Source: Methanoregulaceae archaeon
GTDB lineage: Bacteria; Armatimonadota; Fimbriimonadia; Fimbriimonadales; Fimbriimonadaceae
Reading direction: 5' to 3'
Assembly (NCBI GenBank): GCA_020850325.1
Contig: JADZEW010000005.1
Location: 1-57,855, forward strand
DNA: 57,855 bases
Part shown: positions 1 to 57,855 of the stretch, one piece after another
Numbering within the stretch: the first letter of the stretch is position 1
How the letters are laid out: each line of letters begins with the position of its first letter
Program-made: the position numbers and the translations under genes
Notes under the pieces: model-generated
The model's input: the letters and a program-made list of their open reading frames with translations, nothing else
What the model was told of the DNA's origin: nothing
Databases searched by the model: none

Positions 1-1
1 A

Positions 2-109
2 CACCATCTCACCATCATCTGCGCCGTGATGCACAAACTCGCACGAAGAGCCATCGCCGTCGTGCAGAGAAACACCCCTTGGGAGAAGAACATCGAACTG
101 AGCGCTTGA
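2..109 (+). CDS. C-terminal tail of an IS110-like transposase (partial)
   Basis: An open frame runs in from the left window edge and ends at a TGA. The visible 35 residues include a helix with the pattern MHKLARRAIAVVQRNTPW. That resembles the end of the IS116/IS110/IS902 transposase domain, where a KL..xANA...DG/NTPW helix closes the protein. The catalytic DEDD and Ser regions lie outside the window, so the call rests on this tail alone. The next 119 bases up to arsC hold no gene and may include the element's right end. A non-transposase protein with a similar helix remains possible. Confidence 0.45.
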   Translation, partial: HHLTIICAVMHKLARRAIAVVQRNTPWEKNIELSA

Positions 110-228
110 CTTCCTCTTACGCTATCTGGCAGGGGAAGGACGGTGAGCGAAGCGAACCGGGATGGGGTGATGCACGTCGTGAAATCTAAAATCTGCAATC
201 CTCAGATTCCACGCGTCACAATCCTTAG

Positions 229-636
229 GTGCGTGTCCTCTTCGTCTGTGTCCACAACGCCGGCCGGTCACAGATGGCCGAGGCGTTCTTCAACCATCTC
301 GCGGAGGGGCGCGGGGAGGCCAAGTCCGCCGGAACCTTCGGTGCGGGAACCCTCAATCCCGTCGCGGTCGCCGCGATGGCCGAACTGGGGATCGACATGA
401 GTTCGCAAGAGCCCAAACTGCTCACGCCCGAACTCGTCGCCTGGGCGGAGCATGTCGTCTCGATGGGCTGCGGAGTGGACGCCGAAGCTTGCCCGACCAA
501 GTTCCTGGTGACGGACGACTGGGGCCTCGACGACCCCGCCGGCCAAGACATCGAAGTCGTCCGGCGCATCCGCGATGAGATTCACGCGAAGGTGCGGGGG
601 ATGCTGGAGAGACAGGAGTCAGGAGTTAGCAGCTAG
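229..636 (+). CDS. arsC: Arsenate reductase, thioredoxin-coupled (LMW phosphatase fold)
   Basis: Reduces arsenate to arsenite in the cytoplasm, using a relay of cysteines recycled by thioredoxin. The N-terminal loop CVHNAGRS (Cys7 to Ser14) is the CX5R phosphatase-type anion loop. Cys81 and Cys88 in MGCGVDAEACP match the second and third redox cysteines of the S. aureus/B. subtilis type, and DDPAGQ near residues 101-106 supplies the family Asp-Pro. The length of 135 residues is normal. The GTG start is chosen because the protein then begins directly at the first beta strand. A weak CACAAT box lies 6 bases upstream and there is no Shine-Dalgarno site. No arsR or arsenite pump is adjacent. A protein tyrosine phosphatase is the alternative, but the extra cysteines argue against it. 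Confidence 0.88.
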   Translation: MRVLFVCVHNAGRSQMAEAFFNHLAEGRGEAKSAGTFGAGTLNPVAVAAMAELGIDMSSQEPKLLTPELVAWAEHVVSMGCGVDAEACPTKFLVTDDWGLDDPAGQDIEVVRRIRDEIHAKVRGMLERQESGVSS

Positions 637-691
637 CAACTAGCCGTTAGGAGAGCAACTGCCGACTCCTGACTGCCAACTGCTGACTGCC
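613..691. repeat. Imperfect inverted repeat of AGTCAGGAGT/ACTCCTGACT type
   Basis: Short reiterated words (caggagtcaggagttagcag on the left, ctgactgccaactgctgact on the right) form two imperfectly complementary arms. They fill the gap between the convergent arsC and fhs genes and include the arsC stop. It may act as a bidirectional terminator or be a dispersed intergenic repeat; only one copy is seen here. Confidence 0.5.
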
Positions 692-694
692 CGC

Positions 695-2326
695 TCAGTT
701 CAGCCCGGTGATCACACCCTCATCCGTGATGTCGATCCGCATCGCGGCGGGCGTCTTGCCCATGCCCGGCATCAGCATGATGTCGCCGCAGACCGCGACC
801 ACGAATCCCGCGCCGGCGGACACCTGCAGCTCGCGCACGTGCAAATCGAACCCCGACGGCGCGCCCACCAGGCGAGCGTCGTCGCTGAGGCTCATTTGCG
901 TCTTCGCCACGCACACCGGCAGTTTGCCGTACCCGTGATCGGTCGCCCACTTCAGCCGCTTCTCGGCGGCGCGCGAATAGGTCACACCCTTGCCGCCGTA
1001 GACCCGGGTCACCAGCTTCTGCAGTTTGGTCTCAATATCGTCGTCCGCGTGATACACGCCATGGAACTCAGAGGTTTCCGAGGTAACTGAAACGACCTTC
1101 GCCGCGAGGTCCACGCATCCCTTGCCGCCGCTCATCCACGGGTCGGCGACTACGGCTTCGACCCCTTGGGCGAGAGCGTAATCCTCGATTACCTTCAAGT
1201 CTTCGATCGTGTCGTCGGCAAACTTGTTGACCGCGACCACCACCGGCGGCCCGTACGAGCGCAGATGGCGGATGTGCTGGCCGAGGTTCGCGCACCCCGC
1301 AACCAAGTCGCCCGCACCGTGGTGGCGAAGCGCCCGCACCGTCGCCACGAGGACGATCGCATCGGGGGTCTTGCCCAGCTGCGGAGTTACGATGTTGAGG
1401 AACTTCTCGCCGCCGAGATCGCTGCCGAAGCCGCCTTCGGTGACCAGGTAGTCCGTCATGTGGATGCCGCATCGGGTGGCTAACACCGACGAGCAGCCGT
1501 GGGCGACGTTGCCGAATGGGCCGCCGTGGATCAGCGCCGGACCACCTTCGACGGTCTGTGCCAGATTCGGACGGATCGCGTCTTTGAGCAACGCGCCCAT
1601 CGAACCCGCTGCGCCCAATGAGCCTGCGGTGATCGGTGCGCCCTGGCTATCCAAAGCCACGATGATCCGTTGCAGACGCTCCTTCAGGCTGGCTCGCGAT
1701 CGAGCTAAGCAGAGAACCGCCATGACTTCGCTCGCCGGCGTGATCACGAATCGTTCGCCGCGGGCGGGGCCATTGCCCGTGCCCAAGCCGACCACGATCT
1801 CGCGCAGCGCGCGATCGTTCATGTCGACCGTCCGCGGCCACCAGATCGACCGCAGGTCCATACCGACCGGGTTGCCCGCGTGGAGCGAAGCGTCGAGCAT
1901 CGCCGAGAGCAGGTTGTGGGCGGAGGTGATGGCGGGGAAGTCGCCGGTGAAGAACAGGTTGATGTCCTCCATCGGGAGGACCTGGCTGTAGCCGCCGCCG
2001 GTGGCGCCGCCCTTAACGCCAAAGACGGGGCCAAGCGCGGGTTCGCGAAGCGCGGGAATCGCCCGCTTGCCGAGTTGGCACAGACCCTGAGCCAGGCCGA
2101 CGGAGACGGTGGTCTTGCCCTCGCCGGCGGGGGTTGGGTTGACAGCGGAGACCAGGATCAGCTTGCCCGTCTTAGTGCCCGAGGTGAGACGCTGGATACC
2201 CGCGTCGGTGAGCTTGCCTTTGGTGCGTCCTAGGGGTTCAAAGTCCTCCTCCGAGAGGCCGGCGGAGCAGGCGATGTCATCGATCGGCCGAAGCCGAACT
2301 TGTTGAGCGATATCGAGGTTCGTCAT
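695..2326 (-). CDS. fhs: Formate-tetrahydrofolate ligase
   Basis: ATP-dependent cytoplasmic enzyme that joins formate to tetrahydrofolate, giving 10-formyl-THF for purine and one-carbon metabolism. The 543 residues are close to the family norm of about 555. The P-loop PTPAGEGKTTVSVG is characteristic. Downstream are the family segments LREPALGPVFGVKGGATGGGYSQ, DMNDRALR, and GMGKTPAAMRIDITDEG near the C-terminus. The ATG in MTNLDIAQQ is chosen as start because it lies one base after the pntB stop, which suggests translational coupling; a longer frame would read through the end of pntB. It is the last gene of the pnt operon, so NADPH supply and one-carbon activation may be co-expressed. Confidence 0.95.
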   Translation of the reverse strand: MTNLDIAQQVRLRPIDDIACSAGLSEEDFEPLGRTKGKLTDAGIQRLTSGTKTGKLILVSAVNPTPAGEGKTTVSVGLAQGLCQLGKRAIPALREPALGPVFGVKGGATGGGYSQVLPMEDINLFFTGDFPAITSAHNLLSAMLDASLHAGNPVGMDLRSIWWPRTVDMNDRALREIVVGLGTGNGPARGERFVITPASEVMAVLCLARSRASLKERLQRIIVALDSQGAPITAGSLGAAGSMGALLKDAIRPNLAQTVEGGPALIHGGPFGNVAHGCSSVLATRCGIHMTDYLVTEGGFGSDLGGEKFLNIVTPQLGKTPDAIVLVATVRALRHHGAGDLVAGCANLGQHIRHLRSYGPPVVVAVNKFADDTIEDLKVIEDYALAQGVEAVVADPWMSGGKGCVDLAAKVVSVTSETSEFHGVYHADDDIETKLQKLVTRVYGGKGVTYSRAAEKRLKWATDHGYGKLPVCVAKTQMSLSDDARLVGAPSGFDLHVRELQVSAGAGFVVAVCGDIMLMPGMGKTPAAMRIDITDEGVITGLN

Positions 2327-2327
2327 T

Positions 2328-3721
<1,394 letters not shown>

Positions 3722-3725
<4 letters not shown>

Positions 3726-4027
3726 TTGCCGCCTCCCCGTTTCTTAGTCTTGAACATCTCGAGCATCCGGTCCGTGACAACAAAGCCGCCGACCACGTTT
3801 AGCGTTCCGAAGATCACCGCCGCCAAGCCTAGGACAATCATGCCGATGCCCTCGGCCTTGCCGAGAATCAGCAGGCCGCCGACGAGGATGACGCCGTGGA
3901 TGGCGTTCGTCGCCGACATGAGCGGGGTGTGGAGCGTCTGAGGCACCTTCGCGATGACCTCGAGGCCGACGAAGATGGCAAGGATGAAGATGGTGATGAT
4001 TGGGATCAGCGTGGCGAGGTCGTTCAA
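3722..4027 (-). CDS. pntA2: NAD(P) transhydrogenase subunit alpha 2 (membrane part)
   Basis: A 101-residue hydrophobic protein with three predicted membrane helices and the conserved PLMSATNAIHGVILVGG segment of the PntA membrane domain. In E. coli this domain is fused to the nucleotide-binding alpha part. Here it is a separate gene, as in the three-subunit enzymes of Rhodospirillum and Thermus. It overlaps both neighbours by four bases. The last residues (KTKKRGGGK) form a basic tail. Confidence 0.94.
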
Positions 4028-5175
4028 GCGGCACCTCCTCGTTCGATCGCCAGTCGGGTGGGTTCGTGAAGAATCTTGCCCTCGTGGGTGACCAACGTGT
4101 CGCGGATAATCGGGTCTTCAAGGTCGAGCTTGATCTCGCCTTCGGGGGCGAGGTTCATGATGAACTCGAAGATGTTCTTGCTGAGCATTCGGCTGGCGTC
4201 GGAGGCCATGTCCGAGAGCAAGCTGGTCGCGCCGATGATGGTGACCCCTTGCTCCACAACGGTCTGGCCCGGCACGGTCGCTTCGCAGTTGCCGCCGGCA
4301 GGAGCCGCCAAATCGACGATCACCGAGCCTCTCGGCATTCGGCCGACCATGTCGCGGGTGATCAGAATCGGAGCGCGCTTGCCGGGGATCAAGGCCGTGG
4401 TGATCACCACATCGTTCTTGGCCATCCGGGTGGCGATCAACTCGAGCTCCGCGACGTGGGTGTCCGCCGAGACTTCCTTCGCGTATCCCGAGGCGTCTTC
4501 CGTGTCGTCGAGCGATACCTTCAGCTCGACGAAGCGAGCGCCCAAGCTCTCGACTTGCTCCTTGACCGCCGGCCGTACGTCGAAGGCTTCGACGATGGCG
4601 CCCAACCGCTTGCACGTCGCGATCGCCTGCAGTCCCGCCACGCCCGCACCGATGATCAGCGCTCGCGCCGGAGGCAGGGTGCCCGCAGCGGTCATCAGCA
4701 TGGGGAAGAACTTGGGCAGGTGGTTCGCCGCAAGCAACGCGGCTTTGTACCCCGCGATGGTGCTCATCGAGCTCAGCGCGTCCATGCTCTGGGCGCGGGT
4801 GATGCGGGGGATCAGCTCCAGTGCGAAGGCACTGACCCCTTGCTCGGCCAATCGTTGCACCACGGGCAAGTTGCCGGTGGGGTTTAGAAAGGCGATCAGG
4901 GCCTGGCCTGGGCGGAGGTGGGCGAAGTCGTCGGGGACGGATCCCGAATCGACGATGACGCGGAGAACCATGTCCGACCCGGCGATCGCTTCCGCACCGG
5001 AGAGAACCTTGGCTCCCGCGGATGCGTACTCCTCGTCGGTGGATCCGGCGGGTTGGCCGGCGCCCGACTGGACGATGATTTCAAAGCCCTTGGTGCCGAG
5101 TGCCCCCGCCACTTCAGGTACCAGGGCGACACGACGCTCGCCAACAGCGGATTCGGCTAGAACAGCAACCTTCAT
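4024..5175 (-). CDS. pntA1: NAD(P) transhydrogenase subunit alpha 1 (NAD-binding part)
   Basis: Soluble NAD(H)-binding domain I of the transhydrogenase, homologous to alanine dehydrogenase. The 383 residues begin MKVAVLAESAVGERRVALVP and carry RITRAQSMDALSSMSTIAGYKA. The Rossmann loop IGAGVAGLQAIATCKRLGA follows, then the mobile-loop region GKRAPILITRDMV. It is the first gene of a four-gene operon with pntA2, pntB and fhs. No clear Shine-Dalgarno site precedes it, and the promoter is not obvious: a TATGGT box lies very near the ATG but is only suggestive. Confidence 0.95.
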   Translation of the reverse strand: MKVAVLAESAVGERRVALVPEVAGALGTKGFEIIVQSGAGQPAGSTDEEYASAGAKVLSGAEAIAGSDMVLRVIVDSGSVPDDFAHLRPGQALIAFLNPTGNLPVVQRLAEQGVSAFALELIPRITRAQSMDALSSMSTIAGYKAALLAANHLPKFFPMLMTAAGTLPPARALIIGAGVAGLQAIATCKRLGAIVEAFDVRPAVKEQVESLGARFVELKVSLDDTEDASGYAKEVSADTHVAELELIATRMAKNDVVITTALIPGKRAPILITRDMVGRMPRGSVIVDLAAPAGGNCEATVPGQTVVEQGVTIIGATSLLSDMASDASRMLSKNIFEFIMNLAPEGEIKLDLEDPIIRDTLVTHEGKILHEPTRLAIERGGAA

Positions 5176-5301
5176 AGGACCATACTCAGCCTATCTTGCC
5201 ATGTCTGCTGAATCGCTTGCTGTCCGAAGTTTTTAGGGCAGGGCGCATTCTGCATCTTGCTGCGTTCTGTCCAGATAGTCTCACAAGACATCTGGCAGTT
5301 C

Positions 5302-5332
5302 TCGACAGTCTGTTCCTGAAGTGCTCTACAAT
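5302..5332 (+). promoter_or_regulatory. Probable promoter of the PEP-CTERM gene
   Basis: TCGACA and TACAAT are separated by 19 bases, about 43 bases before the ATG. The -10 is good, but the -35 is weak and the spacing long. The gene itself has a strong GGAGG Shine-Dalgarno site at 5364-5368. Confidence 0.4.
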
Positions 5333-5374
5333 AGGACTGCGGGTCCGATTTGGACTCGTCCTTGGAGGAAACGT

Positions 5375-6046
5375 ATGAAGCGAGCATGGCTTTCGGGCGC
5401 CTTGGCCATCGTTTGCGTGGCCGCCAACGCCCAGACTATCGTGTACAACAATCTTGCGGTTGGAATGCAGGTTGCATGGCTTGCCATGTCCACCAATACG
5501 AGCGCCTCGGTGCGGTTCGGTGATGAGGTTACGCTGGCTGGTACAGATCGGTCGATCACGCAGGTGCGCAGCATCCTGCAAGTTGAGGGTACTGGTCAGG
5601 GTGCATACGACTTTGACGTGTCCATGGGCTTCTTCGCGCTTGATGGCGCAAACAACGCACCGGGTACGAGTCTGGGCGGTGCGACCTACCAGATCCGCGG
5701 CCTGAACGAAGGTGCTGGCGGAACAACCGCCGCATACTTCCTTTCATTGCCGGTAGCGAACATCGTCGTTCCGGATACGGTTGCGGTGATCTTCCAGCTC
5801 TCGCGGGTCGGTGGCAATACCGGTGGCGTGGGCTTCCATTTCACGGGCAATCCGTCGGCCGTGGGTTTCAGCGACCCCAACTTCTTCTGGTACGGCGACG
5901 GGACGGGCTGGACCACCGCTTATTTCGGTATTACTGCTCCCAGGGCCAACATGAGCCTTGAGCTCACCGCCGTGCCGGAGCCGGCTTCCATGGCCATCCT
6001 CGGTCTGGGCGTCGCCGCTCTGATTCGCCGTCGCAAGAAGGCGTAA
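5375..6046 (+). CDS. Secreted PEP-CTERM protein, function unknown
   Basis: 223 residues. An N-terminal signal peptide (MKRAWLSGALAIVCVAANAQ) is followed by a beta-rich body and then a classic exosortase sorting tail: VPEPASMAILGLGVAALIRRRKKA, that is PEP motif, hydrophobic helix and basic end. Such proteins are exported, processed at the PEP motif by an exosortase (EpsH/XrtA type) and displayed outside the cell, often together with exopolysaccharide. The ATG is chosen over upstream codons because it has GGAGG seven bases away and starts the signal peptide. No exosortase lies in this window. The body has no domain I recognise. A strong terminator follows. Confidence 0.8.
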   Translation: MKRAWLSGALAIVCVAANAQTIVYNNLAVGMQVAWLAMSTNTSASVRFGDEVTLAGTDRSITQVRSILQVEGTGQGAYDFDVSMGFFALDGANNAPGTSLGGATYQIRGLNEGAGGTTAAYFLSLPVANIVVPDTVAVIFQLSRVGGNTGGVGFHFTGNPSAVGFSDPNFFWYGDGTGWTTAYFGITAPRANMSLELTAVPEPASMAILGLGVAALIRRRKKA

Positions 6047-6069
6047 GCCTTCCCGGTTGATGTCCTTCG

Positions 6070-6114
6070 GATCGGGTGTCTTCGTGTCATGCGAAGACAC
6101 CCGATCGTTGTTTT
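6070..6114 (+). terminator. Rho-independent terminator after the PEP-CTERM gene
   Basis: A perfect 15-base stem (GATCGGGTGTCTTCG with CGAAGACACCCGATC) and a 7-base loop are followed by GTTGTTTT. It ends at the stop of the convergent phage-like gene. Confidence 0.9.
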
Positions 6115-6517
6115 AAAGTGGCTCCTCGACCGGCTTGAATGTGGCCCCGGTGCGAACGCCGGTCGCCACCCGGAACGGCCAATCCACAAGCAGGTAGGGT
6201 CGTAAGCGGCTCCAACCGCGCCGCGCCAGCCGACTTGGGTCGGTTGGGTCGAAGCCTCCGCATCCGCACGCCTCCGCGGTCGGCGGCAGCGCATTCTCCT
6301 GCCTGCGCAGCTGAGCGAGAAGCTCGCCGCAGACGACCTCGGTCGCCCCCAGGGTGAGCGTGGCGGATAGACCAGAGTCGTCCAGGGCCGCGGATTGAAG
6401 CGTCGTCTCGATCACCGGCGTGAACTCGGCGATCAGGTTGTCGATGGTCGCGTCATAGGTCGTGACGCTGATGTTGCATTTCTCTTTGACGCGTGTTCGC
6501 GTGATGGTGATGGGCAT
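6113..6517 (-). CDS. Hypothetical protein, possible phage head-tail connector
   Basis: 134 residues, mostly alpha in the first half (TIDNLIAEFTPVIETTLQ). A cysteine cluster (ACGCGG) and a tryptophan-rich end follow. Its place behind a capsid operon and its short N-terminal helical region fit a small connector or head-completion protein, but I do not recognise the family. It is separated from the rest of the cassette by 142 bases of TTGG-type repeats. There is no clear Shine-Dalgarno site. It could also be an unrelated orphan carried with the cassette. Confidence 0.45.
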   Translation of the reverse strand: MPITITRTRVKEKCNISVTTYDATIDNLIAEFTPVIETTLQSAALDDSGLSATLTLGATEVVCGELLAQLRRQENALPPTAEACGCGGFDPTDPSRLARRGWSRLRPYLLVDWPFRVATGVRTGATFKPVEEPL

Positions 6518-6659
6518 GGTGGTGTGTTGGCGTGTTGGCTTGTTGGCTTGTTGGATTGTTAGGGGGTTGGATTGTTGGTGTGTTGGAGTGACTCGTCGAT
6601 CTCGCGATCCGTCGGGTCAGTCCAACAGGCAAAAGGCCTACACACCAACAAGCCGATCC
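6518..6659. repeat. TTGG-rich direct repeats with inverted copy
   Basis: Words such as GTGTTGG, CTTGTTGG and ATTGTTGG recur about nine times up to position 6588. The complement CACACCAACAAGCC appears at 6640-6653, so the arms could pair. The block sits between two genes of the capsid cassette and looks like an inserted or expanded low-complexity element. Confidence 0.6.
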
Positions 6660-6902
6660 TCACATCCTCTCCGCGATCCTCGTCAGCAGCGTCGAGTTCT
6701 CGCGTACGTTCTCCGTCAACCGGTCGAGGGCGCCCTCAAACCGGTCCTGCGTCTCGATCTGCCGAGTCTGCGCATCCACGATGAACGCCATGAACTGGTC
6801 CAGCATCGAACGATGCTGGACCAGCGCAAACCGGACGAGCGCCAGCGCCGAGGCCACGAACGAACCCAGCAGGGCGAACAGCTCGGTCCAAGACTCGAAC
6901 AC
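6660..6902 (-). CDS. Small membrane protein with coiled coil
   Basis: 80 residues from a GTG start whose G is the last base of the preceding TAG (TAGTG), so translation is probably coupled to the major head gene. One membrane helix (ELFALLGSFVASALALVRFALV) is followed by a charged helical tail (TQDRFEGALDRLTENVRENSTLLTRIAERM) with heptad-like leucines. The layout resembles small phage holin- or spanin-like or membrane-anchoring proteins, but there is no family motif. Placement inside a capsid operon with a membrane segment is its main point of interest. Confidence 0.55.
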   Translation of the reverse strand: MFESWTELFALLGSFVASALALVRFALVQHRSMLDQFMAFIVDAQTRQIETQDRFEGALDRLTENVRENSTLLTRIAERM

Positions 6903-7825
6903 TACAGCACCGCCCCGAACGCCGCCTGCCACAAGCCGTAGCCGACGTTGTAGCGAGCCCGCACCCCGTACAGGTAGCGGTCGCGCATGAACCCCGCCTC
7001 GCTGTTGTGTGACTCCATCGCGTTGAACTCGACCGGCACGTCGCTGCGCTGCTGCAAGATCAAGCCCCGCACCGGGCGCTTCGTGTCGAGCAGGAACCAG
7101 TAGTCGTCGGCGGCGTCGCGCAGGAACGGGCTAACGACAACCCGCAGCCGCCCGTGGAACACGTTGGCGTAGTTCGACACGAAGTCGCCGGACTTGTTCA
7201 CCACGGTCTCGCTCTCGACGAGTTCCAGCGCGGTCCACTGGTTCTTCGGCCCAACCACCAACGTGTCGGGCAGAATGCCCAGCGGAATCCCGGTGTCGTC
7301 TGGCACCAGCATCATCTGCGAGATCGCTTCGGCGAGGGTCGTATCCGAGAGGCTGCCCGTTCCGCGGTTCGAGTAGCTCGACCCATCCGGCAGCGGGTGG
7401 GTGGTGCTGAAGAATGACGCCCCGTCGTAGGCCGTCGCCGAGAACCCCGCCGACAGCGCCTCGACCACCATCTGGTGGCGATGCTGGGCGATCCGGTACG
7501 CCAGATCGCGGATGCGCAACCGGATCAAGTCGAGCTGGTCGTCCTCGATCGCCTTTCGGTCAACCGCAATCGTGGACTCGAACACCTTGTCCTCGATGCT
7601 CACCGCATACGCGGCCAGCCCGCTCGGTCGGCGCTCGTCCACAAACTCGCGGAGCGGCGGTACCGCGCCGAGCCACGGATACTTCTGAATCGGTTGCGTT
7701 GTGTTGATCACCGTCGCCAGGCGCTCGGTGACACTGTTGTCGAGTTCCGCTTGGTAGGCGGCGGCAAAGTCGGCCCGAAGTCCGGGCAACAAGAGATCGG
7801 GAATATCGCTTTTCGTGAGCGGCAT
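6902..7825 (-). CDS. Mu-like prophage major head protein (gpT family)
   Basis: 307 residues. The sequence follows the Mu gpT major capsid pattern: an N-terminal LRADFAAAYQAEL helix, a spine-helix region with AYRIAQHRHQMVVEAL, the AYDGASFFSTTHPLPDG segment, DTLVVGPKNQ, and near the end DTKRPVRGLILQQR and MRDRYLYGVRARYNVGYGLWQAA. The fold expected for this family is HK97-like. It would be the shell subunit of whatever particle this cassette makes. Upstream lie the decoration and protease/scaffold genes in the usual Mu order. The gene has no stop or frameshift, suggesting it is kept functional or was acquired recently. Confidence 0.8.
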   Translation of the reverse strand: MPLTKSDIPDLLLPGLRADFAAAYQAELDNSVTERLATVINTTQPIQKYPWLGAVPPLREFVDERRPSGLAAYAVSIEDKVFESTIAVDRKAIEDDQLDLIRLRIRDLAYRIAQHRHQMVVEALSAGFSATAYDGASFFSTTHPLPDGSSYSNRGTGSLSDTTLAEAISQMMLVPDDTGIPLGILPDTLVVGPKNQWTALELVESETVVNKSGDFVSNYANVFHGRLRVVVSPFLRDAADDYWFLLDTKRPVRGLILQQRSDVPVEFNAMESHNSEAGFMRDRYLYGVRARYNVGYGLWQAAFGAVL

Positions 7826-7840
7826 GAATCCTCCTTGGCG

Positions 7841-8281
7841 CTATTGCGTGTAGTCGTCGATGCGGACGCGGACGCCGGTGGCGCCGGTCGAGGTCGTTTC
7901 AAGGGCGACGATCCGGCCGACCTTGACCGAGTTCGTCAGGCCGCCGGTGCTGATCTGCACCTCCCAATCCGTATTGGCGTAGACCTCCTTGCCGACATCG
8001 GCCTGGGCGGGCGTGAAGCCTGACGCGGCCTTGAACACGAACGTGCCCGACTTGGTCACGTTCACGTTCTTGTCGCCCGCATTTCCCGCCGAGTTGTCGA
8101 CCGTCTCGTTGGTGACCCCCGTGAACTTGAGGTTCGCGGTGGCGTGGTCCATCGGCACAGCGAACCCGCTGGCGTTGACGCCGAGGAGTGCGCCTTTGTA
8201 TACCTTAACAGCAGAAATCTTATACGAAATGACGAGCCCTGGTTTCTCAAAGGTCTCGTAGGCAGTGGTCAATGCGGCCAT
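7841..8281 (-). CDS. Probable phage capsid decoration (cement) protein
   Basis: 146 residues, beta-rich and rich in Gly, Thr, Val and Asn. Segments such as VKVYKGALLGVNASGFAVP and FTGVTNETVDNSAG are typical of DUF2190/gpD-like head decoration proteins, which stabilise the shell from outside. It sits between the protease and major head genes, the normal position of a decoration gene. The spacing to its neighbours is 1 and 15 bases, so it is in the same operon. The assignment depends on position and composition more than on a firm motif. Confidence 0.6.
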   Translation of the reverse strand: MAALTTAYETFEKPGLVISYKISAVKVYKGALLGVNASGFAVPMDHATANLKFTGVTNETVDNSAGNAGDKNVNVTKSGTFVFKAASGFTPAQADVGKEVYANTDWEVQISTGGLTNSVKVGRIVALETTSTGATGVRVRIDDYTQ

Positions 8282-8282
8282 G

Positions 8283-9053
8283 TCACCTCCGGTCGGTCGA
8301 GCCGCGCTTGGCGGCGATCTGGTCGAGGCTGATGTCCGGGAAGTAGCGCCGATAAAACTCGGCTTCCTCGGGCAGCATCAGCACGTGGGAGAAGTCGGGA
8401 GCCGGCGACGCGGGCGCGATCTCCTGGGTCATCGGCTGCGCGGGACGGGCCTCGAGCAGCCGCATGAGCACTTGCCCGACCGGAACGCGGCTACCGTCGA
8501 ACGTGACCGTGTCGGTGGTCCCGAGCAGGGCCAGCGCGAAGGGAAGTTGGGCGGGCGTCAGCCGCCCGGTGGTCACCATCGCCTCCGCCTGCCGTTGCGC
8601 GTTGTCGCGTCGGACTTGAGCCTCGAGCGCGGCGTACTTCGATTCCAAGGTCTCGGTGTCGCCCAGCGGCGTCTCGAAGCACACCCCCGAGAACAGCCGT
8701 GCGTCGGCGACGCGGGGCCGCCGGACGAGGCTGACTTCCTGGATCTTGTCCAGCTCGGGACTCAGCCCCAGCGATAGGGAACTTGCCCCGGATCGCTCCA
8801 CCAGCGCGTTCGCCTCGGGGGTCAGCCGCACCGTGCCGAACAACTCGCCATCGACGACTTCGACCGCGCTGAGGAATCCCAGCTCCAGCGGCGATTCCTC
8901 GTGCTCGATAAGCAGCGGCACGGGCGACTCAAAGTTCGCCTCCATCGAGGCGAGATGCCGCTCGGTGACGGTCACTCCCTTGTCGGGATACTCGCCCGCC
9001 TCGAACAGCTTCGCCCTTCGTTCGATCCAATCCTGCTGCGTCGGGTCTCTCAT
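8283..9053 (-). CDS. Mu-like prophage I protein (head protease/scaffold)
   Basis: 256 residues. The first 150 residues show the Mu I pattern: a lead-in DWIERRAKLFEAGEYPDKGVTVTERHL, then VPLLIEHEESPLELGFLSAVEVVDGELFGTVRLTPEA, then SLGLSPELDKIQEVSLVRRPRVADARLF. In Mu, I is the prohead protease and its C-terminal part serves as scaffold (Z). Here too the rest is helical (YAALEAQVRRDNAQRQAEAM, LTPAQLPFALALL). The ATG is chosen because GGAGGA lies six bases upstream; an upstream extension would run into a dispersed repeat. It is the first gene of the capsid cassette. Confidence 0.72.
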   Translation of the reverse strand: MRDPTQQDWIERRAKLFEAGEYPDKGVTVTERHLASMEANFESPVPLLIEHEESPLELGFLSAVEVVDGELFGTVRLTPEANALVERSGASSLSLGLSPELDKIQEVSLVRRPRVADARLFSGVCFETPLGDTETLESKYAALEAQVRRDNAQRQAEAMVTTGRLTPAQLPFALALLGTTDTVTFDGSRVPVGQVLMRLLEARPAQPMTQEIAPASPAPDFSHVLMLPEEAEFYRRYFPDISLDQIAAKRGSTDRR

Positions 9054-9114
9054 GCGTCCTCCTTCATCATACACGAGAAAAGGTAGACGTATGTCTGTAT
9101 TGTAAACCCAAAGA

Positions 9115-9185
9115 GCCCCTCCCTTTCGCTCCGGTGAGAGCTTCCGAGTCCCGGATTGTCGGGAGGAAGGGTTGGGGAGGGAGAG
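9115..9185. repeat. Dispersed intergenic repeat, CCCTCCCTTT family (copy 1)
   Basis: Begins GCCCCTCCCTTTCGCTCC and ends GGGGAGGGAGAG, so the ends can pair. The first 26 bases match the copy at 54229 with one difference, and both copies end in GGGGAGGGAGAG. The interior differs in length between copies. Confidence 0.75.
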
Positions 9186-9207
9186 CAAACACGTGAGCTA
9201 GGCGAGA

Positions 9208-9234
9208 TCACGAGGCGCGGGGATGCCTTCGTGA
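9208..9234. repeat. REP-like hairpin repeat (CACGAGGCGCGG family), copy 1
   Basis: TCACGAGGC and GCCTTCGTGA pair around GCGGGGAT. The same core recurs in tandem inside fliK and again at 34546. This copy is in the 314-base gap between the capsid cassette and the next gene. That gap also holds the CCCTCCCTTT repeat, a promoter and a leader hairpin. Confidence 0.65.
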
Positions 9235-9286
9235 CCCGCTGGTTTGACTACGGTCAGCGCGTCCCGAGCCCGCGCTCACCCTCGCC

Positions 9287-9315
9287 TTGACATTGCGGGG
9301 TCGACCCTGTATGAT
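9287..9315 (+). promoter_or_regulatory. Near-consensus sigma-70 promoter
   Basis: TTGACA, a 17-base spacer and TATGAT. This is one of the two best-matching promoters in the window and drives only a small orphan gene. The predicted start of transcription is near 9322, leaving a 45-base leader that contains a hairpin. Confidence 0.8.
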
Positions 9316-9324
9316 GAAGGTTGT

Positions 9325-9353
9325 GGGCGCAGCCGAAAGGCGGCTTGTCGCCC
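9325..9353 (+). promoter_or_regulatory. Hairpin in the 5' leader
   Basis: GGGCG..AGCCG and CGGCT..CGCCC can form a two-part stem with an AAAGG-type loop, 14 bases before the ATG. It could stabilise the message or limit ribosome access. Confidence 0.45.
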
Positions 9354-9367
9354 AGCCGACCAGATGA

Positions 9368-9817
9368 ATGATAACGTTAGAACAGACTGCTTCCCTCGTT
9401 GAACTTCAAGTGTTACAGCCAGGGGACGCGGTGCCCATTGGATCTCTACTCTTGAGTTATGGCGATTTCGAGGAATACGCCGTCTTCACGGCGTTTGATG
9501 TACGCCTCGAAGAGCAATATGAAGTCCTTAAACGATGGTTAAGCAAGCGATGCCCTCTGAGCGGCACCATCGGAGTAACTGGGGCCCTGGCGCATGTTGT
9601 GGCGTATTTATCGAGCCTGCTCCGAAGCCAAGGTATGACTTCCACGGACTTCCTGCAACGGTTGGCTCCGATCATATGGAGTAACTGGGATCAAGCTAAT
9701 GATCATGCAAAGTTCCTTTACGCTCTTTGGGCCGAGTGGGATGATCTGGACGCTGACACTCGGCGGAAGGAGTTGACATCCGCTCTCAGCTTAGGTGATG
9801 CACATGCTTCTGAATGA
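9368..9817 (+). CDS. Hypothetical acidic protein, possible immunity-type protein
   Basis: 149 residues, acidic and helical, with tryptophans near the end (IIWSNWDQANDHAKFLYALWAEWDDLD). I do not recognise the family. It is followed, with 14 bases of overlap in another frame, by a scrap of an Rhs/YD-repeat protein, and it has its own strong promoter. Small acidic orphans next to Rhs tips are often immunity proteins, so this is a reasonable guess, though not supported by any motif. Base composition is lower in GC than the neighbours, in line with transfer. Confidence 0.5.
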   Translation: MITLEQTASLVELQVLQPGDAVPIGSLLLSYGDFEEYAVFTAFDVRLEEQYEVLKRWLSKRCPLSGTIGVTGALAHVVAYLSSLLRSQGMTSTDFLQRLAPIIWSNWDQANDHAKFLYALWAEWDDLDADTRRKELTSALSLGDAHASE

Positions 9818-9950
9818 ATCCCGCAGCGGGTATTCGGCGTCGTATGCGTATGATGCGAACGGAAATCACGCATCGCGGACAGTGAATGGGGTGACCGACA
9901 CGTACAGCGTGGACTCGGGTGACAAGCTGACCCACGTGTCGTTGACGTAA
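9804..9950 (+). pseudogene. Rhs/YD-repeat protein fragment
   Basis: 48 codons read from an ATG to a TAA. They encode SYAYDANGNHASRTVNG and then VTDTYSVDSGDKL, the ~20-residue YD repeat of Rhs and wall-associated toxins (consensus YxYDxxGNxxSxTxxG). Full Rhs proteins run to over 1000 residues with dozens of repeats, so this is a remnant, probably left by recombination that swapped or lost the toxin body. It overlaps the previous gene and has no Shine-Dalgarno site, so it may not be translated alone. Confidence 0.75.
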
Positions 9951-9960
9951 TCAACAAGGC

Positions 9961-10548
9961 GTGGGCCCGAACGGAGCGGTTATGCGGAAGAGAGTACGGA
10001 TTCCCGATGTTGGCATTCGGTTTGAGTTTCCCGACGTGGAAGCGACGGGACTGGTTGTGGCGCATCATCAGGGTGTGCCCTTGAGCTACTTTTTCCCGTT
10101 CAAGATGCTCGAGTGTCCTGACTCTGAACTCAGGCCGGAAAACGCAATTCTGGTGGCCTGGCACAACCTCGTGCCCTACTTCATTCTGGGCACAATAACC
10201 CAGCAGCGTACGGTGGAAGACTTCAACCCCGCGATATGGCCGTGGCCAATCTCGATCACGTCAACCCAGTGGGGCAGAGGGAGATGCGAGGGCAACTTGA
10301 TGCAGGATCCGTACTCACCGCCCCCGGGCGGAGGTCACATCCCGCTGTCTCGTGCGGCGGCCAAGCGAATCACGTCGGACTCAGGGTTCCACAGTCTGGG
10401 CATTGTCTCCAACAACTTGAAGCGCATCCTCACAGCAGGCGACGTTGTCGCCGGACGCACATACTTCTTCTCTAACCCCAAGCCGGACGGCGGCAAGCTG
10501 TTAAAGCGTTACCTGAGAGAGAAAGGTCGGTTGCAGGATTCGCCGTAG
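9961..10548 (+). CDS. Hypothetical protein downstream of the Rhs fragment
   Basis: 195 residues from a GTG, or 188 from the ATG at 9982. There is no signal peptide or membrane helix. The middle is rich in Trp and Pro (NPAIWPWPISITSTQWG), and the end is basic (KPDGGKLLKRYLREKGR). I do not recognise it. Its place ten bases after a YD-repeat scrap, in a different frame, allows it to be a detached toxin tip, a second immunity protein or an unrelated orphan. The frame is intact and the codon use is only moderately GC-biased at third positions. Confidence 0.5.
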   Translation: MGPNGAVMRKRVRIPDVGIRFEFPDVEATGLVVAHHQGVPLSYFFPFKMLECPDSELRPENAILVAWHNLVPYFILGTITQQRTVEDFNPAIWPWPISITSTQWGRGRCEGNLMQDPYSPPPGGGHIPLSRAAAKRITSDSGFHSLGIVSNNLKRILTAGDVVAGRTYFFSNPKPDGGKLLKRYLREKGRLQDSP

Positions 10549-10602
10549 AGCGGGGTCGCACGAAAAGACCCCCCAAAGCCAACCCGAGCCAGCCCAAGCC
10601 AA

Positions 10603-11484
10603 CTACCCCGTCTCTTCTTGCAACTCTCGAATCGTGCGCGGACTTTGTCGCCAGTCCGGGCGGACCTTGATGTGCAGATCCAAGTGCACCGGCATCCCGA
10701 TCAGCTCCGCGATCTCCAGCCGAGCCTGGGTGCCAATCGTCTTGATGAACTGTCCCTTGTTGCCGATGAGGATCGCCTTCTGCCCATCCTTCTCGACCAA
10801 GATGTCCGCGTAAATCGTCACGCGTCCTTCCAGCTCTTCCCACTCGCGGATATGCACCGCGCAGGCGTGGGGGACTTCCTGCCGGGTCGCTACGAGCACC
10901 TTCTCTCGGATCAGCTCGGCGGCCATGAACCGTACCGATTGGTCGGTGTAGGTTTCCGAGTCGAACTCCGGTTCGCCTTCTTCCAGCCGCTCGACGATCA
11001 TCTCGACCAGCTTGTCGAGGTTCAAGCCCTGGGTCGCGGTGGTCATCATGTAATCCTCGGTGCCGAATAGCTGGCAGTACGCCTCGGTGTGCGGGACGAC
11101 CATCTCCGCGCGCAGCCGATCCATCTTGTTCATCGCGAGGATTTTCGGTGCGTTGCCGACCATCTGCGCGATTCGCTTGTCCGCTTCGTTTGGCCTGCGG
11201 CTGATATCGATCACGATCACCGTGAGGTCGACCCCGCTGAGCCCCGTGCGCGCCGCTTCCAGCATCGTCTTTCCAAGCACGGTGTGCGGATGATGCACGC
11301 CGGGCGTGTCGATGAAGGCGATCTGGAAGTCCTCGCCTTGCATGATGCCGATCACGTTGCGGCGAGTGGTCTGCGCCTTGTCGCTGACGATCGACACCTT
11401 CTGCCCTACCAACGCATTGAGCAGCGTGCTCTTACCCACGTTGGGTTGGCCGATCAGCGCGACGTATCCGAATCGGTGGCTCAT
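10603..11484 (-). CDS. era: GTPase Era
   Basis: GTP-binding protein that binds the 3' end of 16S rRNA and assists 30S subunit maturation. The 293 residues match the family length of about 300. G1 is GQPNVGKST (12-20), the switch region SDKAQTTRRN follows, G3 is DTPG (59-62) and G4 is NKMD (119-122, usually NKxD). The C-terminal KH domain includes GQKAILIGNKGQFIKTIG. The start codon overlaps the stop of the upstream glycosidase-like gene by four bases, so the two are cotranslated. The gene is intact. Confidence 0.97.
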   Translation of the reverse strand: MSHRFGYVALIGQPNVGKSTLLNALVGQKVSIVSDKAQTTRRNVIGIMQGEDFQIAFIDTPGVHHPHTVLGKTMLEAARTGLSGVDLTVIVIDISRRPNEADKRIAQMVGNAPKILAMNKMDRLRAEMVVPHTEAYCQLFGTEDYMMTTATQGLNLDKLVEMIVERLEEGEPEFDSETYTDQSVRFMAAELIREKVLVATRQEVPHACAVHIREWEELEGRVTIYADILVEKDGQKAILIGNKGQFIKTIGTQARLEIAELIGMPVHLDLHIKVRPDWRQSPRTIRELQEETG

Positions 11485-14400
11485 GTGTCTCGCCTACGGA
11501 ACACGACGCTCATCCCGAGGTCGGCATCCATCTGCACCGCCTCACCGTCACGTCGGCGTCCGGCCGACTCTTCGCCACCACGACGTCGCCGCTTCTTGCG
11601 TCGGCCCGATCGGAGCGGTTCACCCTCTTCTTCCACCTCAGCAGGGAGGTCTTCGAGCAATCGAGTCTTGAACAGGAGGTCGTCGGCGATGTCGTCGCCC
11701 TCTTGGCCCTCCATCCACTCGTCGAGCTTCATGATCGGCACGTCGAACGAGAACGAGTCTGCGTCCACCGTGTTGGCGTCCCGTTCGGGCAGTTTGTCGA
11801 TCTTCAGCATCGCCGTCGGATCGAGGTTAAGTAGATGCTCCAAGTCGTCGCGTACGCCGACGAGGAAGGCATGGGTCGAACCGTCGGTCGCCGTGAACCG
11901 CAGACTGGTCGCATCGGTGCTCACCCACTCGCGGTTGGTCAGGCTGTACGCCGACCACTTCGCGGGCAGGGTGATCGTGCGGGGGCCGGTGCCCGTGCAG
12001 TGCACGGTGAGGAACGGCGCACGGACATGCACGACGTCTTCGGTAAAGCTCCACACGTGCGCTCCCGCCATCTCGCCCAACGTTCGAAGCAGGGAAGGCG
12101 TGACGATCGGCTCGCCGAGGAAAACGGACTTCCAGGTCGACGCCGGATCGGTCTCCGAGCGGAACTCGCGCAGCACGAAGCTGGGCAATCCGGTTTGGGT
12201 GTACTCGCCGAGCACAATGCCGTCCTCGGGAATGGCGAAGTAGCTGGGCTCCAAGTGGGCACCACCGACGTTGGTCTTGTCCTCGAACACCTCGCACAGC
12301 GGGTGTCGGCGATTGACGATCGTCGTACCCGTCTTGCTGTGGAAGGGCTGCGGCTTGAGGGCGATGCCGGTGACTTCACGAGCGCGCTCCAGCGACTCCC
12401 GACCGGAGTCGAACAGTCCCGCGGTGTACACCCAGAACAGCACCTTGTTGCCGCGCTGCAGGCGGCTCTTGATCGCCGCGCGCAGTTCGGGGCGCACGTC
12501 CCACGCGTTGAGGAACACGTAGAGCTTGCTCTCGGGGAAGGTCTCGCGGTGCTGAAGGTCGCTCAGCAGGTAGAACGCCGCGCTCATGCCCGACCGCATC
12601 ACCGACTCGCGCACGTTCTGCACGAGCAAGTTGAAGCCCTTCTGGTCGACGAGGTACGCCAGCGAGCGCTCGTCGATGAAGACGGCGACGTCGGCGGGCG
12701 TCTCGGGGGATGCCATCCGCAGAACCATCGTCTCGCGGGCAATCTCGGCCCGCTGCCAGGCGCTCGGCGTCTTCAGCCAGCCGTTGCCCCACAAGTCCAT
12801 CCACGTGACCCCCGAACCGTGGGCCAGGGCCGCGCCGATGCCGCGCCAGTGGACGCTCTCCAGCGCCTGCGGGGTCTTGATCATCGGGTTGAAGTCGTCG
12901 GGATCATAGCCGCTGCCGAGGCTAGTCTTGTAGTCCTCTTCGCTGAAGAACAGCTTGCCGTTGAGGGCGAAGCTGTCGACCGGGCCCGGGAATGATGCCG
13001 CGCCGCCGGGCTCGCGGTTTCGGTAGCTCGGCGGGCCGGCGACGAAGTCGATCTCGCGCAGCCGCAAGAGCTTGCCGAGGGAGAGGTGTCCGCTGGCCGG
13101 GTGCGACCACTCGAACGTGTAGCCATAACTCACGCCGACCACGAAGTAGCCGTCGCTGGCTTCCTTAACCGTGTAGGCAAGGTCGCTGATCCGGTTCACC
13201 GCCGCATCGCTAAGGAACAGGTGGTAGTCCACCCACGATCGCTCCTGCCGATTGGCGCGCACAAACTTGTCGTCCGTCGGACGCTCGTACTTCGGCACTT
13301 CGAGCCGTCCGAACTCCGCGGAACCGTTGAACCATGCCGCGCGCAGCGACACGATGTCGTTACGGTAGCGGGCTCGGGCCCAGTCCTGGAACTTGTCCCG
13401 CGCCGCGCGTGAGGTGTCGTAACCCACGCCATCCGGATAGAACCACTCGCCGCGATCGAGGTGCACGCCGAGGATCGAGTCCTTCTGCGGAAGCATCCGC
13501 AACTGGCGCACGAACCGCTCGAGGCACTCCTGCGCGTCGGACCAGAAGCGGTCGTCGCACACGCTGGGCTCCGCGACCTCGCCAGTCGCCATCGTGTACT
13601 TGGCTCCCGGATACCGCTCGGTCCAGCCCTTCGGCGCGGCGAACACCACGCGGAAGAAGACCTGCGCCTCGGGATCGGCCTCAAGCACCTTCTTCAACAA
13701 GTAGCCGGCAAGGGCAACGTGGTCGCCGACGGCGTCCGGATCGACTTCAAAGTCGATGGTCAGGCTGTGGAGATGGACCCCTGCATCGCCCGCCATACGG
13801 ATTTCATCGATAACCGTCTTTGCCTTGTTCTCATTGCGCGCATCACCGAAGAAGGCGATTGGTGGGTAAACCCGTCCGGCGCGCACCAGCGTGGGCAGCC
13901 CTTCGCGGAGGATCACCTGGGGCGCATCAGGCGGAATGACGATATTCGGGCGCACGGGAACCGGCGGCGGCACCGGCGCGGCGACCACCGCGACAACCGG
14001 GGTCGGCTCGGCCTTTGGTTCGACCTTCGCGTCAGAACGTCGCCCGCCGCGTCGTCGTCGGCCTCGGGGGCCTTCTGATTCCTCGGCGGCTGATTCGGCA
14101 ACCGGAGCGGCGACGACGGGTTCCGCAGTTGGGGCCAGGTTCAGGGTCTCGCCTTGAGATGAGCCGCCTCGACCCCGACGACGTCGGCGTCCACGCGGCT
14201 CATCGCTCCGAGCGGCGCCGGATTCGGCGGGCGTCGGTTTTTCCTTAGCGGTGTGGGGTCGCCATTGGATCGGGGCAACGTCCGCCTCGGCGACCAGAGC
14301 CTCGAGCGCGGCATCGGCGGCGGTGGGCTTGCGCGTTCGGGTTCGGGTTCGCGACGGCTTAGGCTCGGCCACGGCTTGGGCGACGGGAGCCTCTTCGACC

Positions 14401-14702
14401 TTGGCTCGCCCGCGCCGCGAGCGGGCGGGCTTGGCTTCCTCGACCACGGGCACCGGTTCCACGACGGCCTCGGGTTTCGGCTTGCGGGATCGAGGGGCTT
14501 TCGCCTCCACGACCACCGGCTCCGGCTCGGCCTTGGGCTTTGCCGCCCGGCGGGTACGCGGCTTATGGGTCTCGACCACGGGCACTTCGGCCGCTGGCGT
14601 TTCCACCTTGGGCTTGCGGGTTCGCGTCGATTTCGTTTCGGTCGGGGCCGTGGTTTCGGCCGGGGTCGATAAATCGGGGTTTACGTTCTTGCGTCGAGGC
14701 AT
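11481..14702 (-). CDS. Glycoside hydrolase-like protein with RNase E-like basic arms
   Basis: 1073 residues. Residues 1 to about 250 are low-complexity, alternating Lys/Arg/Pro-rich (TRKPKVETPAAEVPVVETHK type) with RGRRRRRGRGG and RGRRRRGGRR patches, resembling the disordered RNA-binding arms of RNase E. Then comes a folded domain of about 700 residues. Its segments GWTERYPGAKYTMATGE, GVHLDRGEWFYPDG and KLFFSEEDYKT suggest a GH42/clan A (beta/alpha) barrel; Glu419 and Glu588 are candidate acid/base and nucleophile. The C-terminus returns to an RKKRRRRGG tail. There is no signal peptide, so it is probably cytoplasmic. Its stop overlaps era. The ATG of MPRRKN was chosen; nine more residues are possible upstream. 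The combination of a sugar hydrolase with nucleic-acid-type arms is unusual. Confidence 0.65.
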   Translation of the reverse strand: MPRRKNVNPDLSTPAETTAPTETKSTRTRKPKVETPAAEVPVVETHKPRTRRAAKPKAEPEPVVVEAKAPRSRKPKPEAVVEPVPVVEEAKPARSRRGRAKVEEAPVAQAVAEPKPSRTRTRTRKPTAADAALEALVAEADVAPIQWRPHTAKEKPTPAESGAARSDEPRGRRRRRGRGGSSQGETLNLAPTAEPVVAAPVAESAAEESEGPRGRRRRGGRRSDAKVEPKAEPTPVVAVVAAPVPPPVPVRPNIVIPPDAPQVILREGLPTLVRAGRVYPPIAFFGDARNENKAKTVIDEIRMAGDAGVHLHSLTIDFEVDPDAVGDHVALAGYLLKKVLEADPEAQVFFRVVFAAPKGWTERYPGAKYTMATGEVAEPSVCDDRFWSDAQECLERFVRQLRMLPQKDSILGVHLDRGEWFYPDGVGYDTSRAARDKFQDWARARYRNDIVSLRAAWFNGSAEFGRLEVPKYERPTDDKFVRANRQERSWVDYHLFLSDAAVNRISDLAYTVKEASDGYFVVGVSYGYTFEWSHPASGHLSLGKLLRLREIDFVAGPPSYRNREPGGAASFPGPVDSFALNGKLFFSEEDYKTSLGSGYDPDDFNPMIKTPQALESVHWRGIGAALAHGSGVTWMDLWGNGWLKTPSAWQRAEIARETMVLRMASPETPADVAVFIDERSLAYLVDQKGFNLLVQNVRESVMRSGMSAAFYLLSDLQHRETFPESKLYVFLNAWDVRPELRAAIKSRLQRGNKVLFWVYTAGLFDSGRESLERAREVTGIALKPQPFHSKTGTTIVNRRHPLCEVFEDKTNVGGAHLEPSYFAIPEDGIVLGEYTQTGLPSFVLREFRSETDPASTWKSVFLGEPIVTPSLLRTLGEMAGAHVWSFTEDVVHVRAPFLTVHCTGTGPRTITLPAKWSAYSLTNREWVSTDATSLRFTATDGSTHAFLVGVRDDLEHLLNLDPTAMLKIDKLPERDANTVDADSFSFDVPIMKLDEWMEGQEGDDIADDLLFKTRLLEDLPAEVEEEGEPLRSGRRKKRRRRGGEESAGRRRDGEAVQMDADLGMSVVFRRRDT

Positions 14703-15361
14703 AAGGTTGCTACTTCGTTTTGCGCCCATTCACGCAGAGCCTCCGGAGTGGGGAATACCCGACTCGGTTGCTCGGCGCGCAGCGCGGTCTCGGTGCCTCC
14801 GCCGTAGGTAACGGCGACCGAAGTCGCAATCCCGGCAGCATGGGCACACTGTAAGTCAAAGACGGAATCACCCACGAAAGCGGCGCGATCGGGCGAGACT
14901 CCAAGTCGGGAGCAGGCCAAGATCGCCGATTCGGCGTGGGGTTTCGGATGAACGACGTCACTGGCACACACGGTGGTGTCGACGGCGTCGCGGGCAGAAA
15001 ATCGGGACAGGAACGAAGCCACCTCCGTCGCGTTCTTGCTCGTTACCAGGGCGGTTTTGATCCCGGCTCGGTGCAAGATGCGAAGGGCATCGACGGCGCC
15101 ATCGAACAGTCGTTCGCGGTGCGCGTAGACGTCGTATCGCTCCAATGCGTAGGCGATCATTCGCTCGACGGTCTCCTCGTCGGGTTCGGTCTCCTGAAAC
15201 AGACGCATTTGAACCTTGAGCGGGATGCCCATGATGGAGCGAAGGATCTCGTCCGAAGGTCGGTTTCCGGTGAAGTGCTCATACGTATCGGCCAGGCCGG
15301 GGATGCACATGGGAAACGAATCGACCAGCGTGCCATCGACGTCGAAAAGAACCGCCTGCAA
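14681..15361 (-). CDS. HAD-family phosphatase (Gph/PpaX-like)
   Basis: 226 residues of the phosphoglycolate phosphatase or pyrophosphatase branch. Motif I is FDVDGTLVDS, with Asp7 as nucleophile and Asp9. Motif II is TSKN, the lysine loop is HPKPH, and motif III/IV is VGDSVFDLQCA. A four-helix cap lies between motifs I and II (EEETVERMIAYALERY region). The start is uncertain: a TTG right before AVLFDVDG gives the usual family start, while a GTG 24 bases upstream is the alternative. The frame stays open far upstream, but only as the antisense of fliK. It overlaps the downstream gene by 22 bases and so leads the operon into era. Confidence 0.82.
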   Translation of the reverse strand: MQAVLFDVDGTLVDSFPMCIPGLADTYEHFTGNRPSDEILRSIMGIPLKVQMRLFQETEPDEETVERMIAYALERYDVYAHRERLFDGAVDALRILHRAGIKTALVTSKNATEVASFLSRFSARDAVDTTVCASDVVHPKPHAESAILACSRLGVSPDRAAFVGDSVFDLQCAHAAGIATSVAVTYGGGTETALRAEQPSRVFPTPEALREWAQNEVATLCLDART

Positions 15362-15467
15362 GGGGGAGTGTTCGCACTCTGGCACATCCAAGTATGACAG
15401 ATTCGCGGACGCCCCGAAAAAACTGCCTGAGTTTCCCCGTAATGTTGCCGATGATCTGAGTGTCGCA

Positions 15468-16904
15468 ATGCAGATCAGCGCATTACTCGGAATCACGAAT
15501 CCCCAGGTGGAGGTGCCCTCAAACGGCGCACCCGCCGGATTCGAGATGCTGATTGCGCAGCTGCTGGCCGCGGCGGGAGGTCCCGAACCACCGGGCGCGC
15601 CGCCTGGGGTAGCCATTCCCTGCGGCGAGAAGTTGACGACCCCCGAGCCGAATGCTCTGTCGATCCAACCGGACTCCGCCGCAGACGCCCAGAACGCGAA
15701 CTTCGCCTTCGCGATGGCGCTTGCCCAAACCGACTTGGCTGGGTCCATTCCCATTTCGCCGGTGCCACCGTCGGTTGCTTCTGCCGAGCCGATCGTCGAG
15801 ATCGCGCCCGACGTGCTTCTCAGCAAGTCCGCGGCTTCGCTCGATGAGCGCGCCGCACTGGTGAAGCTGCTCGACAATCCTGACTTAGGCATCACCCGCA
15901 TTGCGGTTGATCGAGACGTCACGAAGGGCATCGATGTCATCGTGCCCCGTAACGCTGGGGAAGAAATCACGACGAGCGTGGACGCCATCGTGCCGCGCAA
16001 CGCCGAGAGAGAATCCACGAAGGGCGCGGATGCCATCGTGTCGCCCAACGCAGGGGAAGAAACCACGAGGCGCGGGGGGGCTGTTGTACCGCGCCATTCC
16101 GAAGCGAGAAACTCGGACCCGACCGTGTCAAGCAACGCCCAGGGAGAATCCGCGAAGGACGTGGATGCCATCGTGCCGCGCAACGCCGAGGAACAAACTT
16201 CGAAGGGAGCGGATCCCGTCGTGCCGCGCAACGCTGACAACGAATCCACGAAGCGCGCGGGGGCCGTCGTACCGCGCAACGTTGAGGGAGAACTCTCGGA
16301 GGTCGGGGATGCTATCGTGTCGAGCGATGGAGAGAGCACCGAGACTCCTCAGCGTGGTTTCCGCGAGTCCTCTCAAGAGCGGAGCAATAGCGAGAATCCG
16401 CACCAGCCCAAGCCGATCTTGATCGAGGCCGCGGCCCCGATCGCCAAGGCCACACCCAGCACGAAGATCGAATCCATCGACCGTCCGGCCCCGGCCCACG
16501 AACTCGTCCGCGCCCTCGCCGATCGCATCGAGACCGCCCTGGCCACCCGCCTGCAGGAGCGCATCACCATTGAGTTTCGACCCCTCGACCTCGGCGACAT
16601 CAAGGTCATCCTGACCCAGCAAAATGACCAGGTTGAGGCACAGATTGTTACTGATAACGAGCGAGTTCGCCAGGCCGTCCACGCCGTACAGGCCGAGCTT
16701 CGTCAGTCGCTCGAACAGCGGGGAGTTCAACTCGGCGCCTTCTCGGTGAGCGACTTCAGCAGCCACCAAGAACCGAACCGCCAGAACCCCTCTCACCCGC
16801 AATCGCAACCGATGCCGATGAGCCGCGAGCTCGTCCCCAAGGCAGCGCCCGTCCGCCCAACCTACGCCCCTGCCCGCGCCACCGGCGTCGACCTTTCGAT
16901 TTAG
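15468..16904 (+). CDS. fliK: Flagellar hook-length control protein FliK
   Basis: 478 residues. FliK is secreted through the flagellar export gate and measures hook length. The C-terminal domain (about 310-420) fits Flg_hook: ALADRIETALATRLQERITIEFRPLDLGDIKVIL, then VEAQIVTDNERVRQAVHAVQAELRQSLEQRGVQLGAFSV. The N-terminal part is the disordered, Ala/Pro-rich ruler. Its centre (about 150-290) is made of degenerate 16-residue repeats of the DAIVPRNAEEQTSKGA type. At DNA level these derive from a dispersed hairpin repeat. The ATG of MQISALLGITN is chosen, as the region upstream is antisense to the HAD gene; there is no good Shine-Dalgarno site. flgD follows 12 bases later. Confidence 0.85.
   Translation: MQISALLGITNPQVEVPSNGAPAGFEMLIAQLLAAAGGPEPPGAPPGVAIPCGEKLTTPEPNALSIQPDSAADAQNANFAFAMALAQTDLAGSIPISPVPPSVASAEPIVEIAPDVLLSKSAASLDERAALVKLLDNPDLGITRIAVDRDVTKGIDVIVPRNAGEEITTSVDAIVPRNAERESTKGADAIVSPNAGEETTRRGGAVVPRHSEARNSDPTVSSNAQGESAKDVDAIVPRNAEEQTSKGADPVVPRNADNESTKRAGAVVPRNVEGELSEVGDAIVSSDGESTETPQRGFRESSQERSNSENPHQPKPILIEAAAPIAKATPSTKIESIDRPAPAHELVRALADRIETALATRLQERITIEFRPLDLGDIKVILTQQNDQVEAQIVTDNERVRQAVHAVQAELRQSLEQRGVQLGAFSVSDFSSHQEPNRQNPSHPQSQPMPMSRELVPKAAPVRPTYAPARATGVDLSI
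15919..16330 (+). repeat. Tandem 48-base repeats inside fliK, derived from the REP-like hairpin
   Basis: About eight degenerate units of roughly 48 bases (some 42-45), each carrying a CACGA..GGCGCGGATGCC..CGTGCCGCGCAACGC core. Positions 16246-16277 match the intergenic copy at 34546-34577 in 31 of 32 bases. The units stay in frame and encode the linker of FliK. Confidence 0.8.
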
Positions 16905-16916
16905 ACCGAGGAACCT

Positions 16917-17357
16917 ATGAACATCAATCCAATAAACAGTCTGCCCACCAAAGCCGGGGGTAGTTCTACGCCGGGCAGCACGCTCGATATGGAGACCTTC
17001 TTGGTCCTCCTAACGGTGCAGCTGGCGACCCAAAACCCGCTGGAACCGATGAGCGACCGCGACTTCTTCGCGCAGATGGCTCAGCTCGGCACCGTGCAGG
17101 GGATGGACGCCATGCGAGGAAGTCTCGACGCTAGCCAAGCCGCCAACATGATCGGCAAGAAGGTGACCGCGATCCGGCCCTTCACGGTCGTCGGCAACGA
17201 AACCAGTCCCCTGGTCGAAGGCAAGGTCGAGCGGGTGATCATCCGAGACGGCCGAAACTACCTCGTGGTTCGCGAGGCCAACGATGGCCTCGTCGAAGTC
17301 GAGATGGGCAACGTTCTGCAGATTCAGGAGGCGACCGCTGCGGCAACGCAGTCTTGA
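16917..17357 (+). CDS. flgD: Flagellar hook assembly (hook cap) protein FlgD
   Basis: 146 residues. The N-terminal export and cap region has the diagnostic METFLVLLTVQLATQNPLEPMSDRDFFAQMAQLGTVQGM. FlgD caps the growing hook and adds FlgE subunits. It is short compared with the enterobacterial protein (about 230), ending after one beta region (VTAIRPFTVVGNETSPLVEGKVERVIIRDG), as in many Firmicutes. It lies between fliK and the TIGR02530-type gene, the usual hook-operon order. Confidence 0.93.
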   Translation: MNINPINSLPTKAGGSSTPGSTLDMETFLVLLTVQLATQNPLEPMSDRDFFAQMAQLGTVQGMDAMRGSLDASQAANMIGKKVTAIRPFTVVGNETSPLVEGKVERVIIRDGRNYLVVREANDGLVEVEMGNVLQIQEATAAATQS

Positions 17358-17366
17358 TGTAGAGCC

Positions 17367-17726
17367 ATGAAGATCCAAAACACCCGAGTTCAAGAGCTGA
17401 TGCAGGGGCAGGTCGCCCCGGCCCCGGCTCAAGTGCAAAGCACCGGCCCCGATTTCGGCACGATCCTCCAGGATCAGCTGAAGCTGTCGGGCCACGCCCA
17501 GACCCGACTGCAGAGCCGCAACATCGAGCTCGGCGCGGATCAATGGGAGCGGGTGATGAACGGAGTCAACAAGGCCGCCGAAAAGGGCGCCCGCGACTCT
17601 CTGGTGATGGTCGATGACGTCGCGCTCGTCGTGTCGGTGAAGAACCGCACGGTGATCACCGCAGTCGACAAGGCCAACCTCAAGGAGAACGTGTTCACGA
17701 ATATTGACAGTGCCGTGGTGGTGTAA
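17367..17726 (+). CDS. Flagellar operon protein, TIGR02530 type
   Basis: 119 residues. The second half has the family signature: SGHAQTRLQSRNIELG, then a helix, then EKGARDSLVMVDDVALVVSVKNRTVITAVDK. This small protein is found between flgD and flgE in Firmicutes and related flagellar operons; its exact role is not known to me, though hook assembly is likely from position. It begins nine bases after flgD. A structured 140-base gap separates it from flgE. Confidence 0.85.
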   Translation: MKIQNTRVQELMQGQVAPAPAQVQSTGPDFGTILQDQLKLSGHAQTRLQSRNIELGADQWERVMNGVNKAAEKGARDSLVMVDDVALVVSVKNRTVITAVDKANLKENVFTNIDSAVVV

Positions 17727-17740
17727 CCCCACCTAACGAC

Positions 17741-17830
17741 TTAACCCGGCAAAGGAAACAACCGCAGGCCCCCGGCAAACCCCGGGGATGCGCCGAGAAC
17801 GCCCGACTTGGCTTTCTCTCTCCTTTGCCC
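17741..17830 (+). promoter_or_regulatory. Structured RNA leader upstream of flgE
   Basis: The 9-base arms GGCAAAGGA and TCCTTTGCC enclose about 70 bases that contain a strong GC hairpin (CCCCGG..CAAA..CCCCGGGG). The closing arm lies about 38 bases before the flgE start. It could be a cis-regulatory RNA or processing site that sets hook protein dosage. I compared it by eye with the c-di-GMP riboswitch consensus and did not find a match. Confidence 0.4.
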
Positions 17831-17867
17831 TGACCGCTACGAACGGAACGAAGGAGATAACGAAACC

Positions 17868-19145
17868 ATGCTACAGGCCCTACTCGCTGGCGTTGCCAGC
17901 ATCAAAGCGCAGCAGACGCGGATGAACGTCATCGGCAACAACCTCGCCAACGTCAACACGACGGCGTTCAAGAGCTCCCGCGTCACTTTCCAAGACATGA
18001 TTTCCCAGACCCTGCGGGGGGCGTCACGTCCCGGCAGCGCCTTGGGTGGCCGCAACCCGCTCCAGCTCGGCTTGGGCGTGTTTGTGGGGGGAACGGATAC
18101 CAATATGGAGCAGGGATCGCTCAACGCCACAAACCGCCCGGCCGACTTGGCGATTCAAGGTAACGGCTTCTTCATCGTCAGCGATGGTTCGGCCCTGACC
18201 TACTCTCGAGATGGCTCCTTCGATCTCGATGCCAACGGTGACCTGGTCATGCGATCCACCGGCCAGCGCGTCATGGGTTGGCGTGCCGACTCCTTTGGTT
18301 TGATCGACTCGAACACCCCGGTCGACGCCGCTTCGGCGATCAACATCCCGGTGGGCCAGCAGAGCGCCGTCCAGCAGACGACCCAAGTCGACATGGCGGG
18401 CAACCTGAAGGGCTCGGCAACCGCTACGGACACGTGGACGACGACCGTTCGAACGTACGATGCGCTGGGTGGCTCACACGACATCACGATCCGCTTCAGC
18501 AATCGCCAGAGTCCCGCCGATGGCAACGGTCCCACCGGGGCCACTTCGAGTTGGGAGTGGCAGGCTTTCGAAGGCGACACCCCGATCGGCGACTTCTCGT
18601 CGGGTACGAATCAGCGGCTGTACTTCGATGGAACGGGAACGTTGCTGAACCCGGAAGCCATGGGCGCGGTCTCGATTCCGGCTAGCGGCGCTTCCGAGTC
18701 GTTCGGCGTGAACCTTAACTTCCGCGCTATCACGCAGCTGTCGTCGGAGACCAGCGTTCAGGTCAGCGGCCAGAACGGCTATCCGGCCGGTTCGTTGCAG
18801 GGCTTCTCGGTTAGCTCCGAGGGCATCGTCACCGGCATCTTCACGAACGGCCTCACCCGCCAACTCGGCCAGATCGCGCTGGCCAACTTCCCGAACTCGG
18901 GCGGCTTGGAGCGCATCGGCAGCAACCAGTGGCGACAGACGGATAACTCCGGCATCGCATCGATCGGCGTGCCCAAGTCGGGTGGCCGCGGCATCATCAA
19001 CGCCGGCTTCCTCGAGCAGTCGAACGTCGACATCGGTACCGAGTTCACCGAACTGATCGTCACCCAGCGTGGCTTCCAGGCGAACACCCGGGTCGTCACC
19101 ACAGTCGACGAAATGCTGCAGGACCTGATCAACATCAAGCGATAG
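17868..19145 (+). CDS. flgE: Flagellar hook protein FlgE
   Basis: 425 residues. The start MLQALLAGVASIKAQQTRMNVIGNNLANVNTTAFKSSRV is the conserved rod-hook N-terminal helix, and FSRDGSF/IQGNGFF-type segments follow (LAIQGNGFFIVSDG, LTYSRDGSFDLDANGDL). The C-terminal helix STVDEMLQDLINIKR-type (SNVDIGTEFTELIVTQRGFQANTRVVTTVDEMLQ) closes the coiled-coil core. It polymerises into the hook outside the cell. The ATG is chosen because AAGGAGA lies upstream and the hook helix begins there, although the frame is open 20 codons further up. It is the last flagellar gene here and is followed by a terminator. Confidence 0.95.
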   Translation: MLQALLAGVASIKAQQTRMNVIGNNLANVNTTAFKSSRVTFQDMISQTLRGASRPGSALGGRNPLQLGLGVFVGGTDTNMEQGSLNATNRPADLAIQGNGFFIVSDGSALTYSRDGSFDLDANGDLVMRSTGQRVMGWRADSFGLIDSNTPVDAASAINIPVGQQSAVQQTTQVDMAGNLKGSATATDTWTTTVRTYDALGGSHDITIRFSNRQSPADGNGPTGATSSWEWQAFEGDTPIGDFSSGTNQRLYFDGTGTLLNPEAMGAVSIPASGASESFGVNLNFRAITQLSSETSVQVSGQNGYPAGSLQGFSVSSEGIVTGIFTNGLTRQLGQIALANFPNSGGLERIGSNQWRQTDNSGIASIGVPKSGGRGIINAGFLEQSNVDIGTEFTELIVTQRGFQANTRVVTTVDEMLQDLINIKR

Positions 19146-19166
19146 GGCACCGCATAGCGTCAACGG

Positions 19167-19210
19167 AGGCCAGGGGTTGGTTCGTACCCCTGGCTCTTCG
19201 TCGCGTTTTT
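19167..19210 (+). terminator. Rho-independent terminator after flgE
   Basis: GCCAGGGGT pairs with ACCCCTGGC across an 8-base loop, followed by TCTTCGTCGCGTTTTT. It lies 22 bases after the flgE stop. Confidence 0.75.
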
Positions 19211-19230
19211 GGGGGTAGCAATCGTATGTG

Positions 19231-19328
19231 GGCGCGGGTTTCGAGTCGCGAGCCTGCGAGCGCCGAGGCCCCGCGCATTTCGACAAGAAGCGCAGGGCCT
19301 CGTCACTTCGTGACTCGAAACCTGCGCC
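19231..19328. repeat. Long nested inverted repeat between convergent genes
   Basis: Outer arms GGCGCGGGTTTCGAGTCGCG and CGTGACTCGAAACCTGCGCC pair in 18 of 20 positions. Inner arms GAGGCCCCGCGC and GCGCAGGGCCTC pair around a 13-base loop. It abuts the stop of the hydrolase gene. The GACTCGAAACCTG word recurs near 34617, so it is part of a dispersed family. Confidence 0.65.
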
Positions 19329-21010
19329 TAAGCCGTTGTGTCGTCATCCGGTGCCGGAGCCGGCGGCACATCAGCCTCTGCCCAACTCGGAGCGCCCCGC
19401 TCGGAGTCCTCGAACAGCATCGGCGAGGCCTCACCCGGCTCCTCGATCGGCACCGGTGGAGCCACGCTCTCGCCGGGCCACGGCCAAGGCCGATACCTCG
19501 CCCCCGGAACGAGCAAACCGAGAGAGGCAACCTCCTCCCAACTGCGCACGTCGTGCGTCGTCCGGATCGTAACTCCCGGACGGTGGCGCGTGAAGAACTT
19601 CGCGGTCAGACTCGCCAAGGGTCCTTCCGCCTCGATCGACTTGACAATCGGCGGCGGATCGCTAGCTTTCATCAACGTCCGAACCGAGGCGATCACCGCG
19701 GAGAGCGAGTCTCCCGTGAGTGCCAACGGCTCCCAACCCTCGGGCCCACCGGGTAGCAGCAAGTGCAAGACCTGAGCATAGAACTCCGGTGCACTCAATC
19801 CCGACGCGATGAGCGCAGAATCGGGCAGCGTAGGCAAGACCGTGACCCCAGTCGCCTCGCCTGCATCGACGAGCCGAAGCGCCTCCGCCGCCTCCGGCGG
19901 CTCGACTCGCCCATGCTTGCCCCAAGCTCGAAGCTCGGGGTCCTTGCCCGGATAGGGCTTGGCGAGGGCGGTCCTCCGCAACTCGAGAAACCCAGCAGTT
20001 CCGACCGGCTGGCTCAAGTGCTCGGCGGATACCGTACCTGCGGGGTAGGGGTTCGTGGCGCTGTCCGTGAGGGGACGTAGCTCGACCGCATACGGTGCGG
20101 ACGACTCTCCCTGCAGATGGTGGCGGAAGAACGCCGCGGCTACCTCCCGCATTCGCCGTGTGTAGTCCCGCGCCCCAAGGAATCGCGTCCAAGTCAGACT
20201 CGCCTCCGAACGTCGATAAGACCCCGAAAGCTTCTTGTGTGTCGCTTCGACCCCGGCCGGATCGTCCTCTTCGGCAACCATCAGTGAAAGCGGCCTTGGA
20301 GCGCGGACCGCGAGCAGGTGCGCCCAGTCGCCGAGTTCGCTCAGGCCGGGTACCGATGTGAATGCACCCGCGACGTGCGTCTCTTGGCAGTGACCGCATC
20401 CCGTCACCGCGACGGCATAAAAACGCTCATCGAGGACGGAGGCCAGCAAAGCGGCGTCGCCCCCGTAACCTGCGCCAGTCAAGCCGACCCTTTCGATGAG
20501 CAGTCCGTCCAGGGCCGCGACGACGTCGAGAGTGCGCAACAAATCCCAAACGTACACGCCGAGTGCAGGGGCTGCGTCTGAGAGGGTCGGGTCGTTTCGG
20601 TCACCCATCGCGGCCCGGTCGCTCACGCCGGGCGGATCGATCGCGAGGGTCACAAATCCGTGCAGCGCCAAGGCGATCCCGAAGCTCTGTGCCCACTCGG
20701 CGTTTCGCCCATCGCCCCAGGCATCGGCGGCGTATACGATCGCGTAGTGGGGTCCGTCGGCTGCGGGGCGGTAGACCGACAGCGGTACAACCACGCCGGG
20801 CTGCGACTCGAACTGCCATCGCTCGACCACGTAGCCTTCAAAACCCGTTCGCAAGATCTGCTGCAAATGCAGATCCGTGCGAGGAGGCAAAGGCTCCAAT
20901 CCGAGGCAACGGCGAACCTCGATCGGGTCGGCGGCGGCGACCTTGGACCGCGCGCGTTCCCGTCTTCGGGACTCGAGCAGTTTCGTGACGTCGGTGAGAT
21001 CGAGGGGCAT
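19328..21010 (-). CDS. Alpha/beta-hydrolase-fold protein lacking the nucleophile serine
   Basis: 560 residues. It resembles bacterial acetyl-xylan-esterase/Abhydrolase_7-like proteins: the strand and oxyanion region YAIVYAADAWGD (89-100), FVTLAIDPPGVSDR, then the elbow region GLLIERVGLTGAGYGGDAALLAS. In active members the elbow is GxSxGG; here position 181 is Gly (G-A-G-Y-G-G), so the usual serine is absent. The C-terminal 150 residues are a Pro/Glu-rich extension. There is no signal peptide. It is divergent from the ABC permease pair, with 29 bases between starts and facing TATAAT-like boxes, so expression may be linked. It may be a binding or regulatory relative rather than an esterase. Confidence 0.6.
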   Translation of the reverse strand: MPLDLTDVTKLLESRRRERARSKVAAADPIEVRRCLGLEPLPPRTDLHLQQILRTGFEGYVVERWQFESQPGVVVPLSVYRPAADGPHYAIVYAADAWGDGRNAEWAQSFGIALALHGFVTLAIDPPGVSDRAAMGDRNDPTLSDAAPALGVYVWDLLRTLDVVAALDGLLIERVGLTGAGYGGDAALLASVLDERFYAVAVTGCGHCQETHVAGAFTSVPGLSELGDWAHLLAVRAPRPLSLMVAEEDDPAGVEATHKKLSGSYRRSEASLTWTRFLGARDYTRRMREVAAAFFRHHLQGESSAPYAVELRPLTDSATNPYPAGTVSAEHLSQPVGTAGFLELRRTALAKPYPGKDPELRAWGKHGRVEPPEAAEALRLVDAGEATGVTVLPTLPDSALIASGLSAPEFYAQVLHLLLPGGPEGWEPLALTGDSLSAVIASVRTLMKASDPPPIVKSIEAEGPLASLTAKFFTRHRPGVTIRTTHDVRSWEEVASLGLLVPGARYRPWPWPGESVAPPVPIEEPGEASPMLFEDSERGAPSWAEADVPPAPAPDDDTTA

Positions 21011-21015
21011 AGGGG

Positions 21016-21031
21016 ATTATGGGCGTATAAT
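21016..21031. promoter_or_regulatory. Facing -10 boxes of two divergent leaderless-type genes
   Basis: CATAAT on the minus strand (21016-21021) lies 5 bases before the hydrolase ATG, and TATAAT on the plus strand (21026-21031) lies 8 bases before the permease GTG. Neither gene has a Shine-Dalgarno site. Transcripts would begin at or next to the start codons. Confidence 0.6.
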
Positions 21032-21039
21032 CGCACGTC

Positions 21040-22017
21040 GTGCGGCTAGCCAAAGCCATCCTGCTCCGGTTGCTTTTTGGCGTGGTGAGTTTGATCTTCA
21101 TCACGTTCGTTGCGTTCATTGCCGATGAGCTTGCTCCAGGTGACGCCGCGACCGTTCGCGCGGGTGAGAAAGCCACCCTCGCCCAGATCGAGCGACTCCG
21201 CCGCGACATGGGCCTCGACCGCCCGTGGCACGTGCGCTACGTGGAGACGCTGGGCAAGATGTCGCGCGGCGACTTTGGCGAGAGCTACCTCGGTATTCGC
21301 GAACCGGTCATCGACATCATCAAGCGCAACCTGCCGATGACGATGCGCCTCGCAATGGTCGCGATTCTGCTCGCGGTAACGATCGGCCTCACGCTCGGCA
21401 CTCTGGCCGCGATCTACGAGAACCGAGGCGCGGACCGGGCGGTGCTCACGCTCAGCACCTTTGGCGTCACTGTGCCCGCGTTTGTGCTCGGTCCGTTGCT
21501 GGCGATCCTGTTCAACAACTACCTGAACGACTACATTTATGGCAGCTCTGGCGTGTACGTGGCGGATTCATGGTCGACGAACCGTCGCCAAGCCGATTGG
21601 CTTTACTTGATCCTGCCCGTCGTCGTGCTTTCGGCTCGTCCGGCAGCGATGCTTACCCGCCTCACCCGCGCCAGCATGATCGAGACGATGCAGCAGGAGT
21701 TCATCCGCACCGCGGTCGCCAAGGGCGTTCCGTTTCGTCGGTTGATCATCAAGCACGCGTTGCGCAACGCGATCCTCCCGGTGGTCACCGCGACCGGCAC
21801 CAGCTTCGGCTTTCTACTCACCGGCTCGTTTGTCACCGAGAGCTTCTTCCTGCTGCCCGGGCTCGGGCGCGAGACCATCGAGGCGATCAAGCAGACGAAC
21901 GCACCCGTCGTGCAGGGCTGCATCATCGTTACTGGCCTGATGTTCCTTGCGATCAACCTGATCGTCGACCTGCTGTTGCCCGCGCTTGATCCGCGGATTC
22001 GGGAGGCTCAGGTATGA
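21040..22017 (+). CDS. ABC transporter permease, DppB/OppB type
   Basis: 325 residues with six predicted membrane helices. The N-terminal helix is LLRLLFGVVSLIFITFVAF, and the periplasmic MGLDRPWHVRYVETLGKMSRGDFGESY is typical of the DppB family. The EAA loop EFIRTAVAKGVPFRRLIIKHALRNAILPVV contacts the ATPase. It forms the channel of a peptide or nickel/oligopeptide-type importer with its partner gene, whose start overlaps by four bases (ATGA). No solute-binding protein or ATPase lies in this cluster, so these must come from elsewhere. The GTG start has a TATAAT box just upstream. Confidence 0.92.
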   Translation: MRLAKAILLRLLFGVVSLIFITFVAFIADELAPGDAATVRAGEKATLAQIERLRRDMGLDRPWHVRYVETLGKMSRGDFGESYLGIREPVIDIIKRNLPMTMRLAMVAILLAVTIGLTLGTLAAIYENRGADRAVLTLSTFGVTVPAFVLGPLLAILFNNYLNDYIYGSSGVYVADSWSTNRRQADWLYLILPVVVLSARPAAMLTRLTRASMIETMQQEFIRTAVAKGVPFRRLIIKHALRNAILPVVTATGTSFGFLLTGSFVTESFFLLPGLGRETIEAIKQTNAPVVQGCIIVTGLMFLAINLIVDLLLPALDPRIREAQV

Positions 22018-22829
22018 AGCGCCGCCGCGATCCTCTGCTGATGGCCGGGCTCGGCTTCGTCATCCTGCTGATCGCGTTCGCGGTCTTCTATCCGATTTTC
22101 GGCCCCGATCCGCTTAAGACCGGCCCGCCGTTCCAACCGCCGAGCGGGGATCACCTGCTGGGTACCGACGAACTCGGCCGCGACATTCTCAGCCGACTCG
22201 CCGCGGGAGCACGCATTTCGCTCTTCGTCGGCATCGTCGTGCAGATGATCGCGCTGACCGTGGGAATCACGATGGGCACGCTCGGCGTGTTCTCGCCTAC
22301 GTGGCTTCGCAATGTCGTCAACCGATTCACGGACGGCATGTTCGCCTTCCCGGACATTCTGCTGGCCATGCTCATCATCGGCGTGTGGTCGACCGGCGTG
22401 ATTCCCGTCATCGTTGCGCTTTCGATTACTTCGTGGCCGGGGGTTGCGAGGCTCGTCGCGACCCAGTTGGCGTCGCTCAAAGATCGCGAGTATGTTGCCG
22501 CCGCCCGTGCGGCTGGCGCCTCAACTCGCTACCTGATCCTGCGGCACATCCTGCCGCAGCTGTGGGGCATCCTCTTGGCGGTGAGCATGGTCGACATGGC
22601 GGGCACGATTCTCGCCGAGAGCACGCTCAGCTTCCTTGGTATCGGCGTTCAGCCGCCCACCCCCAGTTGGGGCAGCATGATCAACAACGCCCGTGGCGAT
22701 ATGAACTCGCACCCCGTGTTGCTGGTGTGGCCGTGCGTTCTGTTGAGCATCACGATCTTCGCGCTGAACTTTGTGGGTGACGGCCTCCGCGCCCGGTTCG
22801 ATCCGAAGAACAACTCCCGCGAAGCATAA
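22014..22829 (+). CDS. ABC transporter permease, DppC/OppC type
   Basis: 271 residues and five to six membrane helices. The N-terminal LIAFAVFYPIFGPDP and HLLGTDELGRDILSRLAAGARISLFVG match the DppC signature. The EAA loop is DREYVAAARAAGASTRYLILRHILPQLWG, and the tail LNFVGDGLRARFDPK is typical. It pairs with the preceding permease. Its stop codon lies inside the A/T tract of a terminator that serves the convergent gene. Confidence 0.93.
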   Translation: MKRRRDPLLMAGLGFVILLIAFAVFYPIFGPDPLKTGPPFQPPSGDHLLGTDELGRDILSRLAAGARISLFVGIVVQMIALTVGITMGTLGVFSPTWLRNVVNRFTDGMFAFPDILLAMLIIGVWSTGVIPVIVALSITSWPGVARLVATQLASLKDREYVAAARAAGASTRYLILRHILPQLWGILLAVSMVDMAGTILAESTLSFLGIGVQPPTPSWGSMINNARGDMNSHPVLLVWPCVLLSITIFALNFVGDGLRARFDPKNNSREA

Positions 22830-22863
22830 AAAAGTGGCCCCCGTCCAATGCAAACGGGGGCCT
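22827..22863 (-). terminator. Rho-independent terminator for the RCC1-like gene
   Basis: On the minus strand GGCCCCCGT pairs with ACGGGGGCC (9 bases) and is followed by ACTTTTTTATG. The plus-strand side lacks a T run. Confidence 0.82.
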
Positions 22864-22919
22864 GATGTCAGATGCGGTGCGGTAGTTCTGCCATGTTTAC
22901 TCCGTGGAACCCGGCGACG

Positions 22920-25610
22920 CTACTTCTTCTTCCAGTTGACTTTGACGGTGCCGGTGGCAGTACGCCCAGCATCGTCGATGATGATGTACGTGTGGTGCAT
23001 CATGCCGGGCGCGGGCGGCGATGACAGCGAGATGCGACCGTCGGGGAGAATCTGGGCGTTTGACGGACCGAAGAACCTGTAGAGCCTGATCGACAGATTC
23101 TGGGTGTGCCAGTCGTTTTCGAGCGGGTTGATCGTAACGGACTCCCCCACGATGCCCTGGTACCCGTCTTGCCGCGCGCGAGGGCCATCCGCATTGGGTG
23201 GCAGGGGAGGGCGCACCTCTAGCACCATTGAGTCCGTTGAAGTGACGCCGTACGAATCCGTAACTCGGAACACCACGGTGTAAGGTGAGAAGTAGTATGA
23301 CAAGCTGTAGGAGAGTGATGCTTCATTGCTGATGACCGAGCCATTCAGGAGCCATTGGAAGGTTAGCGGGTCACCATCGGCATCGGTCCCAACACCCGTT
23401 ACCTGAATTGGGAAGGCGGTTCCGCCGACTTCACGCGGTACGTAAATGACCACGTCGGGTCCGGCGTCGGCAACGGGCGGCTGGTTGGGTTCGGGGAGCA
23501 CCGTGACCACCACCTGATCCTCTGACCAAAGGCCTGAAGGGTCGGTGACTCGCAACAAGAACGTGTGAGTTCCTACCGGAAGCGTAGTTTGGAATGTGCT
23601 CGTTGGCCACGTGGCTGCGCCAAGACTCCACAAGTAGGTGAGAGAGTCACCATCTGGATCTGACGACGCAACTCCACTAAGTGTTATCACGGGGCTGATG
23701 TTCGTCCAAGGACTGCCGTCGTGCGGCACTGTGACCGTCTGGTCGGGGCCGGCGTCGGCCACTGGCGCCTGGTTCGGCGCTTCGGTGACCCAGATCACGG
23801 CTTCGGTTTGTCCGGTCACCGTGTTGAACGCCTCGCCGACCACGACCAACATGCCATCTCGCTTATCGAGGTCCCAGGCGTATGAGCCGCCTGCGGCGTA
23901 CTCGATGGGCAGGTAGTCGTGCAGGTCTTCGTAAAGGCCAGCCGATCCGCTCCAGATCATGGCTCTCGGGTTGCCGTTGTACATGGCGTGACCCACCTGG
24001 TGTCCGAAGCCGATGTTGTACGCCGAGGCTGCGTCGTAGCCGAGCGGGGTGAGATCAGTCCATTGCGAGTTGCTCGTCCACAGGGCCGCCCGCATTCCCA
24101 AGAAGTTCCACACGTGGCCCACATGTTGCGTTCCGTCGGTCCGAAAGGCCTCGGACGCCGTCGCGCCCGCCGGATGGATGTCCACCCACGACGCTTCGTT
24201 GCCGTACCAGACCGAGGCGTGCGGTTGGTTCGCGAAGGTGGCCGAGCCAACCTGGACTCCGTTGGCCACGCCATAGGCATGAGACCAATCTGCAGTCTGC
24301 GGATGCAAGACGGTCAAGGTCATGGTTGACGCTGTTGTGCCCGACCATAGGACCGCAACAGAGTAGTTGTTCGCCCCTGGGAATCCCCCCACGTGGAAGT
24401 AACCGTCGGTGCCGGCGGCAACGCCGTACCGATAATCATGCTGGGGAAGGGAGAAGAACGAAGTCGGCGAGCCTTGCCAAAGATTCGCGGCGTTCGTCCC
24501 GGCGGAAATGTTCGAAAACGACCCGACCTGAACACCGCCGGCAACGTCCCACAGATCGCTCCCGTCAAGGTCGCCTGAAAGGTCGACATAGGACCCGACG
24601 GTCAGGTCCGTCCAAAGCGCGGCGTTGCCGTAGCTGCCGTGGGCGGCAACGCCGCCGATTTGACCGTCGCCCGCAGCCCAGGCCGCTGAGTACCAGGCCC
24701 CAGCGGGATGAAGACTTGCGAACGTCCACTTCGGCGCCTCCAGCGCAAGACAATGGTATGTCCCCGAAGCAATGGCCTGAAATCTCCCGCTGGGCAGCGA
24801 ACCGAGCCCTCCCCCAAGATTGCCCCAAGCGTGGAGCGTGCCGTCGCTGCGGATCGCAAGACTATGCTCGGCACCGGCGGAAACTGCCACGAAGGTCCCC
24901 GCTGGCGAAGGCGTCTGACCGCTCCCGCTCGACCCGAACCCGACGACGGTTCCATCGGTGCGGATCGCAAGACTGTGGAAGTTCCCCGTCGAGACGGCCT
25001 TGTAGGTTCCCGGGGGAATCGTCCGCTGGCCGTACTCGTTCGTTCCCCATCCAACCAGCACGCCGTCGCTTCGTAGAGCGAGGCAGTGAGCTTGTCGGGC
25101 CGCGATGGCTGTGTACGTGCCTGACGGAACGTTGGTCTGACCGTAAGCGTTGTTTCCCCAGCCGACAAGCGTCCCGTCGGTGCGGATTGCCAAGCTGTTG
25201 AACGCGCCTGCCGCCACGGCCTTGAAGGTGCCAGCCGGGACGCTGCACTGCCCCCAACCGTTGTCGCCCCAGGCCGCAAGTGTGCCGTCAACACGGATCG
25301 CGAGGCTGTGGTAGCTGCCGCCCGCGACCGCCTTGTACGTGCCCGTCGGTACGTTGGTCTGGCCGTTGGAGTTGTTGCCCCAGGCGGCAAGCGTGCCATC
25401 CTTGCGGACGGCGAGGCTGTGGCCGGGTCCAGCGGCGATGGCGACGAAGTCTCCAGCTGGTGCAATGGCCTGGCCGGAGTTGTTGGAGCCCCATGCGTGA
25501 ACGGCCTGAGCGCTCGCTTGAGAAGCGCCGAGCAGGATCGGGAGCGCGAGCAGCGCGCGAACGCCCGAAGCGAATGACTTGTATGAAAGAAGTATCGGTA
25601 CCGTTTTCAT
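22920..25610 (-). CDS. Secreted RCC1-repeat and PKD-type protein
   Basis: 896 residues. A signal peptide (VRALLALPILLGASQASAQ) is followed by about seven RCC1-like repeats (roughly 35-290). Their pattern is LAAWGNNSNGQTNVPTGTYKAVAGGSYHSLAI, and they form a beta propeller. Residues about 295-600 are a second repeat series of HAF type (LHPAGAWYSAAWAAGDGQIGG, VLHPQTADWSHAYGVANGVQVGSA). Two Ig-like PKD/cadherin-type domains follow (APVADAGPDQTV, PPVADAGPDVVI) and the protein ends with VKVNWKKK. It is probably an extracellular or cell-surface structural protein. There is no PEP-CTERM tail. It is transcribed in the same direction as the subtilisin gene. Confidence 0.75.
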   Translation of the reverse strand: MKTVPILLSYKSFASGVRALLALPILLGASQASAQAVHAWGSNNSGQAIAPAGDFVAIAAGPGHSLAVRKDGTLAAWGNNSNGQTNVPTGTYKAVAGGSYHSLAIRVDGTLAAWGDNGWGQCSVPAGTFKAVAAGAFNSLAIRTDGTLVGWGNNAYGQTNVPSGTYTAIAARQAHCLALRSDGVLVGWGTNEYGQRTIPPGTYKAVSTGNFHSLAIRTDGTVVGFGSSGSGQTPSPAGTFVAVSAGAEHSLAIRSDGTLHAWGNLGGGLGSLPSGRFQAIASGTYHCLALEAPKWTFASLHPAGAWYSAAWAAGDGQIGGVAAHGSYGNAALWTDLTVGSYVDLSGDLDGSDLWDVAGGVQVGSFSNISAGTNAANLWQGSPTSFFSLPQHDYRYGVAAGTDGYFHVGGFPGANNYSVAVLWSGTTASTMTLTVLHPQTADWSHAYGVANGVQVGSATFANQPHASVWYGNEASWVDIHPAGATASEAFRTDGTQHVGHVWNFLGMRAALWTSNSQWTDLTPLGYDAASAYNIGFGHQVGHAMYNGNPRAMIWSGSAGLYEDLHDYLPIEYAAGGSYAWDLDKRDGMLVVVGEAFNTVTGQTEAVIWVTEAPNQAPVADAGPDQTVTVPHDGSPWTNISPVITLSGVASSDPDGDSLTYLWSLGAATWPTSTFQTTLPVGTHTFLLRVTDPSGLWSEDQVVVTVLPEPNQPPVADAGPDVVIYVPREVGGTAFPIQVTGVGTDADGDPLTFQWLLNGSVISNEASLSYSLSYYFSPYTVVFRVTDSYGVTSTDSMVLEVRPPLPPNADGPRARQDGYQGIVGESVTINPLENDWHTQNLSIRLYRFFGPSNAQILPDGRISLSSPPAPGMMHHTYIIIDDAGRTATGTVKVNWKKK

Positions 25611-25679
25611 TTTCAGGGGCCCTGTAAGGAGAGATATCGTCTTGATGTGGAAGGGGGTAGGACGGGGTCCGATGCCAAT

Positions 25680-25714
25680 CCCAGCCCGCCGCTCCCCTCA
25701 ATCGGCGGGCTGGG
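25680..25714 (-). terminator. GC hairpin after the subtilisin gene
   Basis: A perfect 12-base stem (CCCAGCCCGCCG with CGGCGGGCTGGG), 13 bases after the stop. No T run follows, so it may be a weak or factor-assisted terminator, or a stability element between this gene and the RCC1-like gene. Confidence 0.5.
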
Positions 25715-25727
25715 TCACTCGGTTCGA

Positions 25728-27428
25728 TCAGAGGCTGATCTGCACCCACGAGGTCCAGGCCGACGATCCTGCCGCATTTCGAGCTTGCACTCGATACCGG
25801 TAGGTGCCGGTCGATGTGAGCGTATCGATGGTGGACGTAGTATTGGCCCCCACCGGTGGAAGGGTCGTTGCGTTGGTCCACTTGTTTCCGCTCCCCTTCT
25901 TTTCTCGAGCCACGACGAAGTCGACCTCGTTGTTCGAGTTGTCCGCCCAAGCGATGTTCACCTGAAGCGCGCTTAGCTTGGTCAGCGTCGGCGTTCCCGG
26001 AGCGGCCGGCGGGGCCGGAGGAGGCGGAGCGCCATTACCGAGCGCCGCGCCGGCATCGACAACACCACCCGTCACGGTCTTCCCAGCGAGGGCGGCGATC
26101 GGGCGAGCCGTGCTCATGATCCGATCTTTCACCTGCTGATAGGTCCAGGTCGGATTCTGAACAAGGAGCAACCCAACGGTTCCGGTTACGTGGGGCGCCG
26201 CCATTGAAGTGCCGCTCAGCCATGCCTGGGTATATCCGGGGCCACCCCAATCAAGCAGGTACGTGCTGAGAATGTAGTCGCCCGGCGCGCCAACGTCTAC
26301 CGTCGTGCTGCCATAGTTGGAGAAAGAAGCGAGCCCGTCGTTCATCGTCGTCGCGGCGACGGTGATGATGTTCGGCAGGTTGAATGCAGCCGGATAGTAC
26401 TTCTTGTTTCCGTCGAGATTGCGGGTGAGATTGCCCGCGGCGGCGACGAAGATGTGCCCCGAATTGCCAGCCGACTGGATCGCGTCATAGAGCGACTGGA
26501 TGATCGTGTTGGTCCCGTAACCGTAGCTGTTGTTCGAGACTCTAGCGCCATTCTGAACGGCATACTGCACGGCAAGTGCCGCGTTGCTCATGTAGCCGCT
26601 TCCATTCGCGTCCATGAACCGCAGCGGCATGATCTTGCATAGCCACATCATGCCTGTGACGCCACCGCTACCCGTAAAGCTGTAGTCCTCCGCACCGATC
26701 GTGCCCGCGACGTGCGTCCCGTGGCCGTTGAGGTCCATCGGGTCGTTATCTCCCTCGGAGAAGTCCCAGCCGCGAATGTCGTCGACATAGCCGTTACCGT
26801 CATCGTCGATCCCGTTACCGGCAATCTCATCGGTGTTGGCCCAGATGTTGTCGTCCAAGTTGAAGTGCGTGTACTGAACACCGGTGTCGATCACGGCAAC
26901 CGTGAAGTTCGGGTCACCGATCGTGACGTACCAGGCTTCAGGAGCATTGATGTCCGCACCAGCTGTCGGTTGGCGGCCGTTGAAAGCCATTCCCGTGTTG
27001 TGCATGCCCCACTGGTACGGGTGGAAGAATTGGTCCGTTGGGAATCGCTGGTTCGCCGTCGTCCGCATGACCACATCCGGTTCCGCGTACAGCACGCCCG
27101 GCATCGAGCGAAGTGCCGAGACCATCGCCTCGGGGCTGCGGTTGCCGGTGCTGACCAGTTCGAGGCCGGGCACGAGGTTGTAGCCCCGCAGCTTGACGGC
27201 TCCCGTGAAGCTCCGAGCGAGGCTCCGAACTTCGTCCGATGCGCGCGAATCGAACCGTACGAGCACTGCGTAGGGATTACGATCGAGAAGCGGATTGGCC
27301 CGCAGGGCCGCCGCCGATCGAGCGTGGACGGCGGCGGTAACCGCTGGGTTCGCCATGTCGGATTGAGCTCCGGCGGTTGCCGCGATAGCGAGAAGGGCAA
27401 GCCCTCCATACCTAAGACTGAGTTTCAT
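25728..27428 (-). CDS. Secreted subtilisin-like serine protease (S8) with Fn3 domain
   Basis: 566 residues. The signal peptide MKLSLRYGGLALLAIAATAGAQ is followed by an inhibitor-type propeptide (about 50-122, ending LYAEPDVVMRT) and the catalytic domain (about 140-455). The triad is visible: Asp181 in VIDTGVQ, His236 in NGHGTHVAG, Ser408 in SGTSMAAPHV, with oxyanion Asn333 in AAGN. A Pro-rich linker (GAPPPPAPPAAPG) leads to a fibronectin type III domain ending SSAWTSWVQISL. A GGAGGGAGAT Shine-Dalgarno site fixes the start. It is likely an exported degradative protease; the RCC1-like gene downstream may share its transcript. Confidence 0.93.
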   Translation of the reverse strand: MKLSLRYGGLALLAIAATAGAQSDMANPAVTAAVHARSAAALRANPLLDRNPYAVLVRFDSRASDEVRSLARSFTGAVKLRGYNLVPGLELVSTGNRSPEAMVSALRSMPGVLYAEPDVVMRTTANQRFPTDQFFHPYQWGMHNTGMAFNGRQPTAGADINAPEAWYVTIGDPNFTVAVIDTGVQYTHFNLDDNIWANTDEIAGNGIDDDGNGYVDDIRGWDFSEGDNDPMDLNGHGTHVAGTIGAEDYSFTGSGGVTGMMWLCKIMPLRFMDANGSGYMSNAALAVQYAVQNGARVSNNSYGYGTNTIIQSLYDAIQSAGNSGHIFVAAAGNLTRNLDGNKKYYPAAFNLPNIITVAATTMNDGLASFSNYGSTTVDVGAPGDYILSTYLLDWGGPGYTQAWLSGTSMAAPHVTGTVGLLLVQNPTWTYQQVKDRIMSTARPIAALAGKTVTGGVVDAGAALGNGAPPPPAPPAAPGTPTLTKLSALQVNIAWADNSNNEVDFVVAREKKGSGNKWTNATTLPPVGANTTSTIDTLTSTGTYRYRVQARNAAGSSAWTSWVQISL

Positions 27429-27505
27429 TCGAGATCTCCCTCCGTAGGTCCGGACCTTCGTGACCCGTGCCTATGGCTCATTGTAAGGCGAAAGTGTGAA
27501 GAATG

Positions 27506-27539
27506 TGTGACGGATTTCGTCACAAACGACTTGTATCAT
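27506..27539 (+). promoter_or_regulatory. Operator-like palindrome and -10 box before the ATPase-WD40 gene
   Basis: TGTGACG-GATTT-CGTCACA (27506-27524) is a perfect 7-base inverted repeat and covers the -35 position. TATCAT (27534-27539) lies 7 bases before the ATG, a leaderless-type arrangement. A dimeric regulator bound here would block or replace -35 recognition. Confidence 0.6.
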
Positions 27540-27546
27540 TGAGGTC

Positions 27547-30500
27547 ATGGAAGTCTCGAAGACGTTCTTTCGCCCGGGAGGGACGATGGACCCCAGCGCG
27601 CCGAGCTATATCGAGCGTCAAGCCGATGCCGACTTGCTTGCCGCGCTGTCGGCCGGTGAATATGTTTTCGTCCTCGATTCGCGCCAGAAAGGGAAGTCTT
27701 CGCTCGTGGCCCGCGCGATGGTGAAGTTGCGTGATCGCGGCATCCGGTCGATAAAGGTGGACCTCCAGCGCATCGGGGCCAACTTGACGCCCGAGCAATG
27801 GTACGCCGGACTCCTTGGAGAAATCGGTCAGGAGCTGGGACTTTCCGACGAGGTGTTTGGCTACTGGAAAACCCACCAGGCGGTCGGGCCGCTCGCGCGC
27901 TGGATCGGAGCGCTGCGCGATGTGGTCTTGAAGGATTCCGCCACGCACATCGTGATCTTCATCGACGAAGTTGATTTCGTCCGTGCCCTGCCTTTCGCGA
28001 CCGACGAGTTCTTTGCCGCAATCCGGGACTGCTTCAATCGAAGGTCGGAGTCCAAGGGTTTCGAGCGGTTGACATTCTGCCTGGTTGGAGTTGCCACTCC
28101 CGGCCAACTCATTCGTAACCCCGAGATCACCCCGTTCAACATCGGCCGCCAGATCGAGCTTGCGGACTTCGATCTCGGCGAGACCGGTTGCTTCGGCAAG
28201 ATGCTCGACGGGCCGAACCGCGACGGGGTCAAGCTGATGGCGCGAGTCCACTACTGGCTGAACGGCCACCCCTATCTCACTCAGTTGCTGTGCCGCCACA
28301 TCGAGGCGAACGACTGGGTGCGGACCAAACGCGATGTCGACACCCTGGTGCGGCGTGTCTTCTTGACGCCTGAGGGTCGACAACGCGAACCCAACTTCGC
28401 CGATGTCGAACGGCGGTTGCTCGATCCCGATGTCCCTGGCCTCTCGCCCGAAGAGCGGCGCATTCAGGTTCTCGAGCTCTATGGGAAGTTGTTGAAGGGT
28501 CAGCGAGTCGAGACCCGCGAAGAGAACCCGATCGTTGCTACCCTTCGCTTGGCTGGAGTCGGCCTCGAGGATCGACGCGCGCTCGCGCTTCGTAACCGAC
28601 TCTATCGCATGGTGTTTGACGAACGGTGGCGGCGAAGCAGTCTTCCCGACGCGGAGTTGCGTCGCCAGCGGGGTGCCGCCCGGCTGGCCGTCCTGCGGAC
28701 GGCGTCTGTCGCGGGCATCGTCGTCTTGGGAGTAACGTCGCTGGCAGTCAACCGCAACTGGCTCGCGCACGACCGTGAGCGAGCCTTTCGGGAACTAGAG
28801 AAGCAGTCAGGTGAGCTCATGCGAGTCTCAGGCGAGCGCGAGCAGACGCTCGTTGATCTTCAGCATCGCGCCAAAGAAGTCTCAGCCCTTTCCGAAGAGC
28901 GTGCGAAGTCACTGACAGAGCTCGACCGCCGGAATCAGGAACTGCGACGACTCTCCAGCCTTCGCCAGGCCTCATTGCGCGAGCTAGAGGCCAACAACCG
29001 GGAGTTGATCCGGGTCTCCGCAGGACGAAAGGAGGCGCTAACGAGCCTGGAAAGGACGACAGGAGCCTTGGTGGAGTCCAACTACAGCAGAACGATGAAC
29101 GCACTCGGGCTAGCCCTGTCCGAGAACCACCTCATGCGGGCCGCCACCTTCCTCGATCTCTCGCGGGACTATCCGAACAAGGGCTGGGAGTGGGGTCATG
29201 CCGCTCTCAGGTTAGGGGAATATGTCTACGAACAGCCACTGGAGCCGGATTCGACCTTGGCTATCGATGCGAAGGGCCAGCTTACGACTTACTCGCCCAC
29301 ATGCGCCCGGTTGGTCACGACAACATCGGCAATCGTCACGAAGGCCCCGCCGATCAAAGACCATCTTCTCGACTTCCAGGTGGGACGCTATCAAGTGCTG
29401 AGACCGCAGGCTCAATATACAAGCGTGGTCTTGGACCAGGCATCGGGCAAGGTCGTTTCAGGGCCGAAGCCACTGCCGCGGGTTTACGACGTGTTGCCCG
29501 AAAGAAAGGAAGTCCTTTGGGCTGATGTTGGTCCGAAAGGGCCTATTCTCATCTCAAGAAACCTCGAAACGGCGGCAGACACGACGCTTACTTCCGGTGA
29601 GGGCTACTCAATCCATGCCCAGTTCTTGCCAGATGGCTCAGTGATCAGCCATCATCCGAGCCGAAAGCTCATCCGGTGGGACGCCCGCGGTGCTCAACTG
29701 CACGCTCTAGAGCTCCGGGACTACGTCCAGGCAAGTCAGGCTAATGGTATGACCCTCAGCCCCGACCGCACGAAGATGGTCATTTGGAACTGGGATCCAC
29801 GGGTCCTCCAACTGCGGTCGACGAGTGACCTGAGCGTGGTCCGCACGTTTGAAGGGCCCGAGATTCGACCGCATTCCGCGGCCTTCTCGGCGGATGGAGA
29901 GCGTTTTGTCGTCGGTTCGCTGGACGGGGTCGTGAGGATCTATGATGTCTCCTCGGGAAATCTGATCGTGGCCCTAGCGGGACACCGAGCGTCGGTCATC
30001 TCCGTTCAGTTCTTGCCCGACTCGAATCACGTTGCTTCGATCGACGATCGATGGGTGCTGAGGGTGTGGAAAGTCGATACGCGAACAGCGGTCCGGAGCT
30101 ATGCCACCGGAGAGCATGGACTCCGAGGTACCGCGCTCATGGAGGATGAATCGGCATTGACCGGCGTCACCGTGGATGGCAAGCTTGTTGGCCGGGACAA
30201 TACGACCGGGAAGATGTACCGCCGGAATCTAGGCGTGAATCCGTTCTCGAAGACGCGACCTGCGGGAGCCTACGTGTATTTGGGTTTGAACGATGGGACG
30301 ATCGAGAAGTTGTCATCTCCAGCGCTCGAGGCCGTTGAGAAAAGGCGTATTTCATCAAAGAAGATCGATAGGCTAGTTGACTTCCCGTTAAGCAACAGGT
30401 TGGTCGTCGCTTGTTCCGACGAGAACGAGGTCGAGATTCACCTCCTCGACTACACCAGTTTGCGAGTGATTACCAAGCTGAGCCTGCCGACAGGATTTGA

Positions 30501-31197
30501 AAGCGTGAATCCCTTGAAGATAATGGGCTCCACCACGCAGGGTTGGATACTTCTTGGTTATTGGTCAGGCGACCTGCTGTTCTACTCAGTTGCGGACGGG
30601 AAGCTAATTCGTCGACTTGGTCTCGGCCGATCTCTTCATGAGCTGGTCATTGCCGACAAAGGTAAGACCCTGATTGCCGCCTTTGGTCGAGCGGACCGGC
30701 CGGAGTACAGCGACATTGTCAAGATTGACCCGGTTACGGGACAATTCCGGCAGAAGTTGCCGTACCCGCCGATGCCGCTTGGCTACCTCATTGTGAGTGC
30801 TGAGAGTCGATATCTTGCTGCGGTGACGGGCGTTGGATCGGCCTACTTCTGGGATCTCAAGTCAGGCCAGACGATGTACGAGATTTACCCTGGTGCGCGA
30901 ACCTTTATGGTCAGTTTCTCTCCTGATCTTAAGCGATTCACCCTAAGCAATCTTGGAGCTTCCGCAACCCTTCACGACATTCAGAACGGCGAACAGCTCT
31001 TCACCTTTGAGTACGATCGCGTACCCACCGGGCAGCCGCCGTCTCCTAACTACGGAGACCGGGCTACTTTCATGGATGGAGGAAAGATGGTCAAGGTCGA
31101 CTGTTTGGATGGCGTGGTTCGCGTGTTTGATAGCCGACCCTGGCACGCGCCTAGCCCAAAACCCGCTGCAGGTACGCCTCGTAAACCGGCACCCTAA
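27547..31197 (+). CDS. P-loop ATPase (AAA_35-like), membrane segment, coiled coil and WD40 propeller
   Basis: 1216 residues. An AAA_35-like domain fills 1 to about 330: Walker A-like DSRQKGKSSL (44-53), Walker B IFIDEVD (137-143), ITPFNIGRQIELADF, and an HPYLTQLLCRHI helix. One membrane helix follows (about 381-402), then a heptad-rich coil (about 405-510) with recurring ELxRVSxxRE units. The hinge NYSRTMNALGLALSENHLMRAATFLDL..KGWEWGH is typical of Planctomycetes WD40 proteins, and WD40-like blades run from about 650 to 1190 (SADGERFVVGSLDGVVRIYDVSSG). It is probably a membrane-anchored sensor or signalling ATPase. A palindrome lies in its promoter. Its end overlaps the convergent SARP-ATPase gene by 47 bases, and both carry the same ATPase family, which argues for a joint system. 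Confidence 0.72.
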   Translation: MEVSKTFFRPGGTMDPSAPSYIERQADADLLAALSAGEYVFVLDSRQKGKSSLVARAMVKLRDRGIRSIKVDLQRIGANLTPEQWYAGLLGEIGQELGLSDEVFGYWKTHQAVGPLARWIGALRDVVLKDSATHIVIFIDEVDFVRALPFATDEFFAAIRDCFNRRSESKGFERLTFCLVGVATPGQLIRNPEITPFNIGRQIELADFDLGETGCFGKMLDGPNRDGVKLMARVHYWLNGHPYLTQLLCRHIEANDWVRTKRDVDTLVRRVFLTPEGRQREPNFADVERRLLDPDVPGLSPEERRIQVLELYGKLLKGQRVETREENPIVATLRLAGVGLEDRRALALRNRLYRMVFDERWRRSSLPDAELRRQRGAARLAVLRTASVAGIVVLGVTSLAVNRNWLAHDRERAFRELEKQSGELMRVSGEREQTLVDLQHRAKEVSALSEERAKSLTELDRRNQELRRLSSLRQASLRELEANNRELIRVSAGRKEALTSLERTTGALVESNYSRTMNALGLALSENHLMRAATFLDLSRDYPNKGWEWGHAALRLGEYVYEQPLEPDSTLAIDAKGQLTTYSPTCARLVTTTSAIVTKAPPIKDHLLDFQVGRYQVLRPQAQYTSVVLDQASGKVVSGPKPLPRVYDVLPERKEVLWADVGPKGPILISRNLETAADTTLTSGEGYSIHAQFLPDGSVISHHPSRKLIRWDARGAQLHALELRDYVQASQANGMTLSPDRTKMVIWNWDPRVLQLRSTSDLSVVRTFEGPEIRPHSAAFSADGERFVVGSLDGVVRIYDVSSGNLIVALAGHRASVISVQFLPDSNHVASIDDRWVLRVWKVDTRTAVRSYATGEHGLRGTALMEDESALTGVTVDGKLVGRDNTTGKMYRRNLGVNPFSKTRPAGAYVYLGLNDGTIEKLSSPALEAVEKRRISSKKIDRLVDFPLSNRLVVACSDENEVEIHLLDYTSLRVITKLSLPTGFESVNPLKIMGSTTQGWILLGYWSGDLLFYSVADGKLIRRLGLGRSLHELVIADKGKTLIAAFGRADRPEYSDIVKIDPVTGQFRQKLPYPPMPLGYLIVSAESRYLAAVTGVGSAYFWDLKSGQTMYEIYPGARTFMVSFSPDLKRFTLSNLGASATLHDIQNGEQLFTFEYDRVPTGQPPSPNYGDRATFMDGGKMVKVDCLDGVVRVFDSRPWHAPSPKPAAGTPRKPAP

Positions 31198-32893
31198 ACG
31201 TCCAGCTTCCGGGGCCGGTCTCTAACAGCACCCCGGCGGACACCAGCCGCCTTCGAACGGCGGGGTCGCCCGTGCCCTCGCCACCCAACACACGGCGGAC
31301 CTCGGCCAGGGTCTCCGGATCTCGGTGGACCGCCTCCTTCAGCCTCCGCAGGTGGTCACCGAACGGACCTTCATCGGAGCCGGCAATCTGGACCAGCGAG
31401 TTGATCGCATGCCCTCCGTCGAGGTAGCCGAGCGCCCGACGGGTGAGGAAGGGATGCCCGTGGGTGATCGCGTACACGTCCCCCGCGTGCTTGTGCGTCG
31501 AGTCGCCATAGCGCCGGGCGAGGTCCTCAACTTCGGCCAGCGTAAAGTCTTGCAGGTTCACTCGCACGCCCACATTGAATGGGGACTGGCTCATGTCCTT
31601 GATGAACAGATGGGCTTCAGTCGCGTAGCTGATCGCGATCGTCAGCTTTCGCCAAGGGCCCGCGGGATCCAGAGCTCGGCGGTTGTACCAGCTGCGGATC
31701 AGGCCGAAGAAGTCATCCGAATAGTCGCTCCCAAACAAACGGTCGACCTCGTCCATCGCCCACACCACGCGGTGAGGCGTACGCTTCAACACGTCAGCGA
31801 TCAGGTTGTTCAGGTTCGAGTTCGGACCCACCCATTCGTTCCACGACGGTGGGTAGTCGACGTCCAGCTGGGTCGCTAGGCTATGAAGAAGGCTGTGGTA
31901 GAGAGGCACAACGCGCCCGATTTCGGAGGAGCTGAGGGACTGGAAGTCCGTGACCGCGACTTGCCGGCCTTGCTCCCGGGCATAGTCCGCCACTTGCGCC
32001 AGTAGGGAAGTCTTGCCGACCTGGCGCGGGCCGAACACGATGAGCACGCCCTCGTCGGCATCGAGTGCCGCTTCCATCTGCTCGTCGGCCTCGCGGCGCA
32101 CGTAGAAGCGAGACTCAGCCGGTATCGCCCCACCTGACTCAGGGACCTCGCTTCTCCGTTCAACGATGCCAGACGGTGGCTCGCCGTCAAGGGCCGCGAA
32201 AGCGCGCTCGGAAGGGGTTTGGCCGAAGTTGTCGTCGAGCATCTGCTCGAGAGTTTCAAACTGGCGGAGCGCCATGCTCGCGTTGCCTGATGCAGCGTAC
32301 GCTCGGATCGAAGCGATGAACGGTTCCTCGCGCAGGGGAGCCACATGCAACGCGGTGTTCGCGATGCGCACCGCCTGCGCGGCTTGGCCGTGCGCGATGA
32401 GCGCCGAACAGAACTGCTCGACCGCCGCGCAGTACTCCTCTTCATATTGCCTTCGATACGGATACACCCAGTCATCCTCGAGGGGAGCAGTGATGGGTCC
32501 GGCGTACAACGCAAGGGCCTCGGCGGCTCGAACCAGATAATCCTCAGAATCGACGGCGCACTTGAGTAGCGACTCGAACTGACGGACATCAAAGTCGATC
32601 GCGTCCTCGTCGAGCGCGACCGATCCTGACTCGGTGTGGACCAATCGTCCACGGCTTGTGTTCGTCTCCAGGGCGTCGCGCAGGTCGGTGATCGCGCGGC
32701 GTAGGCTCTGGGATTGCCGGTCACCGTCCGAGTCTGGCCACAGCAGTTCTTTGAGCGTGTGGTTCGAGATTGGCCGCCCGAGGTTCAGGCAGAGAAACGC
32801 ATGCAAACAGCCGACCTTGCGCGATCGAAACACCGCGGGCTGGCCATCTACGCCGACGACCTCGAATCTGCCCAGCATGCGTACTCGCCACAC
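31151..32893 (-). CDS. SARP-type regulator fused to an AAA_35-like ATPase
   Basis: 580 residues. Residues 1-100 are an OmpR-like winged helix (MLGRFEVVG..VFRSRKVGCLHAFLCLNLGRPISNHTLKELLWPDSDGDRQSQSLRRAITDLR). Residues about 105-240 are a bacterial transcriptional activation (BTAD) helical domain (FDVRQFESLL, ALHVAPLREEPFIASIRAYAASGNASMALRQFETLEQML). From 262 on is the ATPase: Walker A GPRQVGKTS (288-296), Walker B WAMDEVD (378-384), SPFNVGVRVNLQDFT, HPFLTRRAL. The C-terminus ends in a small winged-helix-like segment. It is likely a DNA-binding switch controlled by nucleotide state. It is convergent with the WD40 ATPase. The start is GTG, or the ATG five codons later. Confidence 0.78.
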   Translation of the reverse strand: MWRVRMLGRFEVVGVDGQPAVFRSRKVGCLHAFLCLNLGRPISNHTLKELLWPDSDGDRQSQSLRRAITDLRDALETNTSRGRLVHTESGSVALDEDAIDFDVRQFESLLKCAVDSEDYLVRAAEALALYAGPITAPLEDDWVYPYRRQYEEEYCAAVEQFCSALIAHGQAAQAVRIANTALHVAPLREEPFIASIRAYAASGNASMALRQFETLEQMLDDNFGQTPSERAFAALDGEPPSGIVERRSEVPESGGAIPAESRFYVRREADEQMEAALDADEGVLIVFGPRQVGKTSLLAQVADYAREQGRQVAVTDFQSLSSSEIGRVVPLYHSLLHSLATQLDVDYPPSWNEWVGPNSNLNNLIADVLKRTPHRVVWAMDEVDRLFGSDYSDDFFGLIRSWYNRRALDPAGPWRKLTIAISYATEAHLFIKDMSQSPFNVGVRVNLQDFTLAEVEDLARRYGDSTHKHAGDVYAITHGHPFLTRRALGYLDGGHAINSLVQIAGSDEGPFGDHLRRLKEAVHRDPETLAEVRRVLGGEGTGDPAVRRRLVSAGVLLETGPGSWTFRVPVYEAYLQRVLG

Positions 32894-32948
32894 GAGCGGT
32901 TCTTACCCTAGGATCTAGCCCGAATGTCAAAGATCTGTCGCACGGCGT

Positions 32949-32954
32949 TACAAT
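32949..32954 (+). promoter_or_regulatory. -10 box, leaderless type, of the DinB-like gene
   Basis: TACAAT lies 6 bases before the ATG and there is no Shine-Dalgarno site. The -35 region (TGTCAA, 18-base spacer) is poor. Confidence 0.55.
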
Positions 32955-32960
32955 CGAATC

Positions 32961-33488
32961 ATGATTCTGGATGTTGCCCCCGATACCGATGCCCACCCTC
33001 AGCTTGGCCTGCTTATCGCTACCCTGGAAGACAGCACCCGCGAATGGCGAGAGAATCTGGGTCGAGTGTCGCAAGCCGCAGTGGTTTGGCAACCGTACGA
33101 GAACGGTCCTTCGATCGGCGGAGTGATTCTGCACTTGGTCGATGCGGAGACTTGGTGGCTGCGATGTGTCGGTGCTCAGGAGCCCGACGACGCGACGACG
33201 CCCGAGGCCATGTACAACCGAGACATGGACCTGTACAAGGCCTATTGGCCGGCGCCGCCCAGGAAGCCGTTGAGTTGGTACCTAGACCTGTTGGTTGAGC
33301 GGCGGGCGGTGAACCTCGATTACATCCGCAGCCAAGCCGAGGCCGCCGAGGTGATCTCGAGGGGCTCGAAGAACGCTTACACCTACCGTTGGATCGTCGC
33401 TCATCTCGTGGAGCACGACTCGTACCACGGGGGACAAGCCGTACTCCTTCACGAGATGTTCAAGCGGATGCGCAAGCTCAATCGCTAA
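32961..33488 (+). CDS. DinB/DfsB-like metal-binding protein
   Basis: 175 residues forming the four-helix DinB fold. The three metal ligands are visible as His58 in GGVILHLVDAE and His152 and His156 in VEHDSYHGGQ. Members include thiol-dependent transferases (bacillithiol or mycothiol S-transferases) and many proteins of unknown role; the substrate cannot be told from sequence. It reads divergently from the SARP-ATPase gene with 67 bases between them. It overlaps the convergent membrane-protein gene by 11 bases. Confidence 0.82.
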   Translation: MILDVAPDTDAHPQLGLLIATLEDSTREWRENLGRVSQAAVVWQPYENGPSIGGVILHLVDAETWWLRCVGAQEPDDATTPEAMYNRDMDLYKAYWPAPPRKPLSWYLDLLVERRAVNLDYIRSQAEAAEVISRGSKNAYTYRWIVAHLVEHDSYHGGQAVLLHEMFKRMRKLNR

Positions 33489-33876
33489 AGGCGATGTAGA
33501 GCGGAACAAAGAAGTTGATGAACGGGACGACCATCAGGATCGCGATTGCACCGGGCTTGCCCCGACGTTCGGCGATTTTCCACCAGGTGTAGATCGCGAC
33601 GAAGAGGTTCACGCACGGGATGAACAGCAACACGATGTACCAAATCTCAAGTTGAGCGATTTGGAGCATCAGGATGACGTTCAGAATCGGAACCCACGCC
33701 CACCATTCGTTCGGGGTGTTGGTCTTCTTTGCAATCGTCATGAGCGCGACCGCCATCACGATGTAGAGGCCGAGCCAGAAGAACAATCCCACGACGCCGG
33801 TGATCAGCGCAACGATCGGATTGCCTTCCATCTGGACTTGCTGGGCGAGCAGGCTGCCAAAGTTCTCCATGCCCAT
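33478..33876 (-). CDS. Small integral membrane protein (DUF5684-like)
   Basis: 132 residues with about four membrane helices. The pattern WWAWVPILNVILMLQIAQ, then CVNLFVAIYTWWKIAERRGKPGAIAILMVVPFINFFVPLYIAF, resembles the DUF5684/signal-peptidase-like small membrane family. The role is unknown. The frame is open for another 41 codons upstream, but that part runs through the terminator of the LuxR gene. The ATG of MGMENF (or the ATG two codons on) is therefore preferred. No clear Shine-Dalgarno site is present. Confidence 0.65.
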   Translation of the reverse strand: MGMENFGSLLAQQVQMEGNPIVALITGVVGLFFWLGLYIVMAVALMTIAKKTNTPNEWWAWVPILNVILMLQIAQLEIWYIVLLFIPCVNLFVAIYTWWKIAERRGKPGAIAILMVVPFINFFVPLYIAFSD

Positions 33877-33904
33877 ACGGACGAAGCAAGCCAAGGCAAT
33901 CGGT

Positions 33905-33950
33905 GCAAAGAAAAACAAGAAGGCCCCGCTGGGTTTCCCCAGCGAGGCCC
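33905..33950 (-). terminator. Rho-independent terminator of the LuxR-HTH gene
   Basis: On the minus strand GGCCTCGCTGGG pairs with CCCAGCGGGGCC (one mismatch) and TTCTTGTTTTTCTTTG follows. Confidence 0.8.
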
Positions 33951-33970
33951 TAACCTTAAGAACCCATTCT

Positions 33971-34249
33971 CTAGGCCGCGTCGCCGCGTGCCGGTCCAAA
34001 CGTTGGCTCGAAAGGAATCAGTCCCAGTCGCGTCGCTGCTCGGAACGCTTGCACTCGATTGTTAACCTGAAGCTTGTCGTAAATGTTCGCCAGATGAAAA
34101 TCCACCGTTCGCTTGGATACATACAGGGAATCGGCCGCTTCCTTGCTGCTGTTTCCCTGAGCAATCAAGCTCAGCACTTCGATCTCTCGCTTGGTCAATC
34201 GAACGGCACGTCCGCCGGAGTCCGTTCTTGTGGTCGTTGGCATTGGCAT
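33971..34249 (-). CDS. LuxR-type helix-turn-helix protein (stand-alone)
   Basis: 92 residues, almost only a GerE/LuxR DNA-binding domain: LTKREIEVLSLIAQGNSSKEAADSLYVSKRTVDFHLANIYDKLQVNNRVQAF. The conserved E of REIEVL, the recognition helix SKRTVDFH and the KL.V.NR end are all present. There is no receiver or ligand domain, so it resembles GerE of Bacillus, an effector-independent regulator. It has its own terminator. Its targets are not evident; the 645 bases upstream contain no gene except repeats and the ribosomal operon promoter. Confidence 0.88.
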   Translation of the reverse strand: MPMPTTTRTDSGGRAVRLTKREIEVLSLIAQGNSSKEAADSLYVSKRTVDFHLANIYDKLQVNNRVQAFRAATRLGLIPFEPTFGPARGDAA

Positions 34250-34545
34250 TGTCTCTATCCCACCCCTCGTGTGATGTCTCTAACCGCTTGACTAGCTCTT
34301 TCCACAGGGCCAGGCCCTTTCTGAGATGCCGACACCAGATTTTCTCCGCATTTTCACGATCCGGTAGGAATAGCGGGCACGACGACCCCTCTTCCGCCCG
34401 GTTCGCCCCTCCGTGTGAACCATCGGCGCTACACCCGTTACGACGTCATTGAGTTCGAAGATGTTCCGTCGTGGGAGGCTCGGGTTTTGATCGGGTGGCT
34501 CGGATTCGCTCGGATTTCCTATGGGTGCCCGTTTACGGCGACCAA

Positions 34546-34577
34546 CCACGAGGCGCGCGGGGGCCGTCGTACCGCGC
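34546..34577. repeat. REP-like hairpin repeat (CACGAGGCGCGG family), intergenic copy
   Basis: 32 bases, 31 of which match the fliK repeat at 16246-16277. It is in the 645-base gap between the LuxR gene and rplC. After it comes another dispersed word (GACTCGAAACCTG near 34617), also seen at 19311. A 71-codon frame crosses this region but looks non-coding. Confidence 0.75.
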
Positions 34578-34702
34578 TTCTTCAGTTTGCGCCGGGCCCG
34601 TCCTTCGCTGCGCTCAGACTCGAAACCTGAGGCCACAATCTGGAAAGCATTCCCCCGAGCCACCCGAGTCACCGAGCCATTCCGAGCAAATCCGAGCCCC
34701 CC

Positions 34703-34731
34703 TTGACTTCAGTGGCCCTCGCGGGTATCAT
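34703..34731 (+). promoter_or_regulatory. Promoter of the ribosomal protein operon
   Basis: TTGACT, a 17-base spacer and TATCAT. Transcription should begin near 34738, giving a leader of about 155 bases before rplC. The leader contains a short reading frame and, next to the Shine-Dalgarno site, the hairpin TTCGCC-GAT-GGCGAA. Confidence 0.8.
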
Positions 34732-34747
34732 ATTCGTTGGCCTTGGC

Positions 34748-34849
34748 ATGCCAGGGCTCATCGACGGCTTCATAGCTGCGAACGGCGCCGCCCCCACGTT
34801 GGGCAACGGCACCCGAACCGTTCGAGAGCGCGCGAAGCTGAAACGATAG
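34748..34849 (+). CDS. Possible 33-residue leader peptide before rplC
   Basis: ATG to TAG with a basic, Arg/Lys-rich end (RTVRERAKLKR). It lies wholly within the predicted leader of the ribosomal operon. No good Shine-Dalgarno site precedes it. It could be a regulatory upstream frame or chance. Confidence 0.25.
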   Translation: MPGLIDGFIAANGAAPTLGNGTRTVRERAKLKR

Positions 34850-34894
34850 AAATCTCATGTGTTCGCCGATGGCGAATGCAGCAAGGAGTGTTGA

Positions 34895-35521
34895 ATGCTG
34901 CCGGGAATCCTCGGAACTAAGATAGGAATGACCCACCTCTTCACAGAAGAGGGAAAAATGGTGCCGGTGACCGTCATCCAGGCGGGGCCGGTGTACGTTA
35001 CGCAGATCAAGACGATCGAGCGTGACGGATACGCCGCTGTCCAGGTTGGCTACGGCGACGCGAAGGAGAAGCAACTCACCTTCCCGAAGTACGGCCACCT
35101 GAAGAAAGCCAACGTGAGCAAGAATCTGCGCACGCTGCGTGAGTTCCGAGTCGATGCCGTTGACGGCGTCGAACTTGGCCAGGAGATCACCGCCGACATC
35201 TTCGCCCCGGGTGAGGAGATCACGGTGACGGGAATCAGCAAGGGCCGCGGCTTCGCCGGCGGCGTCAAGCGGTACCACTTCCGAGGTCAGCACATGACTC
35301 ACGGCTACATGACGCACCGCCGACCCCTCTCCAGTGGTGCGACCGGTCCTCAGCGCGTCTTCAAAGGCACCAAGAAGCCGGGGCGCATGGGAACCGATCG
35401 CGTGACCCAAAAGGGAATGCAGGTGTTCCAAGTCGACGTCGAGCGCGGACTCATCCTGGTGACCGGTAGCGTCCCCGGCCCGAACGGCGCCCTCGTGACC
35501 ATCAACAAGGCGGTCAGGTAA
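34895..35521 (+). CDS. rplC: 50S ribosomal protein L3
   Basis: 208 residues. The start is MLPGILGTKIGMTHLFTEEGKMVPVTVI, and the central loop that reaches the peptidyl transferase centre has HGYMTHRRPLSSGATGPQRVFKGTKKPGRMG, including the Gln that is methylated in E. coli. It binds the 3' end of 23S rRNA and nucleates 50S assembly. The start follows GCAAGGAGTGTTG. It is the first gene of this operon; rpsJ, which usually precedes rplC, is not here. Confidence 0.97.
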   Translation: MLPGILGTKIGMTHLFTEEGKMVPVTVIQAGPVYVTQIKTIERDGYAAVQVGYGDAKEKQLTFPKYGHLKKANVSKNLRTLREFRVDAVDGVELGQEITADIFAPGEEITVTGISKGRGFAGGVKRYHFRGQHMTHGYMTHRRPLSSGATGPQRVFKGTKKPGRMGTDRVTQKGMQVFQVDVERGLILVTGSVPGPNGALVTINKAVR

Positions 35522-35523
35522 CC

Positions 35524-36183
35524 ATGGCAAATCTCGAAATCAAGAGCACAGCCGGCAAGAAGGTCGGCACGCATAAGCTCAGCGAAGCGATCTTGGCAGC
35601 AAAGCCGGATCCGTCGGTCGTCCATCGGACGGTCGTCGCTGAGGAAGCCAACTCGCGACAGGGTACGCAGAGTGCCAGGACGCGATCGGAAGTCCGCGGC
35701 GGTGGTCGAAAGCCGTACAAGCAGAAGAAGACCGGTAACGCCCGACAGGGAACGATCCGGGCTCCCCACTTTACGCATGGCGGCATGGCCTTCGCGGTCA
35801 AGCCTCGCGATTACGACAAGAAGGTCAACAAGAAGGAGCGCCGGGCCGCGATCCTTGGTGTTCTGAACGCCAAGATCGAGTCGGGTGATCTTCAGGTTGT
35901 CGATCAAATCGTGTTCGCTGCGCCGAAGACGAAGGATGCGACCGCATTCCTCGCCGCGGTTGGCGTTGCTGACGCGAGAAGGGTGCTGATCATCATCCCC
36001 GCCATCGATGAGAAGACTTACCGCAGCTTCCGCAACCTGCCGAACGTGGTGGTGAAGACCGCCCCGAGCACGAGCGCAGAGGCTAAGACCGACGTATTCT
36101 CCGCGCGTGACCTTGCGGTTGCCCACAAGATCGTGGTCGCCCAAGACGCGCTCAAGCAGATCGAGGAGGTCTGGGCGAAGTGA
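35524..36183 (+). CDS. rplD: 50S ribosomal protein L4
   Basis: 219 residues. The basic loop that lines the peptide exit tunnel is present: SARTRSEVRGGGRKPYKQKKTGNARQGTIRAPHFTHGGMAFAVKPRDY. In E. coli L4 also represses its own operon, by attenuation and by blocking translation; whether this holds here is unknown. It begins two bases after the rplC stop. Confidence 0.97.
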   Translation: MANLEIKSTAGKKVGTHKLSEAILAAKPDPSVVHRTVVAEEANSRQGTQSARTRSEVRGGGRKPYKQKKTGNARQGTIRAPHFTHGGMAFAVKPRDYDKKVNKKERRAAILGVLNAKIESGDLQVVDQIVFAAPKTKDATAFLAAVGVADARRVLIIIPAIDEKTYRSFRNLPNVVVKTAPSTSAEAKTDVFSARDLAVAHKIVVAQDALKQIEEVWAK

Positions 36184-36521
36184 AGAGCTGCTACGACATC
36201 ATTGTGAAGCCCCACATCACCGAGCGGTCGGTGTCTGCCTCTTATGGCGACCCCCGAATCCGGGACGAGAAGGATCTTCAGCGAAAGTACACGTTCATCG
36301 TGGCTCCGGATGCCAACAAGATCGAGATCAAGCGGGCCATCGAGGAGATTTACAACGCGGGCAAGAAGGACGACGAGAAGATTGCCGTCGAGACGGTCCG
36401 CACGATCAACATGGCTGCCAAGAAGCGGCGTGTGGGTGCGCGAACCGGCTATCGAGCCGCTCGCAAGAAGGCCATCATCACGCTCGCCAAGGGCCAGTTG
36501 CTAGAGGATTACGGAGTCTAA
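36180..36521 (+). CDS. rplW: 50S ribosomal protein L23
   Basis: 113 residues from a GTG that overlaps the rplD stop by four bases. It has [13 protein letters not shown], then the strand [24 protein letters not shown], and the end [16 protein letters not shown]23 sits at the tunnel exit and docks trigger factor and SRP. Slightly longer than the E. coli protein because of an insertion before KYTFIV ([12 protein letters not shown]). Confidence 0.95.
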
Positions 36522-36522
36522 G

Positions 36523-37356
36523 ATGCCAGTCAAGCGTATGAAACCGACTTCGCCGGGGCGCCGTTTTAAGGTCGCCTCGACGTACGCCGAAGTCACCAAA
36601 GGCAAGCCTGAAAAGAAGCTGACCTCTTCGATTAGCAAGAGTGGCGGCCGCAACGGCACGGGACGCATCACGTCGTTCAACCGGGGTGGCGGCAACAAGC
36701 AGCGCTACCGGATGGTCGACTTCAAGCGGAACAAGGATGGCATCGATGCCAAGGTCGCCGCGATCGAATACGATCCGAACCGCACCTGCCGCATCGCATT
36801 GCTCCACTACATGGACGGCGAGAAGCGATACATCCTCGCGCCGAAGAATCTTGCGGTGGGCACCATGGTGCGTAGCGGCGAGGGTGCCGACATCCTCCCC
36901 GGCCACACGCTCGAGCTTCGAAACATTCCGCTCGGTACGCTCGTTCACAACATCGAGCTGAACCCGGGCCGCGGTGGCCAGATCGTCCGGTCTGCCGGCG
37001 CAGCCGCCCAGGTGATGGCAAAGGAAGGACTTTACGTCACGCTTCGTCTGCCCAGCGGCGAGATGCGCATGGTGCACGCCACCTGCCGAGCCACCGTCGG
37101 TGAGGTCGGCAACGCCGAGCACGAGAACGAATCGATCGGTAAGGCCGGTAAGAACCGAGGACTCGGCCGCAAGCCGCACGTCCGCGGCGTCGTCAAGTCC
37201 CCGCGAGACCACCCCCATGGTGGTGGCGAAGCGAAGTCGCCGGTTGGCCGTAAGAAGGGCCCCGTCGATCGCTGGGGCAATAAGGCTCTGGGTGAGCGAA
37301 CTCGAAAGAACAAGCGCACCGACAAGTTCATTGTTCGACGGAGGTCGAAGAAGTAA
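36523..37356 (+). CDS. rplB: 50S ribosomal protein L2
   Basis: 277 residues, the normal length. It has the N-terminal [10 protein letters not shown], the central [28 protein letters not shown], and the conserved peptidyl-transferase-side segment [25 protein letters not shown], with the essential His. It is needed for subunit joining. It begins one base after the rplW stop. Confidence 0.98.
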
Positions 37357-37406
37357 TCGCAAGTGCACTGCCCGCCCGCAAGGGCGATGGTTAACACAGG
37401 AGACAA

Positions 37407-37694
37407 ATGGCAAGAAGCTTAAAAAAGGGGTTCTTCGTGGACGATCACCTTATGAAGAAGGTGCTCACCATGAATGTATCCGGTGAGAAGAAACTGATCA
37501 AGACGTGGTCGCGACGTTCGACCATCACGCCCGATTTCGTGGGTCACACCTTTGCGGTCCACGACGGCCGAAAGCACGTTCCGGTGTTCGTCACCGAGAA
37601 CATGATCGGCCACAAGTTGGGCGAGTTCGCGCCGACGCGAACGTACCGAGGCCACGGAGGATCGCTTCCGGAACGGGGGACCAAGATCCGCTAA
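37407..37694 (+). CDS. rpsS: 30S ribosomal protein S19
   Basis: 95 residues with [69 protein letters not shown]. It binds 16S rRNA in the head of the 30S subunit together with S13. It is preceded by AGGAGA and separated from rplB by 50 bases without structure of note. Confidence 0.97.
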
Positions 37695-37712
37695 GGCGGT
37701 TGGTAAGGAAAG

Positions 37713-38315
37713 ATGCAAGTACAAGCTGTAGCCAAATACATCCGGGTCCAACCTCGTAAGGTGCGGATCGTGGCCGATGAGGTCAACGGAAAGCCCGCCG
37801 CCCAGTGCGTCGCTGAGCTCCGTTATCACACGAGTAAGAGCGCGCAAGCGCTTCGAAAGGTGCTCATCAGCGCCATGGCCAACGCCCGAGAGAATCATGG
37901 AGTCGATCCTGAGAATCTGCGCATCGCGCGAATCATGGTGGACGAGGGTCCAAGCATGAAGCGGATGATGCCTCGCGCCATGGGTCGCGGCAATCGGATT
38001 CTCAAGAAGACGAGCCACATCACGGTGATTGTCGAAGAGTTCGAACCGGCTGGCGCCGTCAAGCCGCATGGCACGAAGTCCAAGCCGCGACCGACGTTCG
38101 CCGCGCCGAAGAAGGGCAAGAAGAAGGCAGAAGAGAAGGCTGAGGAAGTGGTGGAAGCCGCTGCTCCGGTCGTCGAAGAAGTCGTCGAGACGCCTGCCGT
38201 CGAAGAAGTTGTAGAGGCCGCCCCGGAAGAGACTCCGGCTGAGCCCGAAACGGTTGCCGAAGCACCGGCCGAAGAGCCGGCAGCGGAAGCCAACGAAGAG
38301 GAGAAGGGAGCTTAA
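37713..38315 (+). CDS. rplV: 50S ribosomal protein L22 with long acidic tail
   Basis: 200 residues. Residues 1-112 are a normal L22: [24 protein letters not shown], the beta-hairpin tip [31 protein letters not shown]. From about 113 there is a Lys-rich linker ([17 protein letters not shown]). Roughly 70 residues dominated by Glu, Ala, Val and Pro follow and end in EEEKGA. Most L22 proteins stop near residue 115. The tail lies on the outer side of the ribosome and could act as a flexible acidic arm. rpsC starts on the base after the stop. Confidence 0.95.
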
Positions 38316-39026
38316 ATGGGCCAGAAGATTCATCCCGTCGGTTTTCGCGTCGGCGTTATCCGAGGCTTCGACAGCCATTGGTTTTACGGTAAGAAGGGCT
38401 ACGGTCCTGCGCTGGTGTTGGACGAGAAGATCCGACGGTTCATCCGGAACCGGTACGGTCTCGGCAACATTTCTCGCGTCGAGATTGAGCGCGCCGCCAA
38501 CCGTGTGAAGGTCAACATCTTCACCGCGCGGCCCGGCGCGATCATCGGCCGCGGCGGCAAGGGCATCGACGAACTGACCGACAACCTGAACTACCTCGTT
38601 CGCCGTATCGATGCGACGAACGTGGTGCAGGTGAACGTCACCGAAGTCCGCCAGCCGGAAGTCGATGCGCAGCTCGTGGCCGAGAACATCGCCACGCAGC
38701 TCGAGCGCCGAATCTCGCATCGCCGGGCCATGCGCCAATCCATGACGCGTGCTCAGCGAATGAACGCGCGAGGCATGAAGGTGCACGTGGCCGGTCGTCT
38801 CAACGGGTCGGAAATCGCCCGCAGCGAAGGCGATAAGTTCGGCAAGATTCCGCTGCACACACTGCGCGCTGATATCGACTACGGGTTCGCCACCGCCCGA
38901 ACGGTCTACGGATCGATCGGTGTGAAGGTCTGGATCTACAAGGGCGAAGTGCTCCCTGAGCGGCGCACCCAGGAAAGACGCTCTGCGGCTGAAACCGAAG
39001 GAGGAACCGAAGATGTTAATGCCTAA
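38316..39026 (+). CDS. rpsC: 30S ribosomal protein S3
   Basis: 236 residues. It starts [23 protein letters not shown]. The KH domain has the loop [14 protein letters not shown], and the C-terminal domain has the helicase-site basic patch ([35 protein letters not shown]). It lies at the mRNA entry channel. The short C-terminal tail is charged ([22 protein letters not shown]). It overlaps rplP by 14 bases. Confidence 0.97.
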
Positions 39027-39474
39027 GCGAACCAAGTTCCGCAAACAGCATCGCGGACGTCGTGCCGGTAAGGCAACTCGTGGCAACACGGTCGCCTTCG
39101 GCGAATATGGCCTCGTCGCCATGGACGCCGCCTGGATCACCAGCCGTCAGATCGAATCCGCTCGTATCGCCATGACCCGCCACATCAAGCGTGGCGGAAA
39201 GGTGTGGATCCGCATCTTCCCCGACAAGCCCTTCACCAAGAAGCCGCTCGAGCAGCGCATGGGTAAGGGTAAGGCGGGCGTCGAAGGCTGGGTCGCCGTC
39301 GTCAAGCCGGGCCGCGTCATGTTCGAAATGAACGGCGTTCCGGTCGATGTGGCGAAGGAAGCCATGCGACTTGCCATGCACAAACTGCCGATCAAGTGTC
39401 GGTTCGTGACCAAGGCCGAGCTCGAAGCCGAAGCTGCCGCCGCACTTGCGGCCAGCACGGGGACGGAGGCCTAA
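39013..39474 (+). CDS. rplP: 50S ribosomal protein L16
   Basis: 153 residues. [32 protein letters not shown] and [26 protein letters not shown] are typical. It helps position A-site tRNA. GGAGG eight bases upstream favours the first ATG (MLMPKRT) over the second, which would be the usual family start. The last ten or so residues ([12 protein letters not shown]) extend past the normal end. Confidence 0.96.
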
Positions 39475-39479
39475 CGCTT

Positions 39480-39686
39480 ATGAAGAACCTGAAATCGAAA
39501 GAACTCCGCGAGAAGTCGGTGCCTGAGCTGGAAGAGATGCTCCTACAAGAGAAGGCGTCGCTGTACAAGGCGCGCCGTGACTTGGTCTTCCGACAGATGA
39601 CCGACACGGCCAGCCTCAAGATTCGGCGACACAACATCGCCCGGATCCACACCCTCATCACCGAGAAGAAGGGAGGTCAAGCGTAA
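39480..39686 (+). CDS. rpmC: 50S ribosomal protein L29
   Basis: 68 residues, two antiparallel helices: [32 protein letters not shown] and [20 protein letters not shown]. It sits near L23 at the tunnel exit. Its stop overlaps the rpsQ start by one base. Confidence 0.95.
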
Positions 39687-39961
39687 TGGCTGCTACTGAG
39701 AACAACGCCGCCGAGCGCGCGGGCCGAAAGATCCGCGTCGGTCTGGTGACCTCGAACAAGATGGAGAAGACGGTCGTCGTGAAGATCGAGCGCCGCGTGC
39801 AGCACGCGCTGTACAGCAAGGTCCTCATCCGAACGAACAAGCTGAAAGCGCATGACGAACTCAGCTGCGACATCGGCGATACCGTCGAGATCATGGAGAC
39901 CCGCCCGCTCAGCAAGGACAAGCGCTGGCGAGTCACCCGCATCATCGAAAAGGTGAAGTAA
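39686..39961 (+). CDS. rpsQ: 30S ribosomal protein S17
   Basis: 91 residues. OB-fold with [33 protein letters not shown] and [26 protein letters not shown]. It binds helices 7 and 11 of 16S rRNA early in assembly. A short N-terminal addition ([13 protein letters not shown]) precedes the fold. Confidence 0.96.
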
Positions 39962-40018
39962 TCCGGCTGGGTGGGGGCGCACTCCTCCATCCGCCATTGA
40001 ACGAAGGAACGCATAGCA

Positions 40019-40402
40019 ATGATTCAACAGTTTACGAGACTGAAAGTGGCCGACAACTCCGGTGCCCGGAATGTCATGTGCATTCGTGTACTCAAGGGTT
40101 CGCAGCCGCGCTATGGCCGAGTTGGCGACATCATCGTCGCTTCGGTCAAGGTTGCCACGCCGAACATGCCGGTCAAGAAGGGTGATGTCATCCAGGCTGT
40201 GATCGTCCGCACGAAGCGGATGACCCGCCGGAGCGACGGCAGCACCGTCCGATTCGACGACAACGCTTGTGTGCTCGTCACCAAGAAGCCGAAGGATGCG
40301 GAGTACGATCCTCGCGGCACCCGCGTCTTTGGCCCCGTGGCCCGCGAACTGCGCGACAAGAACTTCATGAAGATCGTGTCGCTGGCCCCCGAGGTGGTCT
40401 AA
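40019..40402 (+). CDS. rplN: 50S ribosomal protein L14
   Basis: 127 residues, starting [27 protein letters not shown] and ending [12 protein letters not shown]. The loop [18 protein letters not shown] is conserved. It binds at the subunit interface next to L19. The 57-base gap before it has a GAAGGAA Shine-Dalgarno site. The family usually has 122-124 residues, so it is slightly long (insert near KPKDAEYD). Confidence 0.97.
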
Positions 40403-40406
40403 CAAC

Positions 40407-40817
40407 ATGCCTACCAAAGCTGAACTTAAGCAACAGAAGCAACACATCAAACTGAAAGTCCGAAAGGGCGACAAGGTGATGATCATCGCCGGCAAGGACA
40501 AGGGTCAAGTCGGTGTGGTCGCAGTCGTCGCGCCCAAGGAGCAGAAGGTTCTAGTGCTTCAAGAGAATCCGGAGAACCCCGAGGAGTTTCTGCCCCTGAA
40601 CGCCGCGATCAAGCATCGCAAGGCGCGCTATCAGGGCGAGCGCTCGGCGCGGGTTCGCATTCCGGTGCCGATCCACGTGAGCAACGTGATGGTGCTGGAC
40701 CCGAAGACCGGCGCACCCTCCCGCGTGGGTCGCAGGAAGGAAGACGGCAAGATCGTCCGCTATGCAAAGAAGAGCGGCGAGAACCTGCCCGACGTCGAAG
40801 CAATCAACAAGGGGTAA
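40407..40817 (+). CDS. rplX: 50S ribosomal protein L24
   Basis: 136 residues. The KOW motif is KLKVRKGDKVMIIAGKDKGQVGVVAVV, and the C-terminal HVSNVMVLDPKTGAPSRVGRR is typical. L24 starts 50S assembly at the 5' end of 23S rRNA. It is longer than E. coli L24 (104) because of an insert (LQENPENPEEFLPLNAAIKHRKAR) and an N-terminal Lys/Gln-rich stretch. Confidence 0.95.
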   Translation: MPTKAELKQQKQHIKLKVRKGDKVMIIAGKDKGQVGVVAVVAPKEQKVLVLQENPENPEEFLPLNAAIKHRKARYQGERSARVRIPVPIHVSNVMVLDPKTGAPSRVGRRKEDGKIVRYAKKSGENLPDVEAINKG

Positions 40818-40876
40818 TCCACCCCTACTTCCCATAGGCCTGGTCGGTAATCAGGCTGCCGAAACGAGAAAAGAAC

Positions 40877-41458
40877 ATGTCTAGGAAAGATAAAAACGCA
40901 CCGACGGTGACGGGCACGCTGCCTTCCCCCCGTCTCAAGAAGGTCTACAAGGATACGGTTCTCCCCAAGTTGATGGAGGACTTCAAGTACACGTCGGTGA
41001 TGCAGGCACCGCGCTTGGAGAAGATCGTCATCAACATGGGCACCGGCATCGACGAGAAGCATCTCGAGAACTCGATCCGCGACCTCACGCTGATCTCCGG
41101 CCAGAAGCCGATCGCCACCGTTTCCCGAAAGGCGATTTCGAACTTCAAACTCCGCGAGGGAATGAAGATCGGCTGCAAGGTCACGCTCCGCGGTGATCGT
41201 GCCATGCACTTCTTGGACAAGTTGGCGACGGTCGTTCTGCCGCGCATCCGCGACTTCCAGGGCCTCTCGCCGAACTCTTTCGACGGCCGCGGCAACTACG
41301 CGTTGGGCCTGAAAGAGCAGTTGGTGTTCCCCGAAATCCCCTACGACACTTTCGACCGCATCCGTGGTATGGACATTGTCATCTGCACGACGGCGAAGAC
41401 GGACGATGAAGCGCGCGTCTTCCTGAAGTCGATGGGCATGCCGCTCCGCGACAAGTAG
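40877..41458 (+). CDS. rplE: 50S ribosomal protein L5
   Basis: 193 residues. [32 protein letters not shown], the conserved [18 protein letters not shown], and the end [21 protein letters not shown] match the family, which binds 5S rRNA. The first 18 residues are an added polar tail. It is the last gene of the operon: a strong terminator follows 21 bases later. The normal next gene, rpsN (S14), is absent. Confidence 0.97.
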
Positions 41459-41479
41459 AGCCCGGCAACGCCAGATAAG

Positions 41480-41516
41480 AGCTGGCCTGAAGCACTGCTT
41501 CGGGCCAGCTTTCCTT
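41480..41516 (+). terminator. Terminator closing the ribosomal operon after rplE
   Basis: AGCTGGCCTGAAGC pairs with GCTTCGGGCCAGCT (14 pairs including one G-U) over a 3-base loop, followed by TTCCTTACTC. Confidence 0.85.
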
Positions 41517-41533
41517 ACTCCTGGAGGCGGAGG

Positions 41534-41562
41534 TTGCCAGATTCAGCAACTCATGCTAGACT
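41534..41562 (+). promoter_or_regulatory. Promoter of the helicase-nuclease gene, leaderless type
   Basis: TTGCCA, a 17-base spacer and TAGACT. The box ends 6 bases before the ATG, so transcription should begin at the start codon. No Shine-Dalgarno site is present. Confidence 0.78.
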
Positions 41563-41568
41563 CGTGGG

Positions 41569-44500
41569 ATGCACTCTTCGAACGAGGAGTACGTTCGCAT
41601 CCAGATCGAGGCCCTTCGCGAGAAGCTCCTCGATCTTACGTTGCGCAACCGGATGCTCAACTACAAGCCGTCAAAGCGGTTGAGCGTTGTAATCGAGGGC
41701 GAAGACTCCCAGACGCTCTACAGCCTTCTTGTCGATGAGGGCAAGCGCTTTTCCTTCATTGGCAAGCCGGATCCCGTTCGCTCGGATCCTGGGGACTCGA
41801 CCAGCGAACCTAAGGACTACTCAGATGACGTCTCCATGTCTCGCTTTCGGGAAGAGGCGATCGCCGAACTTGACGGATATCTCGGCCATGCTGCCGTTCC
41901 CGTCGACAAAGCAGATACAAAGCTGTCGACGACCGAATACGAGTCCGTGCTTCAGGCCAAGCTGAGGACGATTCGGCGAGAGGCCAACCTCGTCAATGAA
42001 GAGCTCGGCGTCAACACGCTCTTCTTGACACTGGGAGTACTGGAGTGGCAAGAATCTGAAGCCAAGGTGTGCAAAGCTCCGTTGGTGTTCGTGCCAGTTC
42101 GGCTCGATCAGCTGGCCAATGGTCAAGTTCGGCTCGTTCATGAGGGCGGCGACGCAGGCGTGAACCTGCCGCTTGCGGCCAAGCTCGGTGAGTTCAATCT
42201 TCGCATGCCCGAGTGGACAGACGACAAGCCGCTCATCACCTATGTGAACGAAGTTGCAGGCACGATTCGCGAGCGAATGGGTTGGCGCGTCCTCCCAGAT
42301 GAGGTGCACCTAGGCTTCTTCAGCTATGAGAAGTATTCGATGTACGTCGACTTGGGTGGAGAAGCGTGGCCCGAGGGCAAGAAGCCTTGGCAGAACGCTG
42401 ACCTTGCGGCGATGCTCGGAGGCCAGGGTTACCCGCGCTCCGAATCACGGGTTACGGAGTCCAGCCAGCTCGACAGCGTTCGCCCAGTGACTGAATGCCA
42501 TGAGGTCTACGACGCTGACAGCTCTCAGACCATTGCGATGGTACGCGCCGCCGAGGGCATCTCGATGGTCGTGGAGGGCCCTCCAGGGACGGGCAAGTCT
42601 CAGACCATCACCAACATCATCGCCGAAGCGGTTGCTGCTGGTCGGACGGTCCTGTTTGTATCGGCCAAGCGAGCTGCTCTCGAAGTTGTGACGCGCCGCC
42701 TCGACGAGGCTGGACTCCATGATGTCTTTCTCGATCTGCACGATAAAGGTGCGAACCGGAAGGAGTTCTACGACGAACTCAACCGCACGGTCAAGCGGAA
42801 CCTGAAGCTAGCCGAAGAGCAGTTGAAGGTGCAGCGGTTGGCGGAGTTGCGCGAGCTTCTCAACGCCTACAGCGAAGCGGTCAACACGCCGATCGGCCGC
42901 TACGGCGTCCCCCCGTTCATCGCCATGGCACGGCTCGCCCGATTGCCCAAGGAGGATGCCGACGACCGCGCGGGTCGCATTACCTTTGAGGTTCTGAGTG
43001 GCAATTCCGTCGAGGAGATCGACCTGGCGCTCCCGAGGGTTGCCGCTCTCCAAGAGCGCATCGCTAAGATCGGTATACCGATCGAGCACCCTTTCTGGGG
43101 AGCGGAGATCGACTATCTGGACCCGTCGCTGAAGCTGGACCTCGAGACTGATCTGGCCGCGTGCCTCTCGAAGCTTGAAACCGCCCTTGCTGACTGGAGC
43201 GAGGCGGCGCGTCGACTCCGGGTCGAAGTCGAACCTACGAGTGACCATGTTCGCGTCTTGCAGGCCTGTGTTGCGCGGGCCGAAACGGCGCCGGAACTCG
43301 ACGGAGTCGCCGTGAAGGCCTCGACGTGGCGTGCCGACCAAGCCAAGGTTGAGTCGACCATTGAGGCGCTCCGATCGAGAGCTGCGGCCCGAGCCAGGCA
43401 AGCGAACACGGTTCGACCCGATGCGTGGGGTACCGACGTGGGAGGACTGCTCGTGACCTATCAGGATTGGGGTCACCGCTGGTATCGATTCCTGTCCGGC
43501 GCATTCCGCAGTGCACGCCGGCATACGCGGGCGCTCCTCGTGGAGACCGCTCCTGCGGATCCGGCAAGTCAACAGTCCGCGCTCGAGGATATCCGCACCT
43601 CCCGAGCTTCCGAAGCGTCGATTCAAGACGCCAACGGATTGATGCAACGCCTCTTTGGGGCGCAGTGGCAGGGAACGGACTCCGACGCCGAGGTCCTGAC
43701 GAAGCTCCTCGAGTGGGTGCTCTCCTTGAGAGACGAGGTCGAGCAGGGCAACATTCCCGACGGCTTGCTCGACTTCTTCGCCGGGCGCACTCCGTTGCCC
43801 GAGGCCTCGACGGCAGTCAGCCGGGCGATTGAGTCAGCGCAGGGAGCCCTCGCTGCTTATCGCGAGGTCGCTGCGATCCTCGCCTGCCCGACCAATGGAG
43901 CTGAATCGACCCCGTTCACCTTGCTGCTCGATCGCGTGCGGACCTGGCAAAGCGAACTTCCCATTCTCTCTGAGTACATCGCGTTCCGAGAAGCTCGGCG
44001 TCAAGCCCAAGCCGTCGTTCCCGCCGAAGTCATCGACGTTGCCGATTCATGGCCGGGTTCAGCCACGCGGCTGCGCGACACGTTTTTGCGCAGCTATTTT
44101 TCGGGTGTTGTCCGCCAAGCGATGCTAGAAAGGCCCGAGCTCAGGTCGTTCGAACGGCTCGGACACGAGCGGGCGATCGCCGAGTTCAAGAGCCTGGACG
44201 ACTTCAATCTTCGCTACAATCGTGCGCGAGTACGTCTCGAACATCACCGCAGGCTTCCCTCATTCGAGTCAGCAGCCGGTAACCTGCAACTTCTCAAAGT
44301 CCAGTGTGAGCTGAAGCGGAAGCACAAAGCGATTCGCTGGGCGATGGCGAAGGCTGGAGAGGCTGTGATGAGGATCAAGCCAGTCTTCATGATGAGCCCC
44401 CTCTCGGTGGCCATCCACCTGCCGCCCGAACTCCCGGCCTTCGACCTTGTGATCTTCGACGAAGCCTCTCAGATTAGACCGGAAGACGCACTCTGCGCGA

Positions 44501-46302
44501 TTGCCCGTGCCAAGCAGTGCATCGTGGTGGGCGACACCCGCCAGATGCCACCCACCTCGTTCTTTGACCGAGTATTGGTTGACGACGCTGACGAGGATGT
44601 CGACGAGATCCGCGAGTTTGGAGCCGAGGCGCGCAAGCTCGAGAGTGTTCTGTCGCTTCTGAGCGCCGTCGTGGGTGATTCGAATCGGCGCCCGATGCTT
44701 AGGTGGCACTATCGTAGCATCCACCCGTCACTTATCCAACCGTCGAACGAACTGTTCTACGACAACCGATTGGTGATCTTTCCGAGCCCATCGGTCGATG
44801 TTGCGGGGCGCCGAATCGGTGTCGTGTTCCACCACGACCCCACGACCGTGTACGAGGCAGGCTCAGGAAGGCGCTGGAACCCGAAGGAGGCCGGCGCGGT
44901 CGCCCAAGCGGTGCTTAAGCACGTGACGAATCACCCGGAAGAGAGCCTGCTGGTCGCCGCGATGAACAAGCAGCAAGCCGACCTGATCTACGACGAAGTC
45001 TCCAAGATCGAGCGAATCCATCCGTCCGTGTTTGCTACCTTTCGCTCCCAGCATCCGCACGAGCCACTGGACGTGAAGAACCTAGAAACCGTCCAAGGCG
45101 ATGAGCGAGACGTTGTTATGGTCAGCATCACCTACGGTCGCGATGCGTCAGGGATGATCCGACAGAACTTCGGCCCGATCCTGCAAGAAGGAGGCGAGCG
45201 TCGGCTGAACGTTCTGTTCACGCGGGCGAGACGTCGTTGCGAGATCTTCTCTAACATGGTGGGGGATGACCTGCGAAACGAGGGTGGACGTGTCGGGGTA
45301 ACAACGCTCAAGGCGTTCCTGAACTTCGCCGAACGAGGAATCCTGTATGTTCCCGAGTCCTCGGGCGAAGGACCTGAGTCGCCGTTCGAGGAAGAAGTTG
45401 CCGCGGCTCTGCGAGCGGCCGGCTACCAGGTCGATTCGCAAGTCGGTTGCGAGGGGTACCGAATTGACCTATGCGTGGTCGACCCTCAGCAGCCGGGGCG
45501 CTACATTTTGGGCATCGAGTGCGACGGAGCGACCTATCACTCCGCCCGGAGCGCGAGGGATCGGGACAAACTCCGGCAGCGAATACTGGAGCACCGGGGT
45601 TGGATTCTGCACCGCATCTGGTCCCCCGATTGGTGGCAGGACCGAGATGCCGAAGTTGATCGGCTCTTGCACGCGATTGACGCCGCGCGCACAGCAAACC
45701 GCGAGTTCTTTCTAGAGGCAGACCTGCGCGAAGAGGGCTCCTACGTCTTGGATGCACCCGAGAGAGAAGTGAAGTCGACGCTCACACGACCTTACGTTGT
45801 TTCGACAGGGAAGTTGCGCGAGCCCAACGAACTGGACTTCATTCAGTTTGTCGGGGACACCATTCGAGTCGAGGGCCCCATCCATCATGAGTTGCTTTTG
45901 GCTCGGATGAGAACCGCGCTGGGAGTCGGACGCGTCGGCTCGAATATCCGGGTCTGGTTTGAATCGATGCTGGCGAAGGTGCCAAACGTTCAGCGAATAG
46001 AGGACGCGTGGTACGTCGAGGCTGCCCAACTCAAGTTGCCTAGAGATTGGTCTGAACGTCCAGGGGACGAGAAGAAGACCACCTATGTCACGGAGGCTGA
46101 AATCGCAGCCGCGATCAAGTCTGTCGTCCGGCGATCGTTTGGAATCCCCTGGCGCGAGGCGGCGCGCGAGGCGTGGACCTTGCTGGGTTTTCGCCGCGTA
46201 ACCGACACCGCGATTGACCGCGCAGACGAAGTGCTCTCTAAACTCATCGCCAGCGGCGGAGTCGTCCGCCGCGATGACTTACTTCACCCGCCGACATCGT
46301 AG
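41569..46302 (+). CDS. DUF4011-type SF1 helicase with Vsr/MTES_1575-like nuclease
   Basis: 1577 residues. The N-terminus EALREKLLDLTLRNRMLNYKPSKR is the DUF4011 signature. The split SF1 helicase core has Walker A GPPGTGKSQT (337-346), motif II VIFDEAS (961-967), GDTRQMPPTSFF (motif III), RWHYRS (motif IV), VQGDERDVVMVSITYGRD (motif V) and LFTRARRR (motif VI). A nuclease of the Vsr/PD-(D/E)XK type follows (about 1275-1370): YRIDLCVVD with Asp1300, and GIECDGATYHS with Glu1317 and His1324. The C-terminus (about 1410-1577) has a DUF3320-like helical part. Such fused proteins are common in bacterial defence islands and probably cut invading DNA. Here it stands alone behind the ribosomal operon. 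Confidence 0.88.
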   Translation: MHSSNEEYVRIQIEALREKLLDLTLRNRMLNYKPSKRLSVVIEGEDSQTLYSLLVDEGKRFSFIGKPDPVRSDPGDSTSEPKDYSDDVSMSRFREEAIAELDGYLGHAAVPVDKADTKLSTTEYESVLQAKLRTIRREANLVNEELGVNTLFLTLGVLEWQESEAKVCKAPLVFVPVRLDQLANGQVRLVHEGGDAGVNLPLAAKLGEFNLRMPEWTDDKPLITYVNEVAGTIRERMGWRVLPDEVHLGFFSYEKYSMYVDLGGEAWPEGKKPWQNADLAAMLGGQGYPRSESRVTESSQLDSVRPVTECHEVYDADSSQTIAMVRAAEGISMVVEGPPGTGKSQTITNIIAEAVAAGRTVLFVSAKRAALEVVTRRLDEAGLHDVFLDLHDKGANRKEFYDELNRTVKRNLKLAEEQLKVQRLAELRELLNAYSEAVNTPIGRYGVPPFIAMARLARLPKEDADDRAGRITFEVLSGNSVEEIDLALPRVAALQERIAKIGIPIEHPFWGAEIDYLDPSLKLDLETDLAACLSKLETALADWSEAARRLRVEVEPTSDHVRVLQACVARAETAPELDGVAVKASTWRADQAKVESTIEALRSRAAARARQANTVRPDAWGTDVGGLLVTYQDWGHRWYRFLSGAFRSARRHTRALLVETAPADPASQQSALEDIRTSRASEASIQDANGLMQRLFGAQWQGTDSDAEVLTKLLEWVLSLRDEVEQGNIPDGLLDFFAGRTPLPEASTAVSRAIESAQGALAAYREVAAILACPTNGAESTPFTLLLDRVRTWQSELPILSEYIAFREARRQAQAVVPAEVIDVADSWPGSATRLRDTFLRSYFSGVVRQAMLERPELRSFERLGHERAIAEFKSLDDFNLRYNRARVRLEHHRRLPSFESAAGNLQLLKVQCELKRKHKAIRWAMAKAGEAVMRIKPVFMMSPLSVAIHLPPELPAFDLVIFDEASQIRPEDALCAIARAKQCIVVGDTRQMPPTSFFDRVLVDDADEDVDEIREFGAEARKLESVLSLLSAVVGDSNRRPMLRWHYRSIHPSLIQPSNELFYDNRLVIFPSPSVDVAGRRIGVVFHHDPTTVYEAGSGRRWNPKEAGAVAQAVLKHVTNHPEESLLVAAMNKQQADLIYDEVSKIERIHPSVFATFRSQHPHEPLDVKNLETVQGDERDVVMVSITYGRDASGMIRQNFGPILQEGGERRLNVLFTRARRRCEIFSNMVGDDLRNEGGRVGVTTLKAFLNFAERGILYVPESSGEGPESPFEEEVAAALRAAGYQVDSQVGCEGYRIDLCVVDPQQPGRYILGIECDGATYHSARSARDRDKLRQRILEHRGWILHRIWSPDWWQDRDAEVDRLLHAIDAARTANREFFLEADLREEGSYVLDAPEREVKSTLTRPYVVSTGKLREPNELDFIQFVGDTIRVEGPIHHELLLARMRTALGVGRVGSNIRVWFESMLAKVPNVQRIEDAWYVEAAQLKLPRDWSERPGDEKKTTYVTEAEIAAAIKSVVRRSFGIPWREAAREAWTLLGFRRVTDTAIDRADEVLSKLIASGGVVRRDDLLHPPTS

Positions 46303-46311
46303 AGCAGTGCT

Positions 46312-46317
46312 TAGACT
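46312..46317 (+). promoter_or_regulatory. -10 box, leaderless type, of the cupin gene
   Basis: TAGACT lies 7 bases before the ATG. There is no recognisable -35 and no Shine-Dalgarno site. Confidence 0.5.
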
Positions 46318-46324
46318 TGAACCC

Positions 46325-46687
46325 ATGAACAACGCGATCGATCTACATCAGAAACTCGCCCTCATCGCCGATCACTGGCATCCAAGGGTCATCGCAGAGC
46401 TGAACGACATCCAGTTCAAGGTCGTCAAGTTCGAGGGCGACTTCGTTTGGCACAAGCACGACGACACCGACGAGGCGTTCTTGGTGATCCAAGGCGAGAT
46501 GATCGTCGAGTTCCGAGATCGGGTTGTCCGAGTTGGGGAAGGGCAGCTTTTCGTGGTTCCGAAGGGGATCGAGCACATCACGAGGGCGGAGCGCGAGTGT
46601 CATGCGTTGATTATTGAGCCGCGAGGAGTGGTCAACACGGGCGAGGCGGGTGGGGAACTCACGGCCCCGCTGGATGATTGGATCTGA
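46325..46687 (+). CDS. Cupin-domain protein
   Basis: 120 residues, a single beta-barrel cupin. Motif 1 is VWHKHDDTDEAFLVIQGEM, with His-X-His and Glu as metal ligands. Motif 2 is GEGQLFVVPKGIEHIT, with the third His. Small cupins of this type include isomerases and dioxygenase-like proteins, but the substrate cannot be told. The ATG of MNNAIDLHQ is chosen; the frame upstream overlaps the helicase end. Confidence 0.85.
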   Translation: MNNAIDLHQKLALIADHWHPRVIAELNDIQFKVVKFEGDFVWHKHDDTDEAFLVIQGEMIVEFRDRVVRVGEGQLFVVPKGIEHITRAERECHALIIEPRGVVNTGEAGGELTAPLDDWI

Positions 46688-46730
46688 CGCGCGGGAAGTC
46701 AACGGAACTCCCCCTCTCCTCGCTCTCGCG

Positions 46731-47548
46731 TCAGAGTTGCGCAGCTGGGTCGATGCGCAAAGTGACACCAAGCATCGCCGAGGCCCCCTGCGGCGGGTCG
46801 CTGAATCGGGCGAAGATCCGTACCGTCGCGGGCGCGCCATCGACCCGGACTTGGTAGGCGAGGACAAAGTGTGCTCCTGGCCCAGTCCGGGGCAGGAGTT
46901 CCGATTCGCCGAAGACGGCATCAAGTTCCGCCCGGCGTAGCGTCGGTGATTCGAACTGCAACTCGACTGTAGACCGCGATAGAGGCCCTCCCTGAAGGAA
47001 GCAGTGGCTTGCGCCCAGCGGGGGTGGTTCGACCGGTACTCCCAATGCGGCCCTAATCTCTGACTCGGAGCCTGACTCCACGCTGCAGAGCCGCTCCGCA
47101 AGCTTCGGAGCGCAAATGCTGGTTGGTCGGGCTTGATCCAGGCCGCGGGCCAGTCCTCCAAATCGGCGATCTCGTCTCCCTCCGCGATCAGCGTGTAGAA
47201 CGGCTCAACGGGGAAGTCATTGACCCGGATCGTTAACGTGCGGCCTCCGACACTCGATCGGTAGGGGTACTCGCCATCGCCCGTCGCCTCCCAAACAATC
47301 GAAGCAGCTAGAAGGTTCTGGAGGATCGGGCGTCTCAGCTCCGCCACGCAAGCGACAAACTGCGCTTCCGAAAGCGAGTCGACGTCCTTGCCGACGCCAA
47401 CATCGGAGACCTTCTCAAAGTAGCTGCGATCGGGCACGAACGCCCCGGACGTCCAGTCGAGCACCAGCGCGTCGAGTCCTCCTTCGGGGGTGAGAACCAG
47501 CTTCACGGCTCGGTCATTAACCAGGTAGAAAGCAGGGTATGTGGGCAC
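46731..47548 (-). pseudogene. Unknown protein gene with an internal frameshift
   Basis: The 5' part (GTG start, MPTYPAFYLVNDRAVKLVL to about WIKPDQPAFAL, ~147 residues) and the 3' part (KLAERLCSVESGSESEIRAALGV to LRIDPAAQL) are both protein-like but in different frames. They meet near 47110. Past that point the first frame turns into Arg/Ser-rich nonsense, antisense to the cupin gene, while the second is natural-looking on both sides of its internal GTG. A one-base slip would restore a protein of about 270 residues. I recognise no family. It could be a pseudogene, a sequencing error, or two overlapping genes with coupled translation. Confidence 0.6.
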
Positions 47549-47587
47549 GTTGCACTCGAATCGTACTCAATCTGCAGATTCGCGCCG

Positions 47588-47593
47588 TACACT
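47588..47593 (+). promoter_or_regulatory. -10 box, leaderless type, of the CHAD gene
   Basis: TACACT lies 6 bases before the GTG. No Shine-Dalgarno site. Confidence 0.5.
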
Positions 47594-47599
47594 CTGAAT

Positions 47600-48514
47600 G
47601 TGGGAAGTGGTTCGTCCCCGAAGCTTGTTGCAACGACGCCGATCGATGAAGCGGCGCGGTTGCTCATTGGGCGCCCGGTACAGCGGCTGTTGCAACACTA
47701 CGTTCGCGCCGCGGAGATGCCCTATGCTGACCCCGAGGACATCCATCAGCTGAGGGTCTTCAGCCGGCGGGCTGGGGCCGCGGTCAAAGCGTTTTCGTTT
47801 CTCACCGCTTCCGGTAATCGGCGGCCACTGGTCCGAGCATTGAAAGACATCCGCGGGGTGGCGGGCCAGGCGCGAGACTGCGACGTGCTCATCGAGAGCT
47901 TGAAGTCGTGGCGCGAGAGTGCCGCACCGGAGGCTCAGCCCTCCGTGGCGTTCCTGATCGGGTTTGCCCAAGGCGAGCGAACGGCAGCCCAGGGTGCGCT
48001 TGAGCGTGTGTTTGAGGAGATGTCTCCCAAGGAACTCCGCCGGCGATGGAAGCGGGTTTCAAAGGACTTGCACGCTAAAGACAATGCTCAAACTCTTGGT
48101 GACCAGATCGGACCGGTCGTGCAACCGCAGATTGCCCGCGTTCTCGAAGCCCTCGCTCGACCCAATCCGACGATCGAGCAACTGCATGCGGTGCGGATCG
48201 AAGGCAAGCGCGCGCGCTACACCCTTGAGCTGTTCGCCGGTTGTATCGACAAGCAGACCGCACGGTGCGGCCTCGAAGCGCTCACCGAGCTACAAGAGAC
48301 GCTCGGTTCGTTGAACGACAGCGCCGTAACTCTGGCGCGCCTTGAGAAGTTGCACCAGCGGATCGAGGCAAGCGATCCCTTACTCTGGGAGTCGCTGAAG
48401 CCCGGATTCGAGTTGCTGGCCGCCAGCCATCGCGAGAACCAAGTTGCTCGGATGGAGGACTACCGGAGTCACCGCGAGGTTCTGCGCGACCGTCTGGCGC
48501 CTCTTGGGGACTAG
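47600..48514 (+). CDS. CHAD domain protein
   Basis: 304 residues, all helical. The CHAD repeats carry the conserved His and basic residues: DIHQLRVFSRRAGAAVKAF in the first half and QLHAVRIEGKRARYTLELF in the second. CHAD domains bind inorganic polyphosphate and are often paired with a CYTH domain; here CHAD stands alone. A link to polyphosphate granules is likely from family knowledge. The GTG is chosen because it follows a -10 box closely and has no alternative nearby. Confidence 0.87.
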   Translation: MGSGSSPKLVATTPIDEAARLLIGRPVQRLLQHYVRAAEMPYADPEDIHQLRVFSRRAGAAVKAFSFLTASGNRRPLVRALKDIRGVAGQARDCDVLIESLKSWRESAAPEAQPSVAFLIGFAQGERTAAQGALERVFEEMSPKELRRRWKRVSKDLHAKDNAQTLGDQIGPVVQPQIARVLEALARPNPTIEQLHAVRIEGKRARYTLELFAGCIDKQTARCGLEALTELQETLGSLNDSAVTLARLEKLHQRIEASDPLLWESLKPGFELLAASHRENQVARMEDYRSHREVLRDRLAPLGD

Positions 48515-48575
48515 CTCCTCGCGAACTCCGTGCCAGCGAAGTCGAAGTACAGTTCTGTTAGGGAAACGCAATCTG

Positions 48576-48625
48576 TAAGCCCAGTAATTCTGTCAGGGCT
48601 TAAATCAGGGAGAGAGTCGTATACT
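48576..48625 (+). promoter_or_regulatory. Operator-like palindrome and -10 box before the second PEP-CTERM gene
   Basis: TAAGCCC (48576-48582) and GGGCTTA (48596-48602) are perfect inverted repeats 13 bases apart. The right arm covers the -35 position of the TATACT box at 48620-48625. TTCTGTTAGGG and TTCTGTCAGGG form a direct repeat 35 bases apart overlapping it. Confidence 0.55.
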
Positions 48626-48665
48626 GGGTTTGATGTCCGCGTGCGGGCATCTGGAGGGGATATTC

Positions 48666-49472
48666 TTGAATACGACATTCATCAGGGCGGGGACGTTGGC
48701 TGCCCTTTCGATGGCCCTTTGCGGGAGTGCACTCGCCGCTGACTTTTTCAACGGCTTTGAAACCGACATCTCCGGTTGGGACGCCTTCGGCGGATCGTTC
48801 AATGCCACCCGAGTGTCCAGTGGAACGAATGGCATTACCGCCGCTACCGGGGGGTTCTACGGACAGACCGGAACCGCTGCAACGAACTGGGGCGGATACA
48901 ACCAGAGCTTTGCTTCAACCGGTTATGTCACCTCGGTCGACATCTACCTCGACATGAACGGGGGCTACAACAACGATACGCGGTTCGCTTATACGAGCGC
49001 GATCAACAAGAGTGTGGCGGCGGGGGGGGGGCACCTTCGCGACTTCGTCTTTAGCGGCGGGTTCTACAACGATCTTGGCCTCGGTAACCGATTCGTCTTC
49101 TCGGCGAGCAACAACGCACCGGGTTGGCCGCAAGATCCGGGTCGTGATCCGTTTACCGTTTCGACGACCGGCTGGTATACGATGGAGCACTCGTTTGGGA
49201 TCGTTGGCGGAGTGCTCAGCGTAGATATGCGACTTCGAGCGGCTGGTGGGGCGCTCCTACACTCGTGGACCCTAAGCAACCCAGCCGACGTTGCCGCGAA
49301 TGTCGGAGGAAACCGCTATGGTTGGTTCTCGCACAACCAGTTCGGGACGCTCGCGATCGACAACAGTTACCGATCCAGTCCTGGGGCGGTACCCGAACCC
49401 TTCACCATGGGCCTCGGACTCGCGTCCGCTGGTCTCTTCGTGCGACGTCGTCTCAAATCTGGCAAGGCCTAA
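48666..49472 (+). CDS. Secreted PEP-CTERM protein, function unknown
   Basis: 268 residues from a TTG with GGAGGGG eight bases upstream. That fits better than an ATG 12 codons earlier, which lacks a site and would add non-signal residues. The signal peptide is FIRAGTLAALSMALCGSALAA. The body is beta-rich, Gly/Asn/Thr-heavy and may be a jelly-roll (FNGFETDISGWDAFGG, DMRLRAAGGALLHSWTLSNP). The tail VPEPFTMGLGLASAGLFVRRRLKSGKA is a PEP-CTERM sorting signal. It is the second such protein in the window. The upstream palindrome suggests regulation. Confidence 0.78.
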   Translation: MNTTFIRAGTLAALSMALCGSALAADFFNGFETDISGWDAFGGSFNATRVSSGTNGITAATGGFYGQTGTAATNWGGYNQSFASTGYVTSVDIYLDMNGGYNNDTRFAYTSAINKSVAAGGGHLRDFVFSGGFYNDLGLGNRFVFSASNNAPGWPQDPGRDPFTVSTTGWYTMEHSFGIVGGVLSVDMRLRAAGGALLHSWTLSNPADVAANVGGNRYGWFSHNQFGTLAIDNSYRSSPGAVPEPFTMGLGLASAGLFVRRRLKSGKA

Positions 49473-49487
49473 TCGGCCTGCTGACGT

Positions 49488-49526
49488 GAAGTCCGTCCGC
49501 TGATTCGGCGGGCGGACTTCTTTGCG
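49488..49526 (+). terminator. Terminator after the second PEP-CTERM gene
   Basis: GAAGTCCGTCCGC pairs with GCGGGCGGACTTC (13 pairs, one G-U) and is followed by TTTGCG. It may also serve the convergent gene. Confidence 0.75.
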
Positions 49527-49537
49527 TTCAAGGGCAT

Positions 49538-50236
49538 CTAACCCTTAGCGAACACGCCAATCACGTTGGTCAGCCGTCGCCCCGCGGGCACGATCGTCTT
49601 GCCCTTCATCCACAGCGCCGAGCTCGCCCCGCTGTCGAGGTTCATCGCCTCGCGGCATCCGAGCTGGAGCATCACAAAGGCAGACTCCTGGAAAGTGACC
49701 GCCTTGGCGCATCGCACCAACATCAAGTCGCCGCTCGCGTTGTATCCGACGCCCATTCGAGGAACCCGCCCCATCACCGCCGGGTCGCGGAAACCTTCGC
49801 TCGCAGGGTCGCAATCGAGCTCGCCATCCAGAACGAGCGCCGGGCCGCAGGCGAGCACCGTCTCGTACGCCGACCAGTCCACTCGCTTGTGCCGCTGGAC
49901 GCGCCGAATGTCCACGGTGCCGTCGGAACTGACGCACAGCGCGGTGCCCATCGCGCCGAAGTGCCGTAACGTGCCCCCCGACCAGATATCGCCGATCGGC
50001 TTCTTGGAGTTGCGGTCGAAGTAGGCACCGTTGATCGCGGCGACCAGTCCGGGCCGCTTCACCATCGAGCCAAAGTCTTCGTCTGAGCTGGGAAAGCCGG
50101 AAGGAAGGATGACATCGATTCGGTACTTGCCCGTCGACATCGGGACCGTAACCACATCGACACCGGCGGTAGTCAAGGTGATCCGCTGATGGCGGACGTC
50201 CGCGCTCATTGACAGGGTAAGGAGGGCGATCAGCAC
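49538..50236 (-). CDS. Phosphodiester glycosidase (NAGPA-like) family protein
   Basis: 232 residues. The signature segments are LVAAINGAYFDRNSKKPIGD, MGTALCVSSDGTVDI, and AMNLDSGASSALWMKGKTIV, the counterpart of the LDGGGSS loop; NVIGVFAK closes the domain. The mammalian relative uncovers mannose-6-phosphate; bacterial members act on phosphodiester-linked sugars of the envelope. The N-terminal hydrophobic stretch MLIALLTLSMSA may be a short signal peptide. The GTG is chosen because a promoter box ends 6 bases before it; 14 more codons are open upstream. Confidence 0.75.
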   Translation of the reverse strand: MLIALLTLSMSADVRHQRITLTTAGVDVVTVPMSTGKYRIDVILPSGFPSSDEDFGSMVKRPGLVAAINGAYFDRNSKKPIGDIWSGGTLRHFGAMGTALCVSSDGTVDIRRVQRHKRVDWSAYETVLACGPALVLDGELDCDPASEGFRDPAVMGRVPRMGVGYNASGDLMLVRCAKAVTFQESAFVMLQLGCREAMNLDSGASSALWMKGKTIVPAGRRLTNVIGVFAKG

Positions 50237-50242
50237 GGTTCT

Positions 50243-50271
50243 ATTGTAACCAGGTGGCGCTCGAAAGTGAA
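50243..50271 (-). promoter_or_regulatory. Promoter of the NAGPA-like gene, leaderless type
   Basis: On the minus strand TTCACT, a 17-base spacer and TACAAT. The -10 ends 6 bases before the GTG. Confidence 0.65.
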
Positions 50272-50333
50272 CGTGCATCTTCGATAGGCTTCGACAATCG
50301 CAGGTAGGCTTGTTCGCCAGTTGGGAGGCTACG

Positions 50334-50840
50334 ATGAGTAACGAAGATCAGTTTGCCGAAATGGGCACCAAGCCCGTCGCCGAACACGAGTGGCTTGAGA
50401 ACCTAGTCGGTGAGTGGAACACCTCGGCGGTGATGATCATGGGTCCCGGCGGCGAGACGATGACCTCGGCGGGCCACGAGAAGGTGACCAACTTTGGCGG
50501 GCTGTGGGCGTACGGCGAGGGGTCCAGCACGATGCCGGGCGGCATGGTATCGGAGTACCGCAACGGACTCGGCTACGATGTCTCGTTCAAGGAGTATCGA
50601 GGGTTCTGGATCGGTGCAATGTCGTCGCACCTATGGAAGCAGGTCGGCACGCTCAGCCCGGACGGGCGCACGATGACGCTCGACTGCGAAGGGCCCCATA
50701 TGGAGAAGGATGGCGAAACCGCCAACTACCGCGACGTGATCGAGCTGGTGGACGAGAACACCCGCACGATGACCTCTTACAGTCAGGACGACAGCGGCGA
50801 GTGGGTCGAGTTCATGAAGGTGACCTTCGAGCGGGTCTAG
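50334..50840 (+). CDS. DUF1579-like protein
   Basis: 168 residues, a beta-barrel of the DUF1579 type: EHEWLENLVGEWNTSAVMIMGPGGETMTSAGHEKVTNFGGLWAYGEG, then YRGFWIGAMSSHLW, and the end ENTRTMTSYSQDDSGEWVEFMKVTFERV. Function unknown; the fold is lipocalin-like and may bind small molecules. GGGAGG seven bases upstream fixes the ATG of MSNEDQF. Confidence 0.82.
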   Translation: MSNEDQFAEMGTKPVAEHEWLENLVGEWNTSAVMIMGPGGETMTSAGHEKVTNFGGLWAYGEGSSTMPGGMVSEYRNGLGYDVSFKEYRGFWIGAMSSHLWKQVGTLSPDGRTMTLDCEGPHMEKDGETANYRDVIELVDENTRTMTSYSQDDSGEWVEFMKVTFERV

Positions 50841-50931
50841 GCAGTCCGTCACCTTCTTGTAGCCGCCCGATGTATCGTGTGGGCGAACTCATCCGGGCAC
50901 GAATCATCCCGGGGCTACGAGGTATCGACGC

Positions 50932-52023
50932 CTACCCCGATCCGGGCCGCATGCGCGCCTGCTTGATCAGCAAGAACTCACCGACGTTCTCGACGGTCAG
51001 CAAGCCCACTAGCCGGCCCCCGTCGACAACCGGTAGCGTCGAACAATCGCCGGTTTGCAGCCGCTGAAGGGCCCGATCCACGGTCTCGGACCGATCGACG
51101 ACGCAGAAGTTGGTGTCCATCGCGTCGATCACCCGGAGCTCGGGCTGACGGCGGGCAAGGGCGTTGAGCAGGCCGTTGCGGGTGAGGATGCCTACCACCT
51201 GACCCTGCCCATCGATGACGGGGAAGTCGACCTGAAACCCCTCAAGCACATATCCGACGACGGTCTCGAGCGCATCAGTCGGACGCAGAGCCTGAAAGCG
51301 CGTGATCATGAGTTCGTCGATGGGCACGCCGATCAGCGCCGACTTCGTTTCGACTCCCTGAGCCTCCTGAGCCGCGCCCACCCAAACAAAGAGCGCGATG
51401 AACACAAGCATCGGGTTCACGAAGAGGCCGACAAAGCCGAGCACCAGCGCAATCCCCTGGCCGATCGTGGCCGCGAGCCGCGTTGCCTCGGCGTACGGCT
51501 TGCGCATCGCGAGGAGCGCGCGCAGCACCCGCCCGCCATCCATCGGGAACGCAGGCAGCAGATTGAAAATGATGAGCATCAGGTTGACCGCGAACAGCCG
51601 CTCCATGAACGATCCTCCGGTCACCGAGATCTCCTCGACCGGGCTCCACCCGCCGGTCAAGGTCAAGATGATCCCGAAGACCACCGCGAGGACCACATTC
51701 ACCGCCGGGCCCGCGATCGCCACCACCAATTCTTGGCGGGGTTTCTCGGGCATGCGCTCCAGCCGGGCAAGGCCGCCAATCGGCAGCAGCGTGATGTCCT
51801 TGGTTTTGATCCCGAACCGCCGCGCCGCCAGAGAATGGCCGAACTCGTGAAGCACCACGATCAAGAAGATCACAAGCATGAAGCCGATGCCCTCGGCGAC
51901 GTCGGCGAGTTCTTGGCGCTCCGAGTAGTGGGCGATCCCGATCCAGACCAGCAGGAACAGGAACGTGAAGTGGATGAACACATCCACGCCGCCGATCCGG
52001 GCAATACGCCACGCCCACTTCAT
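50932..52023 (-). CDS. M50 site-2-type membrane protease with CBS domains
   Basis: 363 residues. Six hydrophobic helices hold the metal centre: HEFGH at 59-63 and LLPAFPMDGGRVLRA, with Asp162 as third ligand. The second part (about 235-360) is a pair of CBS domains (GVPIDELMITRFQALRPTDALETVV, VIDGQGQVVGILTRNGLLNAL, VVDGGRLVGLLTVENVGEFLL), which bind nucleotides such as AMP. It cuts membrane-embedded substrates and is probably regulated by energy state. It is divergent from the following gene with interlocked promoters. Confidence 0.93.
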   Translation of the reverse strand: MKWAWRIARIGGVDVFIHFTFLFLLVWIGIAHYSERQELADVAEGIGFMLVIFLIVVLHEFGHSLAARRFGIKTKDITLLPIGGLARLERMPEKPRQELVVAIAGPAVNVVLAVVFGIILTLTGGWSPVEEISVTGGSFMERLFAVNLMLIIFNLLPAFPMDGGRVLRALLAMRKPYAEATRLAATIGQGIALVLGFVGLFVNPMLVFIALFVWVGAAQEAQGVETKSALIGVPIDELMITRFQALRPTDALETVVGYVLEGFQVDFPVIDGQGQVVGILTRNGLLNALARRQPELRVIDAMDTNFCVVDRSETVDRALQRLQTGDCSTLPVVDGGRLVGLLTVENVGEFLLIKQARMRPGSG

Positions 52024-52029
52024 ACAGAG

Positions 52030-52058
52030 AGTCTACTGGTTGCCGTGAGGGCTACACT
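52030..52058. promoter_or_regulatory. Interlocked divergent leaderless-type promoters
   Basis: TAGACT on the minus strand (52030-52035) ends 6 bases before the protease ATG. TACACT on the plus strand (52053-52058) ends 6 bases before the GTG of the next gene. They are exactly 17 bases apart, so each -10 occupies the -35 position of the other. Confidence 0.6.
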
Positions 52059-52064
52059 GCTTGA

Positions 52065-52907
52065 GTGCGCGAGGACTTCGACGAACTGCGAATACCCTCC
52101 GAAATCGTGGAGCGTTATCCACCGGACCGCTTCGTCTTGTTCGACTTGCTCCGGAGTCAGGTTCCCGATACGCTGTTGAAAGAAATCGCGCTTGCGGATT
52201 ACGGCCAGGAGGTTCAGAGGCATCTTGATGCCCTGAAGCGTGTTCGCAATAGGCAGGGTGAGGACCAACGGCTTGACTGGTATCCGCGCGAAGTTCTAGA
52301 GCTGGTGCGCTGGGGTGCCCCCAAGGAGTGGCCAGCTCACGACCGACAACTTGCGACATCATTCTGCGCTTGTGCACTCATCGTGATGCCGTGGGCGGCC
52401 AGCGACGAGGGATTCCTCGAAGCGGACTCGGTGGCCGCGCTGCTCATCGCGGTTCCCGAACTCGATTCAGATCTCATCGTGCCGCTGATCAAGCTGCTCG
52501 TGGAACTCCTCGTTCACAGCGAACCATGGGACGAAGACTATCTGTACGTGGCGTTTGGATGCGTCTATCTTCTGTACCGAGTCGAAGGCGCAGATTGGAT
52601 GCGGTGGGCGGATTGGTTCGCGACCACCGAGCGAGAGGCTCTGCCGTGGCACTCCACGATGTATCCCCAAGCCCATTCGTTTCTGGAGATTCGATCGACG
52701 GTATCTCACGAGCGGTTTCAGGTCTTGGTCGAGGAGCTTCTGAAGGTTCCCGAGCTTGCCCCCGAGTTCAAAGCGAGCATGGAACGGGCCGCGTTGGTCG
52801 AGGATGAGGGCTTGGCCAAAGTCCTTGGCAAGGTCGCCATTCATGGGGTCTCAGCGATCTGGCAGATGGCGAAGTCGCGGCTCCAAGATATCTTTCGCCG
52901 GCGGTGA
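52065..52907 (+). CDS. Hypothetical protein, mostly helical
   Basis: 280 residues, helical and acidic, with no signal peptide and a basic C-terminus (MAKSRLQDIFRRR). Tryptophan-rich central segment (YRVEGADWMRWADWFATTEREALPWHS). I do not recognise a family. It shares interlocked promoters with the M50 protease on the other strand and lies 39 bases before the CoA-transferase gene. A role linked to either neighbour is possible but unsupported by motif. Confidence 0.6.
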   Translation: MREDFDELRIPSEIVERYPPDRFVLFDLLRSQVPDTLLKEIALADYGQEVQRHLDALKRVRNRQGEDQRLDWYPREVLELVRWGAPKEWPAHDRQLATSFCACALIVMPWAASDEGFLEADSVAALLIAVPELDSDLIVPLIKLLVELLVHSEPWDEDYLYVAFGCVYLLYRVEGADWMRWADWFATTEREALPWHSTMYPQAHSFLEIRSTVSHERFQVLVEELLKVPELAPEFKASMERAALVEDEGLAKVLGKVAIHGVSAIWQMAKSRLQDIFRRR

Positions 52908-52946
52908 CCCAAGCATGGGTCGCCCAGTCCATTCCAAAATGAATCA

Positions 52947-54224
52947 ATGCGACTTGCTGCGTCGGCACTAGAGGCCGTTTCGGGGATTGGTTCTGGTGAT
53001 CGAGTTTATGTCCACGGCATGGCCGCGGCGCCTCAGGCGCTCGTCAAGGCTCTCGCCGAACGAAAGGACCAACTCCGAGACGTTGAGATCGTTCAACTCC
53101 ACACCGAAGGCGTAGCACCGTATGCAACTCCCGATATGGCGGGCCACTTCCGCGTCAACGCGCTGTTCATGGGTGCCAACATCCGCGGCGCAGTCAACGA
53201 CGGACGCGCCGACTTTATCCCGGTGTTCCTCAGCGAAGTTCCGAAGATGTTCCTCCAGGGCATTCTGCCCCTCGATGCCGTACTCATCCAGGTTTCGCCC
53301 CCCGATCGCCATGGCTTCTGTTCGTTGGGCGTTTCAATCGAGGCGACCCGCGCGGCGACGCTCTCTGCAAAGCGCGTCATCGCCCAGATCAACCGCCATA
53401 TGCCGCGCACCCACGGCGACGGCGTCATCCATGTGAACAGTCTGACCGCGGTTTGCGAGCACCACGAGCCGCTCCCTGAGCACTTGCCGGGCGCTCCCGG
53501 CGAGGTCGAGAGCAAGATCGGCCGCTTCTGCGCGGAACTCATCGAAGACGGATCGACGCTGCAGATGGGCATCGGCGGCATCCCCGACGCCGTGCTTGCC
53601 GCTTTGAAGAACCACAAGGACCTCGGCGTTCATTCGGAGATGTTCTCCGACGGCGTGATCGAACTGGTCGAGAAGGGAATCATCAACGGAAGCAAGAAGC
53701 GCGTCCACCCCGGCAAACTGGTCGCCAGCTTCGTGCTCGGCTCGCGCCGGCTGTTCGATTTCGTGGACGACAATCCGCAAGTGGCGATGCTGGATGTCGC
53801 CTACATCAACGACGCGGCGGTTATCCGCCGCAACCCGAAGGTCGTAGCGATCAACAGCGCGATCGAAGTCGATATCACCGGCCAAGTGTGCGCCGACTCG
53901 ATCGGCACGAAGATGTATAGCGGCGTGGGTGGACAGATGGACTTCATCCGCGGCGCCTCGCTCTCCGAAGGCGGAAAGCCGATGATTGCGCTACCGTCGG
54001 TGACCAGTCGGGGCGAGTCACGGATCGTGCCCGAAATCAAGCCTGGCGGCGGCGTGGTGACGACCCGCGCCAACGTCCACTACATCATCACGGAGTACGG
54101 TGTGGCCTACCTGTACGGCAAGAATCTGCGCCAGCGAGCGCGAGCTCTCATCAACATCGCCCACCCGGACCACCGGGAAACGCTTGAGCGGTACGCCGCC
54201 GAGCGATTTGGCTCGCACGACTGA
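52947..54224 (+). CDS. Acetyl-CoA hydrolase/transferase family (4-hydroxybutyrate CoA-transferase type)
   Basis: 425 residues. It shows the family order: SGDRVYVHGMAAAPQALVKAL, GANIRGAVNDGRADFIPVFLSEVP, IEDGSTLQMGIGGIPDAVLAAL, the catalytic Glu231 in LGVHSEMFSDGVIEL, and VGGQMDFIRGASLSEGGKPMIALPS. It transfers CoA between acetyl-CoA and a short organic acid. Members include 4-hydroxybutyrate, acetate and butyrate CoA-transferases; the sequence does not decide the acid. A CAAAAT box lies 6 bases before the ATG and there is no Shine-Dalgarno site. A dispersed repeat follows the stop. Confidence 0.9.
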   Translation: MRLAASALEAVSGIGSGDRVYVHGMAAAPQALVKALAERKDQLRDVEIVQLHTEGVAPYATPDMAGHFRVNALFMGANIRGAVNDGRADFIPVFLSEVPKMFLQGILPLDAVLIQVSPPDRHGFCSLGVSIEATRAATLSAKRVIAQINRHMPRTHGDGVIHVNSLTAVCEHHEPLPEHLPGAPGEVESKIGRFCAELIEDGSTLQMGIGGIPDAVLAALKNHKDLGVHSEMFSDGVIELVEKGIINGSKKRVHPGKLVASFVLGSRRLFDFVDDNPQVAMLDVAYINDAAVIRRNPKVVAINSAIEVDITGQVCADSIGTKMYSGVGGQMDFIRGASLSEGGKPMIALPSVTSRGESRIVPEIKPGGGVVTTRANVHYIITEYGVAYLYGKNLRQRARALINIAHPDHRETLERYAAERFGSHD

Positions 54225-54228
54225 ACAG

Positions 54229-54275
54229 GCCCCTCCCTTTCACTCCGGTGAGAGGGAGGGCAGGGGAGGGAGAGT
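54229..54275. repeat. Dispersed intergenic repeat, CCCTCCCTTT family (copy 2)
   Basis: The first 26 bases match the copy at 9115 with one difference (A for G). CCCTCCCTTTCAC pairs with GTGAGAGGGAGGG around TCCG. A related arm (CCTCCTCTCC..GGAAAGGAGG) continues up to 54345. It fills the gap between convergent genes and may terminate both. Confidence 0.75.
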
Positions 54276-54344
54276 CCCCAAGGTCCACCCCACCACGTCG
54301 CGAGAACATCCTCTCCACCCCCTCCTCTCCGAGGGAAAGGAGGG

Positions 54345-55148
54345 TTATGCCGTCGACCCGAAGATGTGCGGCGATACGGCGGGCAACGGGGCGACAGACG
54401 GGCAGACATCCTCGGGACAGATCTTGGCCAACTCGAGGATGTTGATCCCCACCGGGCGCATCGCCCGGCCGGGCATCAGGCCAAGGGCAATCTGCTCGTC
54501 GCGCAGCTTGCGTAGCGCCTCCTGAACCGGCACCTTCGACTTCACCACCACCGCGATGGCGTTCGTGAGCAACTCCTGAAAGAACGCCCGCCGGTACGTG
54601 AAATCCACCACCACGTCCGCATACTGCTTGGTCGGGTCGACGAACACCTCGTAGCTCGGTCGAACAAACCGCTGATACCGATCGATCGCCCACTCCAGCG
54701 AACTGCCGCGCTCCTTAACGTCGCGCAGGATCCGCCCGATGAGCCGCTGGTCGGCCTCGACGTCGAGAAAGACGGTGAGGTCGAAGAGGTGGGCCACCGG
54801 CTCGGCGAGCACGAACAGCCCCTCGACGAGGATGACCGGTTTAGGTCCGACTCGGATCGCCGCGGGCGTTTGGGTTTGCGTCGCAAAGTCGTACGCCGGC
54901 GTCATCGCCACCTCTCCGCGCATGAGCTGCTCCAAATCGCGCACCATCCCGTCGAGGTCCAAGTGGGCCGGGTGGTCGAAGTTGATGTCGTGGGCATCGA
55001 CCGTGCGTGTGCCATCCACGCTTCGGAAATACTGATCCATGCTGACGAGCGCTGCCGCCTCGCCCACCATGCCCAGCACCTTGCGCGCCAGGTACGTCTT
55101 GCCCGACCCCGAACCGCCGGCGATGCCGATGAGCAGGGGGCGTTCCAT
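54345..55148 (-). CDS. udk: Uridine kinase-like P-loop kinase
   Basis: 267 residues of the phosphoribulokinase/uridine kinase family. Walker A is GGSGSGKT (11-18), followed by VSMDQYFR, NFDHPAHLDLDGM and the Walker B/lid region PVILVEGLFVL, then FLDVEADQRLIGRILRDVKERGSS. The order matches bacterial uridine kinases, which phosphorylate uridine and cytidine for salvage. It is about 55 residues longer than E. coli Udk, with an added C-terminal segment (LMPGRAMRPVGINILELAK). A related nucleotide or pantothenate-type kinase cannot be excluded. Confidence 0.78.
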   Translation of the reverse strand: MERPLLIGIAGGSGSGKTYLARKVLGMVGEAAALVSMDQYFRSVDGTRTVDAHDINFDHPAHLDLDGMVRDLEQLMRGEVAMTPAYDFATQTQTPAAIRVGPKPVILVEGLFVLAEPVAHLFDLTVFLDVEADQRLIGRILRDVKERGSSLEWAIDRYQRFVRPSYEVFVDPTKQYADVVVDFTYRRAFFQELLTNAIAVVVKSKVPVQEALRKLRDEQIALGLMPGRAMRPVGINILELAKICPEDVCPSVAPLPAVSPHIFGSTA

Positions 55149-55257
55149 GGGTTCAGTCTACCGAGCTTTGAAGAGCCCACGGCACAAGTCGACTCTCCTG
55201 ATTGACAGTAGCTGCACTGGCCAGCCAGGCATACTGGTAAAACTACCGGGAAAAACG

Positions 55258-55285
55258 CTTTCTTTCTTTCTTTCTTTCTTTCTTT
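55258..55285 (+). repeat. Tetranucleotide microsatellite, seven CTTT units
   Basis: Seven perfect CTTT units end 6 bases before a TATACT box. They cover the place where a -35 would lie (55269-55274). Gain or loss of a unit would shift upstream elements by four bases. The array is the only perfect one of its kind I noticed in the window. Confidence 0.9.
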
Positions 55286-55291
55286 CTCCCT

Positions 55292-55297
55292 TATACT
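55292..55297 (+). promoter_or_regulatory. -10 box next to the CTTT repeat
   Basis: TATACT lies 7 bases before the ATG; GAGGG between them may also serve as a weak Shine-Dalgarno site. Confidence 0.6.
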
Positions 55298-55304
55298 TGA
55301 GGGT

Positions 55305-56567
55305 ATGAGACGGTTGCTGGGTCTTATCGGCGTCGCGAGCACGCTTTGTGCTTCTGCATTGGGTCAGGGTCCTGGTCCCGGCACCGACCCATCGCACACC
55401 GTATCCTTTGGTTCGGCGAAGGTTGGAAGTGTGCTCGTCAACTTGACTCCAGGTCAGAAGGTCAGTGGCAGCGGGGTCGAGTTCGGTCTCAGATTAAAGA
55501 TGCTGCCCAGCGCGAACTACGGAGTTCAACCTGAGATAACTGGGATCTTCGCTCAATCCGTCAAGATTTCGATGAACGGAACACTCGGTGAACTACTCAA
55601 CGAGCAGGGCGAGTGGGACACGGAGATGGACTTTCAACCGATGTTCCGGTTTACCTCGACCGTGTTCAATCACCTTCAGACGATCCAGATCAACGTTGAG
55701 ATCGAGTATGTGCTTGAGTCGTCTACAACGGTGTATCCGTTGACCTACGAGCACACGTACACGGTAACGGCGCACAACGTGCTTCAGAATCTTGGGAACA
55801 GCATGAACAACGCGGTTCCGCCCGCGTACGATGCCCTGTTTGAAGCCGATGCCAACGCCACGACATCCGCTGCTGACAATAAACTGAAGCCGGCTCACAT
55901 CGTGATTCCAGGGGCCACAGCGATGTCAGAGACCAAGGAAACTATTTTGGAGCGGCTTCTCCAAGCAACGGTGTTCTGCGCCAGCACCCACGGGAGCGCG
56001 ACCAAGCTGTCAGACTCGGATTCGAGCGAGTTCGTCTTCTTCGAGGAGATGGCACTACGAGTGGCGGCCAAACCCGCGGCGGGAACTCCGAAGCTAAACC
56101 TAGTTGCGCTATGGGCTTGCGCTGCGGGCAGCGATCCGGCCGCCAACTATCTCGGGGTTGGGGACTCAGCGATAAACAGGGCGCTGGTGGGGTTCACGCA
56201 GGATGTGTCAATCCACGTCTGGACACAAGAGGAGTACAGTGAGTGGGAAGATACAGAGGCGCCTACGCTTCCGTCTAAGAAACTGTCAGATCATGCTGCA
56301 CTGTTCTGGACACGCTTGAAACTAGGTGACACCGTTATGGAGGCACTCGCTGCTTGCGATGCTACCTACGCGACGGTGCCCTCATCGTGGGTTCCACCGT
56401 CTAGTTCGGAGGAACTAATACCACCACCACCGGAGGCAAAAATGGTTTGCTTTGGTGACGCTCTAACGCGCCTGTTCTACGTTTACCTCACGCTTACACA
56501 ACGGCAGGCAAATATCAATCCGATCAAAAACTGGGTGAGGCTGGACGTGCCGCTGGAGGAACAGTGA
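55305..56567 (+). CDS. Secreted protein with caspase/gingipain-like His-Cys pattern
   Basis: 420 residues. Signal peptide MRRLLGLIGVASTLCASALG, then a Pro/Gly linker and a beta-rich region (about 35-165). The second half resembles clan CD peptidases: a strand ending in His229 (LLQATVFCASTHGSATK), a strand ending in Cys272 (LNLVALWACAAGSDPAANYLG), then ALVGFTQDV and AALFWTRLKLGDTVMEAL. That order is seen in caspase-like and CHAT-type domains. The likeness is by eye and no family name is firm. The stop overlaps the next gene's start region by four bases, so the two form an operon. The promoter carries a CTTT repeat. Confidence 0.6.
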   Translation: MRRLLGLIGVASTLCASALGQGPGPGTDPSHTVSFGSAKVGSVLVNLTPGQKVSGSGVEFGLRLKMLPSANYGVQPEITGIFAQSVKISMNGTLGELLNEQGEWDTEMDFQPMFRFTSTVFNHLQTIQINVEIEYVLESSTTVYPLTYEHTYTVTAHNVLQNLGNSMNNAVPPAYDALFEADANATTSAADNKLKPAHIVIPGATAMSETKETILERLLQATVFCASTHGSATKLSDSDSSEFVFFEEMALRVAAKPAAGTPKLNLVALWACAAGSDPAANYLGVGDSAINRALVGFTQDVSIHVWTQEEYSEWEDTEAPTLPSKKLSDHAALFWTRLKLGDTVMEALAACDATYATVPSSWVPPSSSEELIPPPPEAKMVCFGDALTRLFYVYLTLTQRQANINPIKNWVRLDVPLEEQ

Positions 56568-57673
56568 TGCTAGCACTTCTTGCTTATACTTCGGTTCTGG
56601 GAACGAGCATACTTCCAAATGAGGAGATTGCTCTTGAGAAGTTGCAGTCGATCTGGCGAGCCGCTACAGGAGGCACCACTCGGGAGCCGTTTGTTGTCAC
56701 GAACCGATGGTCATCAGGGGACGGCAAATCCGGTCAGTTGACGTTCTCAAACTCAGATACCCTGTCTTACCACTTCGCTGACACGAGAATCTACAGTGGC
56801 CAGTTTGCACGCGAGAAGGACACCGCACATATGCCAGTGCTTCACGAGTCCATCTTAAACGAGCGCGCTCTTGCGGTCGTAACCTTGCTGGTTCCGAGTC
56901 GATTTACCTTTAGAGCTGAGGCTCAGGGGTACGCCGAGGATCGCTCGGATTATAGACTAAGTTGGTCGTTCATGGTAGATGGTCATCCAACTCATTGGAA
57001 TCCGGTCGATTTGCACATCGATGCACGAACATCAAAGCCTATCCGACTCCGAGCGCCTTCCTTTCCCTGGACAACTGACCCCGCCCTCAAGCCTCGATTC
57101 TCCGAGGAACATTGCTATCAGACGGCCTGGGCGAAGTACCTCGAGGTCAAACCGATTTCGGTAGCGGCCGAGGTTCGCTATGGCGCACGCTGGGTCAGTC
57201 CCAAACTGGAGCAGGATCCAGAAACACTCGCGAGGGCCACGATACCGTACGCCTATTGGGCGAGCGACAAGTATCGAGTCCATTTGGCTGAACAGCGAGC
57301 CGTGCTCGCGTATTCGTTCAGGTTCGGATGGCAGAATGTGCTTGTTGATGCCGTCACCGGCGAAGCCATGTTGGTGTGGGGTATCGACCTCCGGGATAGC
57401 GGTCGGTCAGTTGGGGAGCGGACACTAACCGATCCCGTGCCAGGCAAAACATGGCACTTGATCAAGGAGCCCAAGGTGACAGGATCCCTACGGGTCTCAA
57501 TGTCGAGGGCGACAAGGTCTGTTGCAACAAAGATGATCGCGCTCCGAAGCGATCAGCTCACGCTCGTTGGGCAATATGACCCCGCCTCAAAGCTCCTCTG
57601 GGTCGACCATTCGGCCGGGGCAAAGTGCTACGAGGTGACCGGCGAACTTGCGCGAGTGCTAGCCAAGGACTGA
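56564..57673 (+). CDS. Exported hypothetical protein, partner of the clan CD-like gene
   Basis: 369 residues from GTG, or 368 from the ATG next to it; GGAGGAA lies 7 bases before the GTG. A short hydrophobic N-terminus (MLALLAYTSVLGTS) may be a signal peptide. The body is beta-rich with many Trp and Tyr. A segment near 240-275 (YRVHLAEQRAVLAYSFRFGWQNVLVDAVTGEAMLVWG) has the ring of a PepSY-type domain, a protease-inhibitor-like fold. If so it could restrain the first gene's product; this is inference. No family is recognised with confidence. Confidence 0.6.
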   Translation: MMLALLAYTSVLGTSILPNEEIALEKLQSIWRAATGGTTREPFVVTNRWSSGDGKSGQLTFSNSDTLSYHFADTRIYSGQFAREKDTAHMPVLHESILNERALAVVTLLVPSRFTFRAEAQGYAEDRSDYRLSWSFMVDGHPTHWNPVDLHIDARTSKPIRLRAPSFPWTTDPALKPRFSEEHCYQTAWAKYLEVKPISVAAEVRYGARWVSPKLEQDPETLARATIPYAYWASDKYRVHLAEQRAVLAYSFRFGWQNVLVDAVTGEAMLVWGIDLRDSGRSVGERTLTDPVPGKTWHLIKEPKVTGSLRVSMSRATRSVATKMIALRSDQLTLVGQYDPASKLLWVDHSAGAKCYEVTGELARVLAKD

Positions 57674-57729
57674 TTCATCGACATCCTTGGTCACTATCGA
57701 TGGCTATTCTCGCGAGGTCTCTGTCCGTT

Positions 57730-57790
57730 TGGTCTGCCCCCCGGAATCCGGGCCAGTGATACCATTAGACTCCGCTTGAAGGAGTCAACT
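57730..57790 (+). mobile_element. Left end of an IS3-family element
   Basis: TGGTCTGCCCCCCGGAATCC resembles the terminal inverted repeat of IS3-family elements, and the transposase orfA begins 61 bases in. AAGGAG lies 7 bases before the orfA start. The target duplication and right end are outside the window. Confidence 0.6.
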
Positions 57791-57855
57791 TTGAAGAAAT
57801 CGAGATTCAGCGAAGAGCAGATCGTCCGGATCCTGAACGAGGTCAGTTCGGGCAA
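57791..57855 (+). CDS. IS3-family transposase OrfA, N-terminal fragment
   Basis: From a TTG, the 21 complete codons read MKKSRFSEEQIVRILNEVSS and onward, the standard start of the HTH_Tnp_1 helix-turn-helix of IS3 (IS407/IS511-like) OrfA proteins. The frame is open at the window edge. A programmed frameshift into orfB would be expected further on. Confidence 0.88.
   Translation, partial: MKKSRFSEEQIVRILNEVSSG

Follow-up and report, generated by a model that had tools for sequence, protein, structure and literature searches.

Do two neighbouring genes that run into each other tail to tail, each encoding an AAA_35-type NTPase, work as one signalling unit, and how would a signal pass between their products? 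The question arises from a locus in the window, the whole 57,855-nucleotide stretch of DNA analysed here. A first-pass annotation had described a convergent pair in which a membrane WD40 sensor might hand a signal to a DNA-binding partner through like-with-like ATPase contact. The open reading frames, their strands, and the 47-nt overlap of the 3' ends (31151–31197) all agree with that description. The features of the two genes, referred to as A and B, are as follows.

27547–31197, + strand: gene A (1216 aa), AAA_35 (STAND-type NTPase), membrane helix, coil, and WD40 propellers
27574–28314, + strand: AAA_35 NTPase core of A (residues 10–256), with RQKGKSS (Walker A), IDEVD (Walker B), TPFNIG, and GHPYLTQ
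28315–28662, + strand: winged-helix-like portion of A, C-terminal in the NTPase (residues 257–372)
28693–28749, + strand: single predicted membrane helix of A (residues 383–401)
28762–29106, + strand: coiled-coil linker of A (approximately residues 406–520), from the sequence and from long helices in the model (low confidence)
29221–31131, + strand: beta-propeller sensor region of A (approximately residues 559–1195), probably two propellers, fast-evolving
31151–31197, both strands: tail-to-tail overlap of A and B, 47 nt, length not kept in relatives
31151–32893, − strand: gene B (580 aa), OmpR-type wHTH, BTAD (SARP), and AAA_35
31166–32131, − strand: AAA_35 NTPase of B (residues 255–576), with RQVGKTS (Walker A), MDEVD, SPFNVG, and GHPFLTR
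32204–32590, − strand: BTAD portion of B (residues 102–230)
32609–32893, − strand: wHTH DNA-binding portion of B (residues 1–95), recognition helix GDRQSQSLRRAITDLRDAL

Gene A is proposed to encode a membrane sensor. Its membrane helix, coil, and WD40 region, as first annotated, are borne out by the prediction of one helix and by matches to WD40 repeats, and the top Foldseek match of the A model is full-length Apaf-1, in which a NOD is followed by two WD40 propellers. Nearly every A protein has its membrane helix approximately 330 residues beyond the Walker A motif, with the positive charge on the NTPase side. Since the positive side of the helix in A faces the NTPase, the NTPase is probably cytoplasmic and the propellers extracytoplasmic, judging from the positive-inside rule and the one predicted helix. 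Against the latter placement, WD40 domains in the cytoplasm are common in bacteria. The alternative sensors found in A proteins, PEGA/CarboxypepD_reg and a DUF2092-like domain (predicted periplasmic), agree with an extracytoplasmic location of the sensor side.

Gene B is proposed to encode the output partner of A. The winged helix and BTAD domain assigned to it previously are matched by the Trans_reg_C (E 2.7e-6) and BTAD (E 1.9e-18) profiles, giving the SARP layout of an N-terminal OmpR-type wHTH followed by BTAD. A sequence-based search for relatives of solved structure gave no convincing match. In the structural comparison of the B model (pLDDT 89), the best matches are AfsR/EmbR and archaeal STAND proteins; the SARP portion matches the EmbR and AfsR structures with Z scores of 18–20, and the NTPase matches 2qen (Z 22.2), 2fna (21.3), CED-4 (17.7), plant NLR resistosomes (approximately 17), Apaf-1 (15.1), and MalT (14.6).

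Both NTPases belong to one family. In the profile search (curated cut-off 27 bits), PF14516 matches residues 10–256 of A (E 4.3e-24, 85.4 bits) and residues 255–576 of B (E 4.5e-54, 183.9 bits), so the same ATPase type is present in both, as had been claimed. BLASTP aligns the two with 29% identity over 244 residues (E 7e-19). The motifs RQxGK[ST]S, DEVD, and GHP[YF]L occur in both proteins and are conserved across the family alignments, and the Walker A, Walker B, and GxP motifs of STAND/NOD proteins are found in each. Judging from the structural matches, each NTPase is of the STAND/NOD fold with a core and a winged-helix region. In a tree of 53 pairs, the A-type and B-type NTPases form two sister clades on either side of one branch with a support of 100. 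The comparison shows the two to be paralogues within one family.

The pairing of the two genes recurs well beyond this locus. Both types are present in 14 of 61 related genomes and neither is present in the other 47, and the source genome has two convergent A–B pairs. An A gene lies within 2.5 kb in 59 of the 81 B genes with usable flanks. The remaining 22 have no A within that distance; they are mostly TIR forms, some at contig edges, which suggests that certain B proteins may function singly or together with partners encoded farther away. The pairs span at least four bacterial phyla, and one genome contains 16 AAA_35 genes. Distances among A and among B proteins are congruent (Mantel r 0.883; permutation maximum 0.328), a congruence that includes species history. 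Two cyanobacterial open reading frames are natural fusions that join an A-type to a B-type NTPase, in one case with a cyclase-like domain between them. Selection on both A and B is purifying (dN/dS 0.14 and 0.09), and the sensor diverges faster (63% versus 90% identity). This adjacency, together with the congruent distances and the fusions, supports the earlier proposal of a two-gene system. Both points on which that proposal depended, co-occurrence of the two architectures in relatives and a common ATPase family, were borne out. The further suggestion that antisense overlap could tie the levels of A and B was not supported. Convergent relatives span everything from a 65-nt overlap to gaps of 161 and 1046 nt, and the pairs in other phyla are mostly in tandem, indicating that the pairs at large do not share an antisense link; regulation through the 47-nt overlap was thus rejected.

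The ends of both proteins vary among relatives. The outputs of B include SARP, wHTH, TIR, cyclase, kinase, and mixtures of them, with at least 19 module changes along the B tree, and the sensors of A include WD40, TPR, and PEGA-like domains. The domain assignments show that the N-terminal output of B and the C-terminal sensor of A are both swapped between relatives. All three cyclase motifs are found in 11 of 24 cyclase forms by a regular-expression check that is too strict for a firm count.

The region upstream of A should be noted, since it carries a candidate target of B.

25728–27428, − strand: divergent gene for an S8 subtilase, N-terminus resembling a signal peptide, operator region in common with A
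27496–27523, + strand: proposed B operator, GTGA-N7-GTGACG-N6-GTCAC, an 11-bp direct repeat with an inverted half-site
27534–27539, + strand: −10-like hexamer TATCAT, 7 nt before the ATG of A, seen in the sequence and in an alignment

The palindrome noted earlier at position 27506 is a real, conserved inverted repeat (27506–27524) and belongs to the larger 27496–27523 element with the 11-bp direct repeat. When GTGAC-N6-GTGAC was searched for with at most one mismatch, 10 of 12 convergent SARP pairs carried this predicted direct-repeat site of SARP type (11-bp period) ahead of A, against none of 34 non-SARP pairs (Fisher 1.6e-8). The comparison backs the link drawn in the first-pass annotation between the SARP protein and the element, and shows that the SARP form of the pair keeps a putative SARP-type operator ahead of A. 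One locus (L037) has no box, and in another (L047) the box precedes a PD40 gene upstream of A. Five composite operators free of mismatches occur in four genomes, all of one order, each 23–24 nt before A. A wider regulon was considered and rejected; the perfect composite site is found at A promoters only, and the inspected near-matches lie in coding DNA. A consensus scan found no canonical promoter near A. If TATCAT is the −10 element, its position would mean a leaderless or nearly leaderless mRNA. SARP sites are direct repeats of 11- or 22-bp period that overlap −35 or lie close to it; their 3' repeat usually lies 8 bp from the −10 element, and an inverted repeat is unusual. The operator before A holds an inverted repeat, and its 3' direct repeat and inverted half-site lie approximately 20 bp and 10 bp, respectively, from TATCAT, whose identity as a −10 element is only a guess. 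For AfsR, it is established both that the SARP box consists of 11-bp repeats close to −35 and that a NOD controls the SARP (PMC10936776, PMC5930380).

The S8 subtilase gene is a possible second target of the operator and is not a conserved part of the A–B unit. Neighbouring genes vary among the pairs (S8 subtilase, PD40 propeller, ProRS, transketolase, and cytochrome b), and a conserved third gene was thus rejected. Ribosomal-protein genes are found close to the window pair, which has a syntenic counterpart in the sister species. A mobile or viral origin was also rejected: 2.9 million viral contigs gave one match, and the AAA-like proteins found on plasmids are distant and all fall short of 80% coverage of B.

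We propose that a STAND switch of the NOD type is split between A and B, with A activating B and B driving the A promoter, and give this reading a probability of about 0.7. Binding of an outside ligand, or a change in the envelope, would alter the nucleotide state of A, whose NTPase would then touch that of B and switch B on through NOD–NOD contact. The SARP domains of B would bind next to each other on the 11-bp direct repeat of the A promoter and recruit RNA polymerase, giving more sensor A in a positive feedback; the divergent gene for the exported protease might be transcribed more strongly as well. In other pairs, the same kind of switch would drive a kinase, a nucleotidyl cyclase, a TIR domain, or another DNA-binding domain.

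The sign of the coupling might be reversed, with A keeping B inactive at the membrane until a signal frees it, as in the plant NLR pairs RGA5/RGA4 or RRS1/RPS4. Negative regulation is known in such pairs (PMC10561179), and co-conservation and feedback at the A promoter fit a negative loop, in which B induces its own inhibitor, equally well. The present data fit activation and inhibition alike. Under inhibition, solitary B genes would be active all the time, an awkward outcome where the output is TIR, and we hold this reading to be possible but rather doubtful. Another possibility is that the operator before A could be used by a regulator other than B, whose own targets would lie elsewhere, since the site is also a palindrome, a type bound by symmetric dimers. 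The box, however, goes with SARP-type B and is absent with other B types, the pattern RQ.Q.LR.A is common to the recognition helices of convergent SARP B proteins and not found in the tandem ones, and the near-matches inspected elsewhere fall in coding DNA. A different regulator at this site is thus rather improbable.

Abortive-infection defence, in which the WD40 region would sense phage at the envelope and the output would kill or arrest the cell (the SARP form inducing a defence gene), draws on the STAND fold common to Avs and plant NLRs, the presumed catalytic Glu kept in 50 of 59 TIR forms, the fast divergence of the sensor, and the patchy presence in 14 of 61 genomes. A possible role in defence had also been raised in the first-pass annotation, but nothing found points specifically to it. 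PADLOC gave no match for A and only weak ATPase-core matches for B (best E 1.3e-5 over 42 residues), and a defence annotation was rejected as PADLOC and NCBIfam yielded nothing specific. The syntenic position near ribosomal-protein genes, the single viral contig match, and a range of outputs that takes in transcription factors, kinases, and cyclases instead of consisting chiefly of toxins further make a defence role unlikely. Independence of A and B, with adjacency left over from tandem duplication and B acting as an AfsR-like one-component regulator, would be compatible with the paralogy of the NTPases and the 22 B genes that stand alone. Yet adjacency survives changes of orientation and module swaps in at least four phyla, congruent distances and fusions tie the two together, and B is without the TPR sensor half present in AfsR; this history is very improbable.

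Recurrence of the A–B pair in at least four phyla with swapped outputs suggests what appears to be a general, undescribed route of inward signalling. With less assurance than for the split switch itself, we lean towards AAA_35 pairs being a general class of bacterial transmembrane signalling, in which a sensor NOD would signal to an output NOD by like-with-like NTPase contact, with exchangeable sensors (WD40, TPR, and PEGA) and outputs (transcription factor, kinase, cyclase, and TIR). Such pairs would stand beside phosphorelay two-component systems as an alternative and would be the prokaryotic equivalent of paired NLRs. Known inward signalling in bacteria runs mainly through phosphorelays, membrane-bound transcription factors, and sigma/anti-sigma pairs. 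If the proposal is true, NOD pairs encoded by two genes and open to swaps at both ends would add a further general solution, and they would provide a bacterial model of communication between paired NOD proteins. In the SARP form, the A promoter offers a simple read-out at the level of transcription, so that STAND sensor-to-executor signalling would be directly measurable in a bacterial reporter. In the open-access papers searched, the one mention of AAA_35 as a domain of proteins is in work on cyanobacterial sigma factors.

Several known systems resemble the pair in part. Two-component systems and one-component activators of the CadC/ToxR type likewise tie membrane sensing to an OmpR-type wHTH. 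In contrast to two-component systems, A–B pairs have no kinase/receiver phosphorelay, as the profile search found neither histidine kinase nor receiver domains in A or B, and NTPase-to-NTPase coupling is proposed instead. AfsR, a large SARP of Streptomyces with a SARP-NOD-arm-TPR arrangement, shares with B a wHTH and BTAD output on a STAND NTPase; the box of two 11-bp direct repeats near −35 also resembles the one predicted for B, and the AfsR structures match with Z scores of 18–19 (PMC10936776). However, the sensor of AfsR is part of the single chain, whereas B ends with the NOD at residue 576 of 580, lacking the NOD-plus-TPR chain of AfsR-type large SARPs, and its sensor would be a second, membrane-bound NTPase of the AAA_35 family from the neighbouring gene. 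In the bacterial STAND conflict systems (Avs, bNACHT, and the EAD-coupled systems of Kaur et al.), too, STAND NTPases are joined to TIR, cyclase, kinase, and repeat modules (PMC7159879, PMC8195603). There, sensor and effector are in one chain or coupled via EAD or death-like adaptors, whereas the coupling partner in A–B pairs is apparently a second paralogous NTPase; the searched passages of both papers make no mention of AAA_35 or an A–B pair. Among the apoptosome NODs (Apaf-1, Dark, and CED-4), Apaf-1 has the order of A, a NOD followed by two WD40 propellers, but A has a membrane helix between them and no CARD, and the output is on a separate protein. The plant paired NLRs (RRS1/RPS4, Pik-1/Pik-2, and RGA5/RGA4) likewise consist of linked paralogous NODs split into sensor and executor, with a faster-evolving sensor and with TIR or DNA-binding modules among their domains (PMC10561179), and the adjacency, congruence, and clades of A and B show the same linked arrangement. 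The A–B pairs differ in being bacterial, of the AAA_35 family, and equipped with a membrane sensor and exchangeable outputs, and the comparison of the pairing is drawn as an analogy.

Genes A and B of the window, proposed partners with paralogous NTPases, are arranged as follows.
27547-31197, + strand: gene A, 1216 aa; AAA_35 NTPase, then one hydrophobic helix, a coil and WD40 repeats
31151-32893, - strand: gene B, 580 aa; N-terminal OmpR-type winged helix-turn-helix (wHTH) and BTAD (the SARP arrangement), with an AAA_35 NTPase

The first-pass annotation described a convergent, overlapping pair with like ATPases, WD40 on one side and winged helix-BTAD on the other, and this is correct on all points; the 3′ ends overlap tail to tail by 47 nt. 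Pfam AAA_35 matches both proteins far over the family cut-off, and the two NTPases share 29% identity (E 7e-19). In a tree of 53 pairs, one branch (SH-aLRT 100) separates the A-type from the B-type NTPases, which form two sister groups; one label change is observed on this tree, versus about 36 with shuffled labels. The correlation of A-A with B-B distances (r 0.883; maximum of 2000 permutations, 0.328) includes shared species history and is therefore supporting, not decisive. Natural fusions are good evidence that A and B would work together: the cyanobacterial ORFs L145:3846-6062 (-) and L149:1718-4432 (+) carry an A-type and then a B-type NTPase in a single chain, with a class III cyclase-like domain between the two in the latter.

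The two types also occur together. In a set of 61 genomes, made up of the own genome and 60 relatives, AAA_35 genes occur in 14, each with both types, and 47 have neither; in one of the 14 (G013), the A gene is fragmented at contig ends. Four AAA_35 genes are present in the own genome, two in the window and two that form another convergent pair on a different contig; one bin (G064) has 16. A search with the B NTPase across genomes of 84,980 species gave at least 571 relatives, of which the 80 retained come mainly from Armatimonadota, Verrucomicrobiota and Acidobacteriota. Types were assigned by profile HMMs; of the 81 distinct B genes whose flanks could be used, 59 have an A gene within 2.5 kb (tandem B→A, 33; tandem A→B, 13; convergent, 13). 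Many AAA_35-bearing members of a 29-genome sample of Cyanobacteria show the same adjacent arrangement. Since the overlap length varies among relatives and tandem orders prevail elsewhere, antisense coupling through the overlap, proposed earlier, is no part of the system. Six Verrucomicrobiota loci (L060, L069, L071, L076, L090 and L127) have TIR-AAA_35 B-type genes and no A type in the fetched flanks; these proteins may have distant or different partners.

The modules attached to the NTPases are exchanged. The N-termini of B proteins are wHTH-BTAD, wHTH alone, TIR, TIR-TIR, cyclase, cyclase-TIR, SARP-TIR, Ser/Thr kinase or kinase-TIR; cyanobacterial members have short HTH-like regions, TIR or CHAT-TIR. 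At least 19 module changes are needed on the B tree, versus one for convergent orientation. The A sensor is WD40 in 17/19 and 29/43 proteins of two sets, the others having TPR, PEGA with CarboxypepD_reg, a DUF2092-like domain or no recognised domain. In B proteins L037:5755-8082 and L055:746-3007, TIR sits between the SARP module and AAA_35, where it may serve as an adaptor.

Almost every A protein has the hydrophobic helix about 330 residues past Walker A. Positive charge at its NTPase side suggests, by the positive-inside rule, a cytoplasmic NTPase and an outside sensor, with which PEGA-type sensors agree. Relative to the sister species, dN/dS is 0.14 for A and 0.09 for B, so both genes are under purifying selection. 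Residues 257-372 of A, its winged-helix stretch (window 28318-28665), have a dS of 0.37 against L033, compared with 1.36 for the preceding NTPase core, possibly reflecting recombination between lineages.

Upstream of A, the palindrome reported at 27506-27524 belongs to the element GTGA-N7-GTGACG-N6-GTCAC (27496-27523), in which a direct repeat of 11 bp is also present. Known binding sites of SARP regulators are direct repeats with a period of 11 or 22 bp close to -35 (PMC10936776, PMC5930380). A box (GTGAC-N6-GTGAC, at most one mismatch, in the 140 nt before A) is found in 10/12 convergent SARP pairs, 1/9 tandem SARP pairs and 0/34 non-SARP pairs; the Fisher value for convergent SARP versus non-SARP pairs (1.6e-8) is somewhat overstated because the pattern was drawn from some of the same sequences. 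Exact-match counts of the composite site are a cleaner test: exactly five copies without mismatch occur in four genomes (both own-genome pairs, the sister species, G012 and G040), each 23-24 nt before the A start, and the other near-matches inspected all lie in coding DNA. The box precedes the first of two A genes at L039, and exact boxes precede a PD40 gene itself preceding A at L047 and B in tandem SARP pairs L126 and L124. The recognition-helix pattern RQxQxLRxA is common to convergent SARP B proteins and absent from tandem ones. Exact boxes are clustered upstream of A at L048:7335-7394 (two) and L055:6202-6398 (three), hinting at cooperative operators. A -10-like TATCAT ends 7 nt before the ATG of A, suggesting a leaderless mRNA; a generic promoter scan found no promoter. 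The 3′ SARP repeat lacks the usual 8-bp spacing to the -10-like box, to which the inverted half-site is closest.

Most simply, the pair may be read as a split STAND switch in which A is the membrane-bound sensor NOD and B the output NOD. An outside signal, presumably a ligand, would change A, whose NTPase would engage that of B, probably activating it rather than releasing it from inhibition; the output domain of B would then act, in the window pair on transcription. The promoter of A is the best-supported candidate target, which would give feedback, and the divergent exported subtilase gene, retained in the sister species, is a possible second one. The suggested defence role gains no specific support for the window pair, which sits near ribosomal-protein genes, but a role of this kind may exist, especially for TIR forms. 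The neighbour of the subtilase gene (22920-25610, -) encodes 896 aa with RCC1-type repeats, then PKD/bacterial Ig domains. A 1577-aa protein at 41569-46302 (+) has DUF4011, superfamily 1 helicase, MTES_1575 nuclease and DUF3320 domains, an architecture known from candidate defence helicase-nucleases.

In the predicted structure of B (pLDDT 89), both halves are of well-known kinds: residues 1-240 resemble EmbR and AfsR (Z 18-20), and the matches of residues 245-580 are STAND NTPases, with archaeal 2qen (Z 22) and 2fna (Z 21), CED-4, plant NLR resistosomes, Apaf-1/Dark and MalT among them. A sequence search for a solved structure of an AAA_35 relative found none. The best Foldseek match of the A model (pLDDT 77, first 16 residues omitted) is full-length Apaf-1, both placing propellers after the NOD; local matches to propellers score Z 24-29. 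The A sensor part keeps 63% identity with the sister species and B 90%; plant NLR pairs show the same asymmetry, the sensor diverging faster (PMC10561179). The open-access literature searched gave no account of AAA_35 pairs. The component kinds (STAND, SARP, WD40 and TIR) are already known; what appears to be new is their arrangement, in which a transmembrane sensor NOD is paired with a separate, paralogous output NOD.
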